NCBI RefSeq assembly: GCF_017094465.1
Contig: NZ_CP064791.1
Coordinates: 1,922,001-1,986,000 of the forward strand
Reading direction: 5' to 3'
Source of the DNA: Halapricum desulfuricans
Lineage (GTDB): Archaea; Halobacteriota; Halobacteria; Halobacteriales; Haloarculaceae
DNA length: 64,000 nucleotides
The notes beneath the pieces were generated by a model, which was not told where the DNA came from, did no database searches, and was given only the letters and a program-made list of their open reading frames with translations. Below are positions 1 to 64,000 of this stretch, piece by piece (within the stretch, counting starts at the first letter, position 1; the number at the start of each line of letters is the position of its first letter). The position numbers and the translations under genes are program-made.

Positions 1-1
1 A

Positions 2-502
2 GAGGAGATCGGTGCCGAAGTCACGGGCATGACGGTCTGCCCCTGCAGTCAGGGGATGTCCGTCGCGCGGGCCAGACAGACGCTGAACGACCTCGACGTC
101 GAGGAGGAGGTCATCGACGAGTTTCTGGAGACGGTCCCACAGCCGGGACACTCCCAACGTGGGCACGCGACGCTGACCGTCGAGACCGACGGTGACCCCC
201 CGGTCGATCTCAACGAGCTCATCGAGATCGCCCGCGAGTCGATGAGCGCCCGGATCTACAACCTGGCCAAACGCCCCGACGAGGACCACATGACCTACCA
301 GTCCCACAGCGACGCCAAGTTCGTCGAGGACTGCGTCCGATCGATGGCTGAGGGTGTCGTCGAAGCGTACCCCGACCTGGGCGACGACGCAATCGTCCGC
401 ATGGAACAGTCGAACGACGAGTCGATCCACCAGCACAACGCCCACGCTGAGCGCGTCGCAGCCTTCGGAGATCTAGCCAGCGAGGTCAACGGCGACGACT
501 GA
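2..502 (+). CDS. mptA: GTP cyclohydrolase MptA, C-terminal part
   Basis: The gene starts before the window; the frame is open from base 2 and ends with TGA at 500-502. The visible 166 residues contain CPCSQ, the conserved Cys region of the MptA/FolE2 (GTP cyclohydrolase IB/IV) fold, followed by [11 protein letters not shown] and a C-terminal part rich in His and acidic residues. The family converts GTP to a dihydroneopterin cyclic phosphate with a divalent metal; in haloarchaea it feeds tetrahydrofolate-type cofactors and the 7-deazaguanosine (archaeosine) pathway. The stop codon directly abuts the right end of an IS200/IS605 element, yet the reading frame looks intact. Family call is confident; pathway role is from knowledge of haloarchaeal homologues. 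Confidence 0.9.
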
Positions 503-508
503 CATCCT

Positions 509-528
509 CCACATAGCTAAAGCCGTGG
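509..528 (-). repeat. IS605 right-end imperfect hairpin
   Basis: On the minus strand CCACGGCTTTAGCTATGTGG forms an imperfect stem (CCAC/GTGG outer pairs), followed by GGAGGATGTCA. The usual haloarchaeal version is a cleaner CCACGGC/GCCGTGG palindrome, so this copy has drifted on one arm. The tnpB stop codon (517-519) lies inside it. In IS200/IS605 elements this end is recognised by TnpA and also forms the 3' part of the TnpB guide RNA scaffold. Confidence 0.65.
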
Positions 529-1671
529 GGTTCCCCCACTGGGGGTTGAATCCACGAGTAGCCGGAGGTTCGCAGGTTCGTCGTCCCGTGGGACGATGAC
601 CTGCGTTTCGGGCTGTGCCAGTACAGCCCCCGCCTCGGACAGCGGTTTCGAGAACTTGCCCAAGGCTCGTTTGCCAATATTGAGCGCACCGTTCTTGTCG
701 GCATTGTCGTCCAGCCCACACTTTGGACACTCGAAGCGACCCTGCGTTGCTCGGACACCTTCGCAGGCACAGCGGTTGCACGTCTGCGACGTGTCGTATT
801 CTTCGACCAACTGCACCTCGATACCCGCGTCGTAGGCCTTGTACTCGATGTAGTTCAAAAGGCGGGCGAACGGCATCTTGTGGGTCTTGTCGTTGACATA
901 CCGCCCTTTGTCGTTGTCTTTGCGAATCCCGCCGAGGTCGCCCACGACGATGACCGCGTTCCGTTCCTCAGCATCTTCTACAATCGAGCGAGCAATCTTG
1001 TGGAGGCGGTCGTCCACCTTTCGTGCCTCAGCGTCACCGATACGCTCGACTACCTGCTGTCCTTGTCGGGGTTTCGCCTTCCCGATGGACTTCCGCAATT
1101 GCTTGTAGTGTTCGCGGAGACGGCGCACTTCCTCGCCGTAGAACGTGGTCTTGCGGTCGGAAAGGAACGCGCAGGTAGCCATCCACCGTGCGCCTATGTC
1201 GATTGCCAGTACGTCGTCGTACTCGTCTTGGACGGTCACAGACCGCTTGACGACGAGATGGACGTACCAGTCACCGTCACGGCACACCAGTTCGCTGTCT
1301 CGAAGATTTCCCTCACGGACGAGTTGTGCGTCCTTTCGTGGGACGTGGGCTGGACACCAGATTGAGTTGCCCTGTCCTTTCTCGGGGTCATAGACAGGGA
1401 CTTTCACCCACCACGACGAGAGAACGGTGTCCTCATCGTAGGCCACGTCGAACACGTCGTTGCGAAGGACGACAGGTTGTTCCGTACCGAGGTTCGGGTC
1501 TTTCTGCCGTTGTACTTTCGACGCCTGCTGGTCGGTTGCAGAGTACAGGTCAGCGTCTCCACCGTGAACTGCAGTCTGGAACGCCTCGTACTCACGGGCG
1601 AGCAGGTCAGCCTTCCTGTTGGTCAGCGAGTGAAGTTTGACCCGCACCGTGGTTGAGACGCTCCGTTGCAA
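517..1671 (-). CDS. tnpB: TnpB, RNA-guided nuclease of an IS605 element
   Basis: 384 residues with the TnpB layout: RuvC-I Asp in LAIDIG (D158), a zinc ribbon CNRC...CPKC (C298, C301, C315, C318) after TSQTC, and RuvC-III Asp in NADKNGALNI (D325). TnpB proteins cut DNA guided by an RNA made from the element's 3' end and help retain the element. At the RuvC-II position, where IEDL-like motifs carry the catalytic Glu, this protein reads VVGDLGGIR: Gly244 sits at the Glu site with Asp245 next to it. TnpB groups with a moved or lost RuvC-II acid are known, so the nuclease state is uncertain. The gene lies 3 bases downstream of tnpA. Codon use matches the neighbours. Confidence 0.93.
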   Translation of the reverse strand: MQRSVSTTVRVKLHSLTNRKADLLAREYEAFQTAVHGGDADLYSATDQQASKVQRQKDPNLGTEQPVVLRNDVFDVAYDEDTVLSSWWVKVPVYDPEKGQGNSIWCPAHVPRKDAQLVREGNLRDSELVCRDGDWYVHLVVKRSVTVQDEYDDVLAIDIGARWMATCAFLSDRKTTFYGEEVRRLREHYKQLRKSIGKAKPRQGQQVVERIGDAEARKVDDRLHKIARSIVEDAEERNAVIVVGDLGGIRKDNDKGRYVNDKTHKMPFARLLNYIEYKAYDAGIEVQLVEEYDTSQTCNRCACEGVRATQGRFECPKCGLDDNADKNGALNIGKRALGKFSKPLSEAGAVLAQPETQVIVPRDDEPANLRLLVDSTPSGGTPRL

Positions 1672-1674
1672 TAA

Positions 1675-2088
1675 CTACTCACCTGCTTGGGCGTCGATGT
1701 ACTCCTCAATGATTTCGCTGGACACGTCGTCCGCGCTTGAGACGAAGTACGAGCGCGTCCACAGCGACGGCAAGCCGAAGTCGAACTCGTCGCGGAGATG
1801 CCGCGAGGAGTAGCCCTTGACCTGTTGCATTATCTTGTTCGGGGCGAGTGTCGGGTCGCCCGTGATGAACAGGTGTACGTGGTCGGGGCGAATCGCCAAC
1901 TCCAGTATCTCTAACCCGAGTTCGTCGGCCTTCTCCTCGATGAGTTCTTCGAGACGGGCGCGTACCCCGCCCTCAAGCACCGATTTACGGTATTTCGGAC
2001 ACCAGATGAAGTGGTACTGGAGTTTGTGGACGCTCGTACGTTCCCTGTCGAACCCACGAGGCATCGTCAGTATATAGATATCACTCAC
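1675..2088 (-). CDS. tnpA: TnpA, IS200-type HUH transposase
   Basis: 137 residues from a GTG at 2088; an ATG at 2064 (MPRGFDRERTSVHKL) is an equally likely start, since a TATA-like stretch GATATCTATATA lies between them. The HUH motif is H70-V-H72 in RPDHVHLF, and the catalytic Tyr is probably Y130 in EEYIDAQ. Full length for the family (130-150 residues). Y1 transposases of this type move single-stranded DNA by peel-and-paste at hairpin ends. It is followed by tnpB on the same transcript. Confidence 0.92.
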   Translation of the reverse strand: MSDIYILTMPRGFDRERTSVHKLQYHFIWCPKYRKSVLEGGVRARLEELIEEKADELGLEILELAIRPDHVHLFITGDPTLAPNKIMQQVKGYSSRHLRDEFDFGLPSLWTRSYFVSSADDVSSEIIEEYIDAQAGE

Positions 2089-2093
2089 CTAAA

Positions 2094-2110
2094 GATGTTA
2101 CGCAAACATC
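2094..2110 (-). repeat. IS605 left-end hairpin
   Basis: GATGTT and AACATC form a perfect 6-bp stem around a 5-base loop, just upstream of tnpA. Position and size match the left-end hairpin that TnpA binds in IS200/IS605 elements. The exact cleavage site outside it cannot be read from one copy. Confidence 0.55.
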
Positions 2111-2111
2111 C

Positions 2112-2221
2112 AACCCCAGCCGTGGCTATGAACGTGGAGAGATTCCCAGTTGTCGGCTTCATCCACACCCGTAAACGGGTGGGCTTTCGCCTCGCTACCG
2201 CTGTAATCTCCACGGGCGGCT
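2112..2221. other. Structured relic flanking the IS605 left end
   Basis: Just outside tnpA the plus strand reads AACCCCAGCCGTGGCTATG..GTGGAG, resembling an inverted, diverged IS605 right end. It is followed by a long stem: GTGGAGAGATT (2132-2142) pairs with AATCTCCAC (2213-2221), enclosing a short hairpin CACCCG-TAAA-CGGGTG near 2167-2182. No coding frame is apparent. I read it as a remnant of another IS605-type 3' end or its scaffold RNA, but this is a guess. From 2222 to 2334 I see nothing else. Confidence 0.35.
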
Positions 2222-2334
2222 CACGGGAAGACGTGTCGCTCTCGATTTTGACCGGATATCATACATTCGGTGTGTTCGGGCGACCAAGCTACAAACTGGA
2301 GCAGCCCAGAATCATAGTGCCTCGACAGTCCCGA

Positions 2335-3342
2335 TCACCGGTCACCGTCGTGCTGGCCGACACCGGGGATCGAGACGGCCGTCGCAACGCGCTCCATCGC
2401 CAGCGCGGTCGTCAACACGAGCGCGAGGTAGAACACCGCGACGATCACGTAGATCTCGGTCGTTCGGAACGTGTCCGAGGCGATGACGTCCGCCCGACCG
2501 AACAGGTCCAACACGGTGATGAACGCGGCCAGCGAGGAGTACTTGATGAGGTAGACGAACTCGTTGGTCCAGCCGGGGATGGCGTAGCGCAGCCCCTGGG
2601 GCAGGACGACGTGGCGGATCCCCGCCCACTTCGAGAGGCCGACCGATCGGGCGGCGACAAGCTGATCCTCGTCGACGGACTGCAGAGCCGACCGGATGTA
2701 CTCCGACTGATAGGCCGAGGAGTTGATCGTGAACCCGACGATTGCGACGAAGACCGCCGCGCCCGGGATCGATCCGCTCCCGACGAGGTCGACGCTGTCG
2801 ATCGCGCCCGCGAGCGGCAGTCCGTAGTACAGCAGGAACAGCTGTGCGAGCAGCGGCGTTCCGCGGATTAACTCCGTGTACGCCAGCGAGAGACGGCTGA
2901 GTACGGCCCCGCCGTAGACGCGCGCGACCGACAGCGGGATCGCGATGGCCAGCCCGAGCAGCATCGACGCGACGGTGAGATACACCGTTACGTACGCCCC
3001 TTCGGCCAGCGCGGGCGCGCTCTCGATGGCGAACGCGACGATATCGAGCAGCCAGACGAGCCAGCCGGTGGCGACCTCCGGCAGGCCCAGCGACGCGACG
3101 CCGTCGGCAGCCGACGCGAACGGTTCGGGCGAGAGCCAGGGCTCGCGATTCCTGACGGGCACCTCCGAGCGGATCAGACCCGGGGCGCCCAGCGCGTTGA
3201 ACAGTCGGTCCAGTACCGCGTTGTGAGACGCCCAGCGCGCCAGCAGCCACGCCCAGAAGACGACCCCGACCGCGAGCACAGCAACACGTCGCCGCCCAGG
3301 GAGCTCGCCGACCGCGGCCGGTTCAGTCTCGTCGACGCTCAT
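2335..3342 (-). CDS. Polar amino-acid ABC transporter permease
   Basis: 335-residue membrane protein of the HisM/GlnP permease family. After an acidic N-terminus and one TM helix (about residues 20-35) there is a hydrophilic stretch, then the core membrane domain from about residue 110. The EAA-type loop that contacts the ATPase is visible as [29 protein letters not shown]. It is the last gene of the operon SBP-permease-ATPase-permease, overlapping the ATPase by 4 bases (ATGA). The N-terminal region is longer than in typical bacterial GlnP proteins. Substrate cannot be read beyond 'polar amino acid'. Confidence 0.9.
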
Positions 3343-4073
3343 CGGTGAAGATCGGTCAGTTCCCCGAGGAACTCGCGGGTGCGGTCGTGGTCGGGCTGTT
3401 CGAAGAGCCGTTCTGGCGACCCGCGCTCGACGATCCGGCCGTTCTCGAGGAACGTCAGCCGGGAGGCGACCGAGCGGGCGAAGCCCATCTCGTGGGTCAC
3501 CGCCAGCATCGTCATGCCGTCGTCGGCGAGGTCGCGCATGACGCCCAGCACCTCGCCGACGAGTTCGGGATCAAGCGCGCTGGTCGGTTCGTCGAACAGC
3601 ATGAGGTCGGGATCCATCGCCAGCGCGCGGGCGATCCCGACGCGCTGTTTCTGCCCGCCCGACAGCTCCGCCGGGTACGAATCGGCCTGATCTGCCACGC
3701 CGACTCGCTGGAGGTACTGGTCGGCGCGCTCGGCGGCCTCCCGTTCGGACAGCCCCAGTACTTCGGTCAGCCCGAGCGTGACGTTCCCGCGGGCGGTCCG
3801 ATGGGCGAAGAGGTTGAAGTCCTGAAAGACCATGCCGACACGCCGGCGCAGCGCGTTCTCGTCCATCGCGTGGACGTCCGCACCGTCGAGGTAGATCGCG
3901 CCGCCGTCGATCTCGGTGAGTCGGTTGACACACCGCAACAGCGTCGACTTGCCCGACCCGCTCGGGCCGACGATCACTTCGACGTCGCCGGCATCTAGCT
4001 CGAAGGTGACGTCGTGCAGTACCTCCTCGTCGCCGTAGGATTTCGAGACATCCTCGAAGCGTAGCAGACTCAT
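3339..4073 (-). CDS. Amino-acid ABC transporter ATP-binding protein (GlnQ type)
   Basis: 244-residue ABC ATPase: Walker [10 protein letters not shown] near residues 37-45, Q-loop VFQDFNLF, signature LSGGQKQR, Walker [13 protein letters not shown], and the switch His in VTHEMGFA. This set and the length match the GlnQ/HisP family that drives polar amino-acid uptake at the membrane. It overlaps the upstream permease (ATGA at 4070-4073) and the downstream permease by 4 bases, so the genes are translationally coupled. Confidence 0.95.
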
Positions 4074-4846
4074 TCTGTACCACCGGGGATCGAATAGCGT
4101 CGATGGACGGCCTCTAACGACCGGTTAGTCACAAAGGTCAACACGAAGTAGATCGCCGTGATCGCGAGGATAACCTCCATCACGGCCGTTCCATGACCGG
4201 GTTGCAAGTAGAGGTTCTCGGCGCGAGTCAGCAGTTCCGCCAGCCCGATCGCGAAGGCGATACTGGTGTCCTTGAGAACGATCGTGAACTCGTTTTGAAA
4301 GCCCGGCAGCGAGCGTCGCAGCGCCTGCGGGAAGACGACGTGGCGGATCGCCTGGCGCGTGCTCAACCCGACCGAGCGGGCGGCCTCGATCTGCCCGTCG
4401 TCGATCGACTGGATCGCACCGCGGAACACCTGGCTCTGGTAGGCCCCGCTTCGGAGCCCGAGCGCCAGCGTCGCCGAGAGAAACGCCGTGAGATCGATAT
4501 CCAGCCAGGGGACCGATCCGAATCGGGGCAGGGGCAGGCCGAAATGAATCAACACGACAAGCACGACGATGGGCGTACCCCGGAGCAACACGCCGAACGT
4601 GCTGACGGCGCCGCTGAGCCGACCGGAACCGTATACTTCGATCGCGCCGGCAGGAAACCCGGCCAGGAAACCCAGCGAGAGGCTCGTGATCGTCAGCAGG
4701 ACCGTCACGACCGTCCCCGCCAGCAGGTACTCCCAGTTGGCGGCGACGAACGCCCAGTCGCCGGCCTGCAGCGCGGTGTCGATCGGAGTCGCGGCCTGCA
4801 GCACAGTGTCGATCGGAGTCGCGGCCTGCAGCGCGGTGTCGATCAT
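4070..4846 (-). CDS. Polar amino-acid ABC transporter permease
   Basis: HisM/GlnP-type permease. The core begins at [16 protein letters not shown] and has the EAA loop [31 protein letters not shown] chose ATG at 4846, 5 bases after the substrate-binding protein's stop; a GTG at 4864 in the same frame would add MVRIRP and overlap that gene by 13 bases. The N-terminus is an unusual in-frame repeat: [29 protein letters not shown], encoded by a 30-bp tandem repeat. The two permeases of the operon are paralogues and probably form a heterodimer in the membrane. Confidence 0.9.
4762..4844 (-). repeat. 30-bp tandem repeat in permease N-terminus
   Basis: Two full 30-base units (4771-4800 and 4801-4830, differing at about two bases) plus partial units on both sides. 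Each unit encodes ten residues (ATPIDT[AV]LQA), so copy-number change keeps the frame. It lies at the very start of the permease, before the first conserved region. Confidence 0.85.
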
Positions 4847-4851
4847 CGGTC

Positions 4852-5604
4852 TTATTCGAACCACTCGGCGACGAGGTCGTCGTACGTGCCGTCATCGCGT
4901 ATTTCGGCGAGCGCGTCGTTGATGTCACCGATCCGGTCGTCGTCCTGACGCATCCCCATGCCGAACTGTTCGCCCGTCTCGATGACGAACGCGACCGAGA
5001 CGTCCCGTCCGGCGGCGAAGTTGTTCGCGACGGGCTGGTCGACCACGACTGCGTCGACGTTACCGGCTTCGAGGTCTTCGACAGCCAGCACGTAGTTGTT
5101 GTACCGCTTGAGTGCGTCTTCGGCGATCACGCCCTCGTTGCGGAGCCGCTCGGTCTCGCTTTCGCCGGTCGTCCCCTTCTGCGCGCCCACGCGGGCCCCG
5201 TCGAGGTCGCTTTCGCCCTCCGGCTGGAAGTCACCGTCCGACTGGACGAGCACCGACTGATTCGATTCCCAGTACGGATCGGTGAACGCGATCTGTTCTT
5301 TTCGATCCGGGTTGATCGTCATTCCCGCCGCGATGAGATCGATGTCGTTGTTGTTCAGCGAGGGGATGAGCGAGCTGAACTTGAGATCCGACCAGTCGCC
5401 GACCTCGTAGCCGGCTCGGTCGATCGCCTCCTCGGCCAGGTCGATATCGAAACCGACGATCTCCCCGTCCTCCTCGTATTCGAACGGCGCGAACGCCGCG
5501 TTGGTCCCGGGTACGATCGTGTCGTCGTTGCCGCCCGAACAGCCCGCGATCGTAGCCGAGACACCGACCGCCCCGACCGTCTTGAGATACGCGCGGCGGT
5601 CCAT
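4852..5604 (-). CDS. Polar amino-acid ABC transporter substrate-binding lipoprotein
   Basis: Periplasmic-binding-type protein, SBP_bac_3 family. It starts MDRRAYLK with a twin-arginine signal and a lipobox-like AGC about 22 residues in, so it is predicted to leave by Tat and be lipid-anchored outside. GTNAAFAPFEYEEDGEIVGFD and GMTINPDRKEQIAFTDPY are typical of amino-acid binding proteins. Alternative in-frame starts at 5622 and 5628 add a few residues before the signal. It is the first gene of the operon; high-level expression of the binding protein first is usual. Confidence 0.92.
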   Translation of the reverse strand: MDRRAYLKTVGAVGVSATIAGCSGGNDDTIVPGTNAAFAPFEYEEDGEIVGFDIDLAEEAIDRAGYEVGDWSDLKFSSLIPSLNNNDIDLIAAGMTINPDRKEQIAFTDPYWESNQSVLVQSDGDFQPEGESDLDGARVGAQKGTTGESETERLRNEGVIAEDALKRYNNYVLAVEDLEAGNVDAVVVDQPVANNFAAGRDVSVAFVIETGEQFGMGMRQDDDRIGDINDALAEIRDDGTYDDLVAEWFE

Positions 5605-5744
5605 GCTGAATCTGTGAGCCATATCCACGGATTCGTGGTCTCAGTGTTGAACGTTTCGAGCTATCTCGTATGATCGTTCGTTCACTTCCGGACAGCGAAG
5701 CGTCCAAAGCTGGCAGTTTTGAGGATCCGATCCTAAACGTGGCT

Positions 5745-6791
5745 ATGACAACGATCGGAGTCGTCGGCGCCGGCGCGGCGGCCGCGGCCGCGACGTACGT
5801 GATCGACCGGGCGATCGAGGACGCCGAAGTGACGGTGCTCGAAAAGTCAGGCGGCCTCTGCGGTCGGGCAGCCACCCGTCGGCAGGGTCCGGTCTCCTAC
5901 GATTACGGCGCGAACTACCTCAAAGACGACGATCCCCGGGTAACCGAGCTGCTCACCGAGACCATCGACGCGGACGGGTTAGTCGACACGCGGGGCCCGA
6001 TCTACGCCTACGAGGCCGACGGCGAGATCGGGCCCGGGAGGGATAGCGACGGCCACAAGTGGAGCTACGAGGCGGGTCTGACCCAGATCGCAAAGCGGCT
6101 GCTCGGACGAACCGACGCGACAATCCACCGGAACACCCGTGTCGAAACAATCCACCGTGAGGGCAAGCGGTGGCGGCTCACCGACACCGACGGGACGTCG
6201 TGGGGGCCATTCGACGTACTCGTCGTCAACCCGCCGGCCCCACAGACGGCCGAACTCCTGCGGACGGCCGACTGGGACGATCCCCTGCGCGAGGACCTCT
6301 CTGAGGCGATCGACGCCGTCCCCTACCGGAGCGTCTGGACGGCCATCCTGCATTACCCGTTCGAGCAGGATCGGCCCTACTACGCGGTCATCAACACCGA
6401 CGACGAACACGAGATCGGCTGGGTCGCCCGCGAGGAGTGCAAGCCGGGCCACGTCCCCGACGGCGAGTCGCTACTGGTCGTCCAGGCCGGCCAGGACTGG
6501 TCGGCGCGACACTTCGAACGCGACGCCGAGACCAACGTCGCCGAACTGATCGATCTCACCGCGGACCTGCTGGACGATGACCGACTCCGAGAGCCCGACT
6601 GGACCGACCACCAGGGGTGGCGATACGCCCTGCCGGACGACGCCGTCAGGCAGGGACCGCTGGATTCCGCGGCCGAAGAGCACGACCTGTACTTCGTCGG
6701 CGACTGGATCCCCGGCGAGGCACGGCTCCACGCGGCGCTGCGGAACGGACTCGACACCGGCGAGCAACTCGTCTACCGGCTGTCAGACTGA
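5745..6791 (+). CDS. FAD-dependent amine-oxidase/renalase-like oxidoreductase
   Basis: 348 residues from ATG at 5745, chosen because MTTIGVVGAGAAAAA begins the FAD-binding Rossmann motif; an upstream ATG (5670) would add 25 residues with no homology-like features. After the GxGxxx motif comes LEKSGGLCGRAATRR, the E that binds the FAD ribose plus the GGR motif, and near the C-terminus FVGDWIPGEARLHAALRNG, the second FAD-contact motif. This is the layout of NAD(P)/FAD-dependent renalase-like proteins. The substrate is unknown. It diverges from the ABC operon, sharing the region 5605-5744. Confidence 0.82.
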   Translation: MTTIGVVGAGAAAAAATYVIDRAIEDAEVTVLEKSGGLCGRAATRRQGPVSYDYGANYLKDDDPRVTELLTETIDADGLVDTRGPIYAYEADGEIGPGRDSDGHKWSYEAGLTQIAKRLLGRTDATIHRNTRVETIHREGKRWRLTDTDGTSWGPFDVLVVNPPAPQTAELLRTADWDDPLREDLSEAIDAVPYRSVWTAILHYPFEQDRPYYAVINTDDEHEIGWVAREECKPGHVPDGESLLVVQAGQDWSARHFERDAETNVAELIDLTADLLDDDRLREPDWTDHQGWRYALPDDAVRQGPLDSAAEEHDLYFVGDWIPGEARLHAALRNGLDTGEQLVYRLSD

Positions 6792-6796
6792 CCGTA

Positions 6797-7156
6797 TCAA
6801 TCCTCACGGCCAGTGACCTTCCGGATACACGAGGAGCCAAAGGGGCCGAGCTCGCCGGTCTCGAACTGGATGAAATAGCCGGTCGACAGCGACGAGCCAC
6901 AGCGACGACACTCGAAGTCACCCTCCCGTGAGACGACCTGGCTCTCGAAGCGGACGAACGAACCGGACCGCGTGCGGATTAGCCCGTCCTCGCGCTCGAT
7001 GACCCCGCGTAGCTCGGCCGTGTCGAGGATCTCCCGGGTGAGATAGGGGTCGGTCGTGATGGTTTCGAGGCGGTCGATCGCCTCGGCGACCGACAGCGAC
7101 TCGTCTTCGAGGTGGGCGAGCAGCGTCACGCCGAGTTCCACGGGATTGCTGTCCAC
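6797..7156 (-). CDS. Small zinc-binding protein, DUF5830-like
   Basis: 119 residues. The N-terminal half is helical (ELGVTLLAHLEDESLSVAEA; DRLETITTDPYLTREILDTAELRGVIERED), resembling a winged-helix or helical domain, and the C-terminal half holds a zinc-binding pattern CRRC...GSSC with the sequence GPFGSSCIRKVTGRE. I associate this with haloarchaeal DUF5830. Function is not known. It converges with the FAD protein gene, 5 bases apart. Confidence 0.75.
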   Translation of the reverse strand: MDSNPVELGVTLLAHLEDESLSVAEAIDRLETITTDPYLTREILDTAELRGVIEREDGLIRTRSGSFVRFESQVVSREGDFECRRCGSSLSTGYFIQFETGELGPFGSSCIRKVTGRED

Positions 7157-7232
7157 ACCGGCCCAACGGCCGGCGTGCGCAAGAAAGACACGACCACAAG
7201 GCGTATTTCGGTGGCCGGCACACCGTCAGGTA

Positions 7233-7907
7233 ATGGACCGGCAGGTGCGGATCCAACTCGCGGGCGGGCTGGCGCTGGCGGCGACCGGCGCCCTCGGCAT
7301 GCTCGTGGTCACGCCCGAACGGGCGCTCGGGTCGCTGCTGGCACTTGCCGAACGGCCGGGGCTGTTCGCGCTCGCGCTGGTCGTGTTGTACGGCGTCCGC
7401 TCGCTGGTGCTGTGGCCCATCTCGGCGCTATCGCTGCTCGTCGGGTTCGTCTACGGGCCAGCAGTGGGGATCCCGGTCGGCCTGGCCGGGGCTGTCTACA
7501 CCTGTCTACCGCCGTACCTGCTCGCCCGGTACGCACCGCGAGAACGGGGGCCGCTCGCGCGGCTGCACGCCCTCGGCCGCTCGGCAGTCGACGTGACGGG
7601 CGATTTCCGCGGACTGATCGCCGCGCGCCTGCTGCCCCTGCCCGCCGACGGCGTCTCCTACGCGGCCGGGCTGACAGGGGTGCCCGTCGGACGCTACGCG
7701 CTCGGAACGCTCCTCGGCGAGACGCCGTGGGTGGTCGCGACCGTGCTGGCCGGCGCGTCGATGCGGACGTTCGCGCTCGAACGCGCCGGATCGACGCTGT
7801 CGCTGCTGCTGGCGGCGACGCTGCTTGGAGTGGTGCTCGTGAGTGGGCCCGCCTATCGGCGCCTCCGCCAGCGTGGCATATTTGAGGGGGCGACAGTCGA
7901 TCAGTAG
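7233..7907 (+). CDS. TVP38/TMEM64 (VTT/DedA-like) membrane protein
   Basis: 224 residues from ATG at 7233 (an earlier in-frame start lies inside the divergent gene). Several TM helices are clear: LAGGLALAATGALGML, LFALALVVLYGVRSLVLWPISALSLLVGFVYGP, and LSLLLAATLLGVVLV. The central FVYGPAVGIPVGLAGA and FRGLIAARLLPLPADGVSYAAG segments match the VTT domain, with the Arg in the AARLLP re-entrant region. The family includes lipid scramblase-like proteins; substrate is unknown here. Its end overlaps the micro-protein gene on the other strand by 7 bases. Confidence 0.82.
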   Translation: MDRQVRIQLAGGLALAATGALGMLVVTPERALGSLLALAERPGLFALALVVLYGVRSLVLWPISALSLLVGFVYGPAVGIPVGLAGAVYTCLPPYLLARYAPRERGPLARLHALGRSAVDVTGDFRGLIAARLLPLPADGVSYAAGLTGVPVGRYALGTLLGETPWVVATVLAGASMRTFALERAGSTLSLLLAATLLGVVLVSGPAYRRLRQRGIFEGATVDQ

Positions 7908-8020
7908 AACGTATCCGCACAGTCGAAGACGACGCCGTGTGCCGGACAGACGTACTTGCAGTGGCGACGATACATCGATCGGTCACACTGCGGACACGGC
8001 CGCCCGCCCGAATCAGTCAT
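7901..8020 (-). CDS. 39-residue zinc-finger micro-protein
   Basis: Read from ATG at 8020 to TGA at 7901: starts MTDSGGRPCPQCDRSMYRR and ends with a second Cys pair in YVCPAHGVVFDCADTFY. Zinc ligands are likely C9 and C12 (CPQC) with the HC/CPAHG part. This is a typical haloarchaeal CPxCG-type micro-protein, a group often needed for growth or biofilm traits but mostly without known partners. Its stop overlaps the VTT-domain gene's end on the other strand. No recognisable operon partner. Confidence 0.82.
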   Translation of the reverse strand: MTDSGGRPCPQCDRSMYRRHCKYVCPAHGVVFDCADTFY

Positions 8021-8095
8021 ACATCTGCGTTCCGCAGGAGCGGGCTTGATCGTTGTGCTCGAAGCGGTGCTTTCCGGGAAATTAGCTAGGGAGTG

Positions 8096-11000
8096 TCAGC
8101 ACTCGCTCCAGCCGCAGTTCTCGCAGGTCTTGCAGCCCTCGGAGTAGTACAGTGACATCGACCCACACTCGGGACACTCGGGGCTTTCGCCCTTGTCGAT
8201 CAGTTCCTGCTGATCGCCGGTGGTCGTCTCCTGGGCGGCCGCCGCCCCGCCGTCAGTCGAGCGGGATTCGGTAGGCACTTCGGCCTCGCCCTCTTCGACC
8301 TCGTCCTCGAGTTCGGTGAGGTTCTGCTGCTGGGGATAGGCGCGCTCGATGTCGTCGTCGAGATACCGGCGCATCGCGGTGCCGATGGCGTCCGGGATTG
8401 ACTGGATCTGCTCGCCTTTGTCCCAGGCGACCTTCGGCGAGCGGATGCCCTGGAGTTCGTCGGCGATCTCGTCGGGATCGACGCCGCTGCGTAGTGCCGT
8501 CGAGATCGTCTTGGCGAGCGCTTCGGTGAACGAGGCGGTGAAGCCGCCCGAGTTGCCGATGTTGGCGAACAGTTCGAACGGTCGGCCATTCTCGTCCTCG
8601 TTGATGTTGACGTACAGCTTCCCGTAGCCGGTGTCGATCCGCTGGGTGACGCCGTGGAGCACGTCCGGCCGCGAGCGCTTCTGCGCGTACTCGTCCACAT
8701 CGCCGTCAGCGACATCGAGAATCTCCGCGATGGACTCGTCCAGCGCCGCCTGGACCTCCTCGCTCTCGAGGAAGCCCTCGATGCCGTCGAAGACCTCCTC
8801 GATCCGCGCGACGATCTCACCCTCGTCCATGTCGGCGAATTCGGCGTTCTGGGCGCGCGTGGTCAGCACCTGCTTGGAGCGGGTGCCGTCGCGGTAGTAG
8901 GTGACGCCCTTGCCGCCGTGCTCGTAGATGTACTCGAAGGCCTCCTTGGCGTCCTCGATGGTCGAGTCGTTGGGCGCGTTGACGGTCTTGGAAATCGCCG
9001 AGTCCACGCCGTCTTGGAGCGCACACTGGATCGAAGCGTGCTGTTTGGGGTCCAGGTCGCCAGTGGTGACGAACAACTCGCCGATGGCGTCGGGTACCGT
9101 CGTGAGACCGTCGATGCCGTCGAACTCGTTTGCGGCCATCTGCTCTTGGGCCTCCTTCTTGACGGCCTCGACGTCGAGGTCGTTCTCCTCCAGCGTCCGG
9201 AGGAAGTAATCGTCGAACTCCACGAGCATCTCATCGCCCTGCACGTCGTCGGAGACGTTCTTGTAGTAGGCGACGTTGTAGATGGGCTCACAGCCGCCAG
9301 TGGTGTTGCCGACCATCGAAGTCGTCCCCGTCGGGGCGATGGTCGTCGTGTTGTGGTTACGGATCGGGAATCCGTCTTCCCACTCCGCGGGATCGAGACC
9401 GGTGTGGTGCTCGAACCAGTCGGCGTATTCGGTAGGATCGGCGTACTTCGATTTCTCCCACTCGTCGAACGTGCCGCGCTCTTCGGCGAGTTCGTGTGAG
9501 GCCCACTTCGATTCGTGGTTGATGTGGACCATCAGCCGGTTGGCGATCTCGTTCGCCGGTTCGGTGCCGTACTGGACGCCCAGCTGGACGTACAGCTGTG
9601 CCAGGCCCATGATTCCCAGTCCGATCTTGCGCATCTCTCGGACCTTCTGCTCGATCTCCGGGACGGGGAAGTCGGACATCGTGACGACGTCTTCGAGGAA
9701 CCGGGTCCCCATCTCGATGCGGTGATCGAACGCGTCCCAGTCGACGGCCCCCTCCAGGAACGCCTCGACGGCCTCGTCCGTCGAGTCGTACTCGTCGGCG
9801 TGAGCCGCCGACCAGACTCGCCAGTCGGGTGCATCCTCGTCGACGAGCGTCGAGAGGTTGATGTGTCCGAGGTTGCAGGCCTCGTACTCCTCCAGCGGCT
9901 GCTCGCCGCAGGGATTTGTTGCAAGCATTCGGTGGTCTGGATTTTTATCCACATCGAACGAATGTTCCTCGTTTGCGCGTTCGAGGTAGACGACGCCGGG
10001 TTCGCCGTTCTCGTGTGCGCCCTGAATGATGTGGTCCCAGAGCTCCGCAGCGGGAACCGACAGTTCCTCGCCGACCTCCACGTACTCGCCGAGGCCGAAC
10101 ATGTCGTACAGCTCCTTGGTTTCCTCGGTCGTGACGTGGGGTTCGCCCGTTCGAGGGTTGGTGAAGGTGAATTCCTCGCCTGCCTTCAACGCCTCCATAA
10201 AGTCGTCGGTGATCCCGACGGAGATATTGAAATTCGACAGATGGCCTTCGACGGCGTTGCGGAGATGTTCGGGGACCTTCCCGTCCTCGTCAATCAACTC
10301 GCGGGCCTCTTCGAGGGCGTCCTCGAAGGAGTTGTGGGTGAAGTCGTCGGGGTCGTTCAGCCGCAGCGTCTCCGCAAGCGAGACGTCCTTGTTCTTCGCG
10401 TGGATGAACTGGATGACATCCGGATGGGAGACCCGCATGACGCCCATCTGAGCACCGCGCCGAGCACCGCCCTGGGCGATGGTCTCACACATCTGGTCGT
10501 AGGTCCGCATAAACGTGATCGGACCGGAGGCGATCCCGCCGGTCGAGCCGACGGCGTCGCCGTACGGGCGCAGCTTCCAGAAGGCATAGCCCATGCCACC
10601 GCCGCTCTGGAACACCTGTGCGGCCTCCTTTGCGGTCTGGTGGATGTCGTCGATATCGTCCTCGGGGGAGTCGACGAAGCAGGCCGACAGTTGCTGGAGT
10701 TCGTCGCCGGCGTTCATCAGTGTCGGCGAGTTCGGCATGAAGGAGAGGTGCTCCATCATGTCCTGGTACTCCGTGGCGACGGATTCGACGTGTTCGCGGA
10801 TCTCCACGGGAAGCTCGGGGACGATCGTCTCGTAGGCGAACTTGTTGACGTTGTACCGCGTCAGCGTCGTCTCGGCGTCGTCGTCGACGGAAGTCCCCTT
10901 CCCGAAGACCTCCTCGGCGAGCTCGTCCCGGCGGGGATGGTCGGGTTTAAGCTGGTCAGGGGTGACCGTGATCTCGGTGTCTTCCTTGCGAGCCTCGAAG

Positions 11001-11209
11001 ACGGCCTCCGCCAGTGCGACGTTTTTCGCGACGCGTTCGAAGAGATCGTCCTGGGACTCGATCAGGTCGCCATCGGCGTCTTTCCGGAGGTAGCGAGCAG
11101 GGAGAATATTGTGATAGGCGTTGGCGGTGAGTCGCTCCTCCAGGGTGTCGCCTGTCGTGCGCTTGATCGGCAGCGAGATCTCGTCCGCGGAGAGGTCCGG
11201 CTGGCTCAC
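8096..11209 (-). CDS. nrdJ: Adenosylcobalamin-dependent ribonucleoside reductase (class II)
   Basis: 1037 residues from a GTG at 11209. Conserved RNR features: an SACFVDSPEDDIDDIHQT segment, GGMGYAFWKLRPYGDAVG, the active-site loop NPCGEQPLEEYEACNLG, and APTGTTSMVGNTTGG near residue 640. The extreme C-terminus carries CPECG...CKTCENCGWSEC, a zinc-ribbon/redox Cys cluster used by class II enzymes to re-reduce the active site. It makes deoxynucleotides using coenzyme B12, without oxygen dependence. No intein was seen although RNR genes often carry them. Single gene with its own upstream region. Confidence 0.96.
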   Translation of the reverse strand: MSQPDLSADEISLPIKRTTGDTLEERLTANAYHNILPARYLRKDADGDLIESQDDLFERVAKNVALAEAVFEARKEDTEITVTPDQLKPDHPRRDELAEEVFGKGTSVDDDAETTLTRYNVNKFAYETIVPELPVEIREHVESVATEYQDMMEHLSFMPNSPTLMNAGDELQQLSACFVDSPEDDIDDIHQTAKEAAQVFQSGGGMGYAFWKLRPYGDAVGSTGGIASGPITFMRTYDQMCETIAQGGARRGAQMGVMRVSHPDVIQFIHAKNKDVSLAETLRLNDPDDFTHNSFEDALEEARELIDEDGKVPEHLRNAVEGHLSNFNISVGITDDFMEALKAGEEFTFTNPRTGEPHVTTEETKELYDMFGLGEYVEVGEELSVPAAELWDHIIQGAHENGEPGVVYLERANEEHSFDVDKNPDHRMLATNPCGEQPLEEYEACNLGHINLSTLVDEDAPDWRVWSAAHADEYDSTDEAVEAFLEGAVDWDAFDHRIEMGTRFLEDVVTMSDFPVPEIEQKVREMRKIGLGIMGLAQLYVQLGVQYGTEPANEIANRLMVHINHESKWASHELAEERGTFDEWEKSKYADPTEYADWFEHHTGLDPAEWEDGFPIRNHNTTTIAPTGTTSMVGNTTGGCEPIYNVAYYKNVSDDVQGDEMLVEFDDYFLRTLEENDLDVEAVKKEAQEQMAANEFDGIDGLTTVPDAIGELFVTTGDLDPKQHASIQCALQDGVDSAISKTVNAPNDSTIEDAKEAFEYIYEHGGKGVTYYRDGTRSKQVLTTRAQNAEFADMDEGEIVARIEEVFDGIEGFLESEEVQAALDESIAEILDVADGDVDEYAQKRSRPDVLHGVTQRIDTGYGKLYVNINEDENGRPFELFANIGNSGGFTASFTEALAKTISTALRSGVDPDEIADELQGIRSPKVAWDKGEQIQSIPDAIGTAMRRYLDDDIERAYPQQQNLTELEDEVEEGEAEVPTESRSTDGGAAAAQETTTGDQQELIDKGESPECPECGSMSLYYSEGCKTCENCGWSEC

Positions 11210-11763
11210 GCGTCAGCCCCCCTGACGATGTCGCCCCGTCGTCGGTCGATACGTCCGGCGAAATGCGTACTCGTTTGTATCATTTGTAGCGGAAATCTGT
11301 TACTCGCCGATGCCACATTAAGGCGTCGGCTCCGTTACGTCGGTGTTTTCTCCGTCAGCACAGATGTCACTATTCATAACTTTCTCGGCCGCAGTGACGC
11401 CTGGTGGGTACTCCGCGTACGCTCGTATGGAATGTGTGGATCCTATTAATGGTGTCTAAACCGAAGTGAAAGTGAAATCCGGCGGAATCGATTCCGACGT
11501 TATCCGGCGGTCCCCAGGCGAAACGGAACGGTGTTTTCAGGTGGAGAGTGCCGTCAGCACCGGCGTGAGAGCCACAACAGAGCGCTACTCGGTATTGGTC
11601 GCGCTCCAGGTGTGTACGATGGTGCAGGCGGCGACCGTTGCCAGCAGACCGAGGAGTACGAGCTGGATTGCCCACGTCTATAGTCCGAAGAGCTACCAAG
11701 AATACCACAACAGGAGAGTACGGATGCGCACGGCTTTTGATTACGACAGCGTCGCGGACGCCG
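11210..11763. other. Intergenic region upstream of nrdJ
   Basis: About 550 bases between nrdJ and the HTH-10 regulator. I find no full gene. On the minus strand around 11590-11700 a short frame reads WAIQLVLLGLLATVAACTIVHTW, a convincing membrane helix, but stop codons interrupt it upstream and no start codon is present: possibly a decayed membrane-protein gene. The nrdJ promoter must lie in 11210-11300, but no unambiguous TATA box is seen. Confidence 0.5.
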
Positions 11764-12444
11764 TCACAGCCGAGTGCTGCGCGACTGCGTCGTGTCGAGT
11801 TCGGCCACATCCGAGAGCGCCTGCTGACCGAGCCGTTTCATCGCCCGCCGGATCCTGGCAGAGACCGCCTGATCGGAGACGCCAAGTTCGTCGGCCAGTT
11901 CGACCATCGTCGTCCGTCGCGGCACGTCGAAGTATCCGCGCTCCAGCGCGAGGGCGATCGTCTGGCGCTGGCAGGGAGTGAGCAACGCACTCGTCTGTCC
12001 GCCGGCCGATTCATGGACAACGCGTTCGATCGAAATCGACACGTCTTGCTCGGAACAGCGTCGCTGAAAGTGATTGACGTCGTCGTGTGTGTCAAATCGG
12101 AGGTCGAAGTACCACCGGTTCGCGACCCCCCTGGCTCGCAGCACGGCGGCGTCAACCTCGCCGAGACACCGCAAGAACGGATCGGTCTTTGGCTGCCAGT
12201 TGACACGATACAGGCACTCCCCGTTTTCGCGCTGCAGGAAGCGGAACGACTCGGCAATCGAATGGCGCTGCATCGCTCCTTCGAAGGTTGCCTGATCAGG
12301 CACGTTCACCCACACGTACGAGAACAATCCGTCACCGATCGGCACGACCCGGTCGAATCGAATCCGGATCTCGGGGGCGATATCCAGAAGGCTCCCGAAT
12401 GAGAGATCCGAACCCGGAATCGAAAGCTCCAGGACGATACTCAT
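11764..12444 (-). CDS. HTH-10 (bacterio-opsin activator type) transcription regulator
   Basis: 226 residues. The C-terminal 60 residues hold the HTH-10 signature: LTPCQRQTIALALERGYFDVPRRTTM, then ELADELGVSDQAVSARIRRAMKRL, ending near residue 205. The N-terminal part is the usual haloarchaeal sensor-like domain without PAS motifs. Such proteins are DNA-binding regulators whose ligand is rarely known. It lies 156 bases downstream of trpG in the same direction, but a TATA-like GGATTTATAACTA at about 12555 suggests its own promoter. Confidence 0.87.
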   Translation of the reverse strand: MSIVLELSIPGSDLSFGSLLDIAPEIRIRFDRVVPIGDGLFSYVWVNVPDQATFEGAMQRHSIAESFRFLQRENGECLYRVNWQPKTDPFLRCLGEVDAAVLRARGVANRWYFDLRFDTHDDVNHFQRRCSEQDVSISIERVVHESAGGQTSALLTPCQRQTIALALERGYFDVPRRTTMVELADELGVSDQAVSARIRRAMKRLGQQALSDVAELDTTQSRSTRL

Positions 12445-12600
12445 CGTTCACCCGCTGTTGACCCCCCGATGAACTGACGGCGGTTCGGCACATCAAATAC
12501 CGAATTCAGTGCTGTTCTCCCCATCCCATTGTCAACTGGACACACGCATTAGTTATAAATCCTATAGTTCCGGCGAACCTCTCACCTAGTCAGCGCCTCG

Positions 12601-13215
12601 CTACTGCCGACGAGCGACGACATCCAGGAAATTGCGGATCAGATCGTGCCCGACCGCAGTCAGGACGGACTCGGGGTGGAACTGGACCGCTTCGAGGGGA
12701 TACTCGCGGTGGCGAATCCCCATAACGAGTTCAGTACCGTCGTCGGTCTCGGTGGTCGCCGTTACCTCGAAGGAGTCGGGCACGTCAGTCGCGATCAGCG
12801 AGTGATAGCGTCCGCCCTGGAATCCCTGATCGAGGCCCGCGAACACGCCGTCGCCGTCGTGGTCGATCGGGAACGCCTTGCCGTGGATCGGGTCGGGCGC
12901 GCGACCGACCGAACCGCCGTAGGCATAGACGGCCGTCTCCAGGCCGAGGCAGACGCCCAGCGTCGGCACCTCGGGGCTGATCTCTCTGAGGACATCAGCG
13001 GAGACACCGACATCGCGGTCGTTTTTCGGATGGCCGGGCCCGGGAGAGATGACGATCGCGTCGGGATCGACCGAACGGACCTCCGCCAGGGAGGCGGTGT
13101 TGCGGAGTACCTCGGTCTCGGCGTGCTCGCTGGTGTACTCGACGAGGTTGTAGGTGAACGAATCGAAGTTGTCGATGAACAGCACCTGTGCGCCCTCGGC
13201 GGTGGTCGCGCTCAT
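12601..13215 (-). CDS. trpG: Anthranilate synthase component II (glutamine amidotransferase)
   Basis: 204-residue class I amidotransferase. Catalytic Cys in TLGVCLGLE (near residue 92), His-Glu in AVQFHPES near the C-terminus, and DNFDSFTYNLV at the start. It provides ammonia from glutamine to TrpE to make anthranilate. Last gene of trpDFEG, overlapping trpE by 4 bases (ATGA). The amidotransferase could also serve folate synthesis (PabA), but the operon makes tryptophan the best call. Confidence 0.94.
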   Translation of the reverse strand: MSATTAEGAQVLFIDNFDSFTYNLVEYTSEHAETEVLRNTASLAEVRSVDPDAIVISPGPGHPKNDRDVGVSADVLREISPEVPTLGVCLGLETAVYAYGGSVGRAPDPIHGKAFPIDHDGDGVFAGLDQGFQGGRYHSLIATDVPDSFEVTATTETDDGTELVMGIRHREYPLEAVQFHPESVLTAVGHDLIRNFLDVVARRQ

Positions 13216-14903
13216 ACGATACCCTCCCCGGACTCGGCCCGAATCGTCTCGATAGCGTCGATGACTCCCTGCATCTTGTTTTCGGTCTCCTCGTACTCGC
13301 GTGCGGGCACTGAGTCGGCGACGATCCCGGCCCCGGCCTGGACGGTGATCCGGTCAGCCGTAGCGGTGTCGGCGGCTTTCGATGGGGTCGTGGCGGCGTC
13401 TCCCGACGTGTCCGCAGTGGCAGGTACCGGCTGATCGGCCTCGATCGTCGCCGAGCGGATGACGATCGCGAAGTCGGCGTCGCCGTCCCAGGAGACGTAG
13501 CCGACGCCACCGCCGTACAGCCCGCGCGGCGCGCGCTCGAGATCGTCGATGATCTCCATCGCACGGATCTTCGGTGCACCCGAAAGTGTCCCGGCCGGGA
13601 ACGTCGCCCGGACTGCGTCGAAGGCATCGGACTCCCCTGCCAGAGTACCCGTCACTGTCGATTCGATGTGCTGGACGTGGCTGTATTTCAGGACGTTCAT
13701 AAACTCCTCGACGCGAACCGATCCCGGTTCGGCGACTCGCCGAACGTCGTTGCGGCCGAGGTCGACGAGCATCGTGTGTTCGGCCCGTTCTTTGCCGTCG
13801 GCCAGCATCTCGCCGGCCAGGCGGCGATCCTCGACGGGGCTCGTCCCTCGCGGGCAGGTGCCCGCGATCGGGTTGACCATCACGCGATCACCGTCGACCG
13901 AAACCAGCGTCTCCGGACTGGCACCGACGACGGTCAACTCGTCGTGGTCGAGCAGGTACATGTACGGCGAGGGATTGATCGAACGCAACGCGTCGTACAA
14001 CCCGAGCGGATCGACGTCGCCGTACAGCTCCCGCTTGCGGGAGATGACGCCCTGGTAGATGTCGCCGTCCAGCACCGACTCTTTAGCCGAGCGGACGGCG
14101 TCCTCGTACTCGTCCTGTGGGCCCGCAGTCGCCGCTCGCTGATCGAACCCGTCGGTCGAGAGATCGGCCGCGTCCGCGAGCAGGTTTCCGACCCGGTCGG
14201 CCTCGGCCGCGAGTTCGTCGTACCGAGCGGCTGCGTCGTGGCCGGGCCCCAAAAGCGGCGTCGCCACGAGCGAGACGGTCTCCTCTGCGTGGTCGAACAC
14301 GAGCGTCTTGGTCGTGAGGACGAACTGGGCGTCGGGGAACCGCGAATCGGGCCGGTCGAGTCCGACCTCGTCGAGCCAGAGGTCGTAGACGGCGTCGTAG
14401 GCCAGAAATCCGACGAGCCCGCCTTCCAGTAGCTGGCGGTCGTGCTCGGGGAACCCCCGGAGCTCGGCGTCGGGCAGACACGCACGGAGACTATCGAGGA
14501 CGTCCCCACCGTTGGGCGCGAGCAGGTCGTCGTAGCGGTGGTCGAAAACCTCGACAGTGGTCTCCTCCTCGACGGTGACCACGCCGACCGGGTCGTAGCC
14601 GACGAAGGAGTACCGGGCGTGGCGGTCGTCCGGCGTCGGCGCGAACGCTCCGTCGGGATCGCTGGAGGCGACCTTCTCGGCGCTTTCCAGCAGGAACGTG
14701 TAGTCGGCCCCTTCGGCGTCGCTCGTCCGGCCGGTGAGCGCGGCGTAGGCCGCTAGCGGGTCGATATCGACGTCGAGGTCGGTCTCGACCCGGACCACGG
14801 CCGGCCGGTCGCCGGCGGCCAGGTCAGCGAACGACTCGCGCGTGCGGTCGAACGGCGCCGCACCCTCGCGAGGCGTCTCCGAAATGCCCTCCGCGTCGGT
14901 CAT
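13212..14903 (-). CDS. trpE: Anthranilate synthase component I
   Basis: 563 residues, chorismate-binding enzyme: PYMYLLDHDELTVVGASPE, NPIAGTCPRG, ERAEHTMLVDLGRNDVRRV, and FPAGTLSGAPKIRAME are standard motifs. Converts chorismate and ammonia to anthranilate. Near the C-terminus, between IRSATIEAD and RITVQAGAGIVADS, sits a low-complexity insertion of about 30 residues rich in Ala, Thr and Asp that is not part of the family core. The start ATG overlaps the trpF stop (ATGA), and its stop overlaps trpG the same way. Confidence 0.95.
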   Translation of the reverse strand: MTDAEGISETPREGAAPFDRTRESFADLAAGDRPAVVRVETDLDVDIDPLAAYAALTGRTSDAEGADYTFLLESAEKVASSDPDGAFAPTPDDRHARYSFVGYDPVGVVTVEEETTVEVFDHRYDDLLAPNGGDVLDSLRACLPDAELRGFPEHDRQLLEGGLVGFLAYDAVYDLWLDEVGLDRPDSRFPDAQFVLTTKTLVFDHAEETVSLVATPLLGPGHDAAARYDELAAEADRVGNLLADAADLSTDGFDQRAATAGPQDEYEDAVRSAKESVLDGDIYQGVISRKRELYGDVDPLGLYDALRSINPSPYMYLLDHDELTVVGASPETLVSVDGDRVMVNPIAGTCPRGTSPVEDRRLAGEMLADGKERAEHTMLVDLGRNDVRRVAEPGSVRVEEFMNVLKYSHVQHIESTVTGTLAGESDAFDAVRATFPAGTLSGAPKIRAMEIIDDLERAPRGLYGGGVGYVSWDGDADFAIVIRSATIEADQPVPATADTSGDAATTPSKAADTATADRITVQAGAGIVADSVPAREYEETENKMQGVIDAIETIRAESGEGIV

Positions 14904-15535
14904 GGTACGACCCGGGCCCGGGTAGCCCGCTCGACAAACTGCTCGACTGCGTCGTGATCCTTGCGGCCGCCCTCGCGTTCGACGCCGCTGGCGACGTCGA
15001 CCGCAAACGGATCGACCGTCTCGACGGCCTCGGCGACGTTGCCGGGCGTGAGCCCGCCGGCCAGGATAACGGGCACGTCGAGGGAGTCGACGATCTCGCG
15101 AGTGCGCTCCCAGTCGTGGGTCTCGCCGGTGCCGCCGCCACCCTCGGCGTCGATCGAGTCGACGAGCAGCGCGTCAGCGGCCTCGGCATAGGCGTTCAGA
15201 TCCGTATCGGTCGGATCGACTGCGGCGATCACGTCGGCGGGCGCGTCCCCGAGCGTGGCGACCGCCTCGGGGTCGAGCCCGTGGACCTGGACGGCGTCGG
15301 GGCCAACCTGTTCGATCCGATCACGTGTTTCGGCCACGTCGGCGGGCATCGTCACGAGGACGGTCGAGACGAGCGGCGGAACCGTCTCCGCCAGTCGGGA
15401 CGCCTCGGCAAGTGGGATCCCACGGGGCGTTTCCACGGTGACGCCGGCGATCAGTCCGACGGCGTCGACGCCGGCCGAGACCGCAGCCGCGAGGTCGGCC
15501 TCGTCGGTGAACCCACAGACCTTGACCCGCGTCAT
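14900..15535 (-). CDS. trpF: Phosphoribosylanthranilate isomerase
   Basis: 211-residue TIM-barrel protein beginning MTRVKVCGFTDEADL, the KxCG start typical of TrpF, with catalytic Cys at position 7, and VILAGGLTPGNVAEAV near the phosphate-binding end. Carries out the third step of tryptophan synthesis, an Amadori rearrangement. Sits between trpD and trpE with 4-base overlaps on both sides. trpC, trpB and trpA are not in the window. Confidence 0.94.
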   Translation of the reverse strand: MTRVKVCGFTDEADLAAAVSAGVDAVGLIAGVTVETPRGIPLAEASRLAETVPPLVSTVLVTMPADVAETRDRIEQVGPDAVQVHGLDPEAVATLGDAPADVIAAVDPTDTDLNAYAEAADALLVDSIDAEGGGGTGETHDWERTREIVDSLDVPVILAGGLTPGNVAEAVETVDPFAVDVASGVEREGGRKDHDAVEQFVERATRARVVP

Positions 15536-16533
15536 GTGCTGGCCTCGCGGAGTTCGTCGAGCTTCTCGGCGGCCGCACCCGAATCGATAGCCTGGCGGGC
15601 GGCTTCGACGCCGTCTTCCAGGCTGCTGGCCTGGCCCGCGACGTAGACGGCGGCCCCGGCGTTCGCGAGGACGATGTCCTGTTTCGCGCTGTTGACCGAT
15701 CCCTCGACGATGCCCTCTAGATCCGCGGCGTTCTCGGCGGGCGTGCCACCTGCGACAGCAGCGATGTCGTGGCGATCGAGCCCCATATCCTCGGGCACGA
15801 GCGAGTACTGCTCGACGCCGCTTCCCTCGACTTCGGCGACGGTCGTCTCGTCGTGGACGGTGATCTCGTCCATGCCGGCCCCGTGGACGACTAGCGCGTG
15901 CTCGACGGGCATGCGCGCGAGAGCGTCGGCGATCAGCGGGACCAGGTCGTCGTCGTAGACCCCGAGCACCTGCGCGTCCGCCCCGGCGGGATTGGTCAGC
16001 GGCCCGAGCACGTTGAAGACCGTTTCGACGCCGAGTTCCTTGCGCGGACCGATGACGGCCTTCATCGCGGGGTGGAACTCCGGGGCGTGCATGTAGCCGA
16101 TGCCCAGCGATTCGACGTGCTCGCGGACGGATTCGGGGTCGCTTTCGAGCGTGACGCCGACCACTTCGAGCACGTCGGAACTACCGGAAGAAGAGGAGAC
16201 AGAGTAGTTGCCGTGCTTGGCGATCGGGACGCCCGCACCGGCAGCGACGATCGCAGCGGTCGTCGAAACGTTGATGGTGTCGTAATCGTCCCCGCCCGTG
16301 CCACAGGTGTCGACCAGCGGCGATCGATCGGGATCGATCGTCCGCGCGGCCTCGCGCATCCCCTGTGCGAAGCCCGCGATCTCGGCCTCCGTCTCGCCTT
16401 TCGCTCGCATCGCCGACAGGAGTGCCCCGATCTGTGCCTCCGTGGCGTCCTCGAAGACGGCCGTCGCCGCCGTCCGTGCTGCCTCGACTGTGAGATCTTC
16501 CCCGTCTGTGACGCGTTCGATGTATTCCTTCAT
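15532..16533 (-). CDS. trpD: Anthranilate phosphoribosyltransferase
   Basis: 333 residues from ATG at 16533 (MKEYIERV); an earlier in-frame start would include upstream regulatory bases. DTCGTGGDDYDTINVST is the phosphoribosyl-pyrophosphate loop, followed by KHGNYSVSSSSGSSDVLE and NPAGAD. Transfers phosphoribose to anthranilate, the second tryptophan step. First gene of the operon trpDFEG, the gene order known from Haloferax. A 14-bp palindrome lies 8 bases before the start. Confidence 0.95.
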   Translation of the reverse strand: MKEYIERVTDGEDLTVEAARTAATAVFEDATEAQIGALLSAMRAKGETEAEIAGFAQGMREAARTIDPDRSPLVDTCGTGGDDYDTINVSTTAAIVAAGAGVPIAKHGNYSVSSSSGSSDVLEVVGVTLESDPESVREHVESLGIGYMHAPEFHPAMKAVIGPRKELGVETVFNVLGPLTNPAGADAQVLGVYDDDLVPLIADALARMPVEHALVVHGAGMDEITVHDETTVAEVEGSGVEQYSLVPEDMGLDRHDIAAVAGGTPAENAADLEGIVEGSVNSAKQDIVLANAGAAVYVAGQASSLEDGVEAARQAIDSGAAAEKLDELREAST

Positions 16534-16540
16534 GATGGAC

Positions 16541-16554
16541 ACCAGTGAACTGGT
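16541..16554. promoter_or_regulatory. Palindrome before trpD
   Basis: ACCAGT-GA-ACTGGT, a perfect 6+6 inverted repeat beginning 8 bases upstream of the trpD ATG. On the minus strand a TATA-like GCTTAAG lies near 16584-16590, which would put the start of transcription close to the palindrome. This placement suits a repressor operator for the trp operon, but no bound protein can be named. Confidence 0.4.
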
Positions 16555-16719
16555 TCGTGTTGTAATGTACAAATCCGTTCATTGACTTAAGCGTGTCGGG
16601 AGAGAGCTCTGTGATCGACAGTACGATCATGCGTCACGTGGACAATCGCCGGACGCGGCGATCGTTTCGAAACCTTCAATTACCTCTGCCTGCAACGATG
16701 AGATGCGCTTGACCAGCGA

Positions 16720-16794
16720 GGGTTCGTGGTCTAGATCGGTTACGACACCTCCTTGACATGGAGGAGGCCGACGGTTCAAATCCGTCCGAACCCA
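16720..16794 (+). tRNA. tRNA-Val (GAC)
   Basis: 75-nt cloverleaf. The acceptor arms GGGTTCG (16720-16726) and CGAACCC (16787-16793) pair perfectly, with A as the discriminator base. The anticodon stem is CCTCC/GGAGG around loop TTGACAT, giving anticodon GAC (valine). The T arm holds GACGGTTCAAATCCGTC. CCA is not encoded beyond the first C/A. No intron is seen. The HNH gene ends 45 bases beyond it on the other strand. Confidence 0.95.
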
Positions 16795-16838
16795 TTCGCG
16801 ATTTTACACGCTTTCAGTTTCCGACGAAAGCGGCCGCT

Positions 16839-17696
16839 CTACCACGAATTTTGCCTAAACGAAGACCTATCGAACTCCTTACCATCCGGTTCGACAGTCG
16901 TTCCGGGAGCATCTGGATGGTGGGTACGACAAAGTGTCACTAGATTCCGGAGAGAGTGGGCGTCGGCGATCGAGAGGTCCCAAGAGTCAAACACCCGTAC
17001 AGGCACGATGTGGTGAACTTCAAGTCCACGTGCAAATCGCTCTCGGTGCTCTTTATTTGAGATTCCACAAACGACGCATTCGGAGTCATCTCGTCGCAAG
17101 GCCCGGCGTCGCTGTCGGTGCCACACACCCCTGTACAACTTGGCCCAGTCAGAAACCGTCGAAATATCCTCCCCCCAGCAAGACATCGAGCAGTACTCTG
17201 TATCGAGCGATGCCCGACGCTCGAAGGACTCGCCACAACCCGTGCACGTCACCTCCACTTGGCGCTTTCGCGGTTCGTTAGCGCATTCGTTCGAACAATA
17301 CTCACCGGCACGGACCGAAGGGTAATATCGAAACGTCTCTCCACACGTCGCGCAGTCGGCAGTCTCGAAGGACTCGCCCGCCGTGATCCCGTGGCGCGCG
17401 AGCCAGTAACAGATCGTCGTCTCTGCGACGCCACATATTTCGGCGATCTCAGCCTGATCGCTGCACTTGTGCAGATACTGTTCCCGGAGCCACGATTCGT
17501 CCTGATATCGCGGCGAACGCTCGACATCGAGTCGATCGAGCCACCGGCGGATCGTGCTGGACGAAACGCCACATTCGTCGGCGATGTCACTGGCGGACCA
17601 CTGCTGTTCGACGTAGCGTTCGCGCAGATACGATAGCTCTCGATACGATCGGTCTGGTTTCGTATTCTCCGTATCAGAGTATCTATGATGTTTATT
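16839..17696 (-). CDS. Double-HTH, zinc-knuckle, HNH endonuclease (5' end disturbed)
   Basis: An open frame of 285 codons. Order: two tandem HTH units (SYLRERYVEQQWSASDIADE, then SWLREQYLHKCSDQAEIAE); two zinc-knuckle repeats of the CATCGETF..YCSNEC type; and a C-terminal HNH nuclease domain with CVVCG, LEVHHIVPV and NLVTLCRTHH. Resembles haloarchaeal homing-endonuclease-like proteins. Oddly, the frame has no ATG, GTG or TTG at its start: it begins right after a TAA at 17697-17699. The ATG at 17707 (MTNK) is in another frame; one extra A in the four-A run at 17695-17698 would join it to this frame (MTNKNKHHRYSD...). So this is either a frameshifted gene, an assembly error, or a gene using an unusual start. 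Confidence 0.8.
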   Translation of the reverse strand, partial: NKHHRYSDTENTKPDRSYRELSYLRERYVEQQWSASDIADECGVSSSTIRRWLDRLDVERSPRYQDESWLREQYLHKCSDQAEIAEICGVAETTICYWLARHGITAGESFETADCATCGETFRYYPSVRAGEYCSNECANEPRKRQVEVTCTGCGESFERRASLDTEYCSMSCWGEDISTVSDWAKLYRGVWHRQRRRALRRDDSECVVCGISNKEHRERFARGLEVHHIVPVRVFDSWDLSIADAHSLRNLVTLCRTHHPDAPGTTVEPDGKEFDRSSFRQNSW

Positions 17697-17974
17697 TTAT
17701 TTGTCATAATTTAAGTATGTATCAGTGCGGGTGGCCGTACCCCGAACTAGACTCGCGACGTGATCATACAAGAACCTGGGGACGCGAACCGTCCAGACAA
17801 CGGAAGAATGAAGATTGTCGTGTCATCTGATACTGCCGGCTGTAACTTCGTGGAAATATTCGCCACCGCGGGATAGCGACATTCTTCACGTGACCACGGC
17901 CGGTAGTATGAGGACAAAGGGCCCTCAACGGACAATCATAGGCTATCGGATGTGTCAGAGATAGGACTGTCAGA
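17697..17974. other. Intergenic region between HNH gene and pyrC
   Basis: Lower GC than the flanks, with a TATA-like TACTTAAA (17711-17718, minus strand) just before the disrupted HNH start. Short frames here show no protein-like features. Confidence 0.5.
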
Positions 17975-19255
17975 TCACGCGCTCCGGACGTTCTCACCGA
18001 CGGGTTCGCCGAACAGTTCCTCGTGGCGATTCTCGTAGACGACCGTCCCGCGGACCATCGTGAGTTCGGGGAAGACCGCGTCCATACCCTCGAAGGGCGT
18101 CCACTCACAGTTCGTGTGGGTTTCCTCGCCACGAACCGGCCGCGGATCGTCGGGATCGACGAGCACGAGATCGGCGTCGAATCCTTCCTCGATGCGACCC
18201 TTGTTCGAGAGCCCGAAGACCGCGGCGGGGTTGGCGGCGGTCAGATCGCGGACGCGCTCGTAGCTGAGATTGCCTTCGCGAGCCTCGTTCAACAGCAGTG
18301 GGAGCGCCGTCTCGACGCCGGGGACGCCGCTCGGTGCCTCCCAGATCGAGGCGTCCTTCTCGTCGCGCGTATGCGGCGCGTGGTCGGTCGCGATCATGTC
18401 GACGGTGCCGTCGACGACACGCTCGAAGACCTTCCGGCGACGGTTCTCCCGACGGAGCGGGGGGTTCATCCGGCCGAAGGTCCCCAGTTCGGGGAGATCG
18501 TCGCGAGAGAGAAACAGGTGATGGGGCGTGACCTCGCAGGTCATCCCCGCGTCGACCGCGATGTCGATCGCCTCGGGAGTGGATGTGTGAGCCACGTGGA
18601 TCCGCGCGTCGTGGTCGTTCGCGACGGTACAGGCCCGGCGGACGGCATCGATCTCGGCCTGGGGCGTGCGGTAGGCGCTCCAGGCGTCGGCGTCGTCGCG
18701 CTCGCGTGCACTATCGTTAAACCGCGTCGCGTCCTCCGCGTGAACAGTAACGGTCACGCCGCGCTCGCTCGCCCGCGCGACGGCGTCGGCGAACAGATCG
18801 GCGTCGATTCCCATGTTGCCCGTCGAGTCGGCGAGAAAGACCTCCCCGAGTGCGAACAGCGGGCGGTCGAACAGTTCCTCCGGCTGCCACTTATCGGTGA
18901 CGCCGCCGTTGATCCCGAAATCGACCAGCGAATCGGCGGCAAGCTTTGATTTCTGATCGAAGTGCTCGCCGTCGATCGTCGGCGGATCAGTGTTGGGCTG
19001 GTCGACGACCGTCGTCACGCCGCCGGCAGCGGCGCTCTTCGATCCGCTCGCCCAGGTCTCCTTGTGGCCGTAGCCGGGCTGGCGAAAGTGGACGTGGACG
19101 TCGATCATCCCGGGCAGGAGTCGCTTGCCCGAGGCGTCGATCGAACGCTCCTCGGCGGTAGTCGACAGCATCTCCCCAATCTCGGCGACGGTCTCGTCCT
19201 CGATCCGGACGTCCCGGGTGCGACCGTCCGGCAACGTTGCGCCCGTAATAAGCAT
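17975..19255 (-). CDS. pyrC: Dihydroorotase
   Basis: 426-residue amidohydrolase. Metal-binding HVH in MIDVHVHFRQPG, followed by GHKETW; VHVAHTSTPEA supplies further His ligands and ATDHAPHT the catalytic Asp. Closes carbamoyl-aspartate to dihydroorotate in pyrimidine synthesis. The length and the FRQPG motif favour dihydroorotase over allantoinase or hydantoinase. It stands alone, with the GH31 genes upstream on the same strand separated by 80 bases. Confidence 0.94.
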   Translation of the reverse strand: MLITGATLPDGRTRDVRIEDETVAEIGEMLSTTAEERSIDASGKRLLPGMIDVHVHFRQPGYGHKETWASGSKSAAAGGVTTVVDQPNTDPPTIDGEHFDQKSKLAADSLVDFGINGGVTDKWQPEELFDRPLFALGEVFLADSTGNMGIDADLFADAVARASERGVTVTVHAEDATRFNDSARERDDADAWSAYRTPQAEIDAVRRACTVANDHDARIHVAHTSTPEAIDIAVDAGMTCEVTPHHLFLSRDDLPELGTFGRMNPPLRRENRRRKVFERVVDGTVDMIATDHAPHTRDEKDASIWEAPSGVPGVETALPLLLNEAREGNLSYERVRDLTAANPAAVFGLSNKGRIEEGFDADLVLVDPDDPRPVRGEETHTNCEWTPFEGMDAVFPELTMVRGTVVYENRHEELFGEPVGENVRSA

Positions 19256-19335
19256 ACACCGGAGTGGAACGCGCGAGTGCCTAACGCTGACGATCTATCT
19301 CCCGTGGCGCGACCGCAAGGCCAGGCCCGGCCAGT

Positions 19336-22023
19336 TCACCAGATCTCACCCTCGTAGGATTCGGCCTCGCCCTCCCCCTCGAAGGAGACGCTCCCCGCGT
19401 CGGCGTACTCGACAGTCAGCGTCCAATCTTGCCCGTCCAGATCATCGAGTTCGAGGATCCGTAGTGCCGGAAGCGGCCCGGTTTCGATGTCGCCTTCGGT
19501 CTCCAGCGGGATCTCGCCGCGCTCGAACGTCGAGAGACGGTAGGTGACGTCGGTCCGACCGTCACCGTTCCACAGCAGGATTCGCTCCGTCTCGGCGTTG
19601 TCCAGGTGGGCCACGCCGACGTCACAGAGCGTCTCGACGATCGCCCGGGCCTGTTCGCCGGTCAGTCGCTCGCGGAAGTTGCCGAGCCAGTCCAGATCCG
19701 TCCGCTCGCCCGCGACGAACGCGCTCGCGTAGTCGTCGAGTTGGGATTTCGACCGAGCCGGAATCTCGAGGTGGCGAAGCAGTTCCCGGACGCGATCGAG
19801 GCGCGAATCCTCAGCGGCGATGACGTCGGCATCCGAGGCCGCGAGCCGAACGGTCACCGACGAACTGGTGTCGTGTGCGGGAATCGTAACTTCCTGTGTC
19901 CGGGCCTCGGGGTCGTACTCGACGGAGCCGTCCGCACCGTCGATCTCGACCGCAAGGTCCTCGCGGACGCCGCGGACGCACAGTTCGAGGTCCCGCGTCT
20001 CCGGGACGTGTTCGGTCGCGCCCGTGGCGGCCTCGACGGTCAGCTCGACCTGTCCGGGCTCGTAGGACTGGCGCAGGGTCGTCGTGGCGTATTCGCCGTC
20101 GCGATAGGCCCGGCTCGTCCCGTCGTCCTCGTAGAGGTCGAAGGTGTTGTCCGCGCCAGGGAACGCGAGCACTCGGAGCGTCTCGGGGGCAGCGGTGTCG
20201 CCGAACCCGGGCTCGCCGTCCATCGGGACGATCGCCCCCGCCTTCGCGTAGGACGGTACGTCGCCGAGATCGCCGTAGCGAGCGTGCAACCCGGCACGGG
20301 ACGGCCTACCGGAATCGAACTCGAACCACTCGCCGTCGGGCAGCCAGACGGTCTGTCGGGCCAGGTTCGTCGCCTCGTCGCGCTCGCGGACGTGCGGAGC
20401 GACGACCAGTTCGCTGCCGAAGTAGTACTGCTGGGGGACGTGGTAGGCGAGTTCGGTCCCGGGGTGGTGGTAGTACATCGGCCGGATCAGGGGGACCCCC
20501 CGATCGTGGTTGCGCCAGGCCATCGTGTAGAGATACGGGATCAACGCGTGGCGCAGCCGCAGCGTCTCGCCCAGGGTCTCCCGGACCGTCGGCTCGAACG
20601 TCCAGGGGCGCTTGTCGATGTATTCGATGTTGCCGGTGTGGATCCGGTTTATCGGACTGAACGCGCCGAACTGTGCCCAGCGGGCGTACAGCTCGCCGAA
20701 GCCGGTCGGCGTCCCGGTGGCGCCGAAATGCCCGCCGATGTCGTGGCTCCACCACCCGAAGTCGACGTTGCTGCCCGTCGCGGTGAGATACGGCTGGAAG
20801 GCAAGCGAGTCCCATGAGATGTAAGCGTCCCCCGAGAAGCCGATCGGATACCGGTGGCCGCCGAGGCCACCCCATCGTGAGAGGATAAAGGGTCGCCGAT
20901 CGTCGCGGGTCCGGTCGAGCGCGTGCAGGTGATTGAGCGCCCACAGCGGATCCAGTCCGTCCATCTCGGGTGATTCCTCCCACTGCTGCCAGTCGATCCA
21001 CCAGAAGTCCACGCCCGTCTCTTCCAGGGGGTTGATCACGTGCTCGAAGTAGCCACGCAGGAACTGGGTGTCGCTGGCGTCGAACTCGACCGGCCGTTCG
21101 CTCGCCGGGTCGATCCCCATGTGCTCGGCGATGTCGGGATAGGCGTCTTCGTGGGGGTAGACACCCTCTGCAGGGTGGATGTTGAGCGTCGTCCGCAGGC
21201 CTTCCTCGTGGAGCCAGTCGATGAATCCCTCGGGATCGGGAAACAGTTCATCGTTCCACGTCCAGCCGGTCCAGCCGTTGTGGTACTCGTTATCGGTGAC
21301 GTGCCAGTCCATGTCGAGCACACAGACCGACAGCGGCAGCTCCTCCTCGCGGAACCGGGTCATGAGTTCGCGGAGTTGGTCGTCGCTGTAGTGGTCGTAC
21401 CGGCTCCACCAGTTCCCCAGCGCCCATCGGGGGACCATCGGCACGTCCCCCGAAACGGCCGTGAAATCCTCGAGCGCGTCGAGATACGCGTGGCCGTATC
21501 CGAAAAAGTAGATATCCTCGTAGTCCTCGTGGGCGTCGCGTGGCGTCACCCAGCCGTCCGCATCGAAGACGAGTCGATCAGTGTCCTCGTGGACGGTCCA
21601 GCCGTCGCCGCCGAGCAGCCCCGGTTCGAGGGCGGTGCTGCCCTCAACGCGATCGAGCGTCCGGACCGTCCCGCCCATGTTGCCCAGGTCGTCGTCGCCG
21701 TAATGCCAGACCGAGCCGAGTTCGCGAACGTGCGCGGACAGCGTCGACGGGGCGAACGGTTCGTTAGCCGCGTACTCCAGTCGGATCGCCTCGGTCTCGA
21801 TGACGAGTCGACCGTCGTCACGAGAGGCCTCGAAGTCCGGAACGGGCTGATCACGGTGCCAGAACACCTGGCTCGGGCGATCCTCGAACTCGCCGTCCGG
21901 GTCGTACTCCGCCCGGACGAGCCGCGGTGTCAGAACTGTAAACCGAAACCGGTCGCCGCGGACGATCGCCGCCTCGTCGGCAACGGGGGAAAATTCAGGA
22001 ACATGATACGACGCGAGTGTCAT
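19336..22023 (-). CDS. GH31 family glycosidase, copy 1
   Basis: 895 residues from ATG at 22023 (MTLASYHVPEF). A GH31 N-terminal beta-sandwich is followed by the catalytic barrel: nucleophile Asp about 344 in DFWWIDWQQW, acid/base Asp about 399 in GFSGDAYISWDS. After the barrel come the proximal and DUF5110-like beta domains (LFPGADNTFDLYEDDG). Then a further region of about 170 residues (RVRELLRHLEIPARSK; LDWLGNFRERLT; RILLWNGDGRTDVTY) that I do not recognise, shared with copy 2. Likely alpha-glucosidase or alpha-xylosidase; the substrate cannot be set from sequence. No signal peptide, so probably intracellular. Confidence 0.88.
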   Translation of the reverse strand: MTLASYHVPEFSPVADEAAIVRGDRFRFTVLTPRLVRAEYDPDGEFEDRPSQVFWHRDQPVPDFEASRDDGRLVIETEAIRLEYAANEPFAPSTLSAHVRELGSVWHYGDDDLGNMGGTVRTLDRVEGSTALEPGLLGGDGWTVHEDTDRLVFDADGWVTPRDAHEDYEDIYFFGYGHAYLDALEDFTAVSGDVPMVPRWALGNWWSRYDHYSDDQLRELMTRFREEELPLSVCVLDMDWHVTDNEYHNGWTGWTWNDELFPDPEGFIDWLHEEGLRTTLNIHPAEGVYPHEDAYPDIAEHMGIDPASERPVEFDASDTQFLRGYFEHVINPLEETGVDFWWIDWQQWEESPEMDGLDPLWALNHLHALDRTRDDRRPFILSRWGGLGGHRYPIGFSGDAYISWDSLAFQPYLTATGSNVDFGWWSHDIGGHFGATGTPTGFGELYARWAQFGAFSPINRIHTGNIEYIDKRPWTFEPTVRETLGETLRLRHALIPYLYTMAWRNHDRGVPLIRPMYYHHPGTELAYHVPQQYYFGSELVVAPHVRERDEATNLARQTVWLPDGEWFEFDSGRPSRAGLHARYGDLGDVPSYAKAGAIVPMDGEPGFGDTAAPETLRVLAFPGADNTFDLYEDDGTSRAYRDGEYATTTLRQSYEPGQVELTVEAATGATEHVPETRDLELCVRGVREDLAVEIDGADGSVEYDPEARTQEVTIPAHDTSSSVTVRLAASDADVIAAEDSRLDRVRELLRHLEIPARSKSQLDDYASAFVAGERTDLDWLGNFRERLTGEQARAIVETLCDVGVAHLDNAETERILLWNGDGRTDVTYRLSTFERGEIPLETEGDIETGPLPALRILELDDLDGQDWTLTVEYADAGSVSFEGEGEAESYEGEIW

Positions 22024-22122
22024 ACCAACGACCTCCTCGGCGCGAGGGCAAAAGCGTACTGTCACGCGGCCGGGGGTGCGTGCACGTGCCCGAGCCGGTC
22101 AGACGACACGCGCCCGTCCATA

Positions 22123-24795
22123 TCAGATATCTATCGTCGCGTCACCGGTCCCCGACTCGGAGACGGTCACGAAGTTGCCGTAGTTGAGTGAGAACTGCCA
22201 ATCGTGCGTCTCCATCGTCGAGAGGGGGATCCAGTCGTACTCCGGAAGCGTTCCGTGTCGTGACTCGCCCTCGCGATTCGTCGGAACGCCACTGCGGTCG
22301 TACCGGGCGAACTGGTGAGTGATGTCCGTCCGTCGGGAATCGTTCCAGAAGAACAGTCGATCGTCGCCCGCGTAGTCGATCCGCTCGACGCCCGCATCGA
22401 CTAACGTCTCCGCGATGGCTCGCAACTGTCGATCGGAAAGCGCTGGGGCGAAGTTCCCGAGCCAGTCGAGTGTCATTCGATCGCCTCGCAGGAACGCCGC
22501 CGCGTGCTCCTCGAGCGGGGGTTTCGATCCAGCAGGCATCGAGAAGTGCCGGAGCATCGTTCGGATCTGCGGGAGACGCCAGCCCGCGTCGGCACGCAGA
22601 TTCGTGCCGTCGCCGTCGAGCGAGACTGTTAGCTCCTCGTCCGCATCGATTCGGTCGACAGTCACGGTCAGCGTCGCCGTCTCGTCGTCGTAGGACCGGG
22701 TGTACTCGGCACCGTCGACGGTCACGTCCAGACCGTCCCGGACGCCGCGGAAACAGATCTCGTAGGTCCGATCGTCGGGGACGTGTCCGATCTGGCCCCG
22801 ACCCTGTCCGATGTCGAAAAAGAGCCGGTCGCCGTGCCACTCCTGTCTGAGCTCGGTCGTCGCGAAGTCCCCATCTCGGGAGGCACAGGTGACGCCGTCG
22901 TCCTCGTAGAGGTCGAAGGTATTGTCCGCGCCAGGGAACGCGACGACCCGGAGCGTCTCGGGGGCAGCGGTGTCGCCGAAGGTAGGATCGCCATCAAGCG
23001 GGACGATCGCGCCCGCTTTCGCGTAGACCGGCACGTCCGACAAATCGCCGTAGCGGGTGTGGAACCCGCCCTCGTATCGCTCGCCGGAGGCGAAGTCGTA
23101 CCACTCGCCGTCGGGCAGCCAGACGGGACGACGCGAGAGGTGAGTGTCGTCGCCACGTTCGCGAACGTGTGGAGCGGCGAGCAACTCGCTGCCGAAGTAG
23201 TACTGGTTGGGTCGGTGATAGGCGGCGTCTTCCTCCGGATGGTGGTAGTACAGCGGCTGGATCGGCGGCTCACCCCGGGCGTGATTGCGCCGAACCATCG
23301 TGTAGAGATAGGGAATCAGTTCGTGGCGGCGCACGAGCGCGTCTTCGAGGGCGTCGGCGACCTCGCCGTCGTACTGCCAGGGCCGTTTGTCCACGTAGGG
23401 CATCTTCGCAGTGTGGATCCGGTTTATCGGACTGAGCACACCGAATTGTGTCCAGCGGGCGTACAGTTCCCCGAACTCGGTGGGATCGCCGGTCCCGCCG
23501 AAGTGGCCGCCGATGTCGTGGCTCCACCAGCCGAACTGGACGTTCGAGGCCGCACCGGTGAGGTAGGGCTGAAACGCGAGCGAGTCCCACGAGATCACCG
23601 TGTCGCCGGAGAACCCGACCTGATAGCGGTGGTTGCTGATATCCGCCCAGCGTGAGAGGACGAATGGGCGACGCCCGTCGCGCGTGCGGTCCAGCGCGTG
23701 CAGGTGATTGAGCGCCCACAGCGGATCCAGTCCGTCCATCTCGGGGGACTCGCGCCACTGCTGCCAGTCGATCCACCAGAAGTCCACGCCCGTCTCTTCC
23801 AGGGGATTGATGACATGTTCGAAATAGCCACGCAGGAACTGGGGGTCGCTGGCGTCGAACTCAACGGGCGTTCCAGTGTTGGGATCGATTCCCATGTGTT
23901 CGGCGATGTCGGGATAGGCGTCCTCGTGGGGATGCACGCCGTCGGCGGGGTGGAGGTTGAGCGTCGTTTTCAGCCCCGTCCCGTGGAGCCAATCGAGAAA
24001 TCTCTCCGGATCCGGGAACAGTCCCTCGTCCCAGGTCCAGCCGGTCCAGCCGTTGTGGTGCGGGTTGTCGACGACGTGCCAGTCCATGTCGATGACACAG
24101 ACCGACAGCGGCAGCCCTTCCTCGCGGAACCGGGACATCAGTTCGCGGAGGTCGGCCTGTGAGTACTCCCAGTAGCGGCTCCACCAGTTGCCAAGCGCCC
24201 ACCGGGGAATCATCGGTACGTCGCCGGCGATGTCGGTGTACGCCCCGAGCGCGTCGAGATAATCGTGGCCGAACCCGAAAAAGTACAGGTCCTCGTAGCT
24301 CTCGTGAGCGTCTCGTGGAGTCACCCAACCGTCGTCGTCGAAGACGAGTCGGTCGGTGTCCTCGACGACGGACCAGCCGTCGCGCGAGAGCAGGCCGGGT
24401 TCGAGATCGGTCTGGCCGTCGACGCCGTCCAGCGTCCGAGTCGTCCCGCCGAGGGTGTCCTCGCCGTCGCCGTAGTGCCACGTTTCGCCGAACTCGGTGA
24501 GGACGATCGACAGCGCGTCGTCGCTGAATCCGGCTCCGATCTCGTAGCGCAGCCGTAGATACTCGGTTTCGATCTCCAGCGTGCCGTTCGCGCGCGTGAC
24601 CGAGAACTCGGGGACCGGCTGGTCGCGGTACCAGACCGCCTGGCTCGGGCGATCCTCGAACGCCCCGTCGGGGGCGTATTCCAGTCGGACGAGTCGCGGT
24701 TCGAGTACGGTAAACCGGCAGTGCTCGGTCGTCACGGTCGCCGACTCGTCGGCGACTGGTTCGAACTCGGGCACGTGATAGTCGGCAAGTCCCAT
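22123..24795 (-). CDS. GH31 family glycosidase, copy 2
   Basis: 890 residues, paralogue of copy 1, 99 bases upstream of it and in the same direction. Nucleophile Asp343 in DFWWIDWQQW and acid/base Asp398 in GFSGDTVISWDS are both present, so both copies look catalytically competent. The unrecognised C-terminal region is also present (LRHFSMPAGSKPPLEE; LDWLGNFAPAL; RLFFWNDSRRTDITH). N- and C-terminal parts differ substantially between the copies while the barrel is nearly identical, even in silent positions. No signal peptide. The pair probably work on related substrates or linkages. Confidence 0.88.
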   Translation of the reverse strand: MGLADYHVPEFEPVADESATVTTEHCRFTVLEPRLVRLEYAPDGAFEDRPSQAVWYRDQPVPEFSVTRANGTLEIETEYLRLRYEIGAGFSDDALSIVLTEFGETWHYGDGEDTLGGTTRTLDGVDGQTDLEPGLLSRDGWSVVEDTDRLVFDDDGWVTPRDAHESYEDLYFFGFGHDYLDALGAYTDIAGDVPMIPRWALGNWWSRYWEYSQADLRELMSRFREEGLPLSVCVIDMDWHVVDNPHHNGWTGWTWDEGLFPDPERFLDWLHGTGLKTTLNLHPADGVHPHEDAYPDIAEHMGIDPNTGTPVEFDASDPQFLRGYFEHVINPLEETGVDFWWIDWQQWRESPEMDGLDPLWALNHLHALDRTRDGRRPFVLSRWADISNHRYQVGFSGDTVISWDSLAFQPYLTGAASNVQFGWWSHDIGGHFGGTGDPTEFGELYARWTQFGVLSPINRIHTAKMPYVDKRPWQYDGEVADALEDALVRRHELIPYLYTMVRRNHARGEPPIQPLYYHHPEEDAAYHRPNQYYFGSELLAAPHVRERGDDTHLSRRPVWLPDGEWYDFASGERYEGGFHTRYGDLSDVPVYAKAGAIVPLDGDPTFGDTAAPETLRVVAFPGADNTFDLYEDDGVTCASRDGDFATTELRQEWHGDRLFFDIGQGRGQIGHVPDDRTYEICFRGVRDGLDVTVDGAEYTRSYDDETATLTVTVDRIDADEELTVSLDGDGTNLRADAGWRLPQIRTMLRHFSMPAGSKPPLEEHAAAFLRGDRMTLDWLGNFAPALSDRQLRAIAETLVDAGVERIDYAGDDRLFFWNDSRRTDITHQFARYDRSGVPTNREGESRHGTLPEYDWIPLSTMETHDWQFSLNYGNFVTVSESGTGDATIDI

Positions 24796-24820
24796 CGAGC
24801 CACCTTCGGCTGCCGCCGTC

Positions 24821-25774
24821 TTAAGTTCCGGTGGCGTCTGCCGGGAGATCGTAGGTGACGCCCGTCGCCTCCTCGGAGACGTCCCACAGTCGCTCGGCTG
24901 TATCCTGGTCGTAAGATTGCTCGCTGGAGCGCTGGATCTCGGGCGCGCCTCGCATGTTCAAGAACCCACCGGGCCCGACGTAGCTCCCGCCGTCGACATC
25001 GTCGGCGACAGCACCGTATATCATCGGGAGTGCGCCTTTTCGGGCCGACTGCGCGAAGACAGTGTTCGCGAGTTTCATCGCGGCATACACCAGCTTCGAG
25101 CCCGATTCGCGGCCCGTTCGGGCCTGCAGGTTCGTATCCGCGTAGCCGGGGTGGACGGCGAGGCTGGTGACGTCGCGGACGCCTGCCGTATCGAGCCGCC
25201 GCTGGAGTTCGTAGGCGAACAGCACGTTCGCCAGTTTGCTCTGTCCGTAGGCGTCCCATTTGCCGTACCCGCGCTCCCCGTGGATGTCATCGAAGTAGAT
25301 CTCGCCGCGCTCGTGCACGCCGCTCGACTGGGTGACGACGCGCGCCTCGCCGTCACCGGCGCCCAGGAGACCCAGCAGGAGTCCCGTCAGCGCGAAGTGC
25401 CCGAGGTGGTTGACGCCGAACTGGGTCTCGAACCCGTCCGCAGTTTCGCGTCGAGGGATCGCCATCACGCCAGCGTTGTTACAGAGGACATCGAGCGAGT
25501 CGTACGTCTCACGAACGTCCTCGGCGAAGTCCCGGACCGACTGGAGGTCCGCCAGATCACACTCGCGGACGTCGAGTTGTCCGTCGGGCTCCTCCGCCTG
25601 GAGTTGCCGGCGGGCGTCGTCGCCCCGTTGGGTGCTGCGACAGGCCATGACGACTGTCGCCCCGCGCTGGACGAACACCCGCGTCGCCTCGAATCCGAGC
25701 CCGCTGTTCGCCCCGGTGACGACGATCGTTTTCCCGTCGAGTCGTGGCACGTCCTCGACAGACCAGTTGCTCAT
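24821..25774 (-). CDS. Short-chain dehydrogenase/reductase, retinol-dehydrogenase-like
   Basis: 317 residues from ATG at 25774. NAD(P) motif TGANSGLG near residue 20, NNAG motif (LCNNAGVM), catalytic Ser in QSSGVHERG, and YGQSK giving Tyr and Lys. Size and motifs match the classical SDR family close to retinol dehydrogenase-like proteins common in haloarchaea. The redox substrate is unknown. It lies just upstream of the GH31 pair on the same strand, 25 bases apart, so co-transcription is possible. Confidence 0.87.
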   Translation of the reverse strand: MSNWSVEDVPRLDGKTIVVTGANSGLGFEATRVFVQRGATVVMACRSTQRGDDARRQLQAEEPDGQLDVRECDLADLQSVRDFAEDVRETYDSLDVLCNNAGVMAIPRRETADGFETQFGVNHLGHFALTGLLLGLLGAGDGEARVVTQSSGVHERGEIYFDDIHGERGYGKWDAYGQSKLANVLFAYELQRRLDTAGVRDVTSLAVHPGYADTNLQARTGRESGSKLVYAAMKLANTVFAQSARKGALPMIYGAVADDVDGGSYVGPGGFLNMRGAPEIQRSSEQSYDQDTAERLWDVSEEATGVTYDLPADATGT

Positions 25775-25827
25775 GGAAGCGTCCACGGGCCGGAAGGCAA
25801 AAACGGGCGCGCTCCGAACGGCATCTG

Positions 25828-26094
25828 ATGTCCGATCCGGTTCCGATCACCGTGTACCGCCGCCACCCCTGTGAACTCTGTACGGAAGCGATCGAGACGA
25901 TCGAATCGGTCGCCGATAGCGCGGAGGTCCCGGTCGACATCGAGACTGTCGACGTGGACAGCGACCCCGACCTCCGCGAGAAATATGGCGATCGCGTACC
26001 AGTTGTACTCGTAGACGGCGACACGCAGTTCGAGGTGTTCGTCGACGAGAGCGTGCTGGTCGGCGCACTCAGAGATGCGAGTCAGAGCACCTGA
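25828..26094 (+). CDS. Glutaredoxin-like thiol protein
   Basis: 88 residues, thioredoxin fold family DUF836/glutaredoxin-type: redox motif CELC at HPCELCTEA near residue 14-17, and the cis-Pro motif RVPVVLVDG near residue 58. Such proteins carry out thiol-disulfide exchange. Diverges from the SDR gene and converges with archaemetzincin, overlapping it by 13 bases at the 3' end. Confidence 0.82.
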   Translation: MSDPVPITVYRRHPCELCTEAIETIESVADSAEVPVDIETVDVDSDPDLREKYGDRVPVVLVDGDTQFEVFVDESVLVGALRDASQST

Positions 26095-26603
26095 CGCTGA
26101 CAGGTGCCACAGAGGTTCTCCTCTTTGACGTCGACCTCGCGGACGGTCGGCGAGAAACTCATGACACAGCGCTTGTTGTCGCAGTGTTCGAGTCCGAGCG
26201 TGTGACCGATCTCGTGGACGACCTCCTTGCGGACGCGCTCGGCGAAGACCTCGCCGGAGGAGCGACTCGTGAGCCCCCCGTCGGAGGACGTCTGGAGCCG
26301 ATACGTCGAGATGACCGAGCCGTTGCCGTCGAGATACGCGAGCCCGAAGACGTAGTTACGTCGGCGATAGAAGAGGTCCTCGTCCGTGATTGCGATGTTC
26401 TTCTGGCCGCCGCCGATCTCGCCCGCGAGTTCGATGAACTCCTCGGCCCGATACTGATCGCGATTAGAATCGTACGCGCCGGTCGGCGTCGCCTGCGCGT
26501 CGTGGACAGTCACGTCGCAGTCATAGACAGATCGGAGTCCGGCCGACGCCTCGCGCTTGACCGAGGCGGAGACATCACCGACCGGCACGATGTCAACGTG
26601 CAT
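26082..26603 (-). CDS. amzA: Archaemetzincin (zinc metalloprotease)
   Basis: 173 residues from ATG at 26603 (MHVDIVPVG); an earlier start only adds residues unlike the family. The archaemetzincin motif HEIGHTLGLEHC, continuing to CVMSF and a closing CGTC, gives the metzincin zinc site and a second four-Cys zinc site. A zinc-dependent metalloprotease with unknown natural substrates. Overlaps the glutaredoxin-like gene's end on the opposite strand. Confidence 0.93.
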   Translation of the reverse strand: MHVDIVPVGDVSASVKREASAGLRSVYDCDVTVHDAQATPTGAYDSNRDQYRAEEFIELAGEIGGGQKNIAITDEDLFYRRRNYVFGLAYLDGNGSVISTYRLQTSSDGGLTSRSSGEVFAERVRKEVVHEIGHTLGLEHCDNKRCVMSFSPTVREVDVKEENLCGTCQRQVL

Positions 26604-26692
26604 GTGTCCCGGTATGGGAGACAGGAAAGTGAATGTTACTCCCGCGAGCGGCCACAGCAATCCCTATCAATGAGGCAGCCAAGTAGACAGAT

Positions 26693-27583
26693 ATGTACGC
26701 AGACACGCTCGTGCTCGACGTCGACGGCGTCCTGGTGGACGTCGCAGGGTCCTACCGCCGCGCGATCGTCGAGAGTGTCGAACGGGTCTACGGAGAGACG
26801 ATCGCCCAGTCCGCGATCCAGCAGTTCAAAGACGCCGGTGGATTCAACAACGACTGGGAGCTGACCGACGCCGTCGCGCTGTACGTGCTGGCCGGGCGCG
26901 AGGGCTTTCCGCTGAGCATCGAGACCTTCACCGACCGCATCGCCGCCTCGGGCGGGGGCCTGGTGGCGGCCCAGTCGGTCGTCGACGACGAACTGGACCC
27001 GGCCCCGCGCGAGCGTGTCCTCGGTGCCTGGGACCGCGACCGGCTGCGTGACGTCTTCCAGCAACTGTATCTCGGGGCTGACCTCTACCGGGAGATCGAG
27101 GGCGGCTCGCCCGAACTGCACACCGGCGGATACATCCACGACGAGCCGGTCCTGCTCGACCCGGAGACCCGCGACGAACTGACCGACCGGTTCGACATTG
27201 GGATCCTGACCGGTCGCCCCGCCGCCGAGGCCGACATCGCGCTGGAACGCGTCGGTCTGGACGTGCCCGAGGAGCACCGGTTCACGATGGGCGACTGGGA
27301 GGCTGGCAAGCCCGATCCCGCGGCACTGGTGATGCTCGCGGAGCGACTCGACGGCGCGACGGTCGCGTTCGCCGGCGACACGCTCGACGACATCAGGACG
27401 GCCGAGAACGCCACAGCGGACGATCCCGGCCGGACGTATCACGGGATCGGCGTACTGACCGGCGGGCTCAGCGGGGCGGCCGGCCGGGAGAAGTTCGAGC
27501 GGGCGGGCGCGACAGCGGTGGTCGAATCGGTCAACGACCTCCCGGAGTTGCTGGAACCGGTCGAGGAGACGCCGGCGGACTGA
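26693..27583 (+). CDS. HAD-superfamily hydrolase (TIGR01548-like)
   Basis: 296 residues. HAD motif [12 protein letters not shown] at the N-terminus, motif II/III in [11 protein letters not shown] and [10 protein letters not shown], motif [16 protein letters not shown]. Size is longer than typical phosphoglycolate phosphatases. I associate it with the TIGR01548 HAD group of archaea. Substrate is not known. Transcribed with the F420 reductase gene, 39 bases downstream. Confidence 0.82.
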
Positions 27584-27622
27584 TCGCGGAACGCTTAACC
27601 ACCTCTCGGCGAAGGTACGGGT

Positions 27623-28288
27623 ATGCAGATCGCGATACTCGGCGGTACGGGAGACGTTGGCGAGGGACTGGCGTTGCGGTGGGGCTACGACACCGACCAC
27701 GAGGTCATCGTCGGCTCGCGCGACACCGAACGCGCCCGAGAAGCGGCCAGCAGCTACGAGTCGAAACTGGCCGAGCACGGTCGAGACGTAACCATCGAGG
27801 GTGCGAAAAACCCCGAGGCTGCGGCCGGCGCTGACGCGGTCGTCGCGGCGGTCCCGGCGTATCACCTCACAGACACGATCAAAGCGGTCGCCGACAAACT
27901 GGACGACGCGGTGCTCGTCACCCCCGCAGTCGGGATGCAGCGCGACGAGGACGGGTTTCACTACAACCCGCCCAGTGCCGGGAGCGTGACCGCGCTGGCG
28001 GCCGGCGCGGCGCCCGAGGACACCACCGTCGTCGGAGCGTTCCACAATCTCGCGGCCGGTCGGCTAGCGGATCTCGATGACGATCTTGAAATCGACACGC
28101 TGCTCGTCGGCGACGATGACGACGCCAAGGCGACGGTCGCCGATCTAGCCGACGATATCGAGGGACTGCGGCCGCTAGATGCGGGTGGACTCGCGAACGC
28201 CCCCGAGATCGAGGGAATCACGCCGCTGTTGATCAACGTGGCCCAGCACAACGACGGACTGCACGATCTGGGCGTGCGGTTCGAGTAG
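27623..28288 (+). CDS. npdG: F420H2:NADP+ oxidoreductase
   Basis: 221 residues. NADP-binding GGTGDVGEGLALRW at the start and the GSRD motif. The C-terminal GITPLLINVAQHNDGLHDLGVRF matches the Fno/NpdG family that moves hydride between coenzyme F420 and NADP. Follows the HAD gene on the same strand. In haloarchaea it links F420 to the NADP pool. Confidence 0.88.
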   Translation: MQIAILGGTGDVGEGLALRWGYDTDHEVIVGSRDTERAREAASSYESKLAEHGRDVTIEGAKNPEAAAGADAVVAAVPAYHLTDTIKAVADKLDDAVLVTPAVGMQRDEDGFHYNPPSAGSVTALAAGAAPEDTTVVGAFHNLAAGRLADLDDDLEIDTLLVGDDDDAKATVADLADDIEGLRPLDAGGLANAPEIEGITPLLINVAQHNDGLHDLGVRFE

Positions 28289-28391
28289 GTCAGTACCGGG
28301 ACGACCAACCAGACTACAGTCTCAAGAGCCGAATTGCCAGGCCCAGACGCAGCCCGAGGCAAGTGACGAGGTTGTAATAATATTTAATTAG

Positions 28392-28586
28392 ATGGAGCTG
28401 TACGGTTCGAACGTGACAGACCTCGCCCTGGCGGACTGGTTGCTCGCACTGATTCCGGCACCACTGGTTGCCGGGCTCGCCGTGGGCGTCCTCTCGTCGC
28501 TGTCGCTCGCGGCGGCGGTCGGGGCCGGCTCGGTCCCGGCGACGGGGCTGGTCGGATACGCGCTGTTCTACTCCGGACCGCAGTGA
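28392..28586 (+). CDS. Small hydrophobic membrane protein
   Basis: 64 residues from ATG at 28392, or 57 from a GTG at 28413 ([17 protein letters not shown]), which suits leaderless transcription because an AT-rich TAATAATATTTAATTA box lies at 28375-28389. Two hydrophobic stretches: [24 protein letters not shown] and a second weaker one ending at LVGYALFY. I know no function. A T-run at 28622-28628 may end the transcript. Confidence 0.6.
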
Positions 28587-28653
28587 GGATCGAGTCCACC
28601 AGCCCGCAGGTTGGCCCCCGGTCTTTTTGTGCGAAGTCCGAGACATGATACGT

Positions 28654-30078
28654 ATGTCCGATCCGGCCACTGGAGAGAACGTCGCCGGCGAACGACCGGA
28701 ACCCGAGCCGGAAGGTGTCACCGACGAGACGACGGTCCAGGGCGACGACGTCGAGTTAGAGCGGACGATCGGACTCGTCGGCGGACTCGCGATCGGGATC
28801 GGGACGATGATCGGCGCGGGGATCTTCGTCTTCCCCGGGCTTGCGGCCGAGGAAGCCGGGCTCGCGGCCACACTTTCATTCGGGATTGGCGGGGTGATCG
28901 CGTTGCTCGTGGCGTTGCCGACCTCGGAGTTGGCGACGGCGATGCCCCGTAGCGGGGGTGGCTACTATTTCATTTCCCGGAGCATGGGTACGTCCTACGG
29001 TGCGATCGTCGGCCTGGGGCTGTGGCTCGGGCTCGTGTTCGCCTCGGCGTTTTATCTGGTCGGACTCGGCCACTACATCGTGGCCGTGCTCGCGGAGGTG
29101 GGTGTCGTTCTCACGGGACTGCCGGTCGGCCCCCACGTCATCCTTGGGTTGGTGTTCGGCGCCGGGCTGACGGCCCTGAGCGTCGGCGGGACCGAGAACA
29201 CGGCGAAACTACAGAACGGGATTGTGGTTATCCTCCTCGCAGTCCTCACTGGCTTTCTGACCTACGGCGTCCTCGACGCGGCCGGCGTGTTCGGCCGCCA
29301 ATCCGTCCCCCAGGAGTTCTTCTCACAGGGGCAACTCCCGGTACTGTCCACCGCGGCGCTCGTGTTCACGTCGTATCTGGGGTTCGCGCAGGTCGCGACG
29401 GTCGCCGGCGAGATCAAACAGCCGAGTCGGAACCTCCCACTCGCAATGGTCGGTTCGGTGATCGTGGTCACACTGTTTTACGTGGTGACGATCTTCGTCG
29501 CGACCAGTTCGTTCGGGGCCGACCGTCTCGGTACGTTCGGCGAGACAGCGATGGTCGAGGTCGCCCGCGATCTGCTCGGGTTGCCCGGCGCAGTGATGAT
29601 CCTCATTGCCGGGTTGCTGGCGACCTTTTCCAGTGCGAACGCCTCGATCCTTAGCGCCTCCCGGTCGGTGTACGCGCTGAGCCGGGACGCGTTGCTCCCC
29701 CGGTGGGCCAGCAAGATCAATCTCAAGTACGGGACGCCCCACATCGCCCTGGGAATGGCCGGCGGGCCGATCCTCGTCCTCGTGGCGACCGACCAGGTCG
29801 AGATCCTCGCGGAAGTCGCCTCGTTCCTCCACCTGGTGATGTACGCACTGATCTGTGTGGCGCTACTTGTCCTCCGTCGGCGCGACCCGCCGTGGTACGA
29901 TCCGAGCTTTCGGATCCCCGGGTATCCCGCGGTGCCGATTCTCGGCGCGCTCGCCAGCGCCGGACTGATCGCCTTCATGAATCCCGCCTCGATCGTGATC
30001 GGCGTCGCGGTCATGGGCGGGTCGTACCTGTGGTATCGCTACTACGCGACCGACGTGAAGCTCAAAGGAGACGTCTGA
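28654..30078 (+). CDS. APC-family amino-acid permease
   Basis: 474 residues from ATG at 28654 (28645 is an alternative). Acidic N-terminus of about 45 residues, then [19 protein letters not shown], the APC first-helix motif, and about 12 TM segments. Overlaps the start of the UspA gene operon by being 2 bases upstream. APC transporter plus Usp protein pairs are common in haloarchaea, and the soluble partner is thought to regulate uptake. Substrate unknown. Confidence 0.9.
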
Positions 30079-30080
30079 CC

Positions 30081-30821
30081 ATGACAGAACGACCATCAGT
30101 ACTCGTCCCGATCCGCGTCCTCGAAGGCGAATCGATCCCCGACGGCGTGCCGAAGTTGCTTGCCGACGCCCACGTCGTCCTGCTGGGGTATCACGTCATC
30201 CCCGAACAGACCGCACCGGGGCAGGCCCAGATGCAGTTCGAAGAGCGGGCAACTGCCCGCATGGACGAACTCGAAGCACTCTTCGAGGAAGCCGGCGCGA
30301 CGGTCGGGCGGCGGCTGGTATTCACCCACCAGGCCCAGAAGACGATCAACCGTCTCAGTCACGAGGAGGACTGTCTGGCCGTCCTCATCCCGGATACGGT
30401 CGCGGAGATGGACGACGTCCTCGTGGCCGTCCGCGGGACCGTCGGAATCGACCGGCTCGCCCGGGTTGTCGACGGCGTCTTCGCCGGGACCGACGCGACG
30501 GTGACGCTGTATCACGTCGCTCGCGAGGGCGAGAGTGAGGCGGACGCCCAGACGCTACTGGACGGGCTAGCCGACAGACTGACCGACAACGGGTTCGACG
30601 ACGACCGCATCCAGACCCGGATCGAGCGCGAACAGGACCCGGTCGATGCGATCATCGACGCGACGGTCGACTTCGACGCGCTCGTGATGGGTGAATCCGA
30701 TCCCACGCTATCGACGTTCGTCTTCGGCCTGCCGGCCGACCAGGTGGCCGAGCAGTTCCTCGGACCGGTGTTCGTGGTACAGCGGGAACGACCCGAGAGC
30801 GACGAGGAACAAGCGGAGTGA
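30081..30821 (+). CDS. UspA-domain protein paired with APC permease
   Basis: 246 residues, two Usp-like halves: first SVLVPIRVLEGESIPDG with VVLLGYHV, second YHVAREGESEADAQ and FDALVMGESDPTLSTF near the end, where the ATP-binding GES-type motif is expected. Begins 2 bases after the permease stop, so the two are one transcript. Probably an ATP- or stress-responsive regulator of the permease. Confidence 0.85.
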   Translation: MTERPSVLVPIRVLEGESIPDGVPKLLADAHVVLLGYHVIPEQTAPGQAQMQFEERATARMDELEALFEEAGATVGRRLVFTHQAQKTINRLSHEEDCLAVLIPDTVAEMDDVLVAVRGTVGIDRLARVVDGVFAGTDATVTLYHVAREGESEADAQTLLDGLADRLTDNGFDDDRIQTRIEREQDPVDAIIDATVDFDALVMGESDPTLSTFVFGLPADQVAEQFLGPVFVVQRERPESDEEQAE

Positions 30822-30883
30822 CGAGTAGACTGCGGCCGACGGCCGTACGCTCCTCGGACGCGAGGAGACGCGAGCGCAAAAGT

Positions 30884-32284
30884 TCAGTCACCGAATGGAT
30901 TGCCGCCGCCACCCATACCGCCCATGCCGCCGCCACCGCCGCCCTGTTGCATCTGTTTCATCATCCGTTCCATGTCGGCGTCGCCCATCCCCTGGAACTG
31001 TTTGAGGGTCCGCTCCATCATCTTGTGCTGTTCGAGCAGTTCGCGGATTCGGTCTTCGGGTTTCCCGGAACCACGGGCGATGCGCTCGATGCGCGACTTG
31101 CCGACCACTCGAGGGTTCTCCATCTCGCCTTCGGTCATCGAGTCCATGATGACCTGGAAGTCTCGCATCCGCTCTTCGGTGACATCCATGGCGTCGTCGG
31201 GGAGCTGGTCCATCATCCCGCCGCCCATCCCGGGGATCATGTCCATCACCTGATCGAGCGGCCCCATGTTGTTCATCGCCTCCATCTGCTTTTGCATGTC
31301 GTAGAGGGTGAACTCCCCCTCCATCATGTCCTCGGGGTCCCAGTCGTCCTCGTCGTCCTGGGTCTGCTCCATCGCACGCTCGACGCGCTCGGTCAGTTGC
31401 TTGAGATCGCCCATCCCGAGCAGCCGGGAGATGAACCCGTCCGGTTCGAAGCGCTCGATGTCCTGGACCGTCTCGCCGGTCCCGAGGAACGCGATCGTCG
31501 AGTCGGTCTCGTCGACGGCCGCGAGCGCGCCCCCACCTTTCGCAGTCCCGTCGAGTTTGGTGATGGCGACCCCGTCGATGCCGATCGCCTCCTGGAAGTC
31601 CGCGGCCTGTGACTTGGCGGACTGGCCCATCGCGGCGTCGAGCACCAGCAGATTGCGGTCGGGCTTGACTTCCGCTTCGATGCGCTCGATCTGTGCGATC
31701 AGTTCCTCGTTGAGGCCGTCCCGACCGGCGGTGTCGACGATCCGTACGTCGGCGCTCTCGGTCGCGTCCAGTCCCTCGCGGGCGATCTTGACGGGGTCGT
31801 CGGCGTCGGGGTCGCCGTAGAACTCGACCTCCGCGTTTTCGGCCATCTGTTTGGCCTGGTCGTAGGCACCGGGGCGGTCGGTGTCAGTCTGGATGATCGC
31901 CGGGCGCAGTCCTTTCGTCGAGAACCACCACGCCATCTTCGCCGCGGTGGTGGTCTTCCCCGACCCGTAGAGGCCGGCGAGCATGATCGTCTGTGATTCG
32001 AGTGGGAGGTCGGTCGATTCGCCGACGAGTTCCACGAGTTCCTCGTAGACGATCCGCAGCACCCAGTCGCGCGCGGACGTGCCGGCCGGCGGTTCCTCCT
32101 GTAGCGCGCGGGATTTGATGTCGTCCGAGAGCCCCATCACGAGGTCGACGTCGACGTCCGCCTGCAGGAGCGAGCGCTGAATCTCCTTGACGACGGCGTC
32201 GACGTCTTCCTCGTCGATGCGGGACTTGCCCCGGAGGTCGTCCAGGGCCCCGCGTAGCGATTGGCCGAGATCGTCGAGTACCAT
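30884..32284 (-). CDS. srp54: Signal recognition particle 54 kDa protein
   Basis: 466 residues from ATG at 32284 ([16 protein letters not shown]); a longer frame upstream is ignored. N domain four-helix bundle, G domain with [19 protein letters not shown] and TKLDGTAKG, then the M domain rich in Met, and a Gly/Met/Asp tail ([19 protein letters not shown]). GTPase that binds signal sequences and the SRP RNA and delivers ribosomes to the Sec translocon. The 33 bp before its start and the diverging OCD gene share a promoter region. Confidence 0.96.
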
Positions 32285-32414
32285 TTGCGTCTCGATAGGT
32301 GATTGGGGCGGTAAAGCCTTTTTGTCGGCGCTGTTGGTCGCGTTGCGTGACCGAATCTCCGTACGGCCAGTGGAACAGGCGTACTGATAAGGGGTTCCCG
32401 GACGACCGCCCGGT

Positions 32415-33410
32415 ATGCAGACGCGCTTGCTGCCGGCGGCGGTCGTCACCGAGCGGACAGCGATCACGGACGTCGTCGACGCCGTCGAGGACGCCTTCGC
32501 CGCCTATGCCCGCGGGGACGTTCAAATGCCTGCCAAATCATACATCGACCTCCCGCAGTACAACGGCGATTTCCGGTCGATGCCCGCGTATCTCGATGCC
32601 GGTGACTGGGACGCCGCGGCGGTCAAGTGGGTCAACGTCCACCCCGACAACGAGGCGCAGTTCGGTCTCCCAACGGTGATGGGAACGATCGTCTACTCCG
32701 ACCCGGAGACGGCCTTCCCGCTGGCGCTGATCGACGGGACGACGGTGACCCGGCTTCGAACCGGCTCGGCCGCGGCCGTTGCGACCAGACACCTCGCACG
32801 CGAGGACGCGAGTTCGCTGGGACTGGTCGGTGCAGGTACACAGGCGTACACCCAACTGGAAGCGATCGCCACGGTCCGGGACATCGAGGAGGTCGTCGTC
32901 TCAGACGTCGACAGCGAGGCCGTCGCCGAATTCGTCGGGGCGTTCGAGGACCGGTTTGCCGTCCGCGAGGGGTCGATCGACGAGGCGGCCGCCTGCGATG
33001 TCGTTTCGACGCTGACACCCGTCCAGCAGCCGATCGTCACCGAGGTCGGGCCCGACACCCACGTCAACGCGATGGGCGCGGACGCCGCTGGAAAACACGA
33101 GATCGCCGACGACGTGCTCGGGGAGGCGACGCTGGTGATCGACGATTACGAACAGTGCACCCACTCCGGTGAGATCAACGTCCCCTGGAGCGAGGGGTTG
33201 CTGGACGAGGAGGACATCTACGCGGAACTGGGCGAGATCGTCGTCGACGCGAAACCGGGCCGCGGCGAGGCCGGTGGCCCCGAAGGCGTGACGGTCTTCG
33301 ACTCCACGGGGTTGGCGATCCAGGACGTCGCCGCCGCGCACGTCGCCTACGAACACGCCGAAGAGGCCGACGCCGGAACGCCGTTCAATCTGGTCGGAAC
33401 CGACGTGTAG
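32415..33410 (+). CDS. Ornithine cyclodeaminase / alanine dehydrogenase family enzyme
   Basis: 331 residues of the OCD/mu-crystallin family. [10 protein letters not shown] and [10 protein letters not shown] near the N-terminus, then a Rossmann region [16 protein letters not shown] for NAD(P). [19 protein letters not shown] continues the fold. The subgroup (ornithine cyclodeaminase, archaeal alanine dehydrogenase or another amino-acid dehydrogenase) is not decided by sequence; archaeal members often are alanine dehydrogenases. Diverges from srp54. Confidence 0.88.
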
Positions 33411-33433
33411 TGGCATCTACCGGTGTCGGGAAT

Positions 33434-35620
33434 TCAATCGACAGCCATCCTGACGTCAGTTACCTCGAAGCGGGCGCCGCCGTCGTCGCCCGTCGTCGCG
33501 GCGATCTGCCAGCCGTGCGAGACGGCGATCTGGCGGACGCTCGCCAGCCCGAAGCCGCTCCCCTCCTCGCTGGTCGTGTAGCCGGCCTCGAAGACCCGGT
33601 CGCGTTCTGATTCGGGGATGCCGGGGCCGTCGTCCTCGACGTAGAACCCGTTGGGCAGGGCCCCGACCGTGACAGTCACCTCGTCGCCGCCGTGATCGAA
33701 GGTGTTCTTCAGGAGGTTCTCCAGCAGCCGCTTGAGCGCCGTCTCGTCGGCCTGAATCCTCCCGTCAGACTGTATCGCGAGCGTCGCGTCCTCGCTTTCG
33801 AGGCCGACCCACACCGACTCGACGGCGTCGACGAGCGAGACCGATCGAACGTCGGTCACGATCTCGGCTTCCCGGAGGACGCTAGAGAGATCACCGATCA
33901 GTTCGTCTAGCCGCCCGAGGGCGGTTTCGGCCGCGTCGAGGTGGTCGCCATCGCCCGTCTCACGGAACAGTTCGAGTCGCCCGCGTGCAGTCTCGAGGGG
34001 CGTACGCAGGTCGTGAGAGAGGACGCTGCCGAAGTGTTCGAACTGTTCGAGCTGCTGTCGAAGCTGTCGCTCCCGGCGCTTTCGCTCGGTGATGTCCCGT
34101 CCGATACCGGCCACTCCGAGAACGGTCCCGTCCGCGTCGACGATCCGGCGCTTGCGGAACTCGTATGGGATCGTCCGCCCGTCGCTGGTCACGAGTTCGG
34201 CCTCGATTCGCGATTCCCCTTCGGCGAGAGCCTGCTCGATATCGGCGGCGATCCGCCGTCCGTCGGCCTCCGCGAACAGCTCGGCCGGCTCCATCGTGAG
34301 CAGCTCCTGGCGGCTGTAGCCGGTCACCTCGACCGCTCGGTCGGTCACCAGCTCGAAGTTCCCCTCCGGGTCAATGACATAGAAGATGTCCTCCAGGAGG
34401 TTGAGCGCCGTCTGTAGCTTGTCGTGGGCGTCGTCCAGGCGCGCCTGGGCCTCGTAGGCCTCAGTCCGGTCTTCGACGACCTGCAGGAAACCGCGGTGGC
34501 GGTCGTCACCGTCACGGACCGCCGAAATCGTCACGTTGGCCGGGAACTGCGAACCGTCCTCGCGGACCCGTGGCCCTTCGACCGTCGTCGTGCCGTCGTC
34601 CAGCGCGTCCGCGAGAAGGTGGTCCGGGTATGCCTCGTTGCGGTTGTCGGGGTAAAACGTCGAGACGTGCTCGCCGATGATCTCCGAGCCGTCGTATCCG
34701 GTGATCCGCTCGGCCCCGTCGTTCCAGCTCGTGATGTACCCGTCCGGATCGAGCGTGAAGATGGCGTACTCCTCGACGGCCTCAACGAACAGCTCGAACT
34801 GCGATTGATCGCGCGTTCGGTCCTGCGTTTCGGCTACGTCCCGAACGAGACAGATCATCGCGTCCGCGTCGGTGTACGCGAGGACGTGATCGACGACGAT
34901 TTCCTCGCCGTCGGCGGTCCGATGAACGGATTCGCCCGTCCAGCGACCCGTCTCGGGAACGCTCGGCAGGATCTCGTCGCAGACCTGTTCGACATGAGCG
35001 TCCGGATACAGGATCTCCCAGTGCTCGCCGACCAGCTCCGCGCGGTCGTAGCCGTAGATCTCGGCGTAAGCTGAATTGACATACCGGAACCGTCCGTGTT
35101 CGTCGAGGAGACCGATCCCCTCTCGGGCGGTCTCCATCGCCCGATAACTGTTCTGGACCTCCTGTTCGGCACGATGCCGACGAACGACGTTGGTAACCCG
35201 GTTGGCCAAGACGGCGTACTGATCGGTCCCGGACTGCTTCCGGAGATAGTCCGTCACCCCGCGGGAGATCGCCTCGCTGGCGATCCCCTCGCTCCCCTTC
35301 CCGGTAAACAGGATGAACGGAAGATCCGAGAACTCCTCGCGAACCACGTCCAGCAGGGCCAGGCCGTCCATCCCCGGCATGTCGTAGTCGCTGACGACAC
35401 AGTCGATCCGCGGACCCTGGTCGAGACGGTCGAGGGCGTCGCTGGCGCTGGTCACGGTTTCGACGTCGAGGGCGTCTTCCTCGCGTTCCATATACACGCC
35501 CGCAACCTCGGCGAAGTCGGGCTCGTCGTCGACGTGCAACACCCTGATCGACGCCTGGCCGTTCAGTTCCGCCAGCGCCTCCAGTAGCGGGGGTGGCTGA
35601 GAGGGGGATTGTGTCGGCAT
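33434..35620 (-). CDS. Receiver-PAS-PAS-PAS hybrid histidine kinase
   Basis: 728 residues from ATG at 35620. Receiver domain about 25-140 with phospho-acceptor Asp78 in VVSDYDMPGMDG; three PAS domains about 155-520; then HisKA with SHDLRTPLE near 540 and a HATPase with LLENLLKNTFDHGG and EEGSGFGLASV. No TM helix, so cytoplasmic. Haloarchaeal kinases of this type pair with unlinked output regulators; the stimulus is unknown. Monocistronic by spacing. Confidence 0.92.
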   Translation of the reverse strand: MPTQSPSQPPPLLEALAELNGQASIRVLHVDDEPDFAEVAGVYMEREEDALDVETVTSASDALDRLDQGPRIDCVVSDYDMPGMDGLALLDVVREEFSDLPFILFTGKGSEGIASEAISRGVTDYLRKQSGTDQYAVLANRVTNVVRRHRAEQEVQNSYRAMETAREGIGLLDEHGRFRYVNSAYAEIYGYDRAELVGEHWEILYPDAHVEQVCDEILPSVPETGRWTGESVHRTADGEEIVVDHVLAYTDADAMICLVRDVAETQDRTRDQSQFELFVEAVEEYAIFTLDPDGYITSWNDGAERITGYDGSEIIGEHVSTFYPDNRNEAYPDHLLADALDDGTTTVEGPRVREDGSQFPANVTISAVRDGDDRHRGFLQVVEDRTEAYEAQARLDDAHDKLQTALNLLEDIFYVIDPEGNFELVTDRAVEVTGYSRQELLTMEPAELFAEADGRRIAADIEQALAEGESRIEAELVTSDGRTIPYEFRKRRIVDADGTVLGVAGIGRDITERKRRERQLRQQLEQFEHFGSVLSHDLRTPLETARGRLELFRETGDGDHLDAAETALGRLDELIGDLSSVLREAEIVTDVRSVSLVDAVESVWVGLESEDATLAIQSDGRIQADETALKRLLENLLKNTFDHGGDEVTVTVGALPNGFYVEDDGPGIPESERDRVFEAGYTTSEEGSGFGLASVRQIAVSHGWQIAATTGDDGGARFEVTDVRMAVD

Positions 35621-35709
35621 ACGACGTTCACTGCCCGGAAGATAGGACTCGACGTACAAGTGTTCCGGGGCCGACAAGCGGTCAGCGACCGTCGCGTGTG
35701 GCCCGCCTG

Positions 35710-38619
35710 CTACTCGATGTGCACCGCCGGGCGGAACGGTTCGGCCTGGCCGGCCTTCCCGCCGGGATCGTGTGGGTCGCCGTCCTCGGCGTAGACCTCG
35801 ACAGTGGCGTCGAACTCGCGGGCGAGGAACGACCGGGCGGCCTCGTAGACCGACTGCTCGTCGATTTCACCCATCGCCCGGAGGGTTGCGTCATCGCGCT
35901 CGCGGACCACGCTCACCATCTCCTGTGCCAGGTCGTTGACAGCGTCGCCCTTCTCGCGCAGCGACTCGTGTTGCATGACCTCGCCCATGACGGCGCCGAC
36001 GTCCGGCCCCGTTTCGACGACCTCCTCGAAGACGGTCTGCTTCCAGTCGGCGGCGACGTACAGTCGGATCGTCTCGGGGTCGGTGTCGGTCACGTCGGCG
36101 ATGTCGGCGATGTCGTCGACGACGTCCGCGACCAGGCGCTCCTCGACTTCCGTCCGCGTGGACTCGAACGCGGGGTCTGGTTCGGGCCAGGCGGCGTCCT
36201 CGACGGGCTCGCCCTCCAGTTGCTCGTGGAGTTCGTTCGCCATGAACGGGACGAAGGGCGCGAGCAGCCCCAGTCGCGTCCGCAGCACTTCCCGGAGCGC
36301 CCACTTCGCGCCCGGTCGGTCGGTGTCGGTCCGTCGGCGATACCACGTCAGATGCTCGTCGAACTGGTAGAAGGCGGCCTGAGAGGCACTTCTGGTCTCG
36401 AAGCGGTCCATCGACTCGGTAGCCTCTCTGATCGTCGCCTGGAGCTTCGACAGCAGCCAGCGGTCGATGTGTTGCAGTTCGTCGCGCGCCCCGTCGGGCA
36501 CGTCGGTGTCAATGACGTCCTGTGCCCGGCTCCAGAACCGTTCCAGCTGGTCGCGGGTCGTCGCGACCTGGTCGGCCCGCCAGTCGAAGTCCTGCCACGG
36601 CTCCGAGGAGTTCAACAGGAAGAACCGAACGGTGTCCGCGCCGTACTCCTCGATGGCCTCGCCCGGCAGGACGACGTGGCCCTTCGAAGAGGACATCTTC
36701 TTGCCCTCGAGCAGTCCCATCCCCATGACGGTGATCCCCTGGGGCCAGTCCTCCGGATCGAACAGCTCGGCGTGATGGAACAGGTAAAACGTCAGGTGAT
36801 TCTGAATCAGATCGTTGCCGGAACACCGGAAATCGACGGGATACCAGTAATCCCACTCCTCGCGCAGTTCCAGGGCGGTCTCGTTGGGCTCCTCGATGTC
36901 GACTTCGACACCGTCCGGGGCCTCGTCGCCGTCCGCCCCGTAGAACAGCGTGTCGAAGAACGCCCGATCCATCTCCTCGGGCGGAACGTCCTGCAGCCGG
37001 TGGGCAATCGTGTAGTAGGACATGTAGATCGTCGAGTCGCTCAGCGGCTCGATGACGAAGTCCTCGTCCCAGGGCAGGCGCGTTCCCAGCCCGTAGTTGC
37101 GGATACAGGGCCACTCTTCGAGCCAGTCGATCGTGTGATCGTACTGCTCGGCGGTGCTCTCGGGAATCGCCTCCAGCTGTGCGACTGCGTCGTGAGCCTT
37201 CTGAGACCACTCCTCGTCGCTGTACCGGAGGAACCACGTGTCCTCCTGGGCGACCTCGACGTCGCCACCACACCGGCAGACGACCTCCTCGGTGAACTCG
37301 TACAGCAGGTCGAACAGGCCCGCATCGCGGTAGTGGTCGCGAAACCGTTCGCGGACGTCTTCGATGCGTTCGCCGGCGAACTCGCCGTAGCTGTCGAGCA
37401 ACTCGCCGCTGTGGAACTCGTCTTGATAGAGGTCGGCAGTCACGTCCTCCAGTTGCGGGTCGTCGCTGGACTCGATCCCCGCGGACTGGACGGCGTCGCG
37501 GGCCGGGATCTCGCCGTAGCCGTCGATCTTCAGGATCGGGATGGGGTCGATCGCCGCCACGTCGTCGGGATCGATCCCGTACTCGCGCATCCGCTCGTCG
37601 TCTGCCTTGGCTTCCCGGAGGGCAACGTAGTCGTCGGGGGAGTGGGCAGGCACCGACATCACGACGCCGGTCGCGTTGTCGGCGTCGACGAAGTCGGCGG
37701 GCAGGACCAGTACCTCGTCGCCGGTGACGGGATTGGTGACCCGTTCGCCGATGATCTCGGCCGGATCGATCGTCTCGCGCACCTCGACCTCGCGGGCCTG
37801 CAACTCGAACTTCTCGACGGCCTCGCTGGAAGCGAACCAGGTTTCACCGTCGACGTCCGCCAGGACGTACTCGGCGTCGGGGTTGACGTAGGCGTTCGTG
37901 ACGCCCCGAACCGTCTCGGGACGGAGCGTCGCCATCGGCGCGACGACGTCCCGACCGTCGATTTCCGTCTCGAACTTGACCAGCGTGAACTCCTGGAACT
38001 CGGCGTCCTCGCCCTCCAGCAGGTCGTGGGTAGTGACCGGCTGCTGTTCGTTCGTACAGTAGTTGACCGGGTTCAGCCCCTTCTCCAGCAGGCCGCGCTC
38101 CCTGAGCGTCTCGTACTGCCAGGTGATGAACTTCGAGTAGCGCTCGTCGTTGGTCGTGAACTCTCGGCGCCAGTCGACTGACAGACCCAGTTGCTTGAAC
38201 CCCTTCTTGTAGTGGTTCTCGATGAAATACCGGGCGTAGCCCATCGGCGTCTCCAGCTGTTCGAGTTCGTCTTTGGGGACGTTGTAGGTGTCCTGCAGGA
38301 CCGACAGCTGTTCCGCTTCGCCCTCTTTGAGCCGCTCGACGGCGCCGACGATCGGCGTGCCGGTGACGTGCCAGCCAAGCGGGAACAGAACGTTGTCCCC
38401 CTGTAGCCGACGGTAGCGGGCGTAGACGTCTGGGACGGTGAACGTCCGGACGTGCCCGATATGCATCCCGCCGCTGGGGTAGGGATAGGGGACGGTGATG
38501 AAAGTCGAATCCTCGTCATCCTGTGGGTCGGCCTCGTAGCGTCCCTGCTCGTCCCAGCGGGTGCGCCACTTGCGCTCTAACTCACCCGGTTCGTACGTCT
38601 CACGCGGCGGAGCGGTCAT
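35710..38619 (-). CDS. leuS: Leucyl-tRNA synthetase
   Basis: 969 residues from ATG at 38619 (MTAPPRETYEPGELERKW). HIGH signature in SGGMHIGHVRTF, KMSKS signature in GKKMSSSKGHVV; full length of the archaeal LeuRS with editing domain. Charges tRNA-Leu. The protein's C-terminal part includes an anticodon-binding helical region and a terminal acidic tail. No sign of truncation. Confidence 0.97.
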   Translation of the reverse strand: MTAPPRETYEPGELERKWRTRWDEQGRYEADPQDDEDSTFITVPYPYPSGGMHIGHVRTFTVPDVYARYRRLQGDNVLFPLGWHVTGTPIVGAVERLKEGEAEQLSVLQDTYNVPKDELEQLETPMGYARYFIENHYKKGFKQLGLSVDWRREFTTNDERYSKFITWQYETLRERGLLEKGLNPVNYCTNEQQPVTTHDLLEGEDAEFQEFTLVKFETEIDGRDVVAPMATLRPETVRGVTNAYVNPDAEYVLADVDGETWFASSEAVEKFELQAREVEVRETIDPAEIIGERVTNPVTGDEVLVLPADFVDADNATGVVMSVPAHSPDDYVALREAKADDERMREYGIDPDDVAAIDPIPILKIDGYGEIPARDAVQSAGIESSDDPQLEDVTADLYQDEFHSGELLDSYGEFAGERIEDVRERFRDHYRDAGLFDLLYEFTEEVVCRCGGDVEVAQEDTWFLRYSDEEWSQKAHDAVAQLEAIPESTAEQYDHTIDWLEEWPCIRNYGLGTRLPWDEDFVIEPLSDSTIYMSYYTIAHRLQDVPPEEMDRAFFDTLFYGADGDEAPDGVEVDIEEPNETALELREEWDYWYPVDFRCSGNDLIQNHLTFYLFHHAELFDPEDWPQGITVMGMGLLEGKKMSSSKGHVVLPGEAIEEYGADTVRFFLLNSSEPWQDFDWRADQVATTRDQLERFWSRAQDVIDTDVPDGARDELQHIDRWLLSKLQATIREATESMDRFETRSASQAAFYQFDEHLTWYRRRTDTDRPGAKWALREVLRTRLGLLAPFVPFMANELHEQLEGEPVEDAAWPEPDPAFESTRTEVEERLVADVVDDIADIADVTDTDPETIRLYVAADWKQTVFEEVVETGPDVGAVMGEVMQHESLREKGDAVNDLAQEMVSVVRERDDATLRAMGEIDEQSVYEAARSFLAREFDATVEVYAEDGDPHDPGGKAGQAEPFRPAVHIE

Positions 38620-38744
38620 ACCCACCGTTTCCGTCTGACTCCCTAAAAGCACTCCCATCCGGTCTTCGAGCGCGCTGGCGTCGGCCTGGCGTCTCCGCGG
38701 CGCGGCCCGTGGCGTTTATGTGAGCGGACTCGGTACGTGAGGAT

Positions 38745-38984
38745 ATGGCCGACATACTCGCCGAGAACCTCTCCGGCAAAGCCGTCATGGGTACGGACGG
38801 GGCTGAACTCGGTATGCTGTACAACATCACGATGGATCTCGAATCGGGCCGCCTCTCGAATCTGATCGTCGACCCCGACGAACACGTCGGCGACGTCGAG
38901 TTCGACTACGACGATCAGGGTCGGATCCTGGTTCCAGTCAACCGCGTCCAGGCCGTCAAAGACCACGTGATCATCGATCGCTAA
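38745..38984 (+). CDS. PRC-barrel domain protein
   Basis: 79 residues, PRC barrel: LAENLSGKAVMGTDGAELG then YNITMDLESGRLSNLIVD. Archaeal PRC-barrel proteins of this kind occur beside RNA-processing genes, and some are implicated in cell division (CdpB type). Its stop codon (TAA, 38982-38984) directly abuts the nob1 ATG, so the two are translated from one transcript. Confidence 0.85.
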   Translation: MADILAENLSGKAVMGTDGAELGMLYNITMDLESGRLSNLIVDPDEHVGDVEFDYDDQGRILVPVNRVQAVKDHVIIDR

Positions 38985-39443
38985 ATGTACGTTCTCGATT
39001 CGTCGGCGTTCATCAACGAGTATCACACGGACGCGGAGATTGCGACGATCCCGCTCGTCCGAGAGGAGTTGACCGACGAGAGCGCCTACCGGTTCGACGC
39101 GCTCGAAGGGTCGGGAATGCACCTCCACATTCCCGACAGCGAAACCGTCGAACGCGTCGAACGGGCCGCCCGCGAGACCGGCGACTACGAGGAGCTGTCC
39201 CGCACCGACATCCGGCTCGTCGCCGCGACGTTCGAACTGGACGGGACTCTGGTCACCGACGACTACGCGATGCAGAACGTCGCCGACAAACTGGAGGTCG
39301 CCGTCGACATCATCGCCCAGGAGGGCATCGACGAACAGCGCGACTGGCACTTCCAGTGTCAGGGCTGTGGCCGGGAGTTCGAGGAGAACCACGACCGGTG
39401 TCCGATCTGCGGGAGCGACCTGACACGCAAGAACCCGGCGTGA
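38985..39443 (+). CDS. nob1: rRNA maturation endonuclease Nob1
   Basis: 152 residues. PIN domain with acidic motifs YVLDSSAF near the start, and LVTDDYAMQNVA, then a zinc ribbon CQGCGREF...CPICGSD at the C-terminus. Cuts the 3' end of 16S rRNA precursors. Sits immediately downstream of the PRC-barrel gene. Confidence 0.93.
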   Translation: MYVLDSSAFINEYHTDAEIATIPLVREELTDESAYRFDALEGSGMHLHIPDSETVERVERAARETGDYEELSRTDIRLVAATFELDGTLVTDDYAMQNVADKLEVAVDIIAQEGIDEQRDWHFQCQGCGREFEENHDRCPICGSDLTRKNPA

Positions 39444-39446
39444 GGA

Positions 39447-39602
39447 CTAGACCGTCTCGGCGTCGGTCGTTTCGAGCGCGTCGAGCCCAAGGTCGAGCAA
39501 CTGCCGTAACACTTCTTCTTCGGTGAGATTGTTCTCGTGGGCCAGTCGCTCGACCGCCCGCGACAGATCGTCGTCACAGACGACGGTGTACCGGGTCGGC
39601 AT
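39447..39602 (-). CDS. Short ribbon-helix-helix-like protein
   Basis: 51 residues from ATG at 39602: begins MPTRYTVVCDDDLSRAVERLA and continues LTEEEVLRQLLDLGLDALE. Strand plus two helices of the CopG/RHH type (or a small antitoxin-like fold). No toxin partner is visible beside it. It ends 4 bases after nob1 on the opposite strand. Function unknown. Confidence 0.68.
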   Translation of the reverse strand: MPTRYTVVCDDDLSRAVERLAHENNLTEEEVLRQLLDLGLDALETTDAETV

Positions 39603-39655
39603 ATCGTGTGCTACTATTACTCACACAATAAACACCCGTCAGACGTGCGTCTTGC

Positions 39656-40438
39656 CTACCGGAAAAACAACAGGATCATAGCAGCCTCGATATCGTAGGT
39701 CGCGAGTACCCACTGGCCGGTAAAGAGGTAGGCGTTCCACAGTCCATGGGTGAGTATCGGGACGACGAGGTTGTCGGTCAGTTCGTATATTGTCCCGAGT
39801 ATGAGTCCGAGCGCGGCAGCGACGGCCACGTAGACGAGTTTGCCGTCGCCCGTCAGCGCCACGAAGTGAACGATACCGAACAGCGCGCTCGCGATCAGCA
39901 CGGCCGGGAGCGGTCCGTACGCACGCCGGAACAGCCCCTGTACAATCCCGCGGAACAACAGCTCCTCTCCGGGGCTGACGAGCAACAGCGTGACCGGGAT
40001 CATGGCGATGAAGATCTCGGGGTTGGACTGCCCCATCGTGACGACGGAGTTCTCGGCGCTTTCGAACCCGAGCGACTGGGCGATCGATCCCAGCGCCACG
40101 TTCGTGACGAACAACACGACGGTCCCCCCGAGGGCGATCCCGATGTCCCGGAGTGACGGCAGCCGGGCCGTGACGAGGCCCCAGTCTGCCCTGACGTAGA
40201 GATACCCCACACCGACCAGCAGGAAGCCGACGAATTGGAGCGCGCTGGAGGCGATGTACGCGGTCGGGAGGAGCTGCTCCTCGGCGGAGTAGACGGGTAT
40301 GAATTGCCCGATGACGACCACACCGGCGAGCGCAAGCGCGGTACCGACGACGAACGCGGCCACGACGATTCCGATGCTGTGTCCGGCCGCCCGGAGGCGC
40401 GTTTCGAAGTCCCCGACTGCGACGTACTTCGAGTCCAT
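39656..40438 (-). CDS. CPBP-family intramembrane metalloprotease
   Basis: 260 residues from ATG at 40438 (MDSKYVAVGDFE). Multi-TM protein with the CPBP/Abi motifs: EELLFRGIVQGLFR (Glu-Glu and Arg) and GIVHF, then LTHGLWNA, the histidine-bearing motif 3. Prenyl-protease-like family; in haloarchaea their substrates are unknown. Stands alone. Confidence 0.88.
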   Translation of the reverse strand: MDSKYVAVGDFETRLRAAGHSIGIVVAAFVVGTALALAGVVVIGQFIPVYSAEEQLLPTAYIASSALQFVGFLLVGVGYLYVRADWGLVTARLPSLRDIGIALGGTVVLFVTNVALGSIAQSLGFESAENSVVTMGQSNPEIFIAMIPVTLLLVSPGEELLFRGIVQGLFRRAYGPLPAVLIASALFGIVHFVALTGDGKLVYVAVAAALGLILGTIYELTDNLVVPILTHGLWNAYLFTGQWVLATYDIEAAMILLFFR

Positions 40439-40520
40439 CTTCTCGTTTCGGGTACTGGCCGAGCCCGTATGACTGCACCGATCCCGGCCGTTTATTGCCC
40501 CATCGGACCAACGTCGGCCG

Positions 40521-41063
40521 ATGACAGACACAGGCGCCGCGGAGCCCGACGAGGAGCGAGCGTACCGTGGCGTGCTCGGGGCCTTCCCTTACGCGTTGCG
40601 CCGCAGTGATTCGCGGCTGTTTCGATCGTACGCGCTGGTGGGTGGTCTCGCAGTGCTGGCAGTCACAGCGGCGTTCGTGCTCGCGTTGGTCTATCTCATC
40701 GGCGGCTCGTTCGGCGCACGCGCCGGCGTGTTCACGTTCTCACGAAGCTTCTACGTCGTCGTCGCGCTGTTCGTGATCGTGCCGCTCGTCGCTCCGATAT
40801 TGCTCGTCGCGCGCCGCCACCGCCGGGGGCGGGGCGACCGGCGGTACGACCGCGCGCTGGCCGCGAGTGGCTATCTGTACCTGCTGTCGCTGTATCTCAT
40901 GCTCGTGGTCTCCGCGCCCGCGGAGTTCCGTGACCCGGCCGAGCAGTACGGCGTTCTGGAGCCGGCGATCCGCTCGCTGTACGCGCTCCCACCGGCTGGC
41001 GGGCTGCTCGCACCGCTGTCGGCCGCAGGCGTCGTATATCTCGTCCATCGCTGGGTCCGGTGA
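40521..41063 (+). CDS. Four-TM hypothetical membrane protein
   Basis: 180 residues with about four TM helices (YALVGGLAVLAVTAAFVLALVYL; YVVVALFVIVPLVAPILLVA; GYLYLLSLYLMLVVSAP; LLAPLSAAGVVYLVHRW). I do not recognise the family. Diverges from the CPBP protease gene with 82 bases between starts. Confidence 0.7.
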   Translation: MTDTGAAEPDEERAYRGVLGAFPYALRRSDSRLFRSYALVGGLAVLAVTAAFVLALVYLIGGSFGARAGVFTFSRSFYVVVALFVIVPLVAPILLVARRHRRGRGDRRYDRALAASGYLYLLSLYLMLVVSAPAEFRDPAEQYGVLEPAIRSLYALPPAGGLLAPLSAAGVVYLVHRWVR

Positions 41064-41131
41064 CAGCCGGCCGGATAGGGCACGCCTACCAGTCGAAAGG
41101 GCCAAACCGACCGCATCGTCTATCTGGAGGT

Positions 41132-41605
41132 ATGGAACGGACCGAAGGGACCTTTCTGGTGAGTGAATCCGATTCGGAGACGGCGATTCTCACCGACGTG
41201 GCCACCAGCCAGGTGCACCCACTCGGCGAGCAGCCCGATCCGCCGCTGGAGGCCGGCGAGGTCATCGCCGGGATGCTCGTCGCGGAGCCACCGACGACAG
41301 CCATCTACACGCTCGATTCGATCGACGACCGCCGGACAATCCCCGTCGAACGGAGCGGCGAATCGCCAACAAAGCAGGAGCAAGAGATCGCCGCCGACCA
41401 GCCGGTCGGTGAACTGACTCGCCAACCACGGGCCGGCAAGGGAGAACTTCACGTGCTCACCGTCCCGGACGAGCAGACCGACCAGGCCGTCCAAGACGTA
41501 CTTGACGATCCACAGACCGTCGCTCGCGCGGCGCGGCTCGGCGTCGACCGGGTCGAGATCCGCGCCGCCGATGGCGTATTGAGCGTTCGATACCTTCCGG
41601 AGTAG
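41132..41605 (+). CDS. DUF5812-like protein
   Basis: 157 residues from ATG at 41132 with a GGAGG just upstream (41126-41130). Conserved SPTKQEQEIAADQPVGELTRQPRAGKGELHVLTVP and ARLGVDRVEIRA near the end match a haloarchaea-only family I know as DUF5812. Function unknown. Its stop codon lies inside the first copy of a 63-bp tandem repeat. Confidence 0.8.
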   Translation: MERTEGTFLVSESDSETAILTDVATSQVHPLGEQPDPPLEAGEVIAGMLVAEPPTTAIYTLDSIDDRRTIPVERSGESPTKQEQEIAADQPVGELTRQPRAGKGELHVLTVPDEQTDQAVQDVLDDPQTVARAARLGVDRVEIRAADGVLSVRYLPE

Positions 41606-41726
41606 CGCGGACGACCTTCGGGAGTCCGCGGAGGTGACGAGCGGGGAGCGTTGGCGATCCGTGAGTAGCGCGGACGACCTTCGGGAGTCCGCGGAGGTGA
41701 CGAACGGGGAGCGTTGGCGATCCGTG
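41601..41726 (+). repeat. 63-bp tandem repeat with UUCG hairpin
   Basis: Two adjacent 63-base units (41601-41663, 41664-41726) differing at one base. Each contains GCGGAC-GACC-TTCG-GGA-GTCCGC, a stem closed by a UUCG tetraloop. The first unit contains the DUF5812 stop codon. A length of 63 keeps the reading frame. The secF promoter TATA-like AAAACTTATT follows. Confidence 0.85.
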
Positions 41727-41778
41727 ATGGCGCACGGACTTAGGAAAACTTATTCACGGGCGTCTCACACCCTGGCCT

Positions 41779-42663
41779 ATGGTCGAGTTCGAAGTACCGG
41801 AAATCGATTACGACCGGTACTCAAACCGCCAGCTCGCGGGCCCCCCGCTCGCCGTCCTCGGGTTCGCGCTGCTGGTGCTCGTCGTATACTATCTCCTGCA
41901 TGGGACGCCCGTCCCGCTCGGGTTCGATTTCACCGGTGGGACGGAGATGCGAATCGTGGCCGACGAGGGACAGTCGGCCATCCGCTCGGCGTTCGAGACG
42001 CCGATCGATTCGATCCGGCCGGTCCAGGGCAGCAACGAGTACATCGTAACGTTCCTGGATGAGGGCTCGACTAGCCTCCAGGATCTCCAGGCAACGGCTG
42101 AGGCGGCCGGGTTCGAGGTCGATCGGGCCAACACCCGTTCTGCCGCGTTCGGTTCGACGAACCAGCAGAACGCCTTACTCGGGCTCGCGGTCGCGTTCGC
42201 CGGCATGAGCGCGTTCGTGTTCCTCATCTTCCGGACGTTCGTGCCGTCGATAGCGGTCGTCATCTCGGCGTTTTCGGACATCGTGATCCCGCTGGCGATT
42301 ATGGATCTGCTGGCGCTGACCGGCCTGTTCGAGATCAATCTCTCGCTGGGGACGATCGCCGCCCTGCTGATGTTGATCGGGTATTCGGTCGACTCCGACA
42401 TCCTCCTCAACAACCACATTCTGCGCCGACGCGGCGAGTTTTACGAGTCGACGTACAACGCGATGCGGACCGGTGTGACGATGACGCTCACGTCGATCGT
42501 CGCGATGATCGTGATGACGGTCGTCGCGACGCTGCTGTCGATCCCGCTGTTGCCCGACATCGGGCTCATCCTTGTGTTCGGGCTCATGGCTGACCTGATG
42601 AACACGTACATGCTGAACCTCAGTCTCCTTCGCTGGTACAAGTTCGAGGGGGTGGCACGATGA
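41779..42663 (+). CDS. secF: Protein-export membrane protein SecF
   Basis: 294 residues: GFDFTGGTEMRI after the first TM helix, a short extracytoplasmic domain, then five TM segments; DIVIPLAIMDLL and LLMLIGYSVDSDILLNNHILRRRG are the conserved RND-type motifs. Works with SecD to drive Sec export using the ion gradient. Overlaps secD by 4 bases. Confidence 0.95.
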   Translation: MVEFEVPEIDYDRYSNRQLAGPPLAVLGFALLVLVVYYLLHGTPVPLGFDFTGGTEMRIVADEGQSAIRSAFETPIDSIRPVQGSNEYIVTFLDEGSTSLQDLQATAEAAGFEVDRANTRSAAFGSTNQQNALLGLAVAFAGMSAFVFLIFRTFVPSIAVVISAFSDIVIPLAIMDLLALTGLFEINLSLGTIAALLMLIGYSVDSDILLNNHILRRRGEFYESTYNAMRTGVTMTLTSIVAMIVMTVVATLLSIPLLPDIGLILVFGLMADLMNTYMLNLSLLRWYKFEGVAR

Positions 42664-44540
42664 TCTCGCTGCGCGAGAACTGGCGGATCGTAATGCTCGT
42701 GGCCTTCCTGCTCGCGAGTGCGTTCGCGCTCGTCGGCCCGATCGGAGGAAGCGATCCCGGCACGCAGACGGACTTCGTCGAGCTGTCCGGCGAGCAGCAG
42801 GAACTCACGCTCGATCGGAGCACGATCCAGCTCGATAACACGACCCTTGAGACCACCAACGGATCGGATACCATCGTCGCGTCGAACGCGACGATCGAGG
42901 TCCGGGGAGACATAACTGACCGGACGGACGCCTCGGCGCGGGTGACCAACGGATCGATCACCGTCGCCGACGGCACACTCGTCGTTCCCTCGAACGCCGA
43001 TATATCGAGGACACAAGGGACGGTCGGCATCCCGAACGAGACGACCCTTCGGGCGGAAAACTCCCAGGTGACGTTGGCCATCGAGCGGCAGGCTGATTCC
43101 GGGCTGACGAACCTCCAGTACGGGTTCGATCTCGCCGGGGGCACACGCATTCGAGCGCCGCTGGTCGGATTGCACGCAACGGACATCGACGTCGGGGACA
43201 ACCAGTCGAGGGAGGTCAACGCCCAAATCGCCGAGGAACTCGGTGTCGAACAGATCGATGTCCGCGTCCGCCAGGGCACGATCGAGGTCTTCGACGACGA
43301 CGTCAGTCGGGCCGAGTTCGCGAGCGCGCTCCAGTCGGCCGGCTACGGCGTGCAGGCCGAGGACATCAACAACGGAGTCACGTCCGAGACGCGCGCGAAC
43401 GTCGTCAATATCCTCCAGAGCAAGATCGACCAGACAGGGCTGTCCGGCGGCACGGTGACGACTGTCGGTGACGGCCTCGTCGTCGTCGAAGTGCCGAACG
43501 CGGAGCCGTCGGATGTCCGAGACACCGTCTCCGAGCGAGGCGTCGTCCGCATCGTCGCCTCCGTGCGCGAACCCGGCAGCAACACGACCACGAACACCAC
43601 GGTCATCACTGGCGACGACATCGCCAGCACCGGACAGATCGGGCCGCGGGAGGACGAGAACGGAAACATCGTCGGCTGGCAAGCACCGGTCACGCTCAAC
43701 GAGCAGGGGGCACAGCAGTTCCAATCGCAGATGAACGCGCTCAATTTCACGGACGCTCGCGGGATCGGAAACTGTGACGCGACTGGGGGCGCGGACCGGC
43801 CCGGTAGCTACTGTCTGGTGACGACCCTCGACGGGGAACCAGTCCGGTACAACGGGATGGGGGAAGACCTCGCCGGCGGACTCAGAGACGGCTCCTGGTC
43901 CGACACGCCGACGTTCACGATCGGTGCCTCCAGCGCAGAGCAGGCCCAGGAAGTCAAGATCAGCCTCGAAGTCGGATCGCTGCCGACGAACCTCGACCTG
44001 ACCGGCTCCGAACACGACATTTCCTACCTGCAGCCGAGTCTCGCACAGGAGTTCAAGTCGCTGTCGCTAGTCACTGGCCTGCTTGCGTGGTTCGGCGTTG
44101 CCGGAATGGTCTTCCTGCGATACAGGAAGGTTCGGGTCGCAATTCCGATGATCTTCACTGCGGTCGCGGAAGTGTTCATCCTGCTCGGGTTCGCGGCCGT
44201 CTCGGGACTCGCGTTGGACCTGTCACACATCGCCGGCTTGATCGCCGTGATCGGGACCGGGGTGGACGACCTGATCATCATCGCCGACGAGATCCTCCAG
44301 CAGGGCGAGGTCGCCACGGGGCGGGTCTTCGAGAGCCGCTTCCGGAAGGCCTTCTGGGTCATCGGGGCGGCCGCGGTGACGACGATCATCGCGATGAGCC
44401 CGCTCACGATCCTGTCGGTCGGCGACCTGTTCGGGTTCGCTATCGTCACCATCGTCGGTGTGCTCATCGGCGTGCTCATCACCCGCCCGGCCTACGGTGA
44501 CATCCTGCGAAACCTCGTGTTGAGCGAGGATCAGCGGTAA
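42660..44540 (+). CDS. secD: Protein-export membrane protein SecD
   Basis: 626 residues. An initial TM helix, a long outside domain (GFDLAGGTRIRAPLVGLHATD), then five TM helices near the C-terminus with LIAVIGTGVDDLIIIADEILQ. Partner of SecF; the archaeal order secF-secD is kept. Starts with ATGATC overlapping the secF stop. Confidence 0.95.
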   Translation: MISLRENWRIVMLVAFLLASAFALVGPIGGSDPGTQTDFVELSGEQQELTLDRSTIQLDNTTLETTNGSDTIVASNATIEVRGDITDRTDASARVTNGSITVADGTLVVPSNADISRTQGTVGIPNETTLRAENSQVTLAIERQADSGLTNLQYGFDLAGGTRIRAPLVGLHATDIDVGDNQSREVNAQIAEELGVEQIDVRVRQGTIEVFDDDVSRAEFASALQSAGYGVQAEDINNGVTSETRANVVNILQSKIDQTGLSGGTVTTVGDGLVVVEVPNAEPSDVRDTVSERGVVRIVASVREPGSNTTTNTTVITGDDIASTGQIGPREDENGNIVGWQAPVTLNEQGAQQFQSQMNALNFTDARGIGNCDATGGADRPGSYCLVTTLDGEPVRYNGMGEDLAGGLRDGSWSDTPTFTIGASSAEQAQEVKISLEVGSLPTNLDLTGSEHDISYLQPSLAQEFKSLSLVTGLLAWFGVAGMVFLRYRKVRVAIPMIFTAVAEVFILLGFAAVSGLALDLSHIAGLIAVIGTGVDDLIIIADEILQQGEVATGRVFESRFRKAFWVIGAAAVTTIIAMSPLTILSVGDLFGFAIVTIVGVLIGVLITRPAYGDILRNLVLSEDQR

Positions 44541-44571
44541 CGACTTTTCCCTCGGTCTCGTCTGTTCGCAT

Positions 44572-44733
44572 ATGGACGAGGATCACTACTGTGACACCTG
44601 TGAGCAGTCGGTCTCGCGCGAGGACGCCATTCGGCGGGAGACGATGGCCGATCTCGACCCGGACAAGTGGCAGGTGCTGTGCTGTCCGAACTGCGGTAAT
44701 CGCCTGAAAACGGTCTTCGTCGGAAACGAGTAA
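44572..44733 (+). CDS. Small zinc-ribbon protein (CxxC...CPNCG)
   Basis: 53 residues: MDEDHYCDTCEQSVSRED, then CCPNCGNRLKTVFVGNE. Two Cys pairs (C7/C10 and a CPNC pair) suit one zinc. Typical haloarchaeal CPxCG micro-protein. It lies 31 bases after secD on the same strand, perhaps co-transcribed. Function unknown. Confidence 0.78.
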   Translation: MDEDHYCDTCEQSVSREDAIRRETMADLDPDKWQVLCCPNCGNRLKTVFVGNE

Positions 44734-44752
44734 CGCAACGCGCCGACACCGA

Positions 44753-45406
44753 TCACTCGAAGGCGTCGAGGCTCGCCTGTGCCGCAGCCGCCAGTGCGTC
44801 CTTGCTGGTCTGCCAGGAGGCACGGGCACAGTCGGGCAGCTCGTCGTACGTCTCGACGTGTGCCTGCAGGAACGCACGCGTCGTCGGATCCGACGGGTAG
44901 CCGCTCCCAACGTCACCGTATTTCGCGCTCAGCGCTCGGACGTGGGCGTCGCGAGCGACCTTCGCGATCACGCTGGCCGCGCCGACAATCGGGTGGGTCG
45001 CGTCGGCCTCGTGTTCGGCCCGCAGGTCGATGTCACCGTCCAGACGATCGCGCAGTCGCTGGCCGAATCGGACTGCGTTGGTGTCCCCGGCATCGACGTA
45101 TCCCGAGAGTTCCGTGTCGTCATCGACAGCGTTGACAACTTTCGACAGTGCGCGAGCGTGGGCCTCGACGGTCAGGGTGTTCATGTCCGTCTCCTCGTCG
45201 TCGATCTCCCACACCGGGATCTCGGCGACAGCAACCTGGTCGGCGACCTCGCGGATCTCCTCAGCCATCTCCCCTCGTCGGTCCGGTGGGATATCTTTCG
45301 AATCGTCGACATCCTCGGGTAACGCACCCGGATCAGCGAGGACTGCCGCGGCGAACATCGATCCCAGGACGGGACCCTTGCCGGCCTCGTCGACGCCGAA
45401 ACGCAT
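44753..45406 (-). CDS. rnhB: Ribonuclease HII
   Basis: 217 residues. Opens MRFGVDEAGKGPVLGSMF with the active-site Asp-Glu pair; YVDAGDTN and the later HPIVGAASVIAKVARD match the archaeal RNase HII. Removes RNA primers and single ribonucleotides from DNA. The 5' flank is AT-rich. Confidence 0.94.
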   Translation of the reverse strand: MRFGVDEAGKGPVLGSMFAAAVLADPGALPEDVDDSKDIPPDRRGEMAEEIREVADQVAVAEIPVWEIDDEETDMNTLTVEAHARALSKVVNAVDDDTELSGYVDAGDTNAVRFGQRLRDRLDGDIDLRAEHEADATHPIVGAASVIAKVARDAHVRALSAKYGDVGSGYPSDPTTRAFLQAHVETYDELPDCARASWQTSKDALAAAAQASLDAFE

Positions 45407-45505
45407 GGCTATGGAGTTTAACTCGAAGAAAAAAGCCGTTGCGATCGGATCGAAATCGTCTGACGCACGTCGGCCGGGACGGCACTCGTCGGGTTCGATG
45501 TGGTA

Positions 45506-46402
45506 TCACTCGACGTCACGGCGCTCTATCATGCGCTGGATCTCGTTGACTTTGGCGGCCTGTTGCTCGTTTGCGGCGGCGATCTCCTCGATCTCCTCGG
45601 CGACGCGCTCGGCGGATTCGGCGGTCTCGTCGACCATGCTCGCGACTTCCTCGGTCGAAGCGGCCTGGTCGTCGGTGGCTTCGGCGACCTCTTCGGCGCC
45701 CTGGGCGGCTTCGCTGACGGCCTGGTCGATCTTCCGGAGGATCTCGACGGCTTCCTCGACCTGGTCGATCCCCGATTCGACCTGTTCGTTGGCTTCCTGG
45801 ATGGATTCGACGGTACGCTCGGTGTCGCTTTTGATGTCCGCGACCATCGATTCGATCTCCGCGGCGTTTTGCTGGGATTCCTCGGCCAGTGACTTCACCT
45901 CGTCGGCGACGACGGCGAACCCTTCACCCGCTTCACCCGCACGGGCGGCCTCGATCGAGGCGTTCAACGCCAGCATGTTGGTCTGGTCCGCGATGTCGTT
46001 GATCACGTCGACGATCTCGTCGATCTCGTCGATGCGATCGCGAAGTTGCGTGACGTCGTCGCTGACCTCCTGATTCGCGTCGTCGACCGACTCCATCGCG
46101 TCGATCGCCTCGTCGGCGACGCCCCGGCCGTCGTCCGCGAGTTGCCGGGCCTGTTCGCTGATCGCTTTCACCTCGTTGGCGCTCGATGCGACTTCCTCGA
46201 CGGTGGCGCTGAGATTCGACACCTCGCCGGCAACCTCGCGCATGTTGTCCGACTGGTCCTGTGCGAGGTCGCTGATCTGCTGGGAGCTGTTCGAGACGTT
46301 CTCGGACGCGCGAAGCAATTCGTCGATTGCGCCCCCGAGATCCGCCGCCTCGACGTCGTCCGTCCCGAACTCGTCGTCGAGACCACCCATATCTGAAGCC
46401 AT
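45506..46402 (-). CDS. Soluble methyl-accepting chemotaxis transducer
   Basis: 298 residues, no TM helix: only the coiled-coil signalling domain. The hairpin tip IADQTNMLALNASIEAARAGE is the conserved CheA/CheW contact. Acidic and rich in Glu/Gln, suggesting methylation sites. Haloarchaea have such cytoplasmic transducers; the ligand sensor, if any, must lie in the short N-terminus or a partner protein. Confidence 0.9.
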   Translation of the reverse strand: MASDMGGLDDEFGTDDVEAADLGGAIDELLRASENVSNSSQQISDLAQDQSDNMREVAGEVSNLSATVEEVASSANEVKAISEQARQLADDGRGVADEAIDAMESVDDANQEVSDDVTQLRDRIDEIDEIVDVINDIADQTNMLALNASIEAARAGEAGEGFAVVADEVKSLAEESQQNAAEIESMVADIKSDTERTVESIQEANEQVESGIDQVEEAVEILRKIDQAVSEAAQGAEEVAEATDDQAASTEEVASMVDETAESAERVAEEIEEIAAANEQQAAKVNEIQRMIERRDVE

Positions 46403-46620
46403 ATATCGGTATTCGCGGGTCCCGGCTGATTAAACGTGACTCCGCAGTTATCAGGGCTGATAGAACTCGCTGAAGGGGATATCGGACAAACGAATCTCGT
46501 GTAACGCGCGCTATCGTGGTGATCCAGCCCCGACAGCAGTCGTGGACGAGCGAACGAGCGACGCGAGTGAGCGAATCAGCTGGAGAGGCGTGTACCGATG
46601 CGGCTGCTATATGGCTGTGC

Positions 46621-46693
46621 GTTGTTGTGGCGGTACGGTTGCTGTGGCGGTGCGGTTGCTGTGGCGGTGCGGTTGCTGTGGCGGTGCGGTTGC
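46621..46693 (+). repeat. 17-bp tandem repeat
   Basis: Four units of GTTGCTGTGGCGGTGCG: the first (46621-46637) differs at two bases, the next three (to 46688) are identical, and a partial fifth follows. 17 is not a multiple of 3, so the repeat is not coding. Confidence 0.9.
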
Positions 46694-46708
46694 GGAAAAG
46701 CAAGCATA

Positions 46709-46765
46709 CGGCGACGGAGTCGCCGTTTCCCCGGAATCGCCCTCTAAGGCGATTCCGGCATTTTT
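46709..46765 (+). other. Hairpin pair with T-run, terminator-like or small RNA
   Basis: CGGCGAC-GGA-GTCGCCG, then a perfect 10-bp stem CGGAATCGCC (46732-46741) and GGCGATTCCG (46748-46757) with loop CTCTAA, followed by TTTTT at 46761-46765. A stem plus T-run resembles an intrinsic terminator on the plus strand, but no plus-strand gene ends here. It may be part of a structured RNA or of a repeat family. Confidence 0.55.
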
Positions 46766-46832
46766 CCCCAAGTTTTTGCGATGAGGATTCCCGCAGCGAG
46801 CGTCGTGGCGCTCGCGAGGAAATCCGAAGAGG

Positions 46833-46837
46833 AAAAA
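46833..46837 (-). terminator. T-run after tfb
   Basis: Minus-strand TTTTT begins 8 bases after the tfb stop codon. T-runs of this kind end transcription in haloarchaea. A GCGAGCG/CGCTCGC stem lies a little further along (46795-46814). Confidence 0.5.
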
Positions 46838-46844
46838 GTGGTTC

Positions 46845-47807
46845 TCAGGCCATCGCGATGCCCTGCTCGGCTTCGAGCAGTTCGTGATAGCGGTTTCGGA
46901 TCGTGACCTCGGAGATGTCCGCGACCTCCGAGACGGCGGCCTGGGTCGTCTTCTCGTTGGTCAAAAGCGAGGCGGCGTAGACCGCGGCGGCGGCCAGTCC
47001 GACGGGCGATTTCCCGGAGTGGACGCCCTGTTCTTTGGCGTTAGTCAGCAGTTCGCGAGCGCGGTGTTCGGCCTCCTCGGAGAGGTCGAGGTCGCTTGCA
47101 AACCGGGGGACGTAGCTCTCGGGGTCGGCGGGCTTGACTTCCAGGCCGAGTTCGCGGACGACGTACCGATACGTGCGGGCGATCTCGTCTTTGCCCACGC
47201 GAGAGACGTCCGTAATCTCGTCGAGGCTTCGGGGGACGCCGGCCTGGCGTGCGGCGGCGTACACCGCGGAAGTCGAGACGCCCTCGATGGAGCGTCCGGG
47301 CAGTAGATCCTCGTCGAGTGCACGGCGGTAGATCACTGAGGCGGTCTCGCGGACGTTCTCGGGCAGGCCAAGCGCGGAGGCCATCCGGTCGATCTCGCCC
47401 AGCGCCTGCTTGAGGTTGCGCTCTTTGGAGTCCCGGGTCCGGAACCGCTCGTTCCACTTGCGAAGGCGCTGCATTTTCTCACGCTGGTTGCTGGACAGGG
47501 AGTTGCCGTAGGCGTCCTTGTCGCGCCAGTCGATGTTGGTTGAGAGCCCCTTGTCGTGCATCATGTTCGTGGTGGGGGCACCCACGCGGCTCTTCTCGTC
47601 TTTCTCCTTGGAGTCGAACGCGCGCCACTCCGGCCCGCGGTCGATCTCGTCGGCGTCGACGACCAGTCCGCAGTCGTCACAGACCGTCTCCCCACGGGCG
47701 TCATCGGCGACGAGATTACCCCCGCATTCCGGACAGGTAAGGTCGTTCTGTTCGTCGGTTTCCGATTCTACTGTCGATCGTGATCGCGTGCGTGTTGACT
47801 CACTCAT
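46845..47807 (-). CDS. tfb: Transcription initiation factor TFB
   Basis: 320 residues from ATG at 47807; a longer frame upstream has no family features. Zinc ribbon C25, C28, C43, C46 (TCPECGG...CDDCGLV), B-reader region, and two cyclin repeats. Recruits RNA polymerase to TBP-bound promoters. Haloarchaea have several TFB genes, so a numbered name is not given. A promoter with TATATAAA-like bases is visible upstream (47891-47904). Confidence 0.95.
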   Translation of the reverse strand: MSESTRTRSRSTVESETDEQNDLTCPECGGNLVADDARGETVCDDCGLVVDADEIDRGPEWRAFDSKEKDEKSRVGAPTTNMMHDKGLSTNIDWRDKDAYGNSLSSNQREKMQRLRKWNERFRTRDSKERNLKQALGEIDRMASALGLPENVRETASVIYRRALDEDLLPGRSIEGVSTSAVYAAARQAGVPRSLDEITDVSRVGKDEIARTYRYVVRELGLEVKPADPESYVPRFASDLDLSEEAEHRARELLTNAKEQGVHSGKSPVGLAAAAVYAASLLTNEKTTQAAVSEVADISEVTIRNRYHELLEAEQGIAMA

Positions 47808-47890
47808 GGTTCGAGGGCGGGTGCTGTCCGGGCAGGAACATCCTGGTAAAACCCGGATTGTAGTCGCTGACCAATCGGTTAGTCTTAACC

Positions 47891-47904
47891 ATATAAATAT
47901 ATTT
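47891..47904 (-). promoter_or_regulatory. tfb TATA box
   Basis: Minus strand AAATATATTTATAT, a strong TATA region. Transcription should start about 25 bases downstream, near 47868, giving a leader of about 60 bases before tfb. Confidence 0.6.
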
Positions 47905-47910
47905 CGGTAT

Positions 47911-47922
47911 CTACAGCTGTAG
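47911..47922. promoter_or_regulatory. 12-bp palindrome upstream of tfb TATA
   Basis: CTACAGCTGTAG is a perfect palindrome lying directly upstream of the tfb TATA/BRE region, between tfb and the divergent ITPase gene. Suited to a dimeric activator or repressor site. Confidence 0.5.
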
Positions 47923-48021
47923 TAGCGGTAGCGGCCCGGATCGCATGTCGTGGTGTCCCCTGGCACGCCAGTACAAGTGTGACACGAACAGTCAAGCCGG
48001 TCGAGGCCGGATCGCGAACCA

Positions 48022-48534
48022 ATGCACGTCGCAGTCGGCAGTGCGAATCCTGTCAAGCAGCGGGCCGTCGAGGGTGTTCTCGATGACGCGACGGTCACAC
48101 CCGTCGCGGTCGATTCAGGGGTACCGGAGCAGCCACACGGTCGCGCCGAGACAATCCAGGGGGCGGACACCCGGGCCCGTCGCGCACTGGCTGCGGTGGA
48201 CGCCGATCTCGCTGTCGGTATCGAGGGTGGTGTCGGAACCAGTCCCAGGAGTGACGGGCTGTTTCTGGTGATGTGGGCGGCTGTCACTGACGGGGAGCGC
48301 CTCGAACGGGGCGGCGGCCCGTCGATTCGCCTGCCCGGGGCCGTCGCGGATCGGCTCCGCGCGGGCGAGGAACTCGGACCGGTGATGGACGATTGGCTGG
48401 ACACGTCCGGGGTCGCGACTGGACAGGGCGCCGCCGGCGTGCTCACTGGCGGTGCGATCGATCGGGAGTCCGCGCTCGCTCACGCGGTCGCGGGAGCGCT
48501 GGGCCCGTTTCTGACGTCTCACTACGAGTCCTGA
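48022..48534 (+). CDS. Inosine/xanthosine triphosphatase (YjjX family)
   Basis: 170 residues. VGSANPVKQRAVEGV near the N-terminus and GIEGGVG in the middle are the YjjX/Maf-like nucleotide-binding motifs. Hydrolyses non-canonical purine nucleoside triphosphates (ITP/XTP). The length is typical. Its last 13 bases overlap the aglD-like gene on the opposite strand. Confidence 0.87.
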   Translation: MHVAVGSANPVKQRAVEGVLDDATVTPVAVDSGVPEQPHGRAETIQGADTRARRALAAVDADLAVGIEGGVGTSPRSDGLFLVMWAAVTDGERLERGGGPSIRLPGAVADRLRAGEELGPVMDDWLDTSGVATGQGAAGVLTGGAIDRESALAHAVAGALGPFLTSHYES

Positions 48535-50348
48535 GTCGCGGGGACTTCGACCTCGTCGCGGTCGCGGCTCTCCTCGACGGCTGTCGTCAGCGAGACGTTG
48601 AGCCAGGCCATCGAGACCAGCCCGCCCGCGAGCGTCACCAGGTTCTTGACGGCGTGATCGACGACCGCGACGCTGATCGCCAGCGCGCCGCCCAGTGGCG
48701 TCAGTCCGACGACGATGATCGCGAACGCCCCCTCGTAGAGCCCGAGACCGGCGGGGGTCAGAGGCAACACCTTCGCGAGGTTACCGACGCTGACCGCGAA
48801 GAAGGCGACGCCGACGAGGAAGGGGGTAAGCTCGACGCCGAACGCCAACAGGACGATGACAGCGGTGAGCACGTCTATCGTCCAGATCAACAGGCTCGTC
48901 GTCCCGACCAGGGCGAACGCCCGCCGGTCGCTGGCGACCGTCTGGACGTCGCCCACGAACCGTTCGATCACACCGGCGACGTAATCGGCGTAGCTGTCAC
49001 TGCTGAGCCTTGTGACGACCGACCTGACGTGGTTGCGGTCGCTGCGTGCGCTGAGAACGATCACGGCCGTCGCGGCGATCGCGGCCACGCCGACGCCGGC
49101 GGCGACGACCATCGCCGTGCGGCCCGCCTGTTCCTGCCCACCGGCCAACTCCGCACCGACGATCGCCGATTGCAGTTCCGCCGGCGACATCGTCGCGACC
49201 ATACCCAGGACGACGGCGCCGGCCAGCAGCGCGATCGTCAGCAGGTCGAACACCCGCTCGATCGCCAACGAGGCGAACCCCGAGGGGTACGGGACCGACC
49301 GGCGAGCCTTCATCACGTATGCGCGGACGGCGTCGCCCAGCCGCGCGGGAAATACCAGGTTACCGGTCTGGCTGATGAAGATCGCGCCCGTCAGGAATCC
49401 CGGATCGGAGCGATAGCCGAGGCGATCGAGGATGTCCCGATAGCGCAGTCCCCGCAGGGGCCAGGAGAACACGTACACTACGGCCGCGACCCCGACGAGG
49501 GCTACGTCGGCACTTCGCATGTTCGCCCACACCTCGCCGGGATCGAGATACGTCGTCATCAACATCAGCGCGAGGGCGACCAGTACCGTTCCGGCGACGG
49601 CGCTCACCCGTCGGTCGATCCGCGGACTGACCGAGACCTGCCAGAAGGTGCGGACGATCTGGCTTCCCATCCCAAGGACATCCCGGACGAGATCGACCTT
49701 CGAGTCGCCTTTCGGCGTCCATTCGACGGGGAACTCCCTGACATTGTAGCCCGATCGCTGGGCCCGAACGAGTACTTCAGTGTCCCAGAACCAGTGGTCG
49801 TCTTCGACGTCTTCCAGCACGTCTAACAGGGCTGCCCGATCGAAAGCCTTGAACCCACACTGATGATCCCGTAGCTCCGAACGCAACAGCAATCGCACGA
49901 GCGTGTTGAACCCCTTGCTCGGGATGCCGCGTTTGGCGGGCCGGTCCGCAGTGTTGCCGGGAACCCATCGCGAACCAGTCGCGAACTCGTAGTCGCCGCT
50001 GCGGACGCTCTCGATCAGCTCCTCCAGATGAGACATATCGGTCGCCAGATCGGTGTCGAAATACGCCAGCGTCTCGCCGCGGGCCTGCCGGAAAGCGTAC
50101 TCCAGCGCGCCGCCCCGGCCGAGACGCCGGTCGCTGTGGACGTGGCGCACGCGCTCGTCTTCGTCGGCCAGCCGGGACGCAATCTCGGGCGTGCGGTCCG
50201 CACAGCCGTCTTCCGCGACGATCACCTCGAAAACGCCTGCAGGTAGAAACGCTTCCAGCGTCGTGAGCGTGACCTCGACGGTCTGCTCGATCGTGTCCGC
50301 CTCGTTGTACGCGGGCAGGACGACACTCACCTCGACCGCACGGTTCAT
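48522..50348 (-). CDS. aglD: AglD-like glycosyltransferase with flippase-type membrane domain
   Basis: 608 residues. N-terminal GT-A domain of family 2 (SVVLPAYNEADTIEQ; DTDLATDMSHLEEL; GSRWVPGN), then a membrane domain with several TM helices of the LPG-synthase/UPF0104 type (VYVFSWPLRGLRYRDIL; GNLVFPARLGDAVRAYVM). This fused architecture is AglD of haloarchaea, the dolichol-phosphate mannose synthase needed for the last sugar of S-layer N-glycans. Converges with the ITPase gene. Confidence 0.85.
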   Translation of the reverse strand: MNRAVEVSVVLPAYNEADTIEQTVEVTLTTLEAFLPAGVFEVIVAEDGCADRTPEIASRLADEDERVRHVHSDRRLGRGGALEYAFRQARGETLAYFDTDLATDMSHLEELIESVRSGDYEFATGSRWVPGNTADRPAKRGIPSKGFNTLVRLLLRSELRDHQCGFKAFDRAALLDVLEDVEDDHWFWDTEVLVRAQRSGYNVREFPVEWTPKGDSKVDLVRDVLGMGSQIVRTFWQVSVSPRIDRRVSAVAGTVLVALALMLMTTYLDPGEVWANMRSADVALVGVAAVVYVFSWPLRGLRYRDILDRLGYRSDPGFLTGAIFISQTGNLVFPARLGDAVRAYVMKARRSVPYPSGFASLAIERVFDLLTIALLAGAVVLGMVATMSPAELQSAIVGAELAGGQEQAGRTAMVVAAGVGVAAIAATAVIVLSARSDRNHVRSVVTRLSSDSYADYVAGVIERFVGDVQTVASDRRAFALVGTTSLLIWTIDVLTAVIVLLAFGVELTPFLVGVAFFAVSVGNLAKVLPLTPAGLGLYEGAFAIIVVGLTPLGGALAISVAVVDHAVKNLVTLAGGLVSMAWLNVSLTTAVEESRDRDEVEVPATQDS

Positions 50349-50406
50349 TGGTAGTTCCTATCGGTTACGGCCGGCAAGAACCTTCTGGTGACCGCCGAGA
50401 CGACGA

Positions 50407-50796
50407 CTAGTCGAGTTCGTGGCCGTCCTCGCGGGCCAGCCCTTCGAGGACGTACTCCGCGGACGTTCGGGTCGTCGCCAGCGGCGTATCGTGGACGTCA
50501 CAGATCCGCAACAGCGCCGAGATGTCCGGCTCGTGGGGCTGTGCAGTCAGCGGGTCGCGCAGGAAGACGATCCCGTCGATCCGGTCGTTCGCGGCTTCAG
50601 CGCCGATCTCCATGTCGCCGCCGAGCGGCCCCGACTGCTTGCGTTCGACCTCCAGACCCGTCGCCTCGGCGATCCGCTGACCCGTCGTCCCTGTGCAGAC
50701 AATGTCCACGGTCGAGAGGTACGACTGGTAACTCTCGGCGAAGTCGATCATCTCCGGCTTCTCGTCGTCGTGTGCGATCAGTGCGATGCGCGTCAT
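50407..50796 (-). CDS. mgsA: Methylglyoxal synthase
   Basis: 129 residues: RIALIAHDDEK at the start, CTGTTGQR and SGPLGGDMEIGA with the catalytic Asp, and ending near NDRIDGIVFLRDPL. Converts dihydroxyacetone phosphate to methylglyoxal. The length and motifs match the bacterial enzyme. It lies 58 bases downstream of the aglD-like gene's start, on the same strand. Confidence 0.93.
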   Translation of the reverse strand: MTRIALIAHDDEKPEMIDFAESYQSYLSTVDIVCTGTTGQRIAEATGLEVERKQSGPLGGDMEIGAEAANDRIDGIVFLRDPLTAQPHEPDISALLRICDVHDTPLATTRTSAEYVLEGLAREDGHELD

Positions 50797-50892
50797 AGTT
50801 CACCGTCTCGGCGCACCGTGAAACAAGTTTCGCGGACATAGCTGTAGGACTATCTCAGACGACCAGCGACACGTCCACTCGCTCCGCCCCGA

Positions 50893-51174
50893 TCAGGACT
50901 CGGAGATCCCGACCGCGCCGTCCCGGTCGACAGTCACGGCCACTCCTTCCACGTCGAAGGTCACCGGCGGTTCCGTTTCGCCGGTTAGCACGGCCCGCAA
51001 TATCTCGAAATCGACGTGTTCTTCGAGGGGTTCGACCGCATCGCGCGTCAGATCGCTCTTGGCGACGATCGCGTCGGCGATTACGTCCGAGGCCGGTTCC
51101 GGGGCGATCCAGGCGTCCGCATCGTCGGTGTCGCCGCCCTCGTCGCGAACGATGTACGGCTCATCAGCGCTCAT
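50893..51174 (-). CDS. HalOD1 output-domain protein
   Basis: 93 residues from ATG at 51174: acidic N-terminus followed by DAIVAKSDLTRDAVEPLEEHVD and ending VTVDRDGAVGI, the HalOD1 pattern seen fused to or near haloarchaeal signalling proteins. Function unknown, thought to be a signalling output. A longer frame upstream is rejected. Confidence 0.72.
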   Translation of the reverse strand: MSADEPYIVRDEGGDTDDADAWIAPEPASDVIADAIVAKSDLTRDAVEPLEEHVDFEILRAVLTGETEPPVTFDVEGVAVTVDRDGAVGISES

Positions 51175-51513
51175 ACTCGTTGGTAACTGTGCCGGATATA
51201 AAATATTCGCGAACGGTTTCAGGCTCAGAAAGAGCCTGCGTCGTGCGCGAGGCGTGATAGATTCCCGAGACGACGTACTGGGCGAGCATGTCGCTCGCAC
51301 ATTCTTCGACCGTTACTCCGAAACCCCGCAAGCGGCCCAACGAGACGGTCGAGGCGGCGACAGAGCCGCCGAATCAGTCCGTTTCGGGCGATGAATATCT
51401 CTCGGTACACCGTGAAACCCTGATGCTATCCGCCCATATGATTTTTATCTGATTATTTAAATGAAGAAGTATAAGCAGATTTATTTATATTCTTGTCACT
51501 TCTCTTACTAGGC
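51175..51513. promoter_or_regulatory. Divergent intergenic region, pilus operon promoter
   Basis: About 340 bases. The right half, 51440-51500, is strikingly AT-rich (TTATTTAAATG; ATTTATTTATATTC), and TTTATTTATATT at 51480-51491 lies about 25 bases before the pilus ATPase ATG, ideal for a leaderless transcript. The left half is GC-rich with no gene I can support. Confidence 0.55.
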
Positions 51514-53328
51514 ATGGATGGGAGAGAATCACTCACAGAAACGGGTAGTGACTCGACAGCCGGGTCAGACCGTTCCGTCGTGGACACCACGCACAACGAA
51601 CTCGCAGTGCCGGAGGACCTCGAACACGATATCGTACCCTACGAGCACCCGACAGTCGCCGAAGTCCTGTACGAAGTAAGAGCATACTTCTCGGCTCACT
51701 CCGAGCAGGGCGTCGAGTCACCCACGGAGGAGTTTGTCGCCTCGCAGTTCTTTGATTTCAGCTATCTCGATCGCTATCAGGAACTCGAGTGGGAGTGGGT
51801 GCACAAGCCGTTCGCCTACGTCGCGATTCTGCACGACGACGAGGAAAACGAACAGCGCTATCACGTGGTCGAACCCGTGCTCGACGACTTCGAGCGATAC
51901 GTTCGACGCGATCTCATCGAGTTGCTCCGGAACAACCTGATGTATCGCGACTTCGAGGAGAACGACCGCGAGGCGGTGTTTCGTCGTGAGGTGCGAACGC
52001 TCATCGACGAACAGGCCGCGACGATCAAGCCGGGGACGATCCACAAGCTCCTGTATTACCTGATCCGGGACTTCGTCGACTTCGGCCCGATCGACTCGAT
52101 CATGCGCGACGGCGACATCGAGGACGTCTCCTGTGACGGCCACGACGTTCCGGTGTTCGTCTACCACCGCCGATACCGCGACCTCCGGACGAACGTGCGC
52201 TTCGACGCCGACCGACTCGACGCGTTCACCTTCCGGCTGGCCCAGCGGGCCGGCAAGCAGCTGACGATCTCGAATCCCCTGGTCGATGCGACGCTGCCCA
52301 ACGGCTCGCGCGTACAGCTCACGCTGGGCGGGGACGTCAGCACTCGCGGCTCGAACTTCACGATCCGGAAGTTCTCTGACATTCCGTTCACACCGATCGA
52401 GCTCGTCGACTGGGGGACGTTCTCGATACAGCAGATGGCCTACTTCTGGCTGGCCATCGAGAACAACAAGTCGCTGATCTTCGCCGGCGGGACCGGCTCG
52501 GGCAAGACCTCCAGTCTCAACGCGGTGTCGTTTTTCGTCCCACCCTCCAGCAAGGTCGTCACGATCGAGGACACCCGCGAGATCGACCTCCCACACGAGA
52601 ACTGGATCCAGAGCATCACGCGCGGTGCCGTCACCGCCGAGGGGCAGGGCGAGGTCACGATGTATCAGCTCCTGCAGGCCGCGCTCCGCCAGCGCCCCGA
52701 GTATCTGCTCGTCGGCGAGATCCGCACCGAGGAGCGGGTCGCGCTAACCTTCTTCCAGGCGATGTCGACCGGCCACACCTCGTATACGACGCTGCACGCC
52801 GATTCGATCGAGACCGTCCTCTCACGGCTGCAAAATCCGCCGCTGAACGTCCCGGCCCAGATGGTCCAGGAACTAGACGTCGTCTCCGTCCAGGAGCAAA
52901 CGTTCATCGACGGCAAGCGCGTCCGCCGGACGAACTCGGTGACCGAAATCCAGTCCGATCCTGACGATCCGAGCACTATCCGGACACACGAAGTGTTCCG
53001 CCGGGACCCGACCAGTGACACCCACGAGATGGCCGCCGACTCGCAGCTCCTGCAGGACATCGCCGTCCACCGTGGCTGGAGCGATCGCGATCTCACTCGC
53101 GAGTTCGACCGCCGCCAGCGCGTCCTCGAATACCTGCTCGACAACGAGATTACCGGTTACCGTCCCGTTTCGAGTACGATCCGTCGATACTCGCGCGACC
53201 CCGACGCACTGCTCGAAGCGATCGAGGCCGGTACGCTCGATCGCGCCACCCTCGCCAACGGAGCGCCGGGCCCCTCGACGATCGACCCGAGCGATCTGGG
53301 TGTCGAGAACCTGGTGGAGCGACTATGA
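51514..53328 (+). CDS. Type IV pilus assembly ATPase (PilB/TadA type)
   Basis: 604 residues from ATG at 51514. Secretion ATPase with Walker A AGGTGSGKTSS, Asp box TIEDTREI, Walker B LLVGEIRTEE, and His box TGHTSYTTLHAD. About 200 N-terminal residues precede the ATPase core. Powers assembly of archaeal type IV pili. Its stop overlaps the start of the pilC gene. Confidence 0.93.
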   Translation: MDGRESLTETGSDSTAGSDRSVVDTTHNELAVPEDLEHDIVPYEHPTVAEVLYEVRAYFSAHSEQGVESPTEEFVASQFFDFSYLDRYQELEWEWVHKPFAYVAILHDDEENEQRYHVVEPVLDDFERYVRRDLIELLRNNLMYRDFEENDREAVFRREVRTLIDEQAATIKPGTIHKLLYYLIRDFVDFGPIDSIMRDGDIEDVSCDGHDVPVFVYHRRYRDLRTNVRFDADRLDAFTFRLAQRAGKQLTISNPLVDATLPNGSRVQLTLGGDVSTRGSNFTIRKFSDIPFTPIELVDWGTFSIQQMAYFWLAIENNKSLIFAGGTGSGKTSSLNAVSFFVPPSSKVVTIEDTREIDLPHENWIQSITRGAVTAEGQGEVTMYQLLQAALRQRPEYLLVGEIRTEERVALTFFQAMSTGHTSYTTLHADSIETVLSRLQNPPLNVPAQMVQELDVVSVQEQTFIDGKRVRRTNSVTEIQSDPDDPSTIRTHEVFRRDPTSDTHEMAADSQLLQDIAVHRGWSDRDLTREFDRRQRVLEYLLDNEITGYRPVSSTIRRYSRDPDALLEAIEAGTLDRATLANGAPGPSTIDPSDLGVENLVERL

Positions 53329-55430
53329 GCCAGGAGACCAGCGGAGATACCGAGCAGAGCGAGTTCGGCTTCCAGCAGTTCCCGTACGTCCAGGACGCAC
53401 CCGGACTGGACGAGGGGGAGCTCCGTGAGACCTACGGCTGGTTCCGGGGCTACTACAAGGCCCGTCCGCAACGACATTTCGACCTCCAGCAGCGGCTCAA
53501 TCAGGCCCGGTACGGCCAGAGCTTCGACGTCTATCTCGCCCGGAGCGCCTGGTATGCGGTGGCGGGCACGGCGACCGGTATCGTGCTCGGTCTCGTGGTC
53601 GCCTGGCTGCTCGCCGCGAGCGGTGCCGTCGAGGGGCTCACGAACCCCCTCGCCTACGACGGAGCTGTCGTCTACTACATCGCCGACCACAAGTCGCTGT
53701 TCGCCGGTTCGACGCTCGCGATCGTCTTCGCCGCGACATTCGGACTCGGGGCCTGGTATGTCCGATATCACTACCCGCGACTGGTTGTTTCGAGTCGCCG
53801 ACGAAACATCGACGTCACTCTGCCGCACGCGATCGTCTTCATGTACGCGCTCTCGCGTGGCGGGATGGACCTGCTCGAGACCTTCAGCGTGCTCGCTGAC
53901 TCCGAGGAGACCTATGGCGAGATCGCGAACGAGGCCGAGATGATCGTCCGCGAGGTGGAGTTCTTCGGCAACGACATGTATACCGCACTGCGGAACGTCC
54001 GCAACCTCACCCCGAGTGAGAACTTCGAGCGGTTCCTCGACGACCTCCTGGGCGTGCTCGATTCCGGGGGCGACGTCACGGTCTTCTTCGAGGACGAGTC
54101 CGAATCGTACCTCGAAGAGGCCCGTGACGAACAGCAGTCGTTCCTGGAAGTGCTGGCGCTGTTGAGCGAGTTCTTCGTCGTCCTGTTCGTCGCCGCGCCG
54201 CTTTTCGTCATCGTCATCCTTGTCGTGATGAGTCTGCTCGGCGCCCAGACCCTCACGGAGTTGACGCTGCTGGTCTACGTGATGCTCCCGCTTGCGATGG
54301 TCGGCTTTCTGGTCCTGCTGGATACCCTTTCGGAGCCGTACGTCCAGCCGGACGTCCACTTCGACGAGAAAGACGACGAGGTCGAGTCCGGCTTCGCGCT
54401 GCTGTGGGCGGTCGTCCGCGACACCCTCCCCGGCGTGGCTCCTAGACCGTCCGCCACGACGGCGATGCCCGCAGAACTGCAGTCCCGCCAGGGGAGCTAT
54501 CTCGCCCACCGCCGACGCCAAGTGCTGCGGGCGAGGCTCGCAGATCCGCTCTCCGCGTTCCGCTCGAAACCGGTCTGGACCGTGCTCGTCACGCTCCCGC
54601 TGGCCGTGCTGGTGGGTGCAGCGTTTGTCGCAGCCGGCATCGCGATGCCCACGTGGGACGCGATGCTCGAACGACCGGTCCCGACGACGACGTGGCTGTT
54701 CGTCGTGCCGCTTCTGGTCGTGCTCGTGCCGCTGTCGGCCTTCCACGAGCGCAAGCGCCGCCGCGAGCAGTACTTCGCCACCCGGTTTCCCGACACGCTC
54801 TCGATACTGGCCAGTGCCAACAAGATGGGTGTCCCCATCGACGACGCCCTCGACCTCGCCTCACGCTGGTCCAGCGGCCCGCTGTCCGAAGAGATGGTCA
54901 AGCTCCGCAACGACCTGCGCTGGAACTACGATACGCGTGGCGGACTGCGCGCGTTCGCCGATCGGGTCGGCGTCCCACAGCTGTCCCGGACGATGACCCT
55001 GATCGCCGAGGGGATCCGGTCGAGCACCGACGTCGCGACCGTCCTGAGTATCGCCGCCAGGGATACCAAAGAGCGGTTCAAACTCGATCGCGAGCGCCGC
55101 CAGGAGTTGAGCCCCTACATCGCCGTCGTCGTGATCGGGTTCCTCGTGTTCCTGCTCGTCGTGGTGTTGCTCGACAGCGCCTACCTGGCGCCGATCGCCG
55201 AGGCACAGGCCGAGCCGACCACGCCGACGACGGGGGAGTCGGAGCTGCCCATGTCGATGACAGGTGTCCCCGTCGCGGCGTACAAGGCGCTGTTCCTGCA
55301 CGCCGCGGTCGTCCAGGCCATCGGAAGCGGCGTCCTCGCCGGCAAGCTCGCCGACGACGACGCCTTTAGCGGCCTGAAATACAGCATCCTCCTGCTCGTC
55401 GTCGCTATCGCGGCGTTCGCGCTCATCTGA
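53325..55430 (+). CDS. Type IV pilus membrane platform protein (PilC/TadC type)
   Basis: 701 residues with two T2SSF-like domains and about nine TM helices. It serves as the membrane base on which the pilus grows, partnered with the ATPase it overlaps by 4 bases. Length is typical for archaeal fused PilC. Acidic soluble loops face the cytoplasm. Confidence 0.9.
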   Translation: MSQETSGDTEQSEFGFQQFPYVQDAPGLDEGELRETYGWFRGYYKARPQRHFDLQQRLNQARYGQSFDVYLARSAWYAVAGTATGIVLGLVVAWLLAASGAVEGLTNPLAYDGAVVYYIADHKSLFAGSTLAIVFAATFGLGAWYVRYHYPRLVVSSRRRNIDVTLPHAIVFMYALSRGGMDLLETFSVLADSEETYGEIANEAEMIVREVEFFGNDMYTALRNVRNLTPSENFERFLDDLLGVLDSGGDVTVFFEDESESYLEEARDEQQSFLEVLALLSEFFVVLFVAAPLFVIVILVVMSLLGAQTLTELTLLVYVMLPLAMVGFLVLLDTLSEPYVQPDVHFDEKDDEVESGFALLWAVVRDTLPGVAPRPSATTAMPAELQSRQGSYLAHRRRQVLRARLADPLSAFRSKPVWTVLVTLPLAVLVGAAFVAAGIAMPTWDAMLERPVPTTTWLFVVPLLVVLVPLSAFHERKRRREQYFATRFPDTLSILASANKMGVPIDDALDLASRWSSGPLSEEMVKLRNDLRWNYDTRGGLRAFADRVGVPQLSRTMTLIAEGIRSSTDVATVLSIAARDTKERFKLDRERRQELSPYIAVVVIGFLVFLLVVVLLDSAYLAPIAEAQAEPTTPTTGESELPMSMTGVPVAAYKALFLHAAVVQAIGSGVLAGKLADDDAFSGLKYSILLLVVAIAAFALI

Positions 55431-55432
55431 TC

Positions 55433-57046
55433 ATGATTCCGAACCACACCACTCAGTCCGATCGCCCACTCCGAATCGACAACCGCGCCGTCTCCGAAGT
55501 GATCGGCGCGATCCTCGTGTTCGCACTGCTGTTTCTCGTCCTGGCGCTGATCCAGCTCAACGCCGTCCCGGCCGCAAACAAGCAGGTCGAGTTCGAACAC
55601 GACCAGCGCGTCACCCAGGACATCCAGGCACTGCAGGACGGGATCTATCAGGTCGGTACGACCGGAAGCGGTGCGACCGTTTCGATCGAGACCGGCGTCG
55701 TCTATCCGGAACGGTTCTTCCTGTTGAACCCCAGTCCAGCCACCGGAGCGCTGTACACGACAGACGCACAACCGCTGACTATCCACAACGCTACCGCGGT
55801 CGGTAACGTCGGCGACTACTGGAACGGCTCGAAACAGACGTTCACGACGAAGGGGATCACCTACCAGCCGGGCTATAACGAACTCGGCAACCCGGGAACG
55901 CTCACCTGGGAGCACTCGATGTTATACTCCAGGTACGACGGCGGGCAGTTGTACTTCTACGACGGGACGGGTTTCATCGACGGGCGACAGATTCAGCTGA
56001 CGCTACTCGACGGGTCGCTCTCCTACGGTGGCCTCTCGACGTCAGTCCAGATTGCCCCCGTCAGCACGCGCACCGAGACGGTGACGATCCGTAATACGCC
56101 GGGCGAAGACCTCAGTATCGACATCGCGACCGGCCTCACGGCCGAAGAGTTCGCGGGCGTAGTCGACGCCGATCGCATCGATCGGATCGAGGAACGTGCC
56201 GACGGGCTCGCGCTGTACCTCGAAGACGGCGAGTACGAGTTGAGCATCGCGAAGGTCCGCGTCGGCCCGACGGCCACTCAGGAGCCGGGCCCGAGATACA
56301 TCACCGACGCCGCCGGCAACGGGACGAGCATCCCGGAGAACACGACCCAGCGGTTCACCGTCGTCGTCCGCGACGAGTACAACAACCCGGTGAGCGGCGT
56401 GCCGGTGACGACCACCCCGACCAACGCGGACCTGTTGGGATCGGTCGAACCCGTGGACACCTCTCTTACTGGTAGCGACGGCCGGACGACGTTCCGCTAC
56501 ACTGCCCCGGCGGACGTCGATGGCAACGAGGACGTCCGGATCAGGACATCGATGGGTGACGGCACCGATCCCGGCAATTCGATCGATGTCCTGGAGCAGG
56601 CTACGTTCCGACTGACCGTCGTCGATTCGGATCGCTCCGGCAGTCCATCGAACACGACTGACGACGGCGTGTCGAGAATCAATCCGGGTGACGACGCCGT
56701 CCAACTGACGGATATCGCCGCCCCTGGCCCGAGCAGTTCCCTCCTCAATCTGACGTTCCAAAACGAGGGCAACGAAGCGATGACGTTCGACAAGATCCGT
56801 CTCCTGTTCTTCCGGACGGACGACAACAACGTCGGGACGACACTCAATGTCACGTCGCCGGTCATCTCTGATGAGATTAAAGCGTATGCCGATTACACGG
56901 ACGTTCCCGACTTTACGATCCTGGACGGCGAGGAACTCACCGTCTCCTTCGAGGCGGACAAGACAGCAGTGAAAGGCGATTTCGTCGGGCTGTCCGTGCT
57001 ATTCACCGACGGAACAGTGAACAACTACTTCGCTGACATCCCGTGA
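55433..57046 (+). CDS. Large pilin-like surface protein with Ig-like domain
   Basis: 537 residues. Begins with a pilin-type N-terminus: RAVSEVIGAILVFALLFLVLA, a hydrophobic helix after a short basic leader, like archaeal pilins cut by prepilin peptidase. The remaining extracellular part is far larger than a normal pilin. Around residues 300-370 (TQRFTVVVRDEYNNPVSGVPV; GRTTFRYTAPADVDG) is a Big-1/invasin-type Ig-like domain. It begins 2 bases after pilC, so it belongs to the same operon. Likely a minor pilin or adhesin at the pilus tip. Confidence 0.8.
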   Translation: MIPNHTTQSDRPLRIDNRAVSEVIGAILVFALLFLVLALIQLNAVPAANKQVEFEHDQRVTQDIQALQDGIYQVGTTGSGATVSIETGVVYPERFFLLNPSPATGALYTTDAQPLTIHNATAVGNVGDYWNGSKQTFTTKGITYQPGYNELGNPGTLTWEHSMLYSRYDGGQLYFYDGTGFIDGRQIQLTLLDGSLSYGGLSTSVQIAPVSTRTETVTIRNTPGEDLSIDIATGLTAEEFAGVVDADRIDRIEERADGLALYLEDGEYELSIAKVRVGPTATQEPGPRYITDAAGNGTSIPENTTQRFTVVVRDEYNNPVSGVPVTTTPTNADLLGSVEPVDTSLTGSDGRTTFRYTAPADVDGNEDVRIRTSMGDGTDPGNSIDVLEQATFRLTVVDSDRSGSPSNTTDDGVSRINPGDDAVQLTDIAAPGPSSSLLNLTFQNEGNEAMTFDKIRLLFFRTDDNNVGTTLNVTSPVISDEIKAYADYTDVPDFTILDGEELTVSFEADKTAVKGDFVGLSVLFTDGTVNNYFADIP

Positions 57047-57120
57047 CCGACGGACGGGGTTCGGTGCAAGGTTAGTTCTTTCCCCGCGTTCCTGCGGCGA
57101 ATTATCGGAAAACAGATGCG

Positions 57121-57585
57121 CTACTCGATATTCTCGCCGTGATAGGACCCGTCGTAGGTGCCTTCGTGGTCGGCCTCGGCAAGGACGAGCTGGGCTATTC
57201 GTGCGCCCGTCTCGAGTTCGATGTCGTGATACACCTCCAGTAGCCCTTCACCGCGGCCCTCGTAGCCGGCGTCCCAGACCGCCGTATCCAGCATACAGGA
57301 GTTGCGAAGCAGCGACGATCGCGGATACAGAAAGCCGATGTGGCCCTCAGGTATCCGGATACGGTCGGCGTATCGCACGACGTATCCGCCGGGCGGGAGT
57401 CGGTAGACACCGTCGTCAGCCGCAACTTCCTCGCGCTCGCCGATCTCCTTGCCGTCAGTCCCGATCCGGCCGGGCGAGACCTGCTTGAAGACGGTATCGA
57501 GCGTGAGATCGACCCCGTTGGGCTGGACCTGCTCGGACGCGACGCTCCCCAGATGGTCGGCCACGAAGCCGCCACTTCTGAACAT
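57121..57585 (-). CDS. dut: dUTP diphosphatase (DCD/dUTPase family)
   Basis: 154 residues from ATG at 57585. PRSSLLRNSCMLDTAVWDAGYEGRGEGLLEV is the conserved trimeric dUTPase/dCTP deaminase core, with the C-terminal GTYDGSYHGEN. Removes dUTP and provides dUMP; bifunctional dCTP deaminase activity cannot be excluded. Start placement follows MFRSGGFVADHL. Confidence 0.9.
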   Translation of the reverse strand: MFRSGGFVADHLGSVASEQVQPNGVDLTLDTVFKQVSPGRIGTDGKEIGEREEVAADDGVYRLPPGGYVVRYADRIRIPEGHIGFLYPRSSLLRNSCMLDTAVWDAGYEGRGEGLLEVYHDIELETGARIAQLVLAEADHEGTYDGSYHGENIE

Positions 57586-57797
57586 ACCCACACAGGCGAC
57601 CACCGCCGACTAAACGACTCCGGTTCCCACGTCGCCGTCGGTCCGATCGAGATTGGTAGCCGTGTCGTTGCGGTCGATCCCGCATTAGACGTTCATCGTC
57701 TATTCATATCAACTATCGAAACCGCAAGACGGCATCGAGGCAGTTTTCGCGGCAACACGCGGGATTTATGTCGATCCGCGGCGGACTCGTAGACGTT

Positions 57798-59768
57798 ATG
57801 GGACAGACGCTCACGGAGAAAATCCTCTCCGATCACCTCGTCGAGGGCGAACTCGAGCCCGGCGAGGAGATCGGCATCGAGATCGATCAGGTCCTCACAC
57901 AGGACACGACAGGGACGCTGGTGTGGCTGCAGTTCGAGGCGCTGGATCTGGACGAGGTCCAGACGGAGCTGGCGGCACAGTACTGTGACCACCAGACTTA
58001 TCAATTCGACTTCAAGAACACGGACGACCACCGCTTCCTGCGATCGGCGGCGGGCAAGTTCGGCGCGCACTTCTCGCGGCCGGGCAACGGCATCTGCCAC
58101 AACGTCCACAAGGAGAACTTCGCGGCGCCGGGCAAGACGATGCTGGGCAGCGACTCCCACACGCCGACGCCGGGCGGGCTCGGCGAGTTGGCCATCGGGG
58201 CCGGCGGGCTGGACGTCTCGGTCGCGATGGGCGGCGGGGCCTACTACATCGACATGCCCGAAATCGTCAACGTCCGCCTGGAGGGCGAGTTGCCCGAGTG
58301 GGCGACCGCCAAGGACGTCATCCTCGAGTTGCTGCGCCGGCTCTCGGTCAAGGGCGGCGTCGGCAAGGTGCTAGAGTACACCGGTCCGGGCGTCGAGACG
58401 CTGAGCGTCCCCGAACGGACGACGATCACCAACATGGGGACGGAACTGGGTGCGACGACCTCGATCTTCCCGACCGACGAGAAGACCGAGGATTACCTCG
58501 AACGGCTGGGCCGCGGCGAGGACTACGAGGAGATCGGCCCCGATACAGACGCCGAATACCACGACGAGATCGTCGTCGATCTCTCGGAACTCGAACCGCT
58601 TATCGCCGAACCCTCGATGCCGGACAACATTGTGCCGGTGCGCGAGGCCGCCGGCCAGGACGTCGAGCAGGTCATGATCGGCTCCTGTACCAACGGCGGC
58701 TACGAGGACATCCTCCCGGCCGCGAAGATGCTCGAGGGCCGCGAGGTAAACAAGACGACCGAGATGATCGTCGCGCCCGGCTCGAAACAGGCCAGCGAGA
58801 TGCTCGCCCGCGACGGCTGGGCTTCCGAGCTGATGGCCGCCGGCGTGAACTTCTCGGAGTCGACCTGCGGTGCCTGTATCGGGATCGGCCACGTGCCGGC
58901 CTCCGATTCGGTGAGCCTGCGGACGTTCAACCGTAACTTCGAGGGCCGTTCCGGGCTGGAAGACGACAACGTCTACCTCTGCTCGCCGGAAGTCGCCGCC
59001 GCCGCAGCGATCAAAGGCGAGATCGTCGATCCGCGCGATCTGGCCGAGGAGCTCGGCGATATGGAAGCGCCGGGATTCGAGTTGCCGGACGTCTACGACG
59101 GCTCGAAAGCCGACCTCATCCCGCCGGAGGAGGCCGTCGACGACGAACTCGTGAAGGGGCCGAACATCGGCGACGTGCCGCTGAAGGACGAACTCGACGC
59201 CCACCTCGAAGGGCCGGCACTGCTGAAGATGGACGACAACATCACGACCGACCACATCATCCCGGCCACCCAGGACATCCTGATGTACCGGTCGAACATC
59301 CCCAAGCTCTCGGAGTTCACTCTCTCGCGGGTCGACGAGACCTTCGCCGACCGCGCCCTGGAGAGCGACGGCGGCTTCCTCGTCGCCGGCGAGAATTACG
59401 GCCAGGGCTCCTCGCGCGAACACGCGGCGCTGTGCCCGATGTACCTCGGTGTCGAGGGCGTACTCGCACAGAGCTTTGCCCGCATTCACAAGGCGAACCT
59501 GTTCAACTTCGGCCTGCTGCCCCTGGAGATCAACGAGGACACCTACGAGAAGATCGACCAGGGCGACGACATCGAGATCGTCGACGACGTGGCCGAGGCA
59601 GTCCGCTCGGGCCAGGAGGAGTTCACCATCCGCGTCAACGACGACTGGGAGGCGACCGGCTATCTCGACGCCTCCGAGCGCGAGCGTGAGATCCTCGCCG
59701 ACGGTGGAAAGCTCTCGCACACGAAAAAGCAGTACGAGCAGGAAGGCAACGCGCCGGCAGACGACTGA
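57798..59768 (+). CDS. acnA: Aconitate hydratase
   Basis: 656 residues from ATG at 57798 (MGQTLTEKIL). Iron-sulfur ligands in GSCTNGGYED and STCGACIG; active-site loops GSDSHTPTPGGLGEL and GQGSSREHAALCP near the swivel domain. Interconverts citrate and isocitrate in the TCA cycle. Short, bacterial/archaeal-type aconitase. Confidence 0.96.
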   Translation: MGQTLTEKILSDHLVEGELEPGEEIGIEIDQVLTQDTTGTLVWLQFEALDLDEVQTELAAQYCDHQTYQFDFKNTDDHRFLRSAAGKFGAHFSRPGNGICHNVHKENFAAPGKTMLGSDSHTPTPGGLGELAIGAGGLDVSVAMGGGAYYIDMPEIVNVRLEGELPEWATAKDVILELLRRLSVKGGVGKVLEYTGPGVETLSVPERTTITNMGTELGATTSIFPTDEKTEDYLERLGRGEDYEEIGPDTDAEYHDEIVVDLSELEPLIAEPSMPDNIVPVREAAGQDVEQVMIGSCTNGGYEDILPAAKMLEGREVNKTTEMIVAPGSKQASEMLARDGWASELMAAGVNFSESTCGACIGIGHVPASDSVSLRTFNRNFEGRSGLEDDNVYLCSPEVAAAAAIKGEIVDPRDLAEELGDMEAPGFELPDVYDGSKADLIPPEEAVDDELVKGPNIGDVPLKDELDAHLEGPALLKMDDNITTDHIIPATQDILMYRSNIPKLSEFTLSRVDETFADRALESDGGFLVAGENYGQGSSREHAALCPMYLGVEGVLAQSFARIHKANLFNFGLLPLEINEDTYEKIDQGDDIEIVDDVAEAVRSGQEEFTIRVNDDWEATGYLDASEREREILADGGKLSHTKKQYEQEGNAPADD

Positions 59769-59997
59769 TACGGTCGGTTGTATCCACGTCGGTGTATATC
59801 CGCACTCGATTTTTCGTGGTCGATCGACAGTGGCCGTGACGGCCTCACTCCGGACCCGGTGCGTGGGGGAGCAGCCCGGTGTGTGGTATGCCAGCATATT
59901 CTGTCCAGAAGGGTAGGCCATATATGCGACGGTACCGTATGTGCAGGTGACAACCAGCGTAGGCGGCCGATCGTACCCGCCACTCCCCCCAATAACT
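59769..59997. other. Intergenic region after aconitase
   Basis: About 230 bases with no supported gene. The T-rich CGATTTTTCGTGG at 59808-59820 may end the aconitase transcript. Confidence 0.45.
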
Positions 59998-60594
59998 ATG
60001 ACCAGTCGCGTATACCGACTCCACTCGACGCTCGAACTGCCGCTCGAAGACGTCTACTCGTTCTTCGAGGATCCGGATCTCCCCGAGGAGATCGAGGACG
60101 TAGAGATCACCAGACGGAACAACACGCTCATCCTGAGTGCTGTTGCCACCGACAGCAGCATGAGCAAGTACACGCCGACAGCCCAGCTGAAGGCGAGTGT
60201 CACCGAAAACCGGGTCTACGAGGAGGATCCGGAGGAGATGGACGGCCCAGGCCCCTCCCGAAGCGGGGGCGGTCCACAGTGGGGCACGTTCGAAGAGGAA
60301 GAGGAGGAGATCGAATCCGAACTGGTCGAGTACGCCTGTTTCAAGGGAGACCGCGAGACCGTCCTACAGAACACGGCCGTCCAGTACCCGATGTTCACCG
60401 TGCTTCGGGATGTCGCGAAGATCGCCGAAAAGGGGACGCTGACAGCCATCGTCGTCAACGAAGACGACGAGCTGGAAGCCGTCCGGATCGTCGATGGCGA
60501 GCAGCGACCCGCGACGATCACGGTCACCGAAGACCCCGCGGAGGATCAGGACGGTAGCGGCGTCGACTGGCGCAACAACGAATTTATCAGCTAG
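59998..60594 (+). CDS. Haloarchaeal acidic protein, DUF7110-like
   Basis: 198 residues: begins MTSRVYRLHSTLELPLEDV, then a DPDLPEEIEDVEI segment, an acidic Glu run in the middle (EEEEEEIE), and a closing acidic tail. I believe it belongs to a haloarchaea-only family (DUF7110). Function unknown. Its stop codon overlaps the stop of the opposite gene (CTAG). Confidence 0.68.
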   Translation: MTSRVYRLHSTLELPLEDVYSFFEDPDLPEEIEDVEITRRNNTLILSAVATDSSMSKYTPTAQLKASVTENRVYEEDPEEMDGPGPSRSGGGPQWGTFEEEEEEIESELVEYACFKGDRETVLQNTAVQYPMFTVLRDVAKIAEKGTLTAIVVNEDDELEAVRIVDGEQRPATITVTEDPAEDQDGSGVDWRNNEFIS

Positions 60595-62489
60595 ATCGGG
60601 TCTGCCGCCCGTCTCGCCTGTTCGTCATCAAGCAACAGCGACAGCGTCTTGCGCTGTGCGGTCCGGAGGTGCTGGAGGAACGTCGTCTGTGAGACGCCCA
60701 TCAGCTCCGCGATCTCCTCGCCGGTGTTCTCCCGTGGCCACTCGAAAAAGCCGCCGACGTAGGCCGTCCTGAGCGCTTCGAGCTGGCGGTCGGTCAACTC
60801 CGCTTGTAGTTGCGAGCGGACCTCCTGTTCGGTCCTGGCCGGGCGCTCGTGTTCGCGGCGTGCCAGCAGATCGATCCCCTCGTGATCGGCCGTCACGGAC
60901 TCGACGAGCGAGCGGACGTCGGTCCGCTGTGGGAACTCGACGGTGAGTCGCCCCTGACCGTCCTCGACCGTCTGCCCGGTCACGACGCCGCCGTGATCGA
61001 CAAGCGTCGATTCGACGCAGGTGTCGGCCAGATCAAGCCGGAAGAGTCCGCCGTCGTCGTGATCGCAGACAAAAGCCGCGTCCGCGATGGCCGGGACATC
61101 CTCGACCGTCGATTCGACGGCCGTCCTGTCACAGCCCGTCAGCGTGGCGTACGCGACGAGTCGGCCGTCCGGGGATCGAGAGAGGCGTTCAAGCGTCGCG
61201 TCGGCGTCCAGTTCCCTGGCGAGTGCACACACGCCACAGCCCTCCGCAAGCTGGAACTCCAGTTCGACGACGCTGTCGGCCATCAGCGCCTGCTTGCTCT
61301 CGGTGGCGTTGATCGCGTACGCGACCGTGTGGCCGAGTTCGACCAACACGTCGTCGTCGATCGCCTCGAACGCTCGCGGTTCGGTCGAGACGACTTCCAG
61401 CGCGCCGTAGACCATCCCGTCGTAGACCAGCGGAATCGCTGCGGCCGAACGGTAGCCTCGCTCGGCGAGAGCCGTCTGCCAGGCGTCTTCAGGATCGTCA
61501 CCGATGTCGTGGACGATCTGCGGTGACTCGGTCCGGATCGAGCGCTGCAGGATGTCTTCGTCGTCGCTGTCGTTGTGTGCGTCAACCAGGGCCTCGATCG
61601 CGTCGTCGTCGATCCCCGCGTGTGTGCTCGCACGGAGCGATTCGTTGACCATGTTCCGCGTGCCGATCCAGGCGAAGCTGTAGGGATCCGTTCCGGCGAA
61701 CTCCGCACAGACCGCACGCTCGATCTCGCCGCGGCTTTCGGCCTGGACGAGCGTCTGATTGACATCACGGAGAATCCGGTTGGTCGTGTTGAGCCGCTGG
61801 AGCTGGTCGTTCTGGCGCTGGATGCGCCGTTCGCGCTCCTTGCGCTCGGTCACGTCGGTGTCGACTGCGACGTACCGCTCGATCTCACCGCGCTCGTCGA
61901 TGATCGGCGCGATCGTCATATCGACCCAGCACTGTTCGCCGTCCTTGCGTTCGTTGACGATCTCGCCTTCCCAGACGTCGCCGTTCCGGACCGTTTCCCA
62001 CATCGATGCATAGAACGCCTCGTCGTGCTCACCGGACTTCCACATCCGGGGATTTTCGCCGATCACTTCCTCGCGATTGTACCCGGTCAACCCCTCGATC
62101 TCAGGGTTGGCGTACTCGATCGTCCCGTCGGTGTCAGTGATGAAGATGCCGTGACCGGCGTGGCGGATCGCCTTCCTGAACCCGCGGAGTTGGTCGTTTT
62201 TGGCCGTGAGACGTTCTTTCGTTTGCTGTTCCTGTCGGACGTACTGGGAGAGATAGTAGACCGTCAGTACGGCGAGTCCGCTGACAATCAGCCCAGGGAG
62301 TTCCTCGATCCCGGGATCGGCGACACTCAGCGTCAGTGCCTGTCGGACCGCCATCAGTGTCAACATCAGCGTGAGGAAGCCAAACCGGAGGTCCCGGACC
62401 CGATAGAGCAACAGCGCGGAGTAGCCGACGCCCACGACGCGAAGCGAGACCGAGAGCAGCGCGATCCCCAGCGGGAGCCAGTCGGTCAC
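60591..62489 (-). CDS. Membrane PAS-GAF-HTH-10 regulator
   Basis: 632 residues from GTG at 62489. About three TM helices in the first 85 residues, a PAS domain about 100-215 (GHGIFITDTDGTIEYANPEI), a GAF domain about 235-395, a Bat-type domain, and a C-terminal HTH-10 (LTDRQLEALRTAYVGGFF; ELMGVSQTTFLQHLRTAQR). A bacterio-opsin-activator family regulator with a membrane sensor. It diverges from the iron-sulfur/NrfD operon, so it may control it, by analogy to DmsR of Halobacterium. Confidence 0.9.
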   Translation of the reverse strand: MTDWLPLGIALLSVSLRVVGVGYSALLLYRVRDLRFGFLTLMLTLMAVRQALTLSVADPGIEELPGLIVSGLAVLTVYYLSQYVRQEQQTKERLTAKNDQLRGFRKAIRHAGHGIFITDTDGTIEYANPEIEGLTGYNREEVIGENPRMWKSGEHDEAFYASMWETVRNGDVWEGEIVNERKDGEQCWVDMTIAPIIDERGEIERYVAVDTDVTERKERERRIQRQNDQLQRLNTTNRILRDVNQTLVQAESRGEIERAVCAEFAGTDPYSFAWIGTRNMVNESLRASTHAGIDDDAIEALVDAHNDSDDEDILQRSIRTESPQIVHDIGDDPEDAWQTALAERGYRSAAAIPLVYDGMVYGALEVVSTEPRAFEAIDDDVLVELGHTVAYAINATESKQALMADSVVELEFQLAEGCGVCALARELDADATLERLSRSPDGRLVAYATLTGCDRTAVESTVEDVPAIADAAFVCDHDDGGLFRLDLADTCVESTLVDHGGVVTGQTVEDGQGRLTVEFPQRTDVRSLVESVTADHEGIDLLARREHERPARTEQEVRSQLQAELTDRQLEALRTAYVGGFFEWPRENTGEEIAELMGVSQTTFLQHLRTAQRKTLSLLLDDEQARRAADPI

Positions 62490-62721
62490 GGCTGACCACC
62501 CCGTCTATGTTTTGTTGGGTGCCAGTCCATACGCTATCGTTCCGGGCCGCGCCGATAAATGTCGCTCACTCGTTGTCAACTCGTGGGACCGAGCTGTATT
62601 GGCCCATCTGTAATAAAGGCCACCCCCGATCCAAGCGTTATTGGTAGTACGCTCTCCCCCCTGGCTGTGCTATCTCTACGTGTATGTCACAGCATCGACC
62701 GGGCTGGTCGGGTGTCTCCCG
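62490..62721. promoter_or_regulatory. Shared promoter region of the divergent regulator and Fe-S genes
   Basis: About 230 bases. CTGTAATAAAGG at 62609-62620 is the best TATA-like stretch seen in the direction of the iron-sulfur gene. No further gene is evident. Confidence 0.4.
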
Positions 62722-63744
62722 ATGAGCCAGTCCAACGCACCGGGCGTGCCGGACGTAGCGGACATCGATCAGATGGTCGAAAACGAGCGCGAGGATCCCG
62801 AGTCGGTCCTCGCCGAAACCGACCACAGTACCGACCTCGGGCTGGCGATGGCCGAGGACGCCAAACGCGTCGGGCGCGGCGACCTGGAAAGCGAGGAGTT
62901 CTGGGCGAAATACGACGAGGCCGCCCGCGCGGAGTTCGGCGAGGCCTACGAAGCCACTCCAAACCCTGCAGTCGACAGCGACGACCAGACGATCGACGAG
63001 GCGGCCGCCGAAAGTCTCTCGTGTTCGGTCGGCTCGATGGATTCGGTCGCGGCGGAACTCGACGAGGAGCCGGCCGCCGAGGCGTCGCAGGCCGACACCG
63101 ACGCCGACGGGGACGATCCGACCTACGGGATGGTGATCGACCTCCAGAAGTGCGTCGGCTGTGACTCCTGTACGGTCGCCTGCAAGGCCGAGAACCGCAC
63201 ACCGCCGGGAGTCAGTTACAACGTCGTGATGGAAGAAGAACACGGGGAGTTCCCCAACGTCTCGCGGACGAACACCCCCCGGCCGTGTATGCAGTGTACC
63301 AATCCCCCGTGTGTGCAGGTGTGTCCGGTCAGTGCGACCTACAAGATGGACAACGGCGTGGTCAACATCGACTACGAGCGCTGTATCGGTTGTCGGTACT
63401 GCATGATCGCCTGTCCCTACGGTGCCCGATACTTCGACTTCGGGGAATCGTACGACGACGAAGTGATGGAGGCCGACGAGATCACCAGTCCCGAGTACGG
63501 CGTCGACCGCGACGAGGAGGGGCGCGTCGAGCCCGTCGGCAACGTCCGGAAGTGTCATTTCTGTCACCACCGGCTGAACCGCGGCGAGGAACCGGCCTGC
63601 GTCGAGACCTGCGTCGGCGACGCGCGCAACGCCGGCGACCTCGACGATCCTGACAGCGACGTCGCACAGATGGCCGACTCCGACCGGGCCTTCCAGCTCA
63701 AAGAGGAGGGCGGCACCGACCCCAACGTCTACTACCTCAAGTAA
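62722..63744 (+). CDS. Four-cluster [4Fe-4S] respiratory subunit (DmsB/HybA type)
   Basis: 340 residues from ATG at 62722. After about 140 acidic residues come four Cys groups: CVGCDSCTVACK; CMQCTNPPCVQVC; CIGCRYCMIAC; CHFCH...CVETC. This is the electron-transfer subunit of a molybdopterin enzyme (DMSO/TMAO, polysulfide or nitrate-like). The long N-terminal region includes GLAMAEDAKRVGRGDLESEEFW, a helical region I associate with haloarchaeal Fe-S subunits. Likely membrane-side partner of NrfD downstream. Confidence 0.9.
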   Translation: MSQSNAPGVPDVADIDQMVENEREDPESVLAETDHSTDLGLAMAEDAKRVGRGDLESEEFWAKYDEAARAEFGEAYEATPNPAVDSDDQTIDEAAAESLSCSVGSMDSVAAELDEEPAAEASQADTDADGDDPTYGMVIDLQKCVGCDSCTVACKAENRTPPGVSYNVVMEEEHGEFPNVSRTNTPRPCMQCTNPPCVQVCPVSATYKMDNGVVNIDYERCIGCRYCMIACPYGARYFDFGESYDDEVMEADEITSPEYGVDRDEEGRVEPVGNVRKCHFCHHRLNRGEEPACVETCVGDARNAGDLDDPDSDVAQMADSDRAFQLKEEGGTDPNVYYLK

Positions 63745-63746
63745 CC

Positions 63747-64000
63747 ATGGCAGCAGAGACAGACAGCGGTCGCCTGGAGTTCGACACCGACTTCGGCTTC
63801 ACGAGCGACCGCGTACGATACGGCTGGTACGGACTGCTGGCAATCTTGCTGTTGGTCGGCGCGTACGCTGTCTATCTCCGGATCACCCAGGGGATGGCGA
63901 GCACGAACCTCACTAGCACGACTCCCTGGGGCGCGTGGGTCGCCTTCTACATCTACTTCGTCGGTCTCTCGGCCGGGGCGTTTCTGGTGAGCACGCTCTC
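63747..64000 (+). CDS. NrfD/polysulfide-reductase membrane subunit, N-terminal part
   Basis: Starts 2 bases after the iron-sulfur gene and runs off the window; 84 residues seen. GWYGLLAILLLVGAYAVYLRI and WVAFYIYFVGLSAGAFLVSTL are TM helices, the second matching the NrfD start region. It should anchor the iron-sulfur subunit and pass quinol electrons. The rest of the operon, probably the catalytic subunit, is outside. Confidence 0.85.
   Translation, partial: MAAETDSGRLEFDTDFGFTSDRVRYGWYGLLAILLLVGAYAVYLRITQGMASTNLTSTTPWGAWVAFYIYFVGLSAGAFLVSTL

What the first reader, a model, noticed from the sequence alone, without database searches (positions are those of the whole stretch)
46530..46830. Composite repeat and hairpin island beside tfb
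A 17-bp tandem repeat, a dispersed-looking segment, and three stable hairpins, one with a 10-bp stem and T-run, occupy one gene-free stretch. No plus-strand gene ends here, so the terminator-like hairpin has no obvious client. It may be a mobile repeat (MITE-like) or a structured small RNA.
Basis: partly seen in the sequence, partly recalled or inferred. Interest (0 to 1): 0.5.

Follow-up and report, generated by a model that had tools for sequence, protein, structure and literature searches.

The report
Stop-codon-hugging terminator repeats in haloarchaea
The odd stretch beside the tfb gene is one copy of a folded DNA repeat scattered through the genomes of salt-loving archaea, which often sits directly against the ends of genes, carries probable transcription-stop signals on both strands, and sometimes lies between duplicated gene ends as though it had been inserted.

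Summary
The island (46703-46841) is one copy of a ~140-nt repeat that I found neither in Rfam nor in ten paper searches. In tfb sense: P1, a long hairpin closed by T5/A5; GGGGAAAAA; hairpin P2; GGAAAC; hairpin P3; GTATGCT. Model R1 gives 26 hits in this Halapricum genome, hits in 140 of 195 genomes of its order, and 50 of 392 of its phylum, all 50 in that order. P1 covaries strongly in copies outside the training set. Of 156 copies, 75 begin within 5 nt of a same-strand stop codon (random points ~2%), 5 abut tRNA ends, 147 have T5 on both strands. T5C is a proven terminator in Haloferax volcanii. I read it as a two-way transcription terminator that spreads among gene ends: sister species show empty sites, 38 of 156 copies have long flanking repeats, and arrays reach ten units. 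Reverse transcriptase (1 of 195 genomes) and Y1 transposase (missing from eight element-rich genomes) do not explain the movement. Termination and mobility are inferred; no RNA data were available. The 17-bp tandem repeat is a C-rich tail, found after 20 of 84 copies checked.

The parts
46703..46841 (-). complete repeat element in tfb sense: P1 - GGGGAAAAA - P2 - GGAAAC - P3 - GTATGCT
   Evidence: other copies in own genome; copies side by side; P3 pattern: 10 places, nine following an R1 hit in the same orientation, the tenth 184 nt beyond one on the other strand; the window copy itself has GGAAAC and is not matched by that pattern
46761..46841 (-). P1, long hairpin closed by T5/A5; best-scoring R1 hit in the own genome (83 bits; it was in the training set)
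46832..46837 (-). T5C in tfb sense, 8-13 nt after the tfb stop; predicted tfb terminator
   Evidence: sequence; T5C terminates 95% in H. volcanii (PMC7237163 passages)
46731..46758 (+).
   Evidence: hairpin + T4 or longer on this strand in 153 of 156 copies
46761..46766 (+). T5C on the + strand after P2; a second T5 at 46773-46777
46708..46726 (+). P3 hairpin, 8-bp stem
46612..46693 (-). 17-bp tandem repeat (GCAACCGCACCGCCACA in tfb sense): C-rich low-complexity tail after P3
   Evidence: such tails in 20 of 84 copies with a recognised P3 end versus 26 of 1116 control windows
46470..46844 (.). approximate extent of DNA absent from the sister genome G002 at this site
   Evidence: by eye from the printed sequences
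46845..47807 (-). tfb (TFIIB-like) gene whose stop codon the element abuts

Best explanation
The island is a copy of an interspersed, structured element of Halobacteriales that acts as a two-way transcription terminator at gene 3' ends. For the gene in sense (here tfb) it puts a T5 tract, often T5C, just after the stop codon. For a gene arriving from the other side, where there is one, it offers a stem-loop (P2) followed by T5 and then a second T5. SHOWN by computation: family membership, covarying P1 fold, T5 on both strands, stop-codon and tRNA adjacency of about half the copies, sites occupied in one species and empty in another, flanking duplications of gene ends, and tandem arrays. INFERRED: that RNA polymerase stops there, that termination is why copies are kept, and that copies arise by insertion that duplicates part of the gene end so that the gene stays whole. 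NOT EXPLAINED: what moves it, and why the P1 fold is conserved although T5 comes before the hairpin on both strands.
For: R1: 26 hits in own genome, 140 of 195 genomes of the order, own included, 27 of 31 named genomes, 50 of 392 genomes of the phylum, all 50 within the order. Covariation on copies outside the training set (61 rows, 60 distinct): score 0.252 versus 0.077 shuffled and at most 0.057 when slid; 187 cells changed on both sides versus 64. Position: 42 of 96 plus 33 of 60 copies start within 5 nt of a same-strand stop of an ORF of at least 100 codons; random points 51 of 2265 and 25 of 1356. Five more abut a tRNA 3' end. The P3 end lies within 5 nt of a convergent stop in 15 of 61 and 3 of 23. 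T5 on both strands 88 of 96 and 59 of 60. Opposite-strand hairpin plus T4 or longer: 153 of 156 versus 6 of 535. The T5/A5 pairs are almost invariant (four of five in 56-60 of 60 rows, the fifth 50 of 60) while many neighbouring pairs change on both sides. T5C gives 95% termination in vivo in H. volcanii (PMC7237163, passages). Spread: tfb site occupied in G000, remnant of another subtype in G001, empty in G002; L061 site occupied in G000 and G001, empty in G002 and G003. Flanking repeats scoring 20 or more: 31 of 96 versus 13 of 600, and 7 of 60 versus 0 of 600 mismatched pairs.
Against: No transcript data. Predicted sense 3' UTRs of about 10 nt are far shorter than the H. volcanii medians of 58 or 97 nt. 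76 of 156 copies abut neither a stop codon (5 nt) nor a tRNA. Sense T5 is followed by C in only 53 of 96 and 34 of 60. R1 rewards T5/A5, and all 156 copies were found with R1, so part of the T5 counts, the opposite-strand T-run included, is built in. Five own copies lack a sense T5 (L051, L061, L064, L065, L068). The contrast comes mainly from the T-run: random windows of this GC-rich DNA also fold (median -13.8 versus -21.6 kcal/mol), and only 87 of 156 hairpins reach z -1.5 against mononucleotide shuffles. Copies are not independent: orthologous sites and tandem units are counted separately. Some empty sites could be deletions: at the L004 site G003 lacks only P1 and G001 lacks P1 and P2, and the L051 site in G002 keeps CCCACTTT. 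In G003 and G004 tfb has no element but also another neighbour, so these are no clean empty sites.
Confidence: 0.68

Rival explanations
1. The copies are transposase-free mobile repeats (like the SMRs or PATEs of Haloquadratum) whose position at stop codons only reflects where insertions are tolerated; termination is incidental.
For: Dispersed copies, empty sites and flanking repeats; 76 of 156 copies are not at a gene end by my criteria.
Against: Tolerance alone would spread insertions along intergenic DNA, yet 42 of the 51 copies with a sense stop within 30 nt lie within 5 nt of it; T5 pairs stay nearly fixed while many neighbours covary.
Confidence: 0.2
2. A retroposon copied by reverse transcription: one precise end, one variable end and variable target duplications resemble target-primed reverse transcription.
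For: Among the 31 copies with a repeat scoring 20 or more, the upstream repeat ends 0-6 nt before P1 in 30, while the downstream repeat starts 0-156 nt after P1.
Against: RVT_1 (PF00078) is found in 1 of 195 genomes of the order and not in the own genome, while 3 of 14 control genomes ring. In one search the upstream repeat ends 7-8 nt before P1 in 4 of 7, so the precision is not perfect.
Confidence: 0.03
3. A REP-like element moved by IS200/IS605-type (Y1) transposases.
For: Hairpin DNA at gene 3' ends; Y1_Tnp in 115 of 195 genomes including the own one.
Against: G028, G149, G161, G167, G118, G181, G009 and G038 (all about 99% complete) have 10-22 R1 matches but no Y1_Tnp match; IS605-type elements are reported to leave no target duplication (PMC3119063 passages), whereas 38 of 156 copies are flanked by long repeats.
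Confidence: 0.05
4. An ancient cis-element inherited with its genes, whose flanking repeats come from slippage at hairpins and whose sequence is homogenised by gene conversion.
For: Same sites occupied in several species, with flanking repeats more alike within than between species in four of five comparisons, e.g. 77/77 within versus 61/71 between (the fifth pair is of nearly identical sequences); tandem arrays; four host-gene groups shared by G004 and G058, of different families.
Against: Sites occupied in one species and empty in another; the window copy is closer to copies in G004 (84-90%) than to other own copies (77%); host genes are very diverse, 103 Pfam families over 68 proteins.
Confidence: 0.12
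5. A small RNA or RNA processed from 3' UTRs.
For: Covarying structure.
Against: T5 precedes P1 on both strands, so the hairpin would be made only on read-through; no Rfam match; no RNA data.
Confidence: 0.1

Closest known systems
Short mobile repeats (SMR-A/SMR-B) of Haloquadratum walsbyi (PMC3119063, passages and section 25 read)
   Same: 80-110 bp, no transposase, terminal inverted repeats (as P1 alone has), up to 54 copies per genome, mobilisation unexplained.
   Different: SMRs give no target duplication and SMR-A preferentially enter IS605/PATE palindromes; these elements often abut stop codons and tRNA ends, and 38 of 156 lie between long repeats. Sequences could not be compared.
PATEs (palindrome-associated transposable elements) of Haloquadratum (same paper, passages)
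   Same: Non-coding, palindromes.
   Different: PATEs are related to IS605-type transposons and give no target duplication; here at least eight genomes rich in the element lack Y1_Tnp.
REP/BIME elements of bacteria (PMC12306157 passages read; the RAYT link is recalled)
   Same: Extragenic palindromes, some of them just downstream of ORFs.
   Different: About 140 nt with three hairpins, T5 on both strands, often flush with the stop codon, no dependence on Y1 transposase seen.
T5C terminators of Haloferax volcanii (PMC7237163 passages read)
   Same: Same sequence signal at gene ends; hairpins upstream of 503 termination sites there.
   Different: Here the signal is part of a repeated element on both strands, 8-13 nt after the stop at tfb rather than 58-97 nt median.

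Membership tests
MITE | terminal inverted repeats over the whole element | tested here: not met
   5' end CCACTTTTT and 3' end GTATGCT are unrelated; only P1 alone has inverted ends (by eye)
MITE | short target duplication of fixed length | tested here: not met
   flanking repeats about 20-117 bp, not found in 118 of 156 copies at the score used
MITE | transposon with matching ends in the genome | not tested
   no search for a partner with matching ends was run
SINE-like retroposon | reverse transcriptase available in the genome | tested here: not met
   PF00078 in 1 of 195 genomes, not in the own one
REP moved by RAYT/Y1 transposase | Y1 transposase present wherever elements are numerous | tested here: not met
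   eight genomes with 10-22 R1 matches and no PF01797 match
archaeal transcription terminator | T5 (T5C) after the gene end | tested here: met
   T5 on both strands 147 of 156, partly built into the search; sense stop within 5 nt in 75 of 156
archaeal transcription terminator | RNA 3' ends at the site | not testable with these tools
   no RNA data
Rfam family | match to a known RNA family | tested here: not met
   only a tRNA at 16720-16794 in the window; none at E<=1 in 46400-46900
SMR (Haloquadratum) | no target duplication; insertion into IS605/PATE palindromes | tested here: inconclusive

The most novel reading that the evidence does not exclude
A mobile terminator: a structured DNA element that copies itself to the 3' ends of genes by an unknown route needing neither reverse transcriptase nor Y1 transposase, duplicates some 20-117 bp of the gene end so that the gene stays whole, and in return gives the genes on both sides a strong stop signal; the duplicated ends then seed tandem arrays and evolve in concert.
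Probability: 0.35. Interest if true: 0.78.

Novelty: new variant of a known kind. Interest (0 to 1): 0.6.

Why it matters
How archaea stop transcription between tightly packed genes is still being worked out, and small transposase-free repeats of haloarchaea have no known mover. A family of ready-made bidirectional terminators that appears and disappears at defined gene ends between sister species gives natural with/without pairs for testing termination, antisense transcription and the origin of 3' UTRs, and poses a clean question about an unknown insertion mechanism.

Tried and rejected
MITE: rejected for lack of whole-element terminal repeats and of a fixed target duplication. Retroposon: I held this for a while because one end looked precise and the other variable; rejected because RVT_1 is in 1 of 195 genomes. 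Y1 transposase as necessary mover: rejected. Plasmid or virus cargo: one plasmid record (Haloarcula rara, 39% of the query covered) and no phage record; IMG/VR: no match to one pattern, three to another, of which two had no R1 match and one a weak one (18.3 bits). P3 as a separate repeat: rejected, all 10 places lie close to an R1 hit. tfb as a conserved host gene: rejected, among 85 tfb-like loci R1 hit only L162 (the own one) next to tfb; the L250 and L251 hits lie 1.4 kb and more beyond the tfb match (the decayed remnant in G001 was not picked up by R1 and was seen by eye).

Rows dropped: A2 used 28 of 34 extracted cores; six of other shape were left out (L024, one of L002, L007, L010, L012, L037). 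One search used 96 of the 115 copies reported for five genomes (26; 38, 13, 13 and 25); copies of G003, G005, G024 and G213 were not used there. One search took 60 rows from the top of the capped list, leaving out G000, G002, G058 and six further rows. One search scanned 68 of the 83 upstream proteins listed; the 15 left out were mostly homologues of others in the set, so its family counts understate recurrence. P3-based counts rest on the 84 of 156 copies in which a P3 end was recognised. A start-sequence check recognised 41 of 60 starts as CCAC with at most one mismatch; many of the rest have other, compensated ends. The 61 rows of A4 include one reading of the opposite strand of L323.

Full report
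What is in the window. The stretch 46530-46830 holds a 17-bp tandem repeat (46612-46693, 4.9 copies, 92%) and, to its right, three hairpins (46708-46726, 46731-46758, 46761-46841). On both strands 46695-46850 folds better than all 200 shuffles (z -3.45 and -4.86). The stretch lies between two - strand genes, one starting at 46402 (chemotaxis-receptor-like by my reading, not searched) and tfb ending at 46845. Rfam has no match there. The genus is Halapricum: H. hydrolyticum has an identical tfb protein, and its genome gives R1 matches at the same coordinates (for example C8:57727-57804) as G003, which is of the same genus as the window.

It is a repeat family. BLAST found seven places in the own genome, the window's own included, and matches in 27 of 59 genomes, the own one included. 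Laid side by side in tfb sense typical copies share: CCACTTTTT, a long hairpin (P1) with the stretches TCGGGT.TCCTCGC and GCTGCGGG.ACC.CTC, then AAAAACnTGGGGAAAAA, hairpin P2, GTGAAAC or GGAAAC, hairpin P3 and GTATGCT; P2, P3 or the ends vary or are missing in others. A model (R1) from 28 copies gives 26 matches in the own genome, with 150 of 3124 candidates scored, so this may be a lower bound; matches in 140 of 195 genomes of the order, own included; in 50 of 392 genomes of the phylum, all 50 in the order (stricter filters, 12 candidates per genome); and in 27 of 31 genomes of named species, with 42 in Halorientalis persicus, 38 in Salinibaculum litoreum, 32 in Haloarcula rara, and none in Natrinema altunense, Natrialba chahannaoensis, Natrarchaeobius chitinivorans and Natronorubrum bangense (names).

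The structure is real. In the training copies 13 of 30 pairs change on both sides. In 60 further regions of 37 genomes, none of them in the training set (61 rows, 60 distinct, one of them an opposite-strand reading), 19 of 30 pairs do, with a covariation score of 0.252 against 0.077 for shuffles and at most 0.057 for slid partners (this alignment was fitted to the model and leans towards it). The T5/A5 pairs hardly vary (four of five in 56-60 of 60 rows, the fifth 50 of 60), while the short closing helix and many inner pairs change together. Pairing alone would not fix T5, so the tract looks constrained in its own right; but R1 rewards T5, so this is partly built in.

Position. Of 156 copies (96 from G000, G001, G002, G004 and G058; 60 from other genomes), 75 start within 5 nt of a same-strand stop codon of an ORF of at least 100 codons (42 of 96 and 33 of 60), against 51 of 2265 and 25 of 1356 random points. 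Five start within 3 nt of a tRNA 3' end, and 14 loci have a same-strand tRNA ending within 250 nt upstream. The P3 end lies within 5 nt of a convergent stop in 15 of 61 and 3 of 23 copies. 76 copies abut neither a stop nor a tRNA at their 5' side. Upstream genes are diverse: 103 Pfam families over 68 proteins, TFIIS-like most often with 5. Four gene groups, including a thermosome-like one, carry the element in both G004 and G058, which belong to different families.

Terminator signals. T5 occurs on both strands in 88 of 96 and 59 of 60 copies; T5C in sense in 53 and 34, in antisense in 81 and 28; control windows have T5 in 14 and T5C in 7 of 1920. On the opposite strand a hairpin (MFE -8 or lower in 48 nt) ends within 8 nt of a T4 or longer run in 153 of 156 copies against 6 of 535 windows; the contrast comes mainly from the T-run, since random windows here also fold (median -13.8 versus -21.6), and 87 of 156 hairpins reach z -1.5. 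In Haloferax volcanii T5C placed in a reporter stopped 95% of transcripts, and median 3' UTRs are 58 or 97 nt by two methods (PMC7237163, passages). At tfb the element would make a 3' UTR of about 8-13 nt. On the + strand no gene arrives, so that side has no client here.

Spread. At the tfb site the own genome has a full element, G001 a decayed P1 of another subtype directly after the stop, and G002 nothing; G003 and G004 have no element but also another neighbour there. The site of L061 is occupied in G000 and G001 and empty in G002 and G003. At other sites empty states may be deletions: at the L004 site G003 lacks only P1 and G001 lacks P1 and P2, and at the L051 site G002 keeps CCCACTTT. 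Flanking direct repeats scoring 20 or more occur in 31 of 96 copies against 13 of 600 mismatched pairs and in 7 of 60 against 0 of 600. The upstream repeat ends 0-6 nt before P1 in 30 of 31 of the first set (15 nt in the other), and at 0 nt in three and 7-8 nt in four of the second set; the downstream repeat starts 0-156 nt after P1. The repeated DNA is often the 3' end of a gene or tRNA. Repeats are more alike within than between species in four of five comparisons (for example 77/77 within versus 61/71 between at the L061 site), which points to gene conversion. Tandem arrays occur; in Salinibaculum litoreum ten 171-bp units, alike but for the last few bases of the tenth, combine the element with a gene end. 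The window copy is closer to copies in G004 (84-90%) than to other own copies (77%), which suggests exchange between species.

What moves it. Reverse transcriptase RVT_1 is in 1 of 195 genomes. Y1 transposase is in 115 of 195 but missing from at least eight genomes with 10-22 R1 matches. One plasmid and no phage record match. Other transposases and integrases were not tested.

Known or not. Ten paper searches listed nothing that, from titles, abstracts and the passages I opened, describes this element; the library holds open-licence papers only, and supplements could not be read. The nearest kinds are the short mobile repeats and PATEs of Haloquadratum walsbyi (PMC3119063, passages and one section) and bacterial REPs (PMC12306157, passages). 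A paper on repeated G-quadruplex motifs concerns another family in methanogens (PMC8044849, abstract and passages).

Verdict. The element is a widespread structured repeat that probably ends transcription on both strands and that has probably spread among gene ends. Termination and the route of spread need experiments.

Noticed in passing
L373 989-2698 (Salinibaculum litoreum, G547 C1 2703788-2705497): Ten 171-bp tandem units, alike but for the last bases of the tenth, each joining the element to the 3' end of the convergent gene; related gene-end duplications occur at what looks like the same gene in Halapricum genomes (L055/L056, L119, L135).
   Followed up: partly
window 46547-46574: GAGCGAACGAGCGACGCGAGTGAGCG-type low-complexity word; similar GAGCGAAGCGAGC words also fill the variable stems of many element copies.
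   Followed up: no
L012, L031, L034, L036, L037, L040, L024: Some copies carry an extra module after P2 (such as GGAGTGCAACGACGTGAACGTCGTCAGAGC..GCTCTGACGG) or, in L024 and L040, inserted hairpins within P1, as if stem-loops are swapped as modules.
   Followed up: no
L049, L057, L064, L065: tRNA (Phe, Val, Lys) genes end 140-155 nt upstream of the element in L049, L057 and L065; in L049, L064 and L065 a 22-25 nt copy of a tRNA 3' end sits 0-2 nt before the element.
   Followed up: partly
L166 (G004 tfb 3' side): Where the element is missing after tfb in G004, a T5C (TGTTTTTCC) lies within about 15 nt of the stop codon.
   Followed up: no
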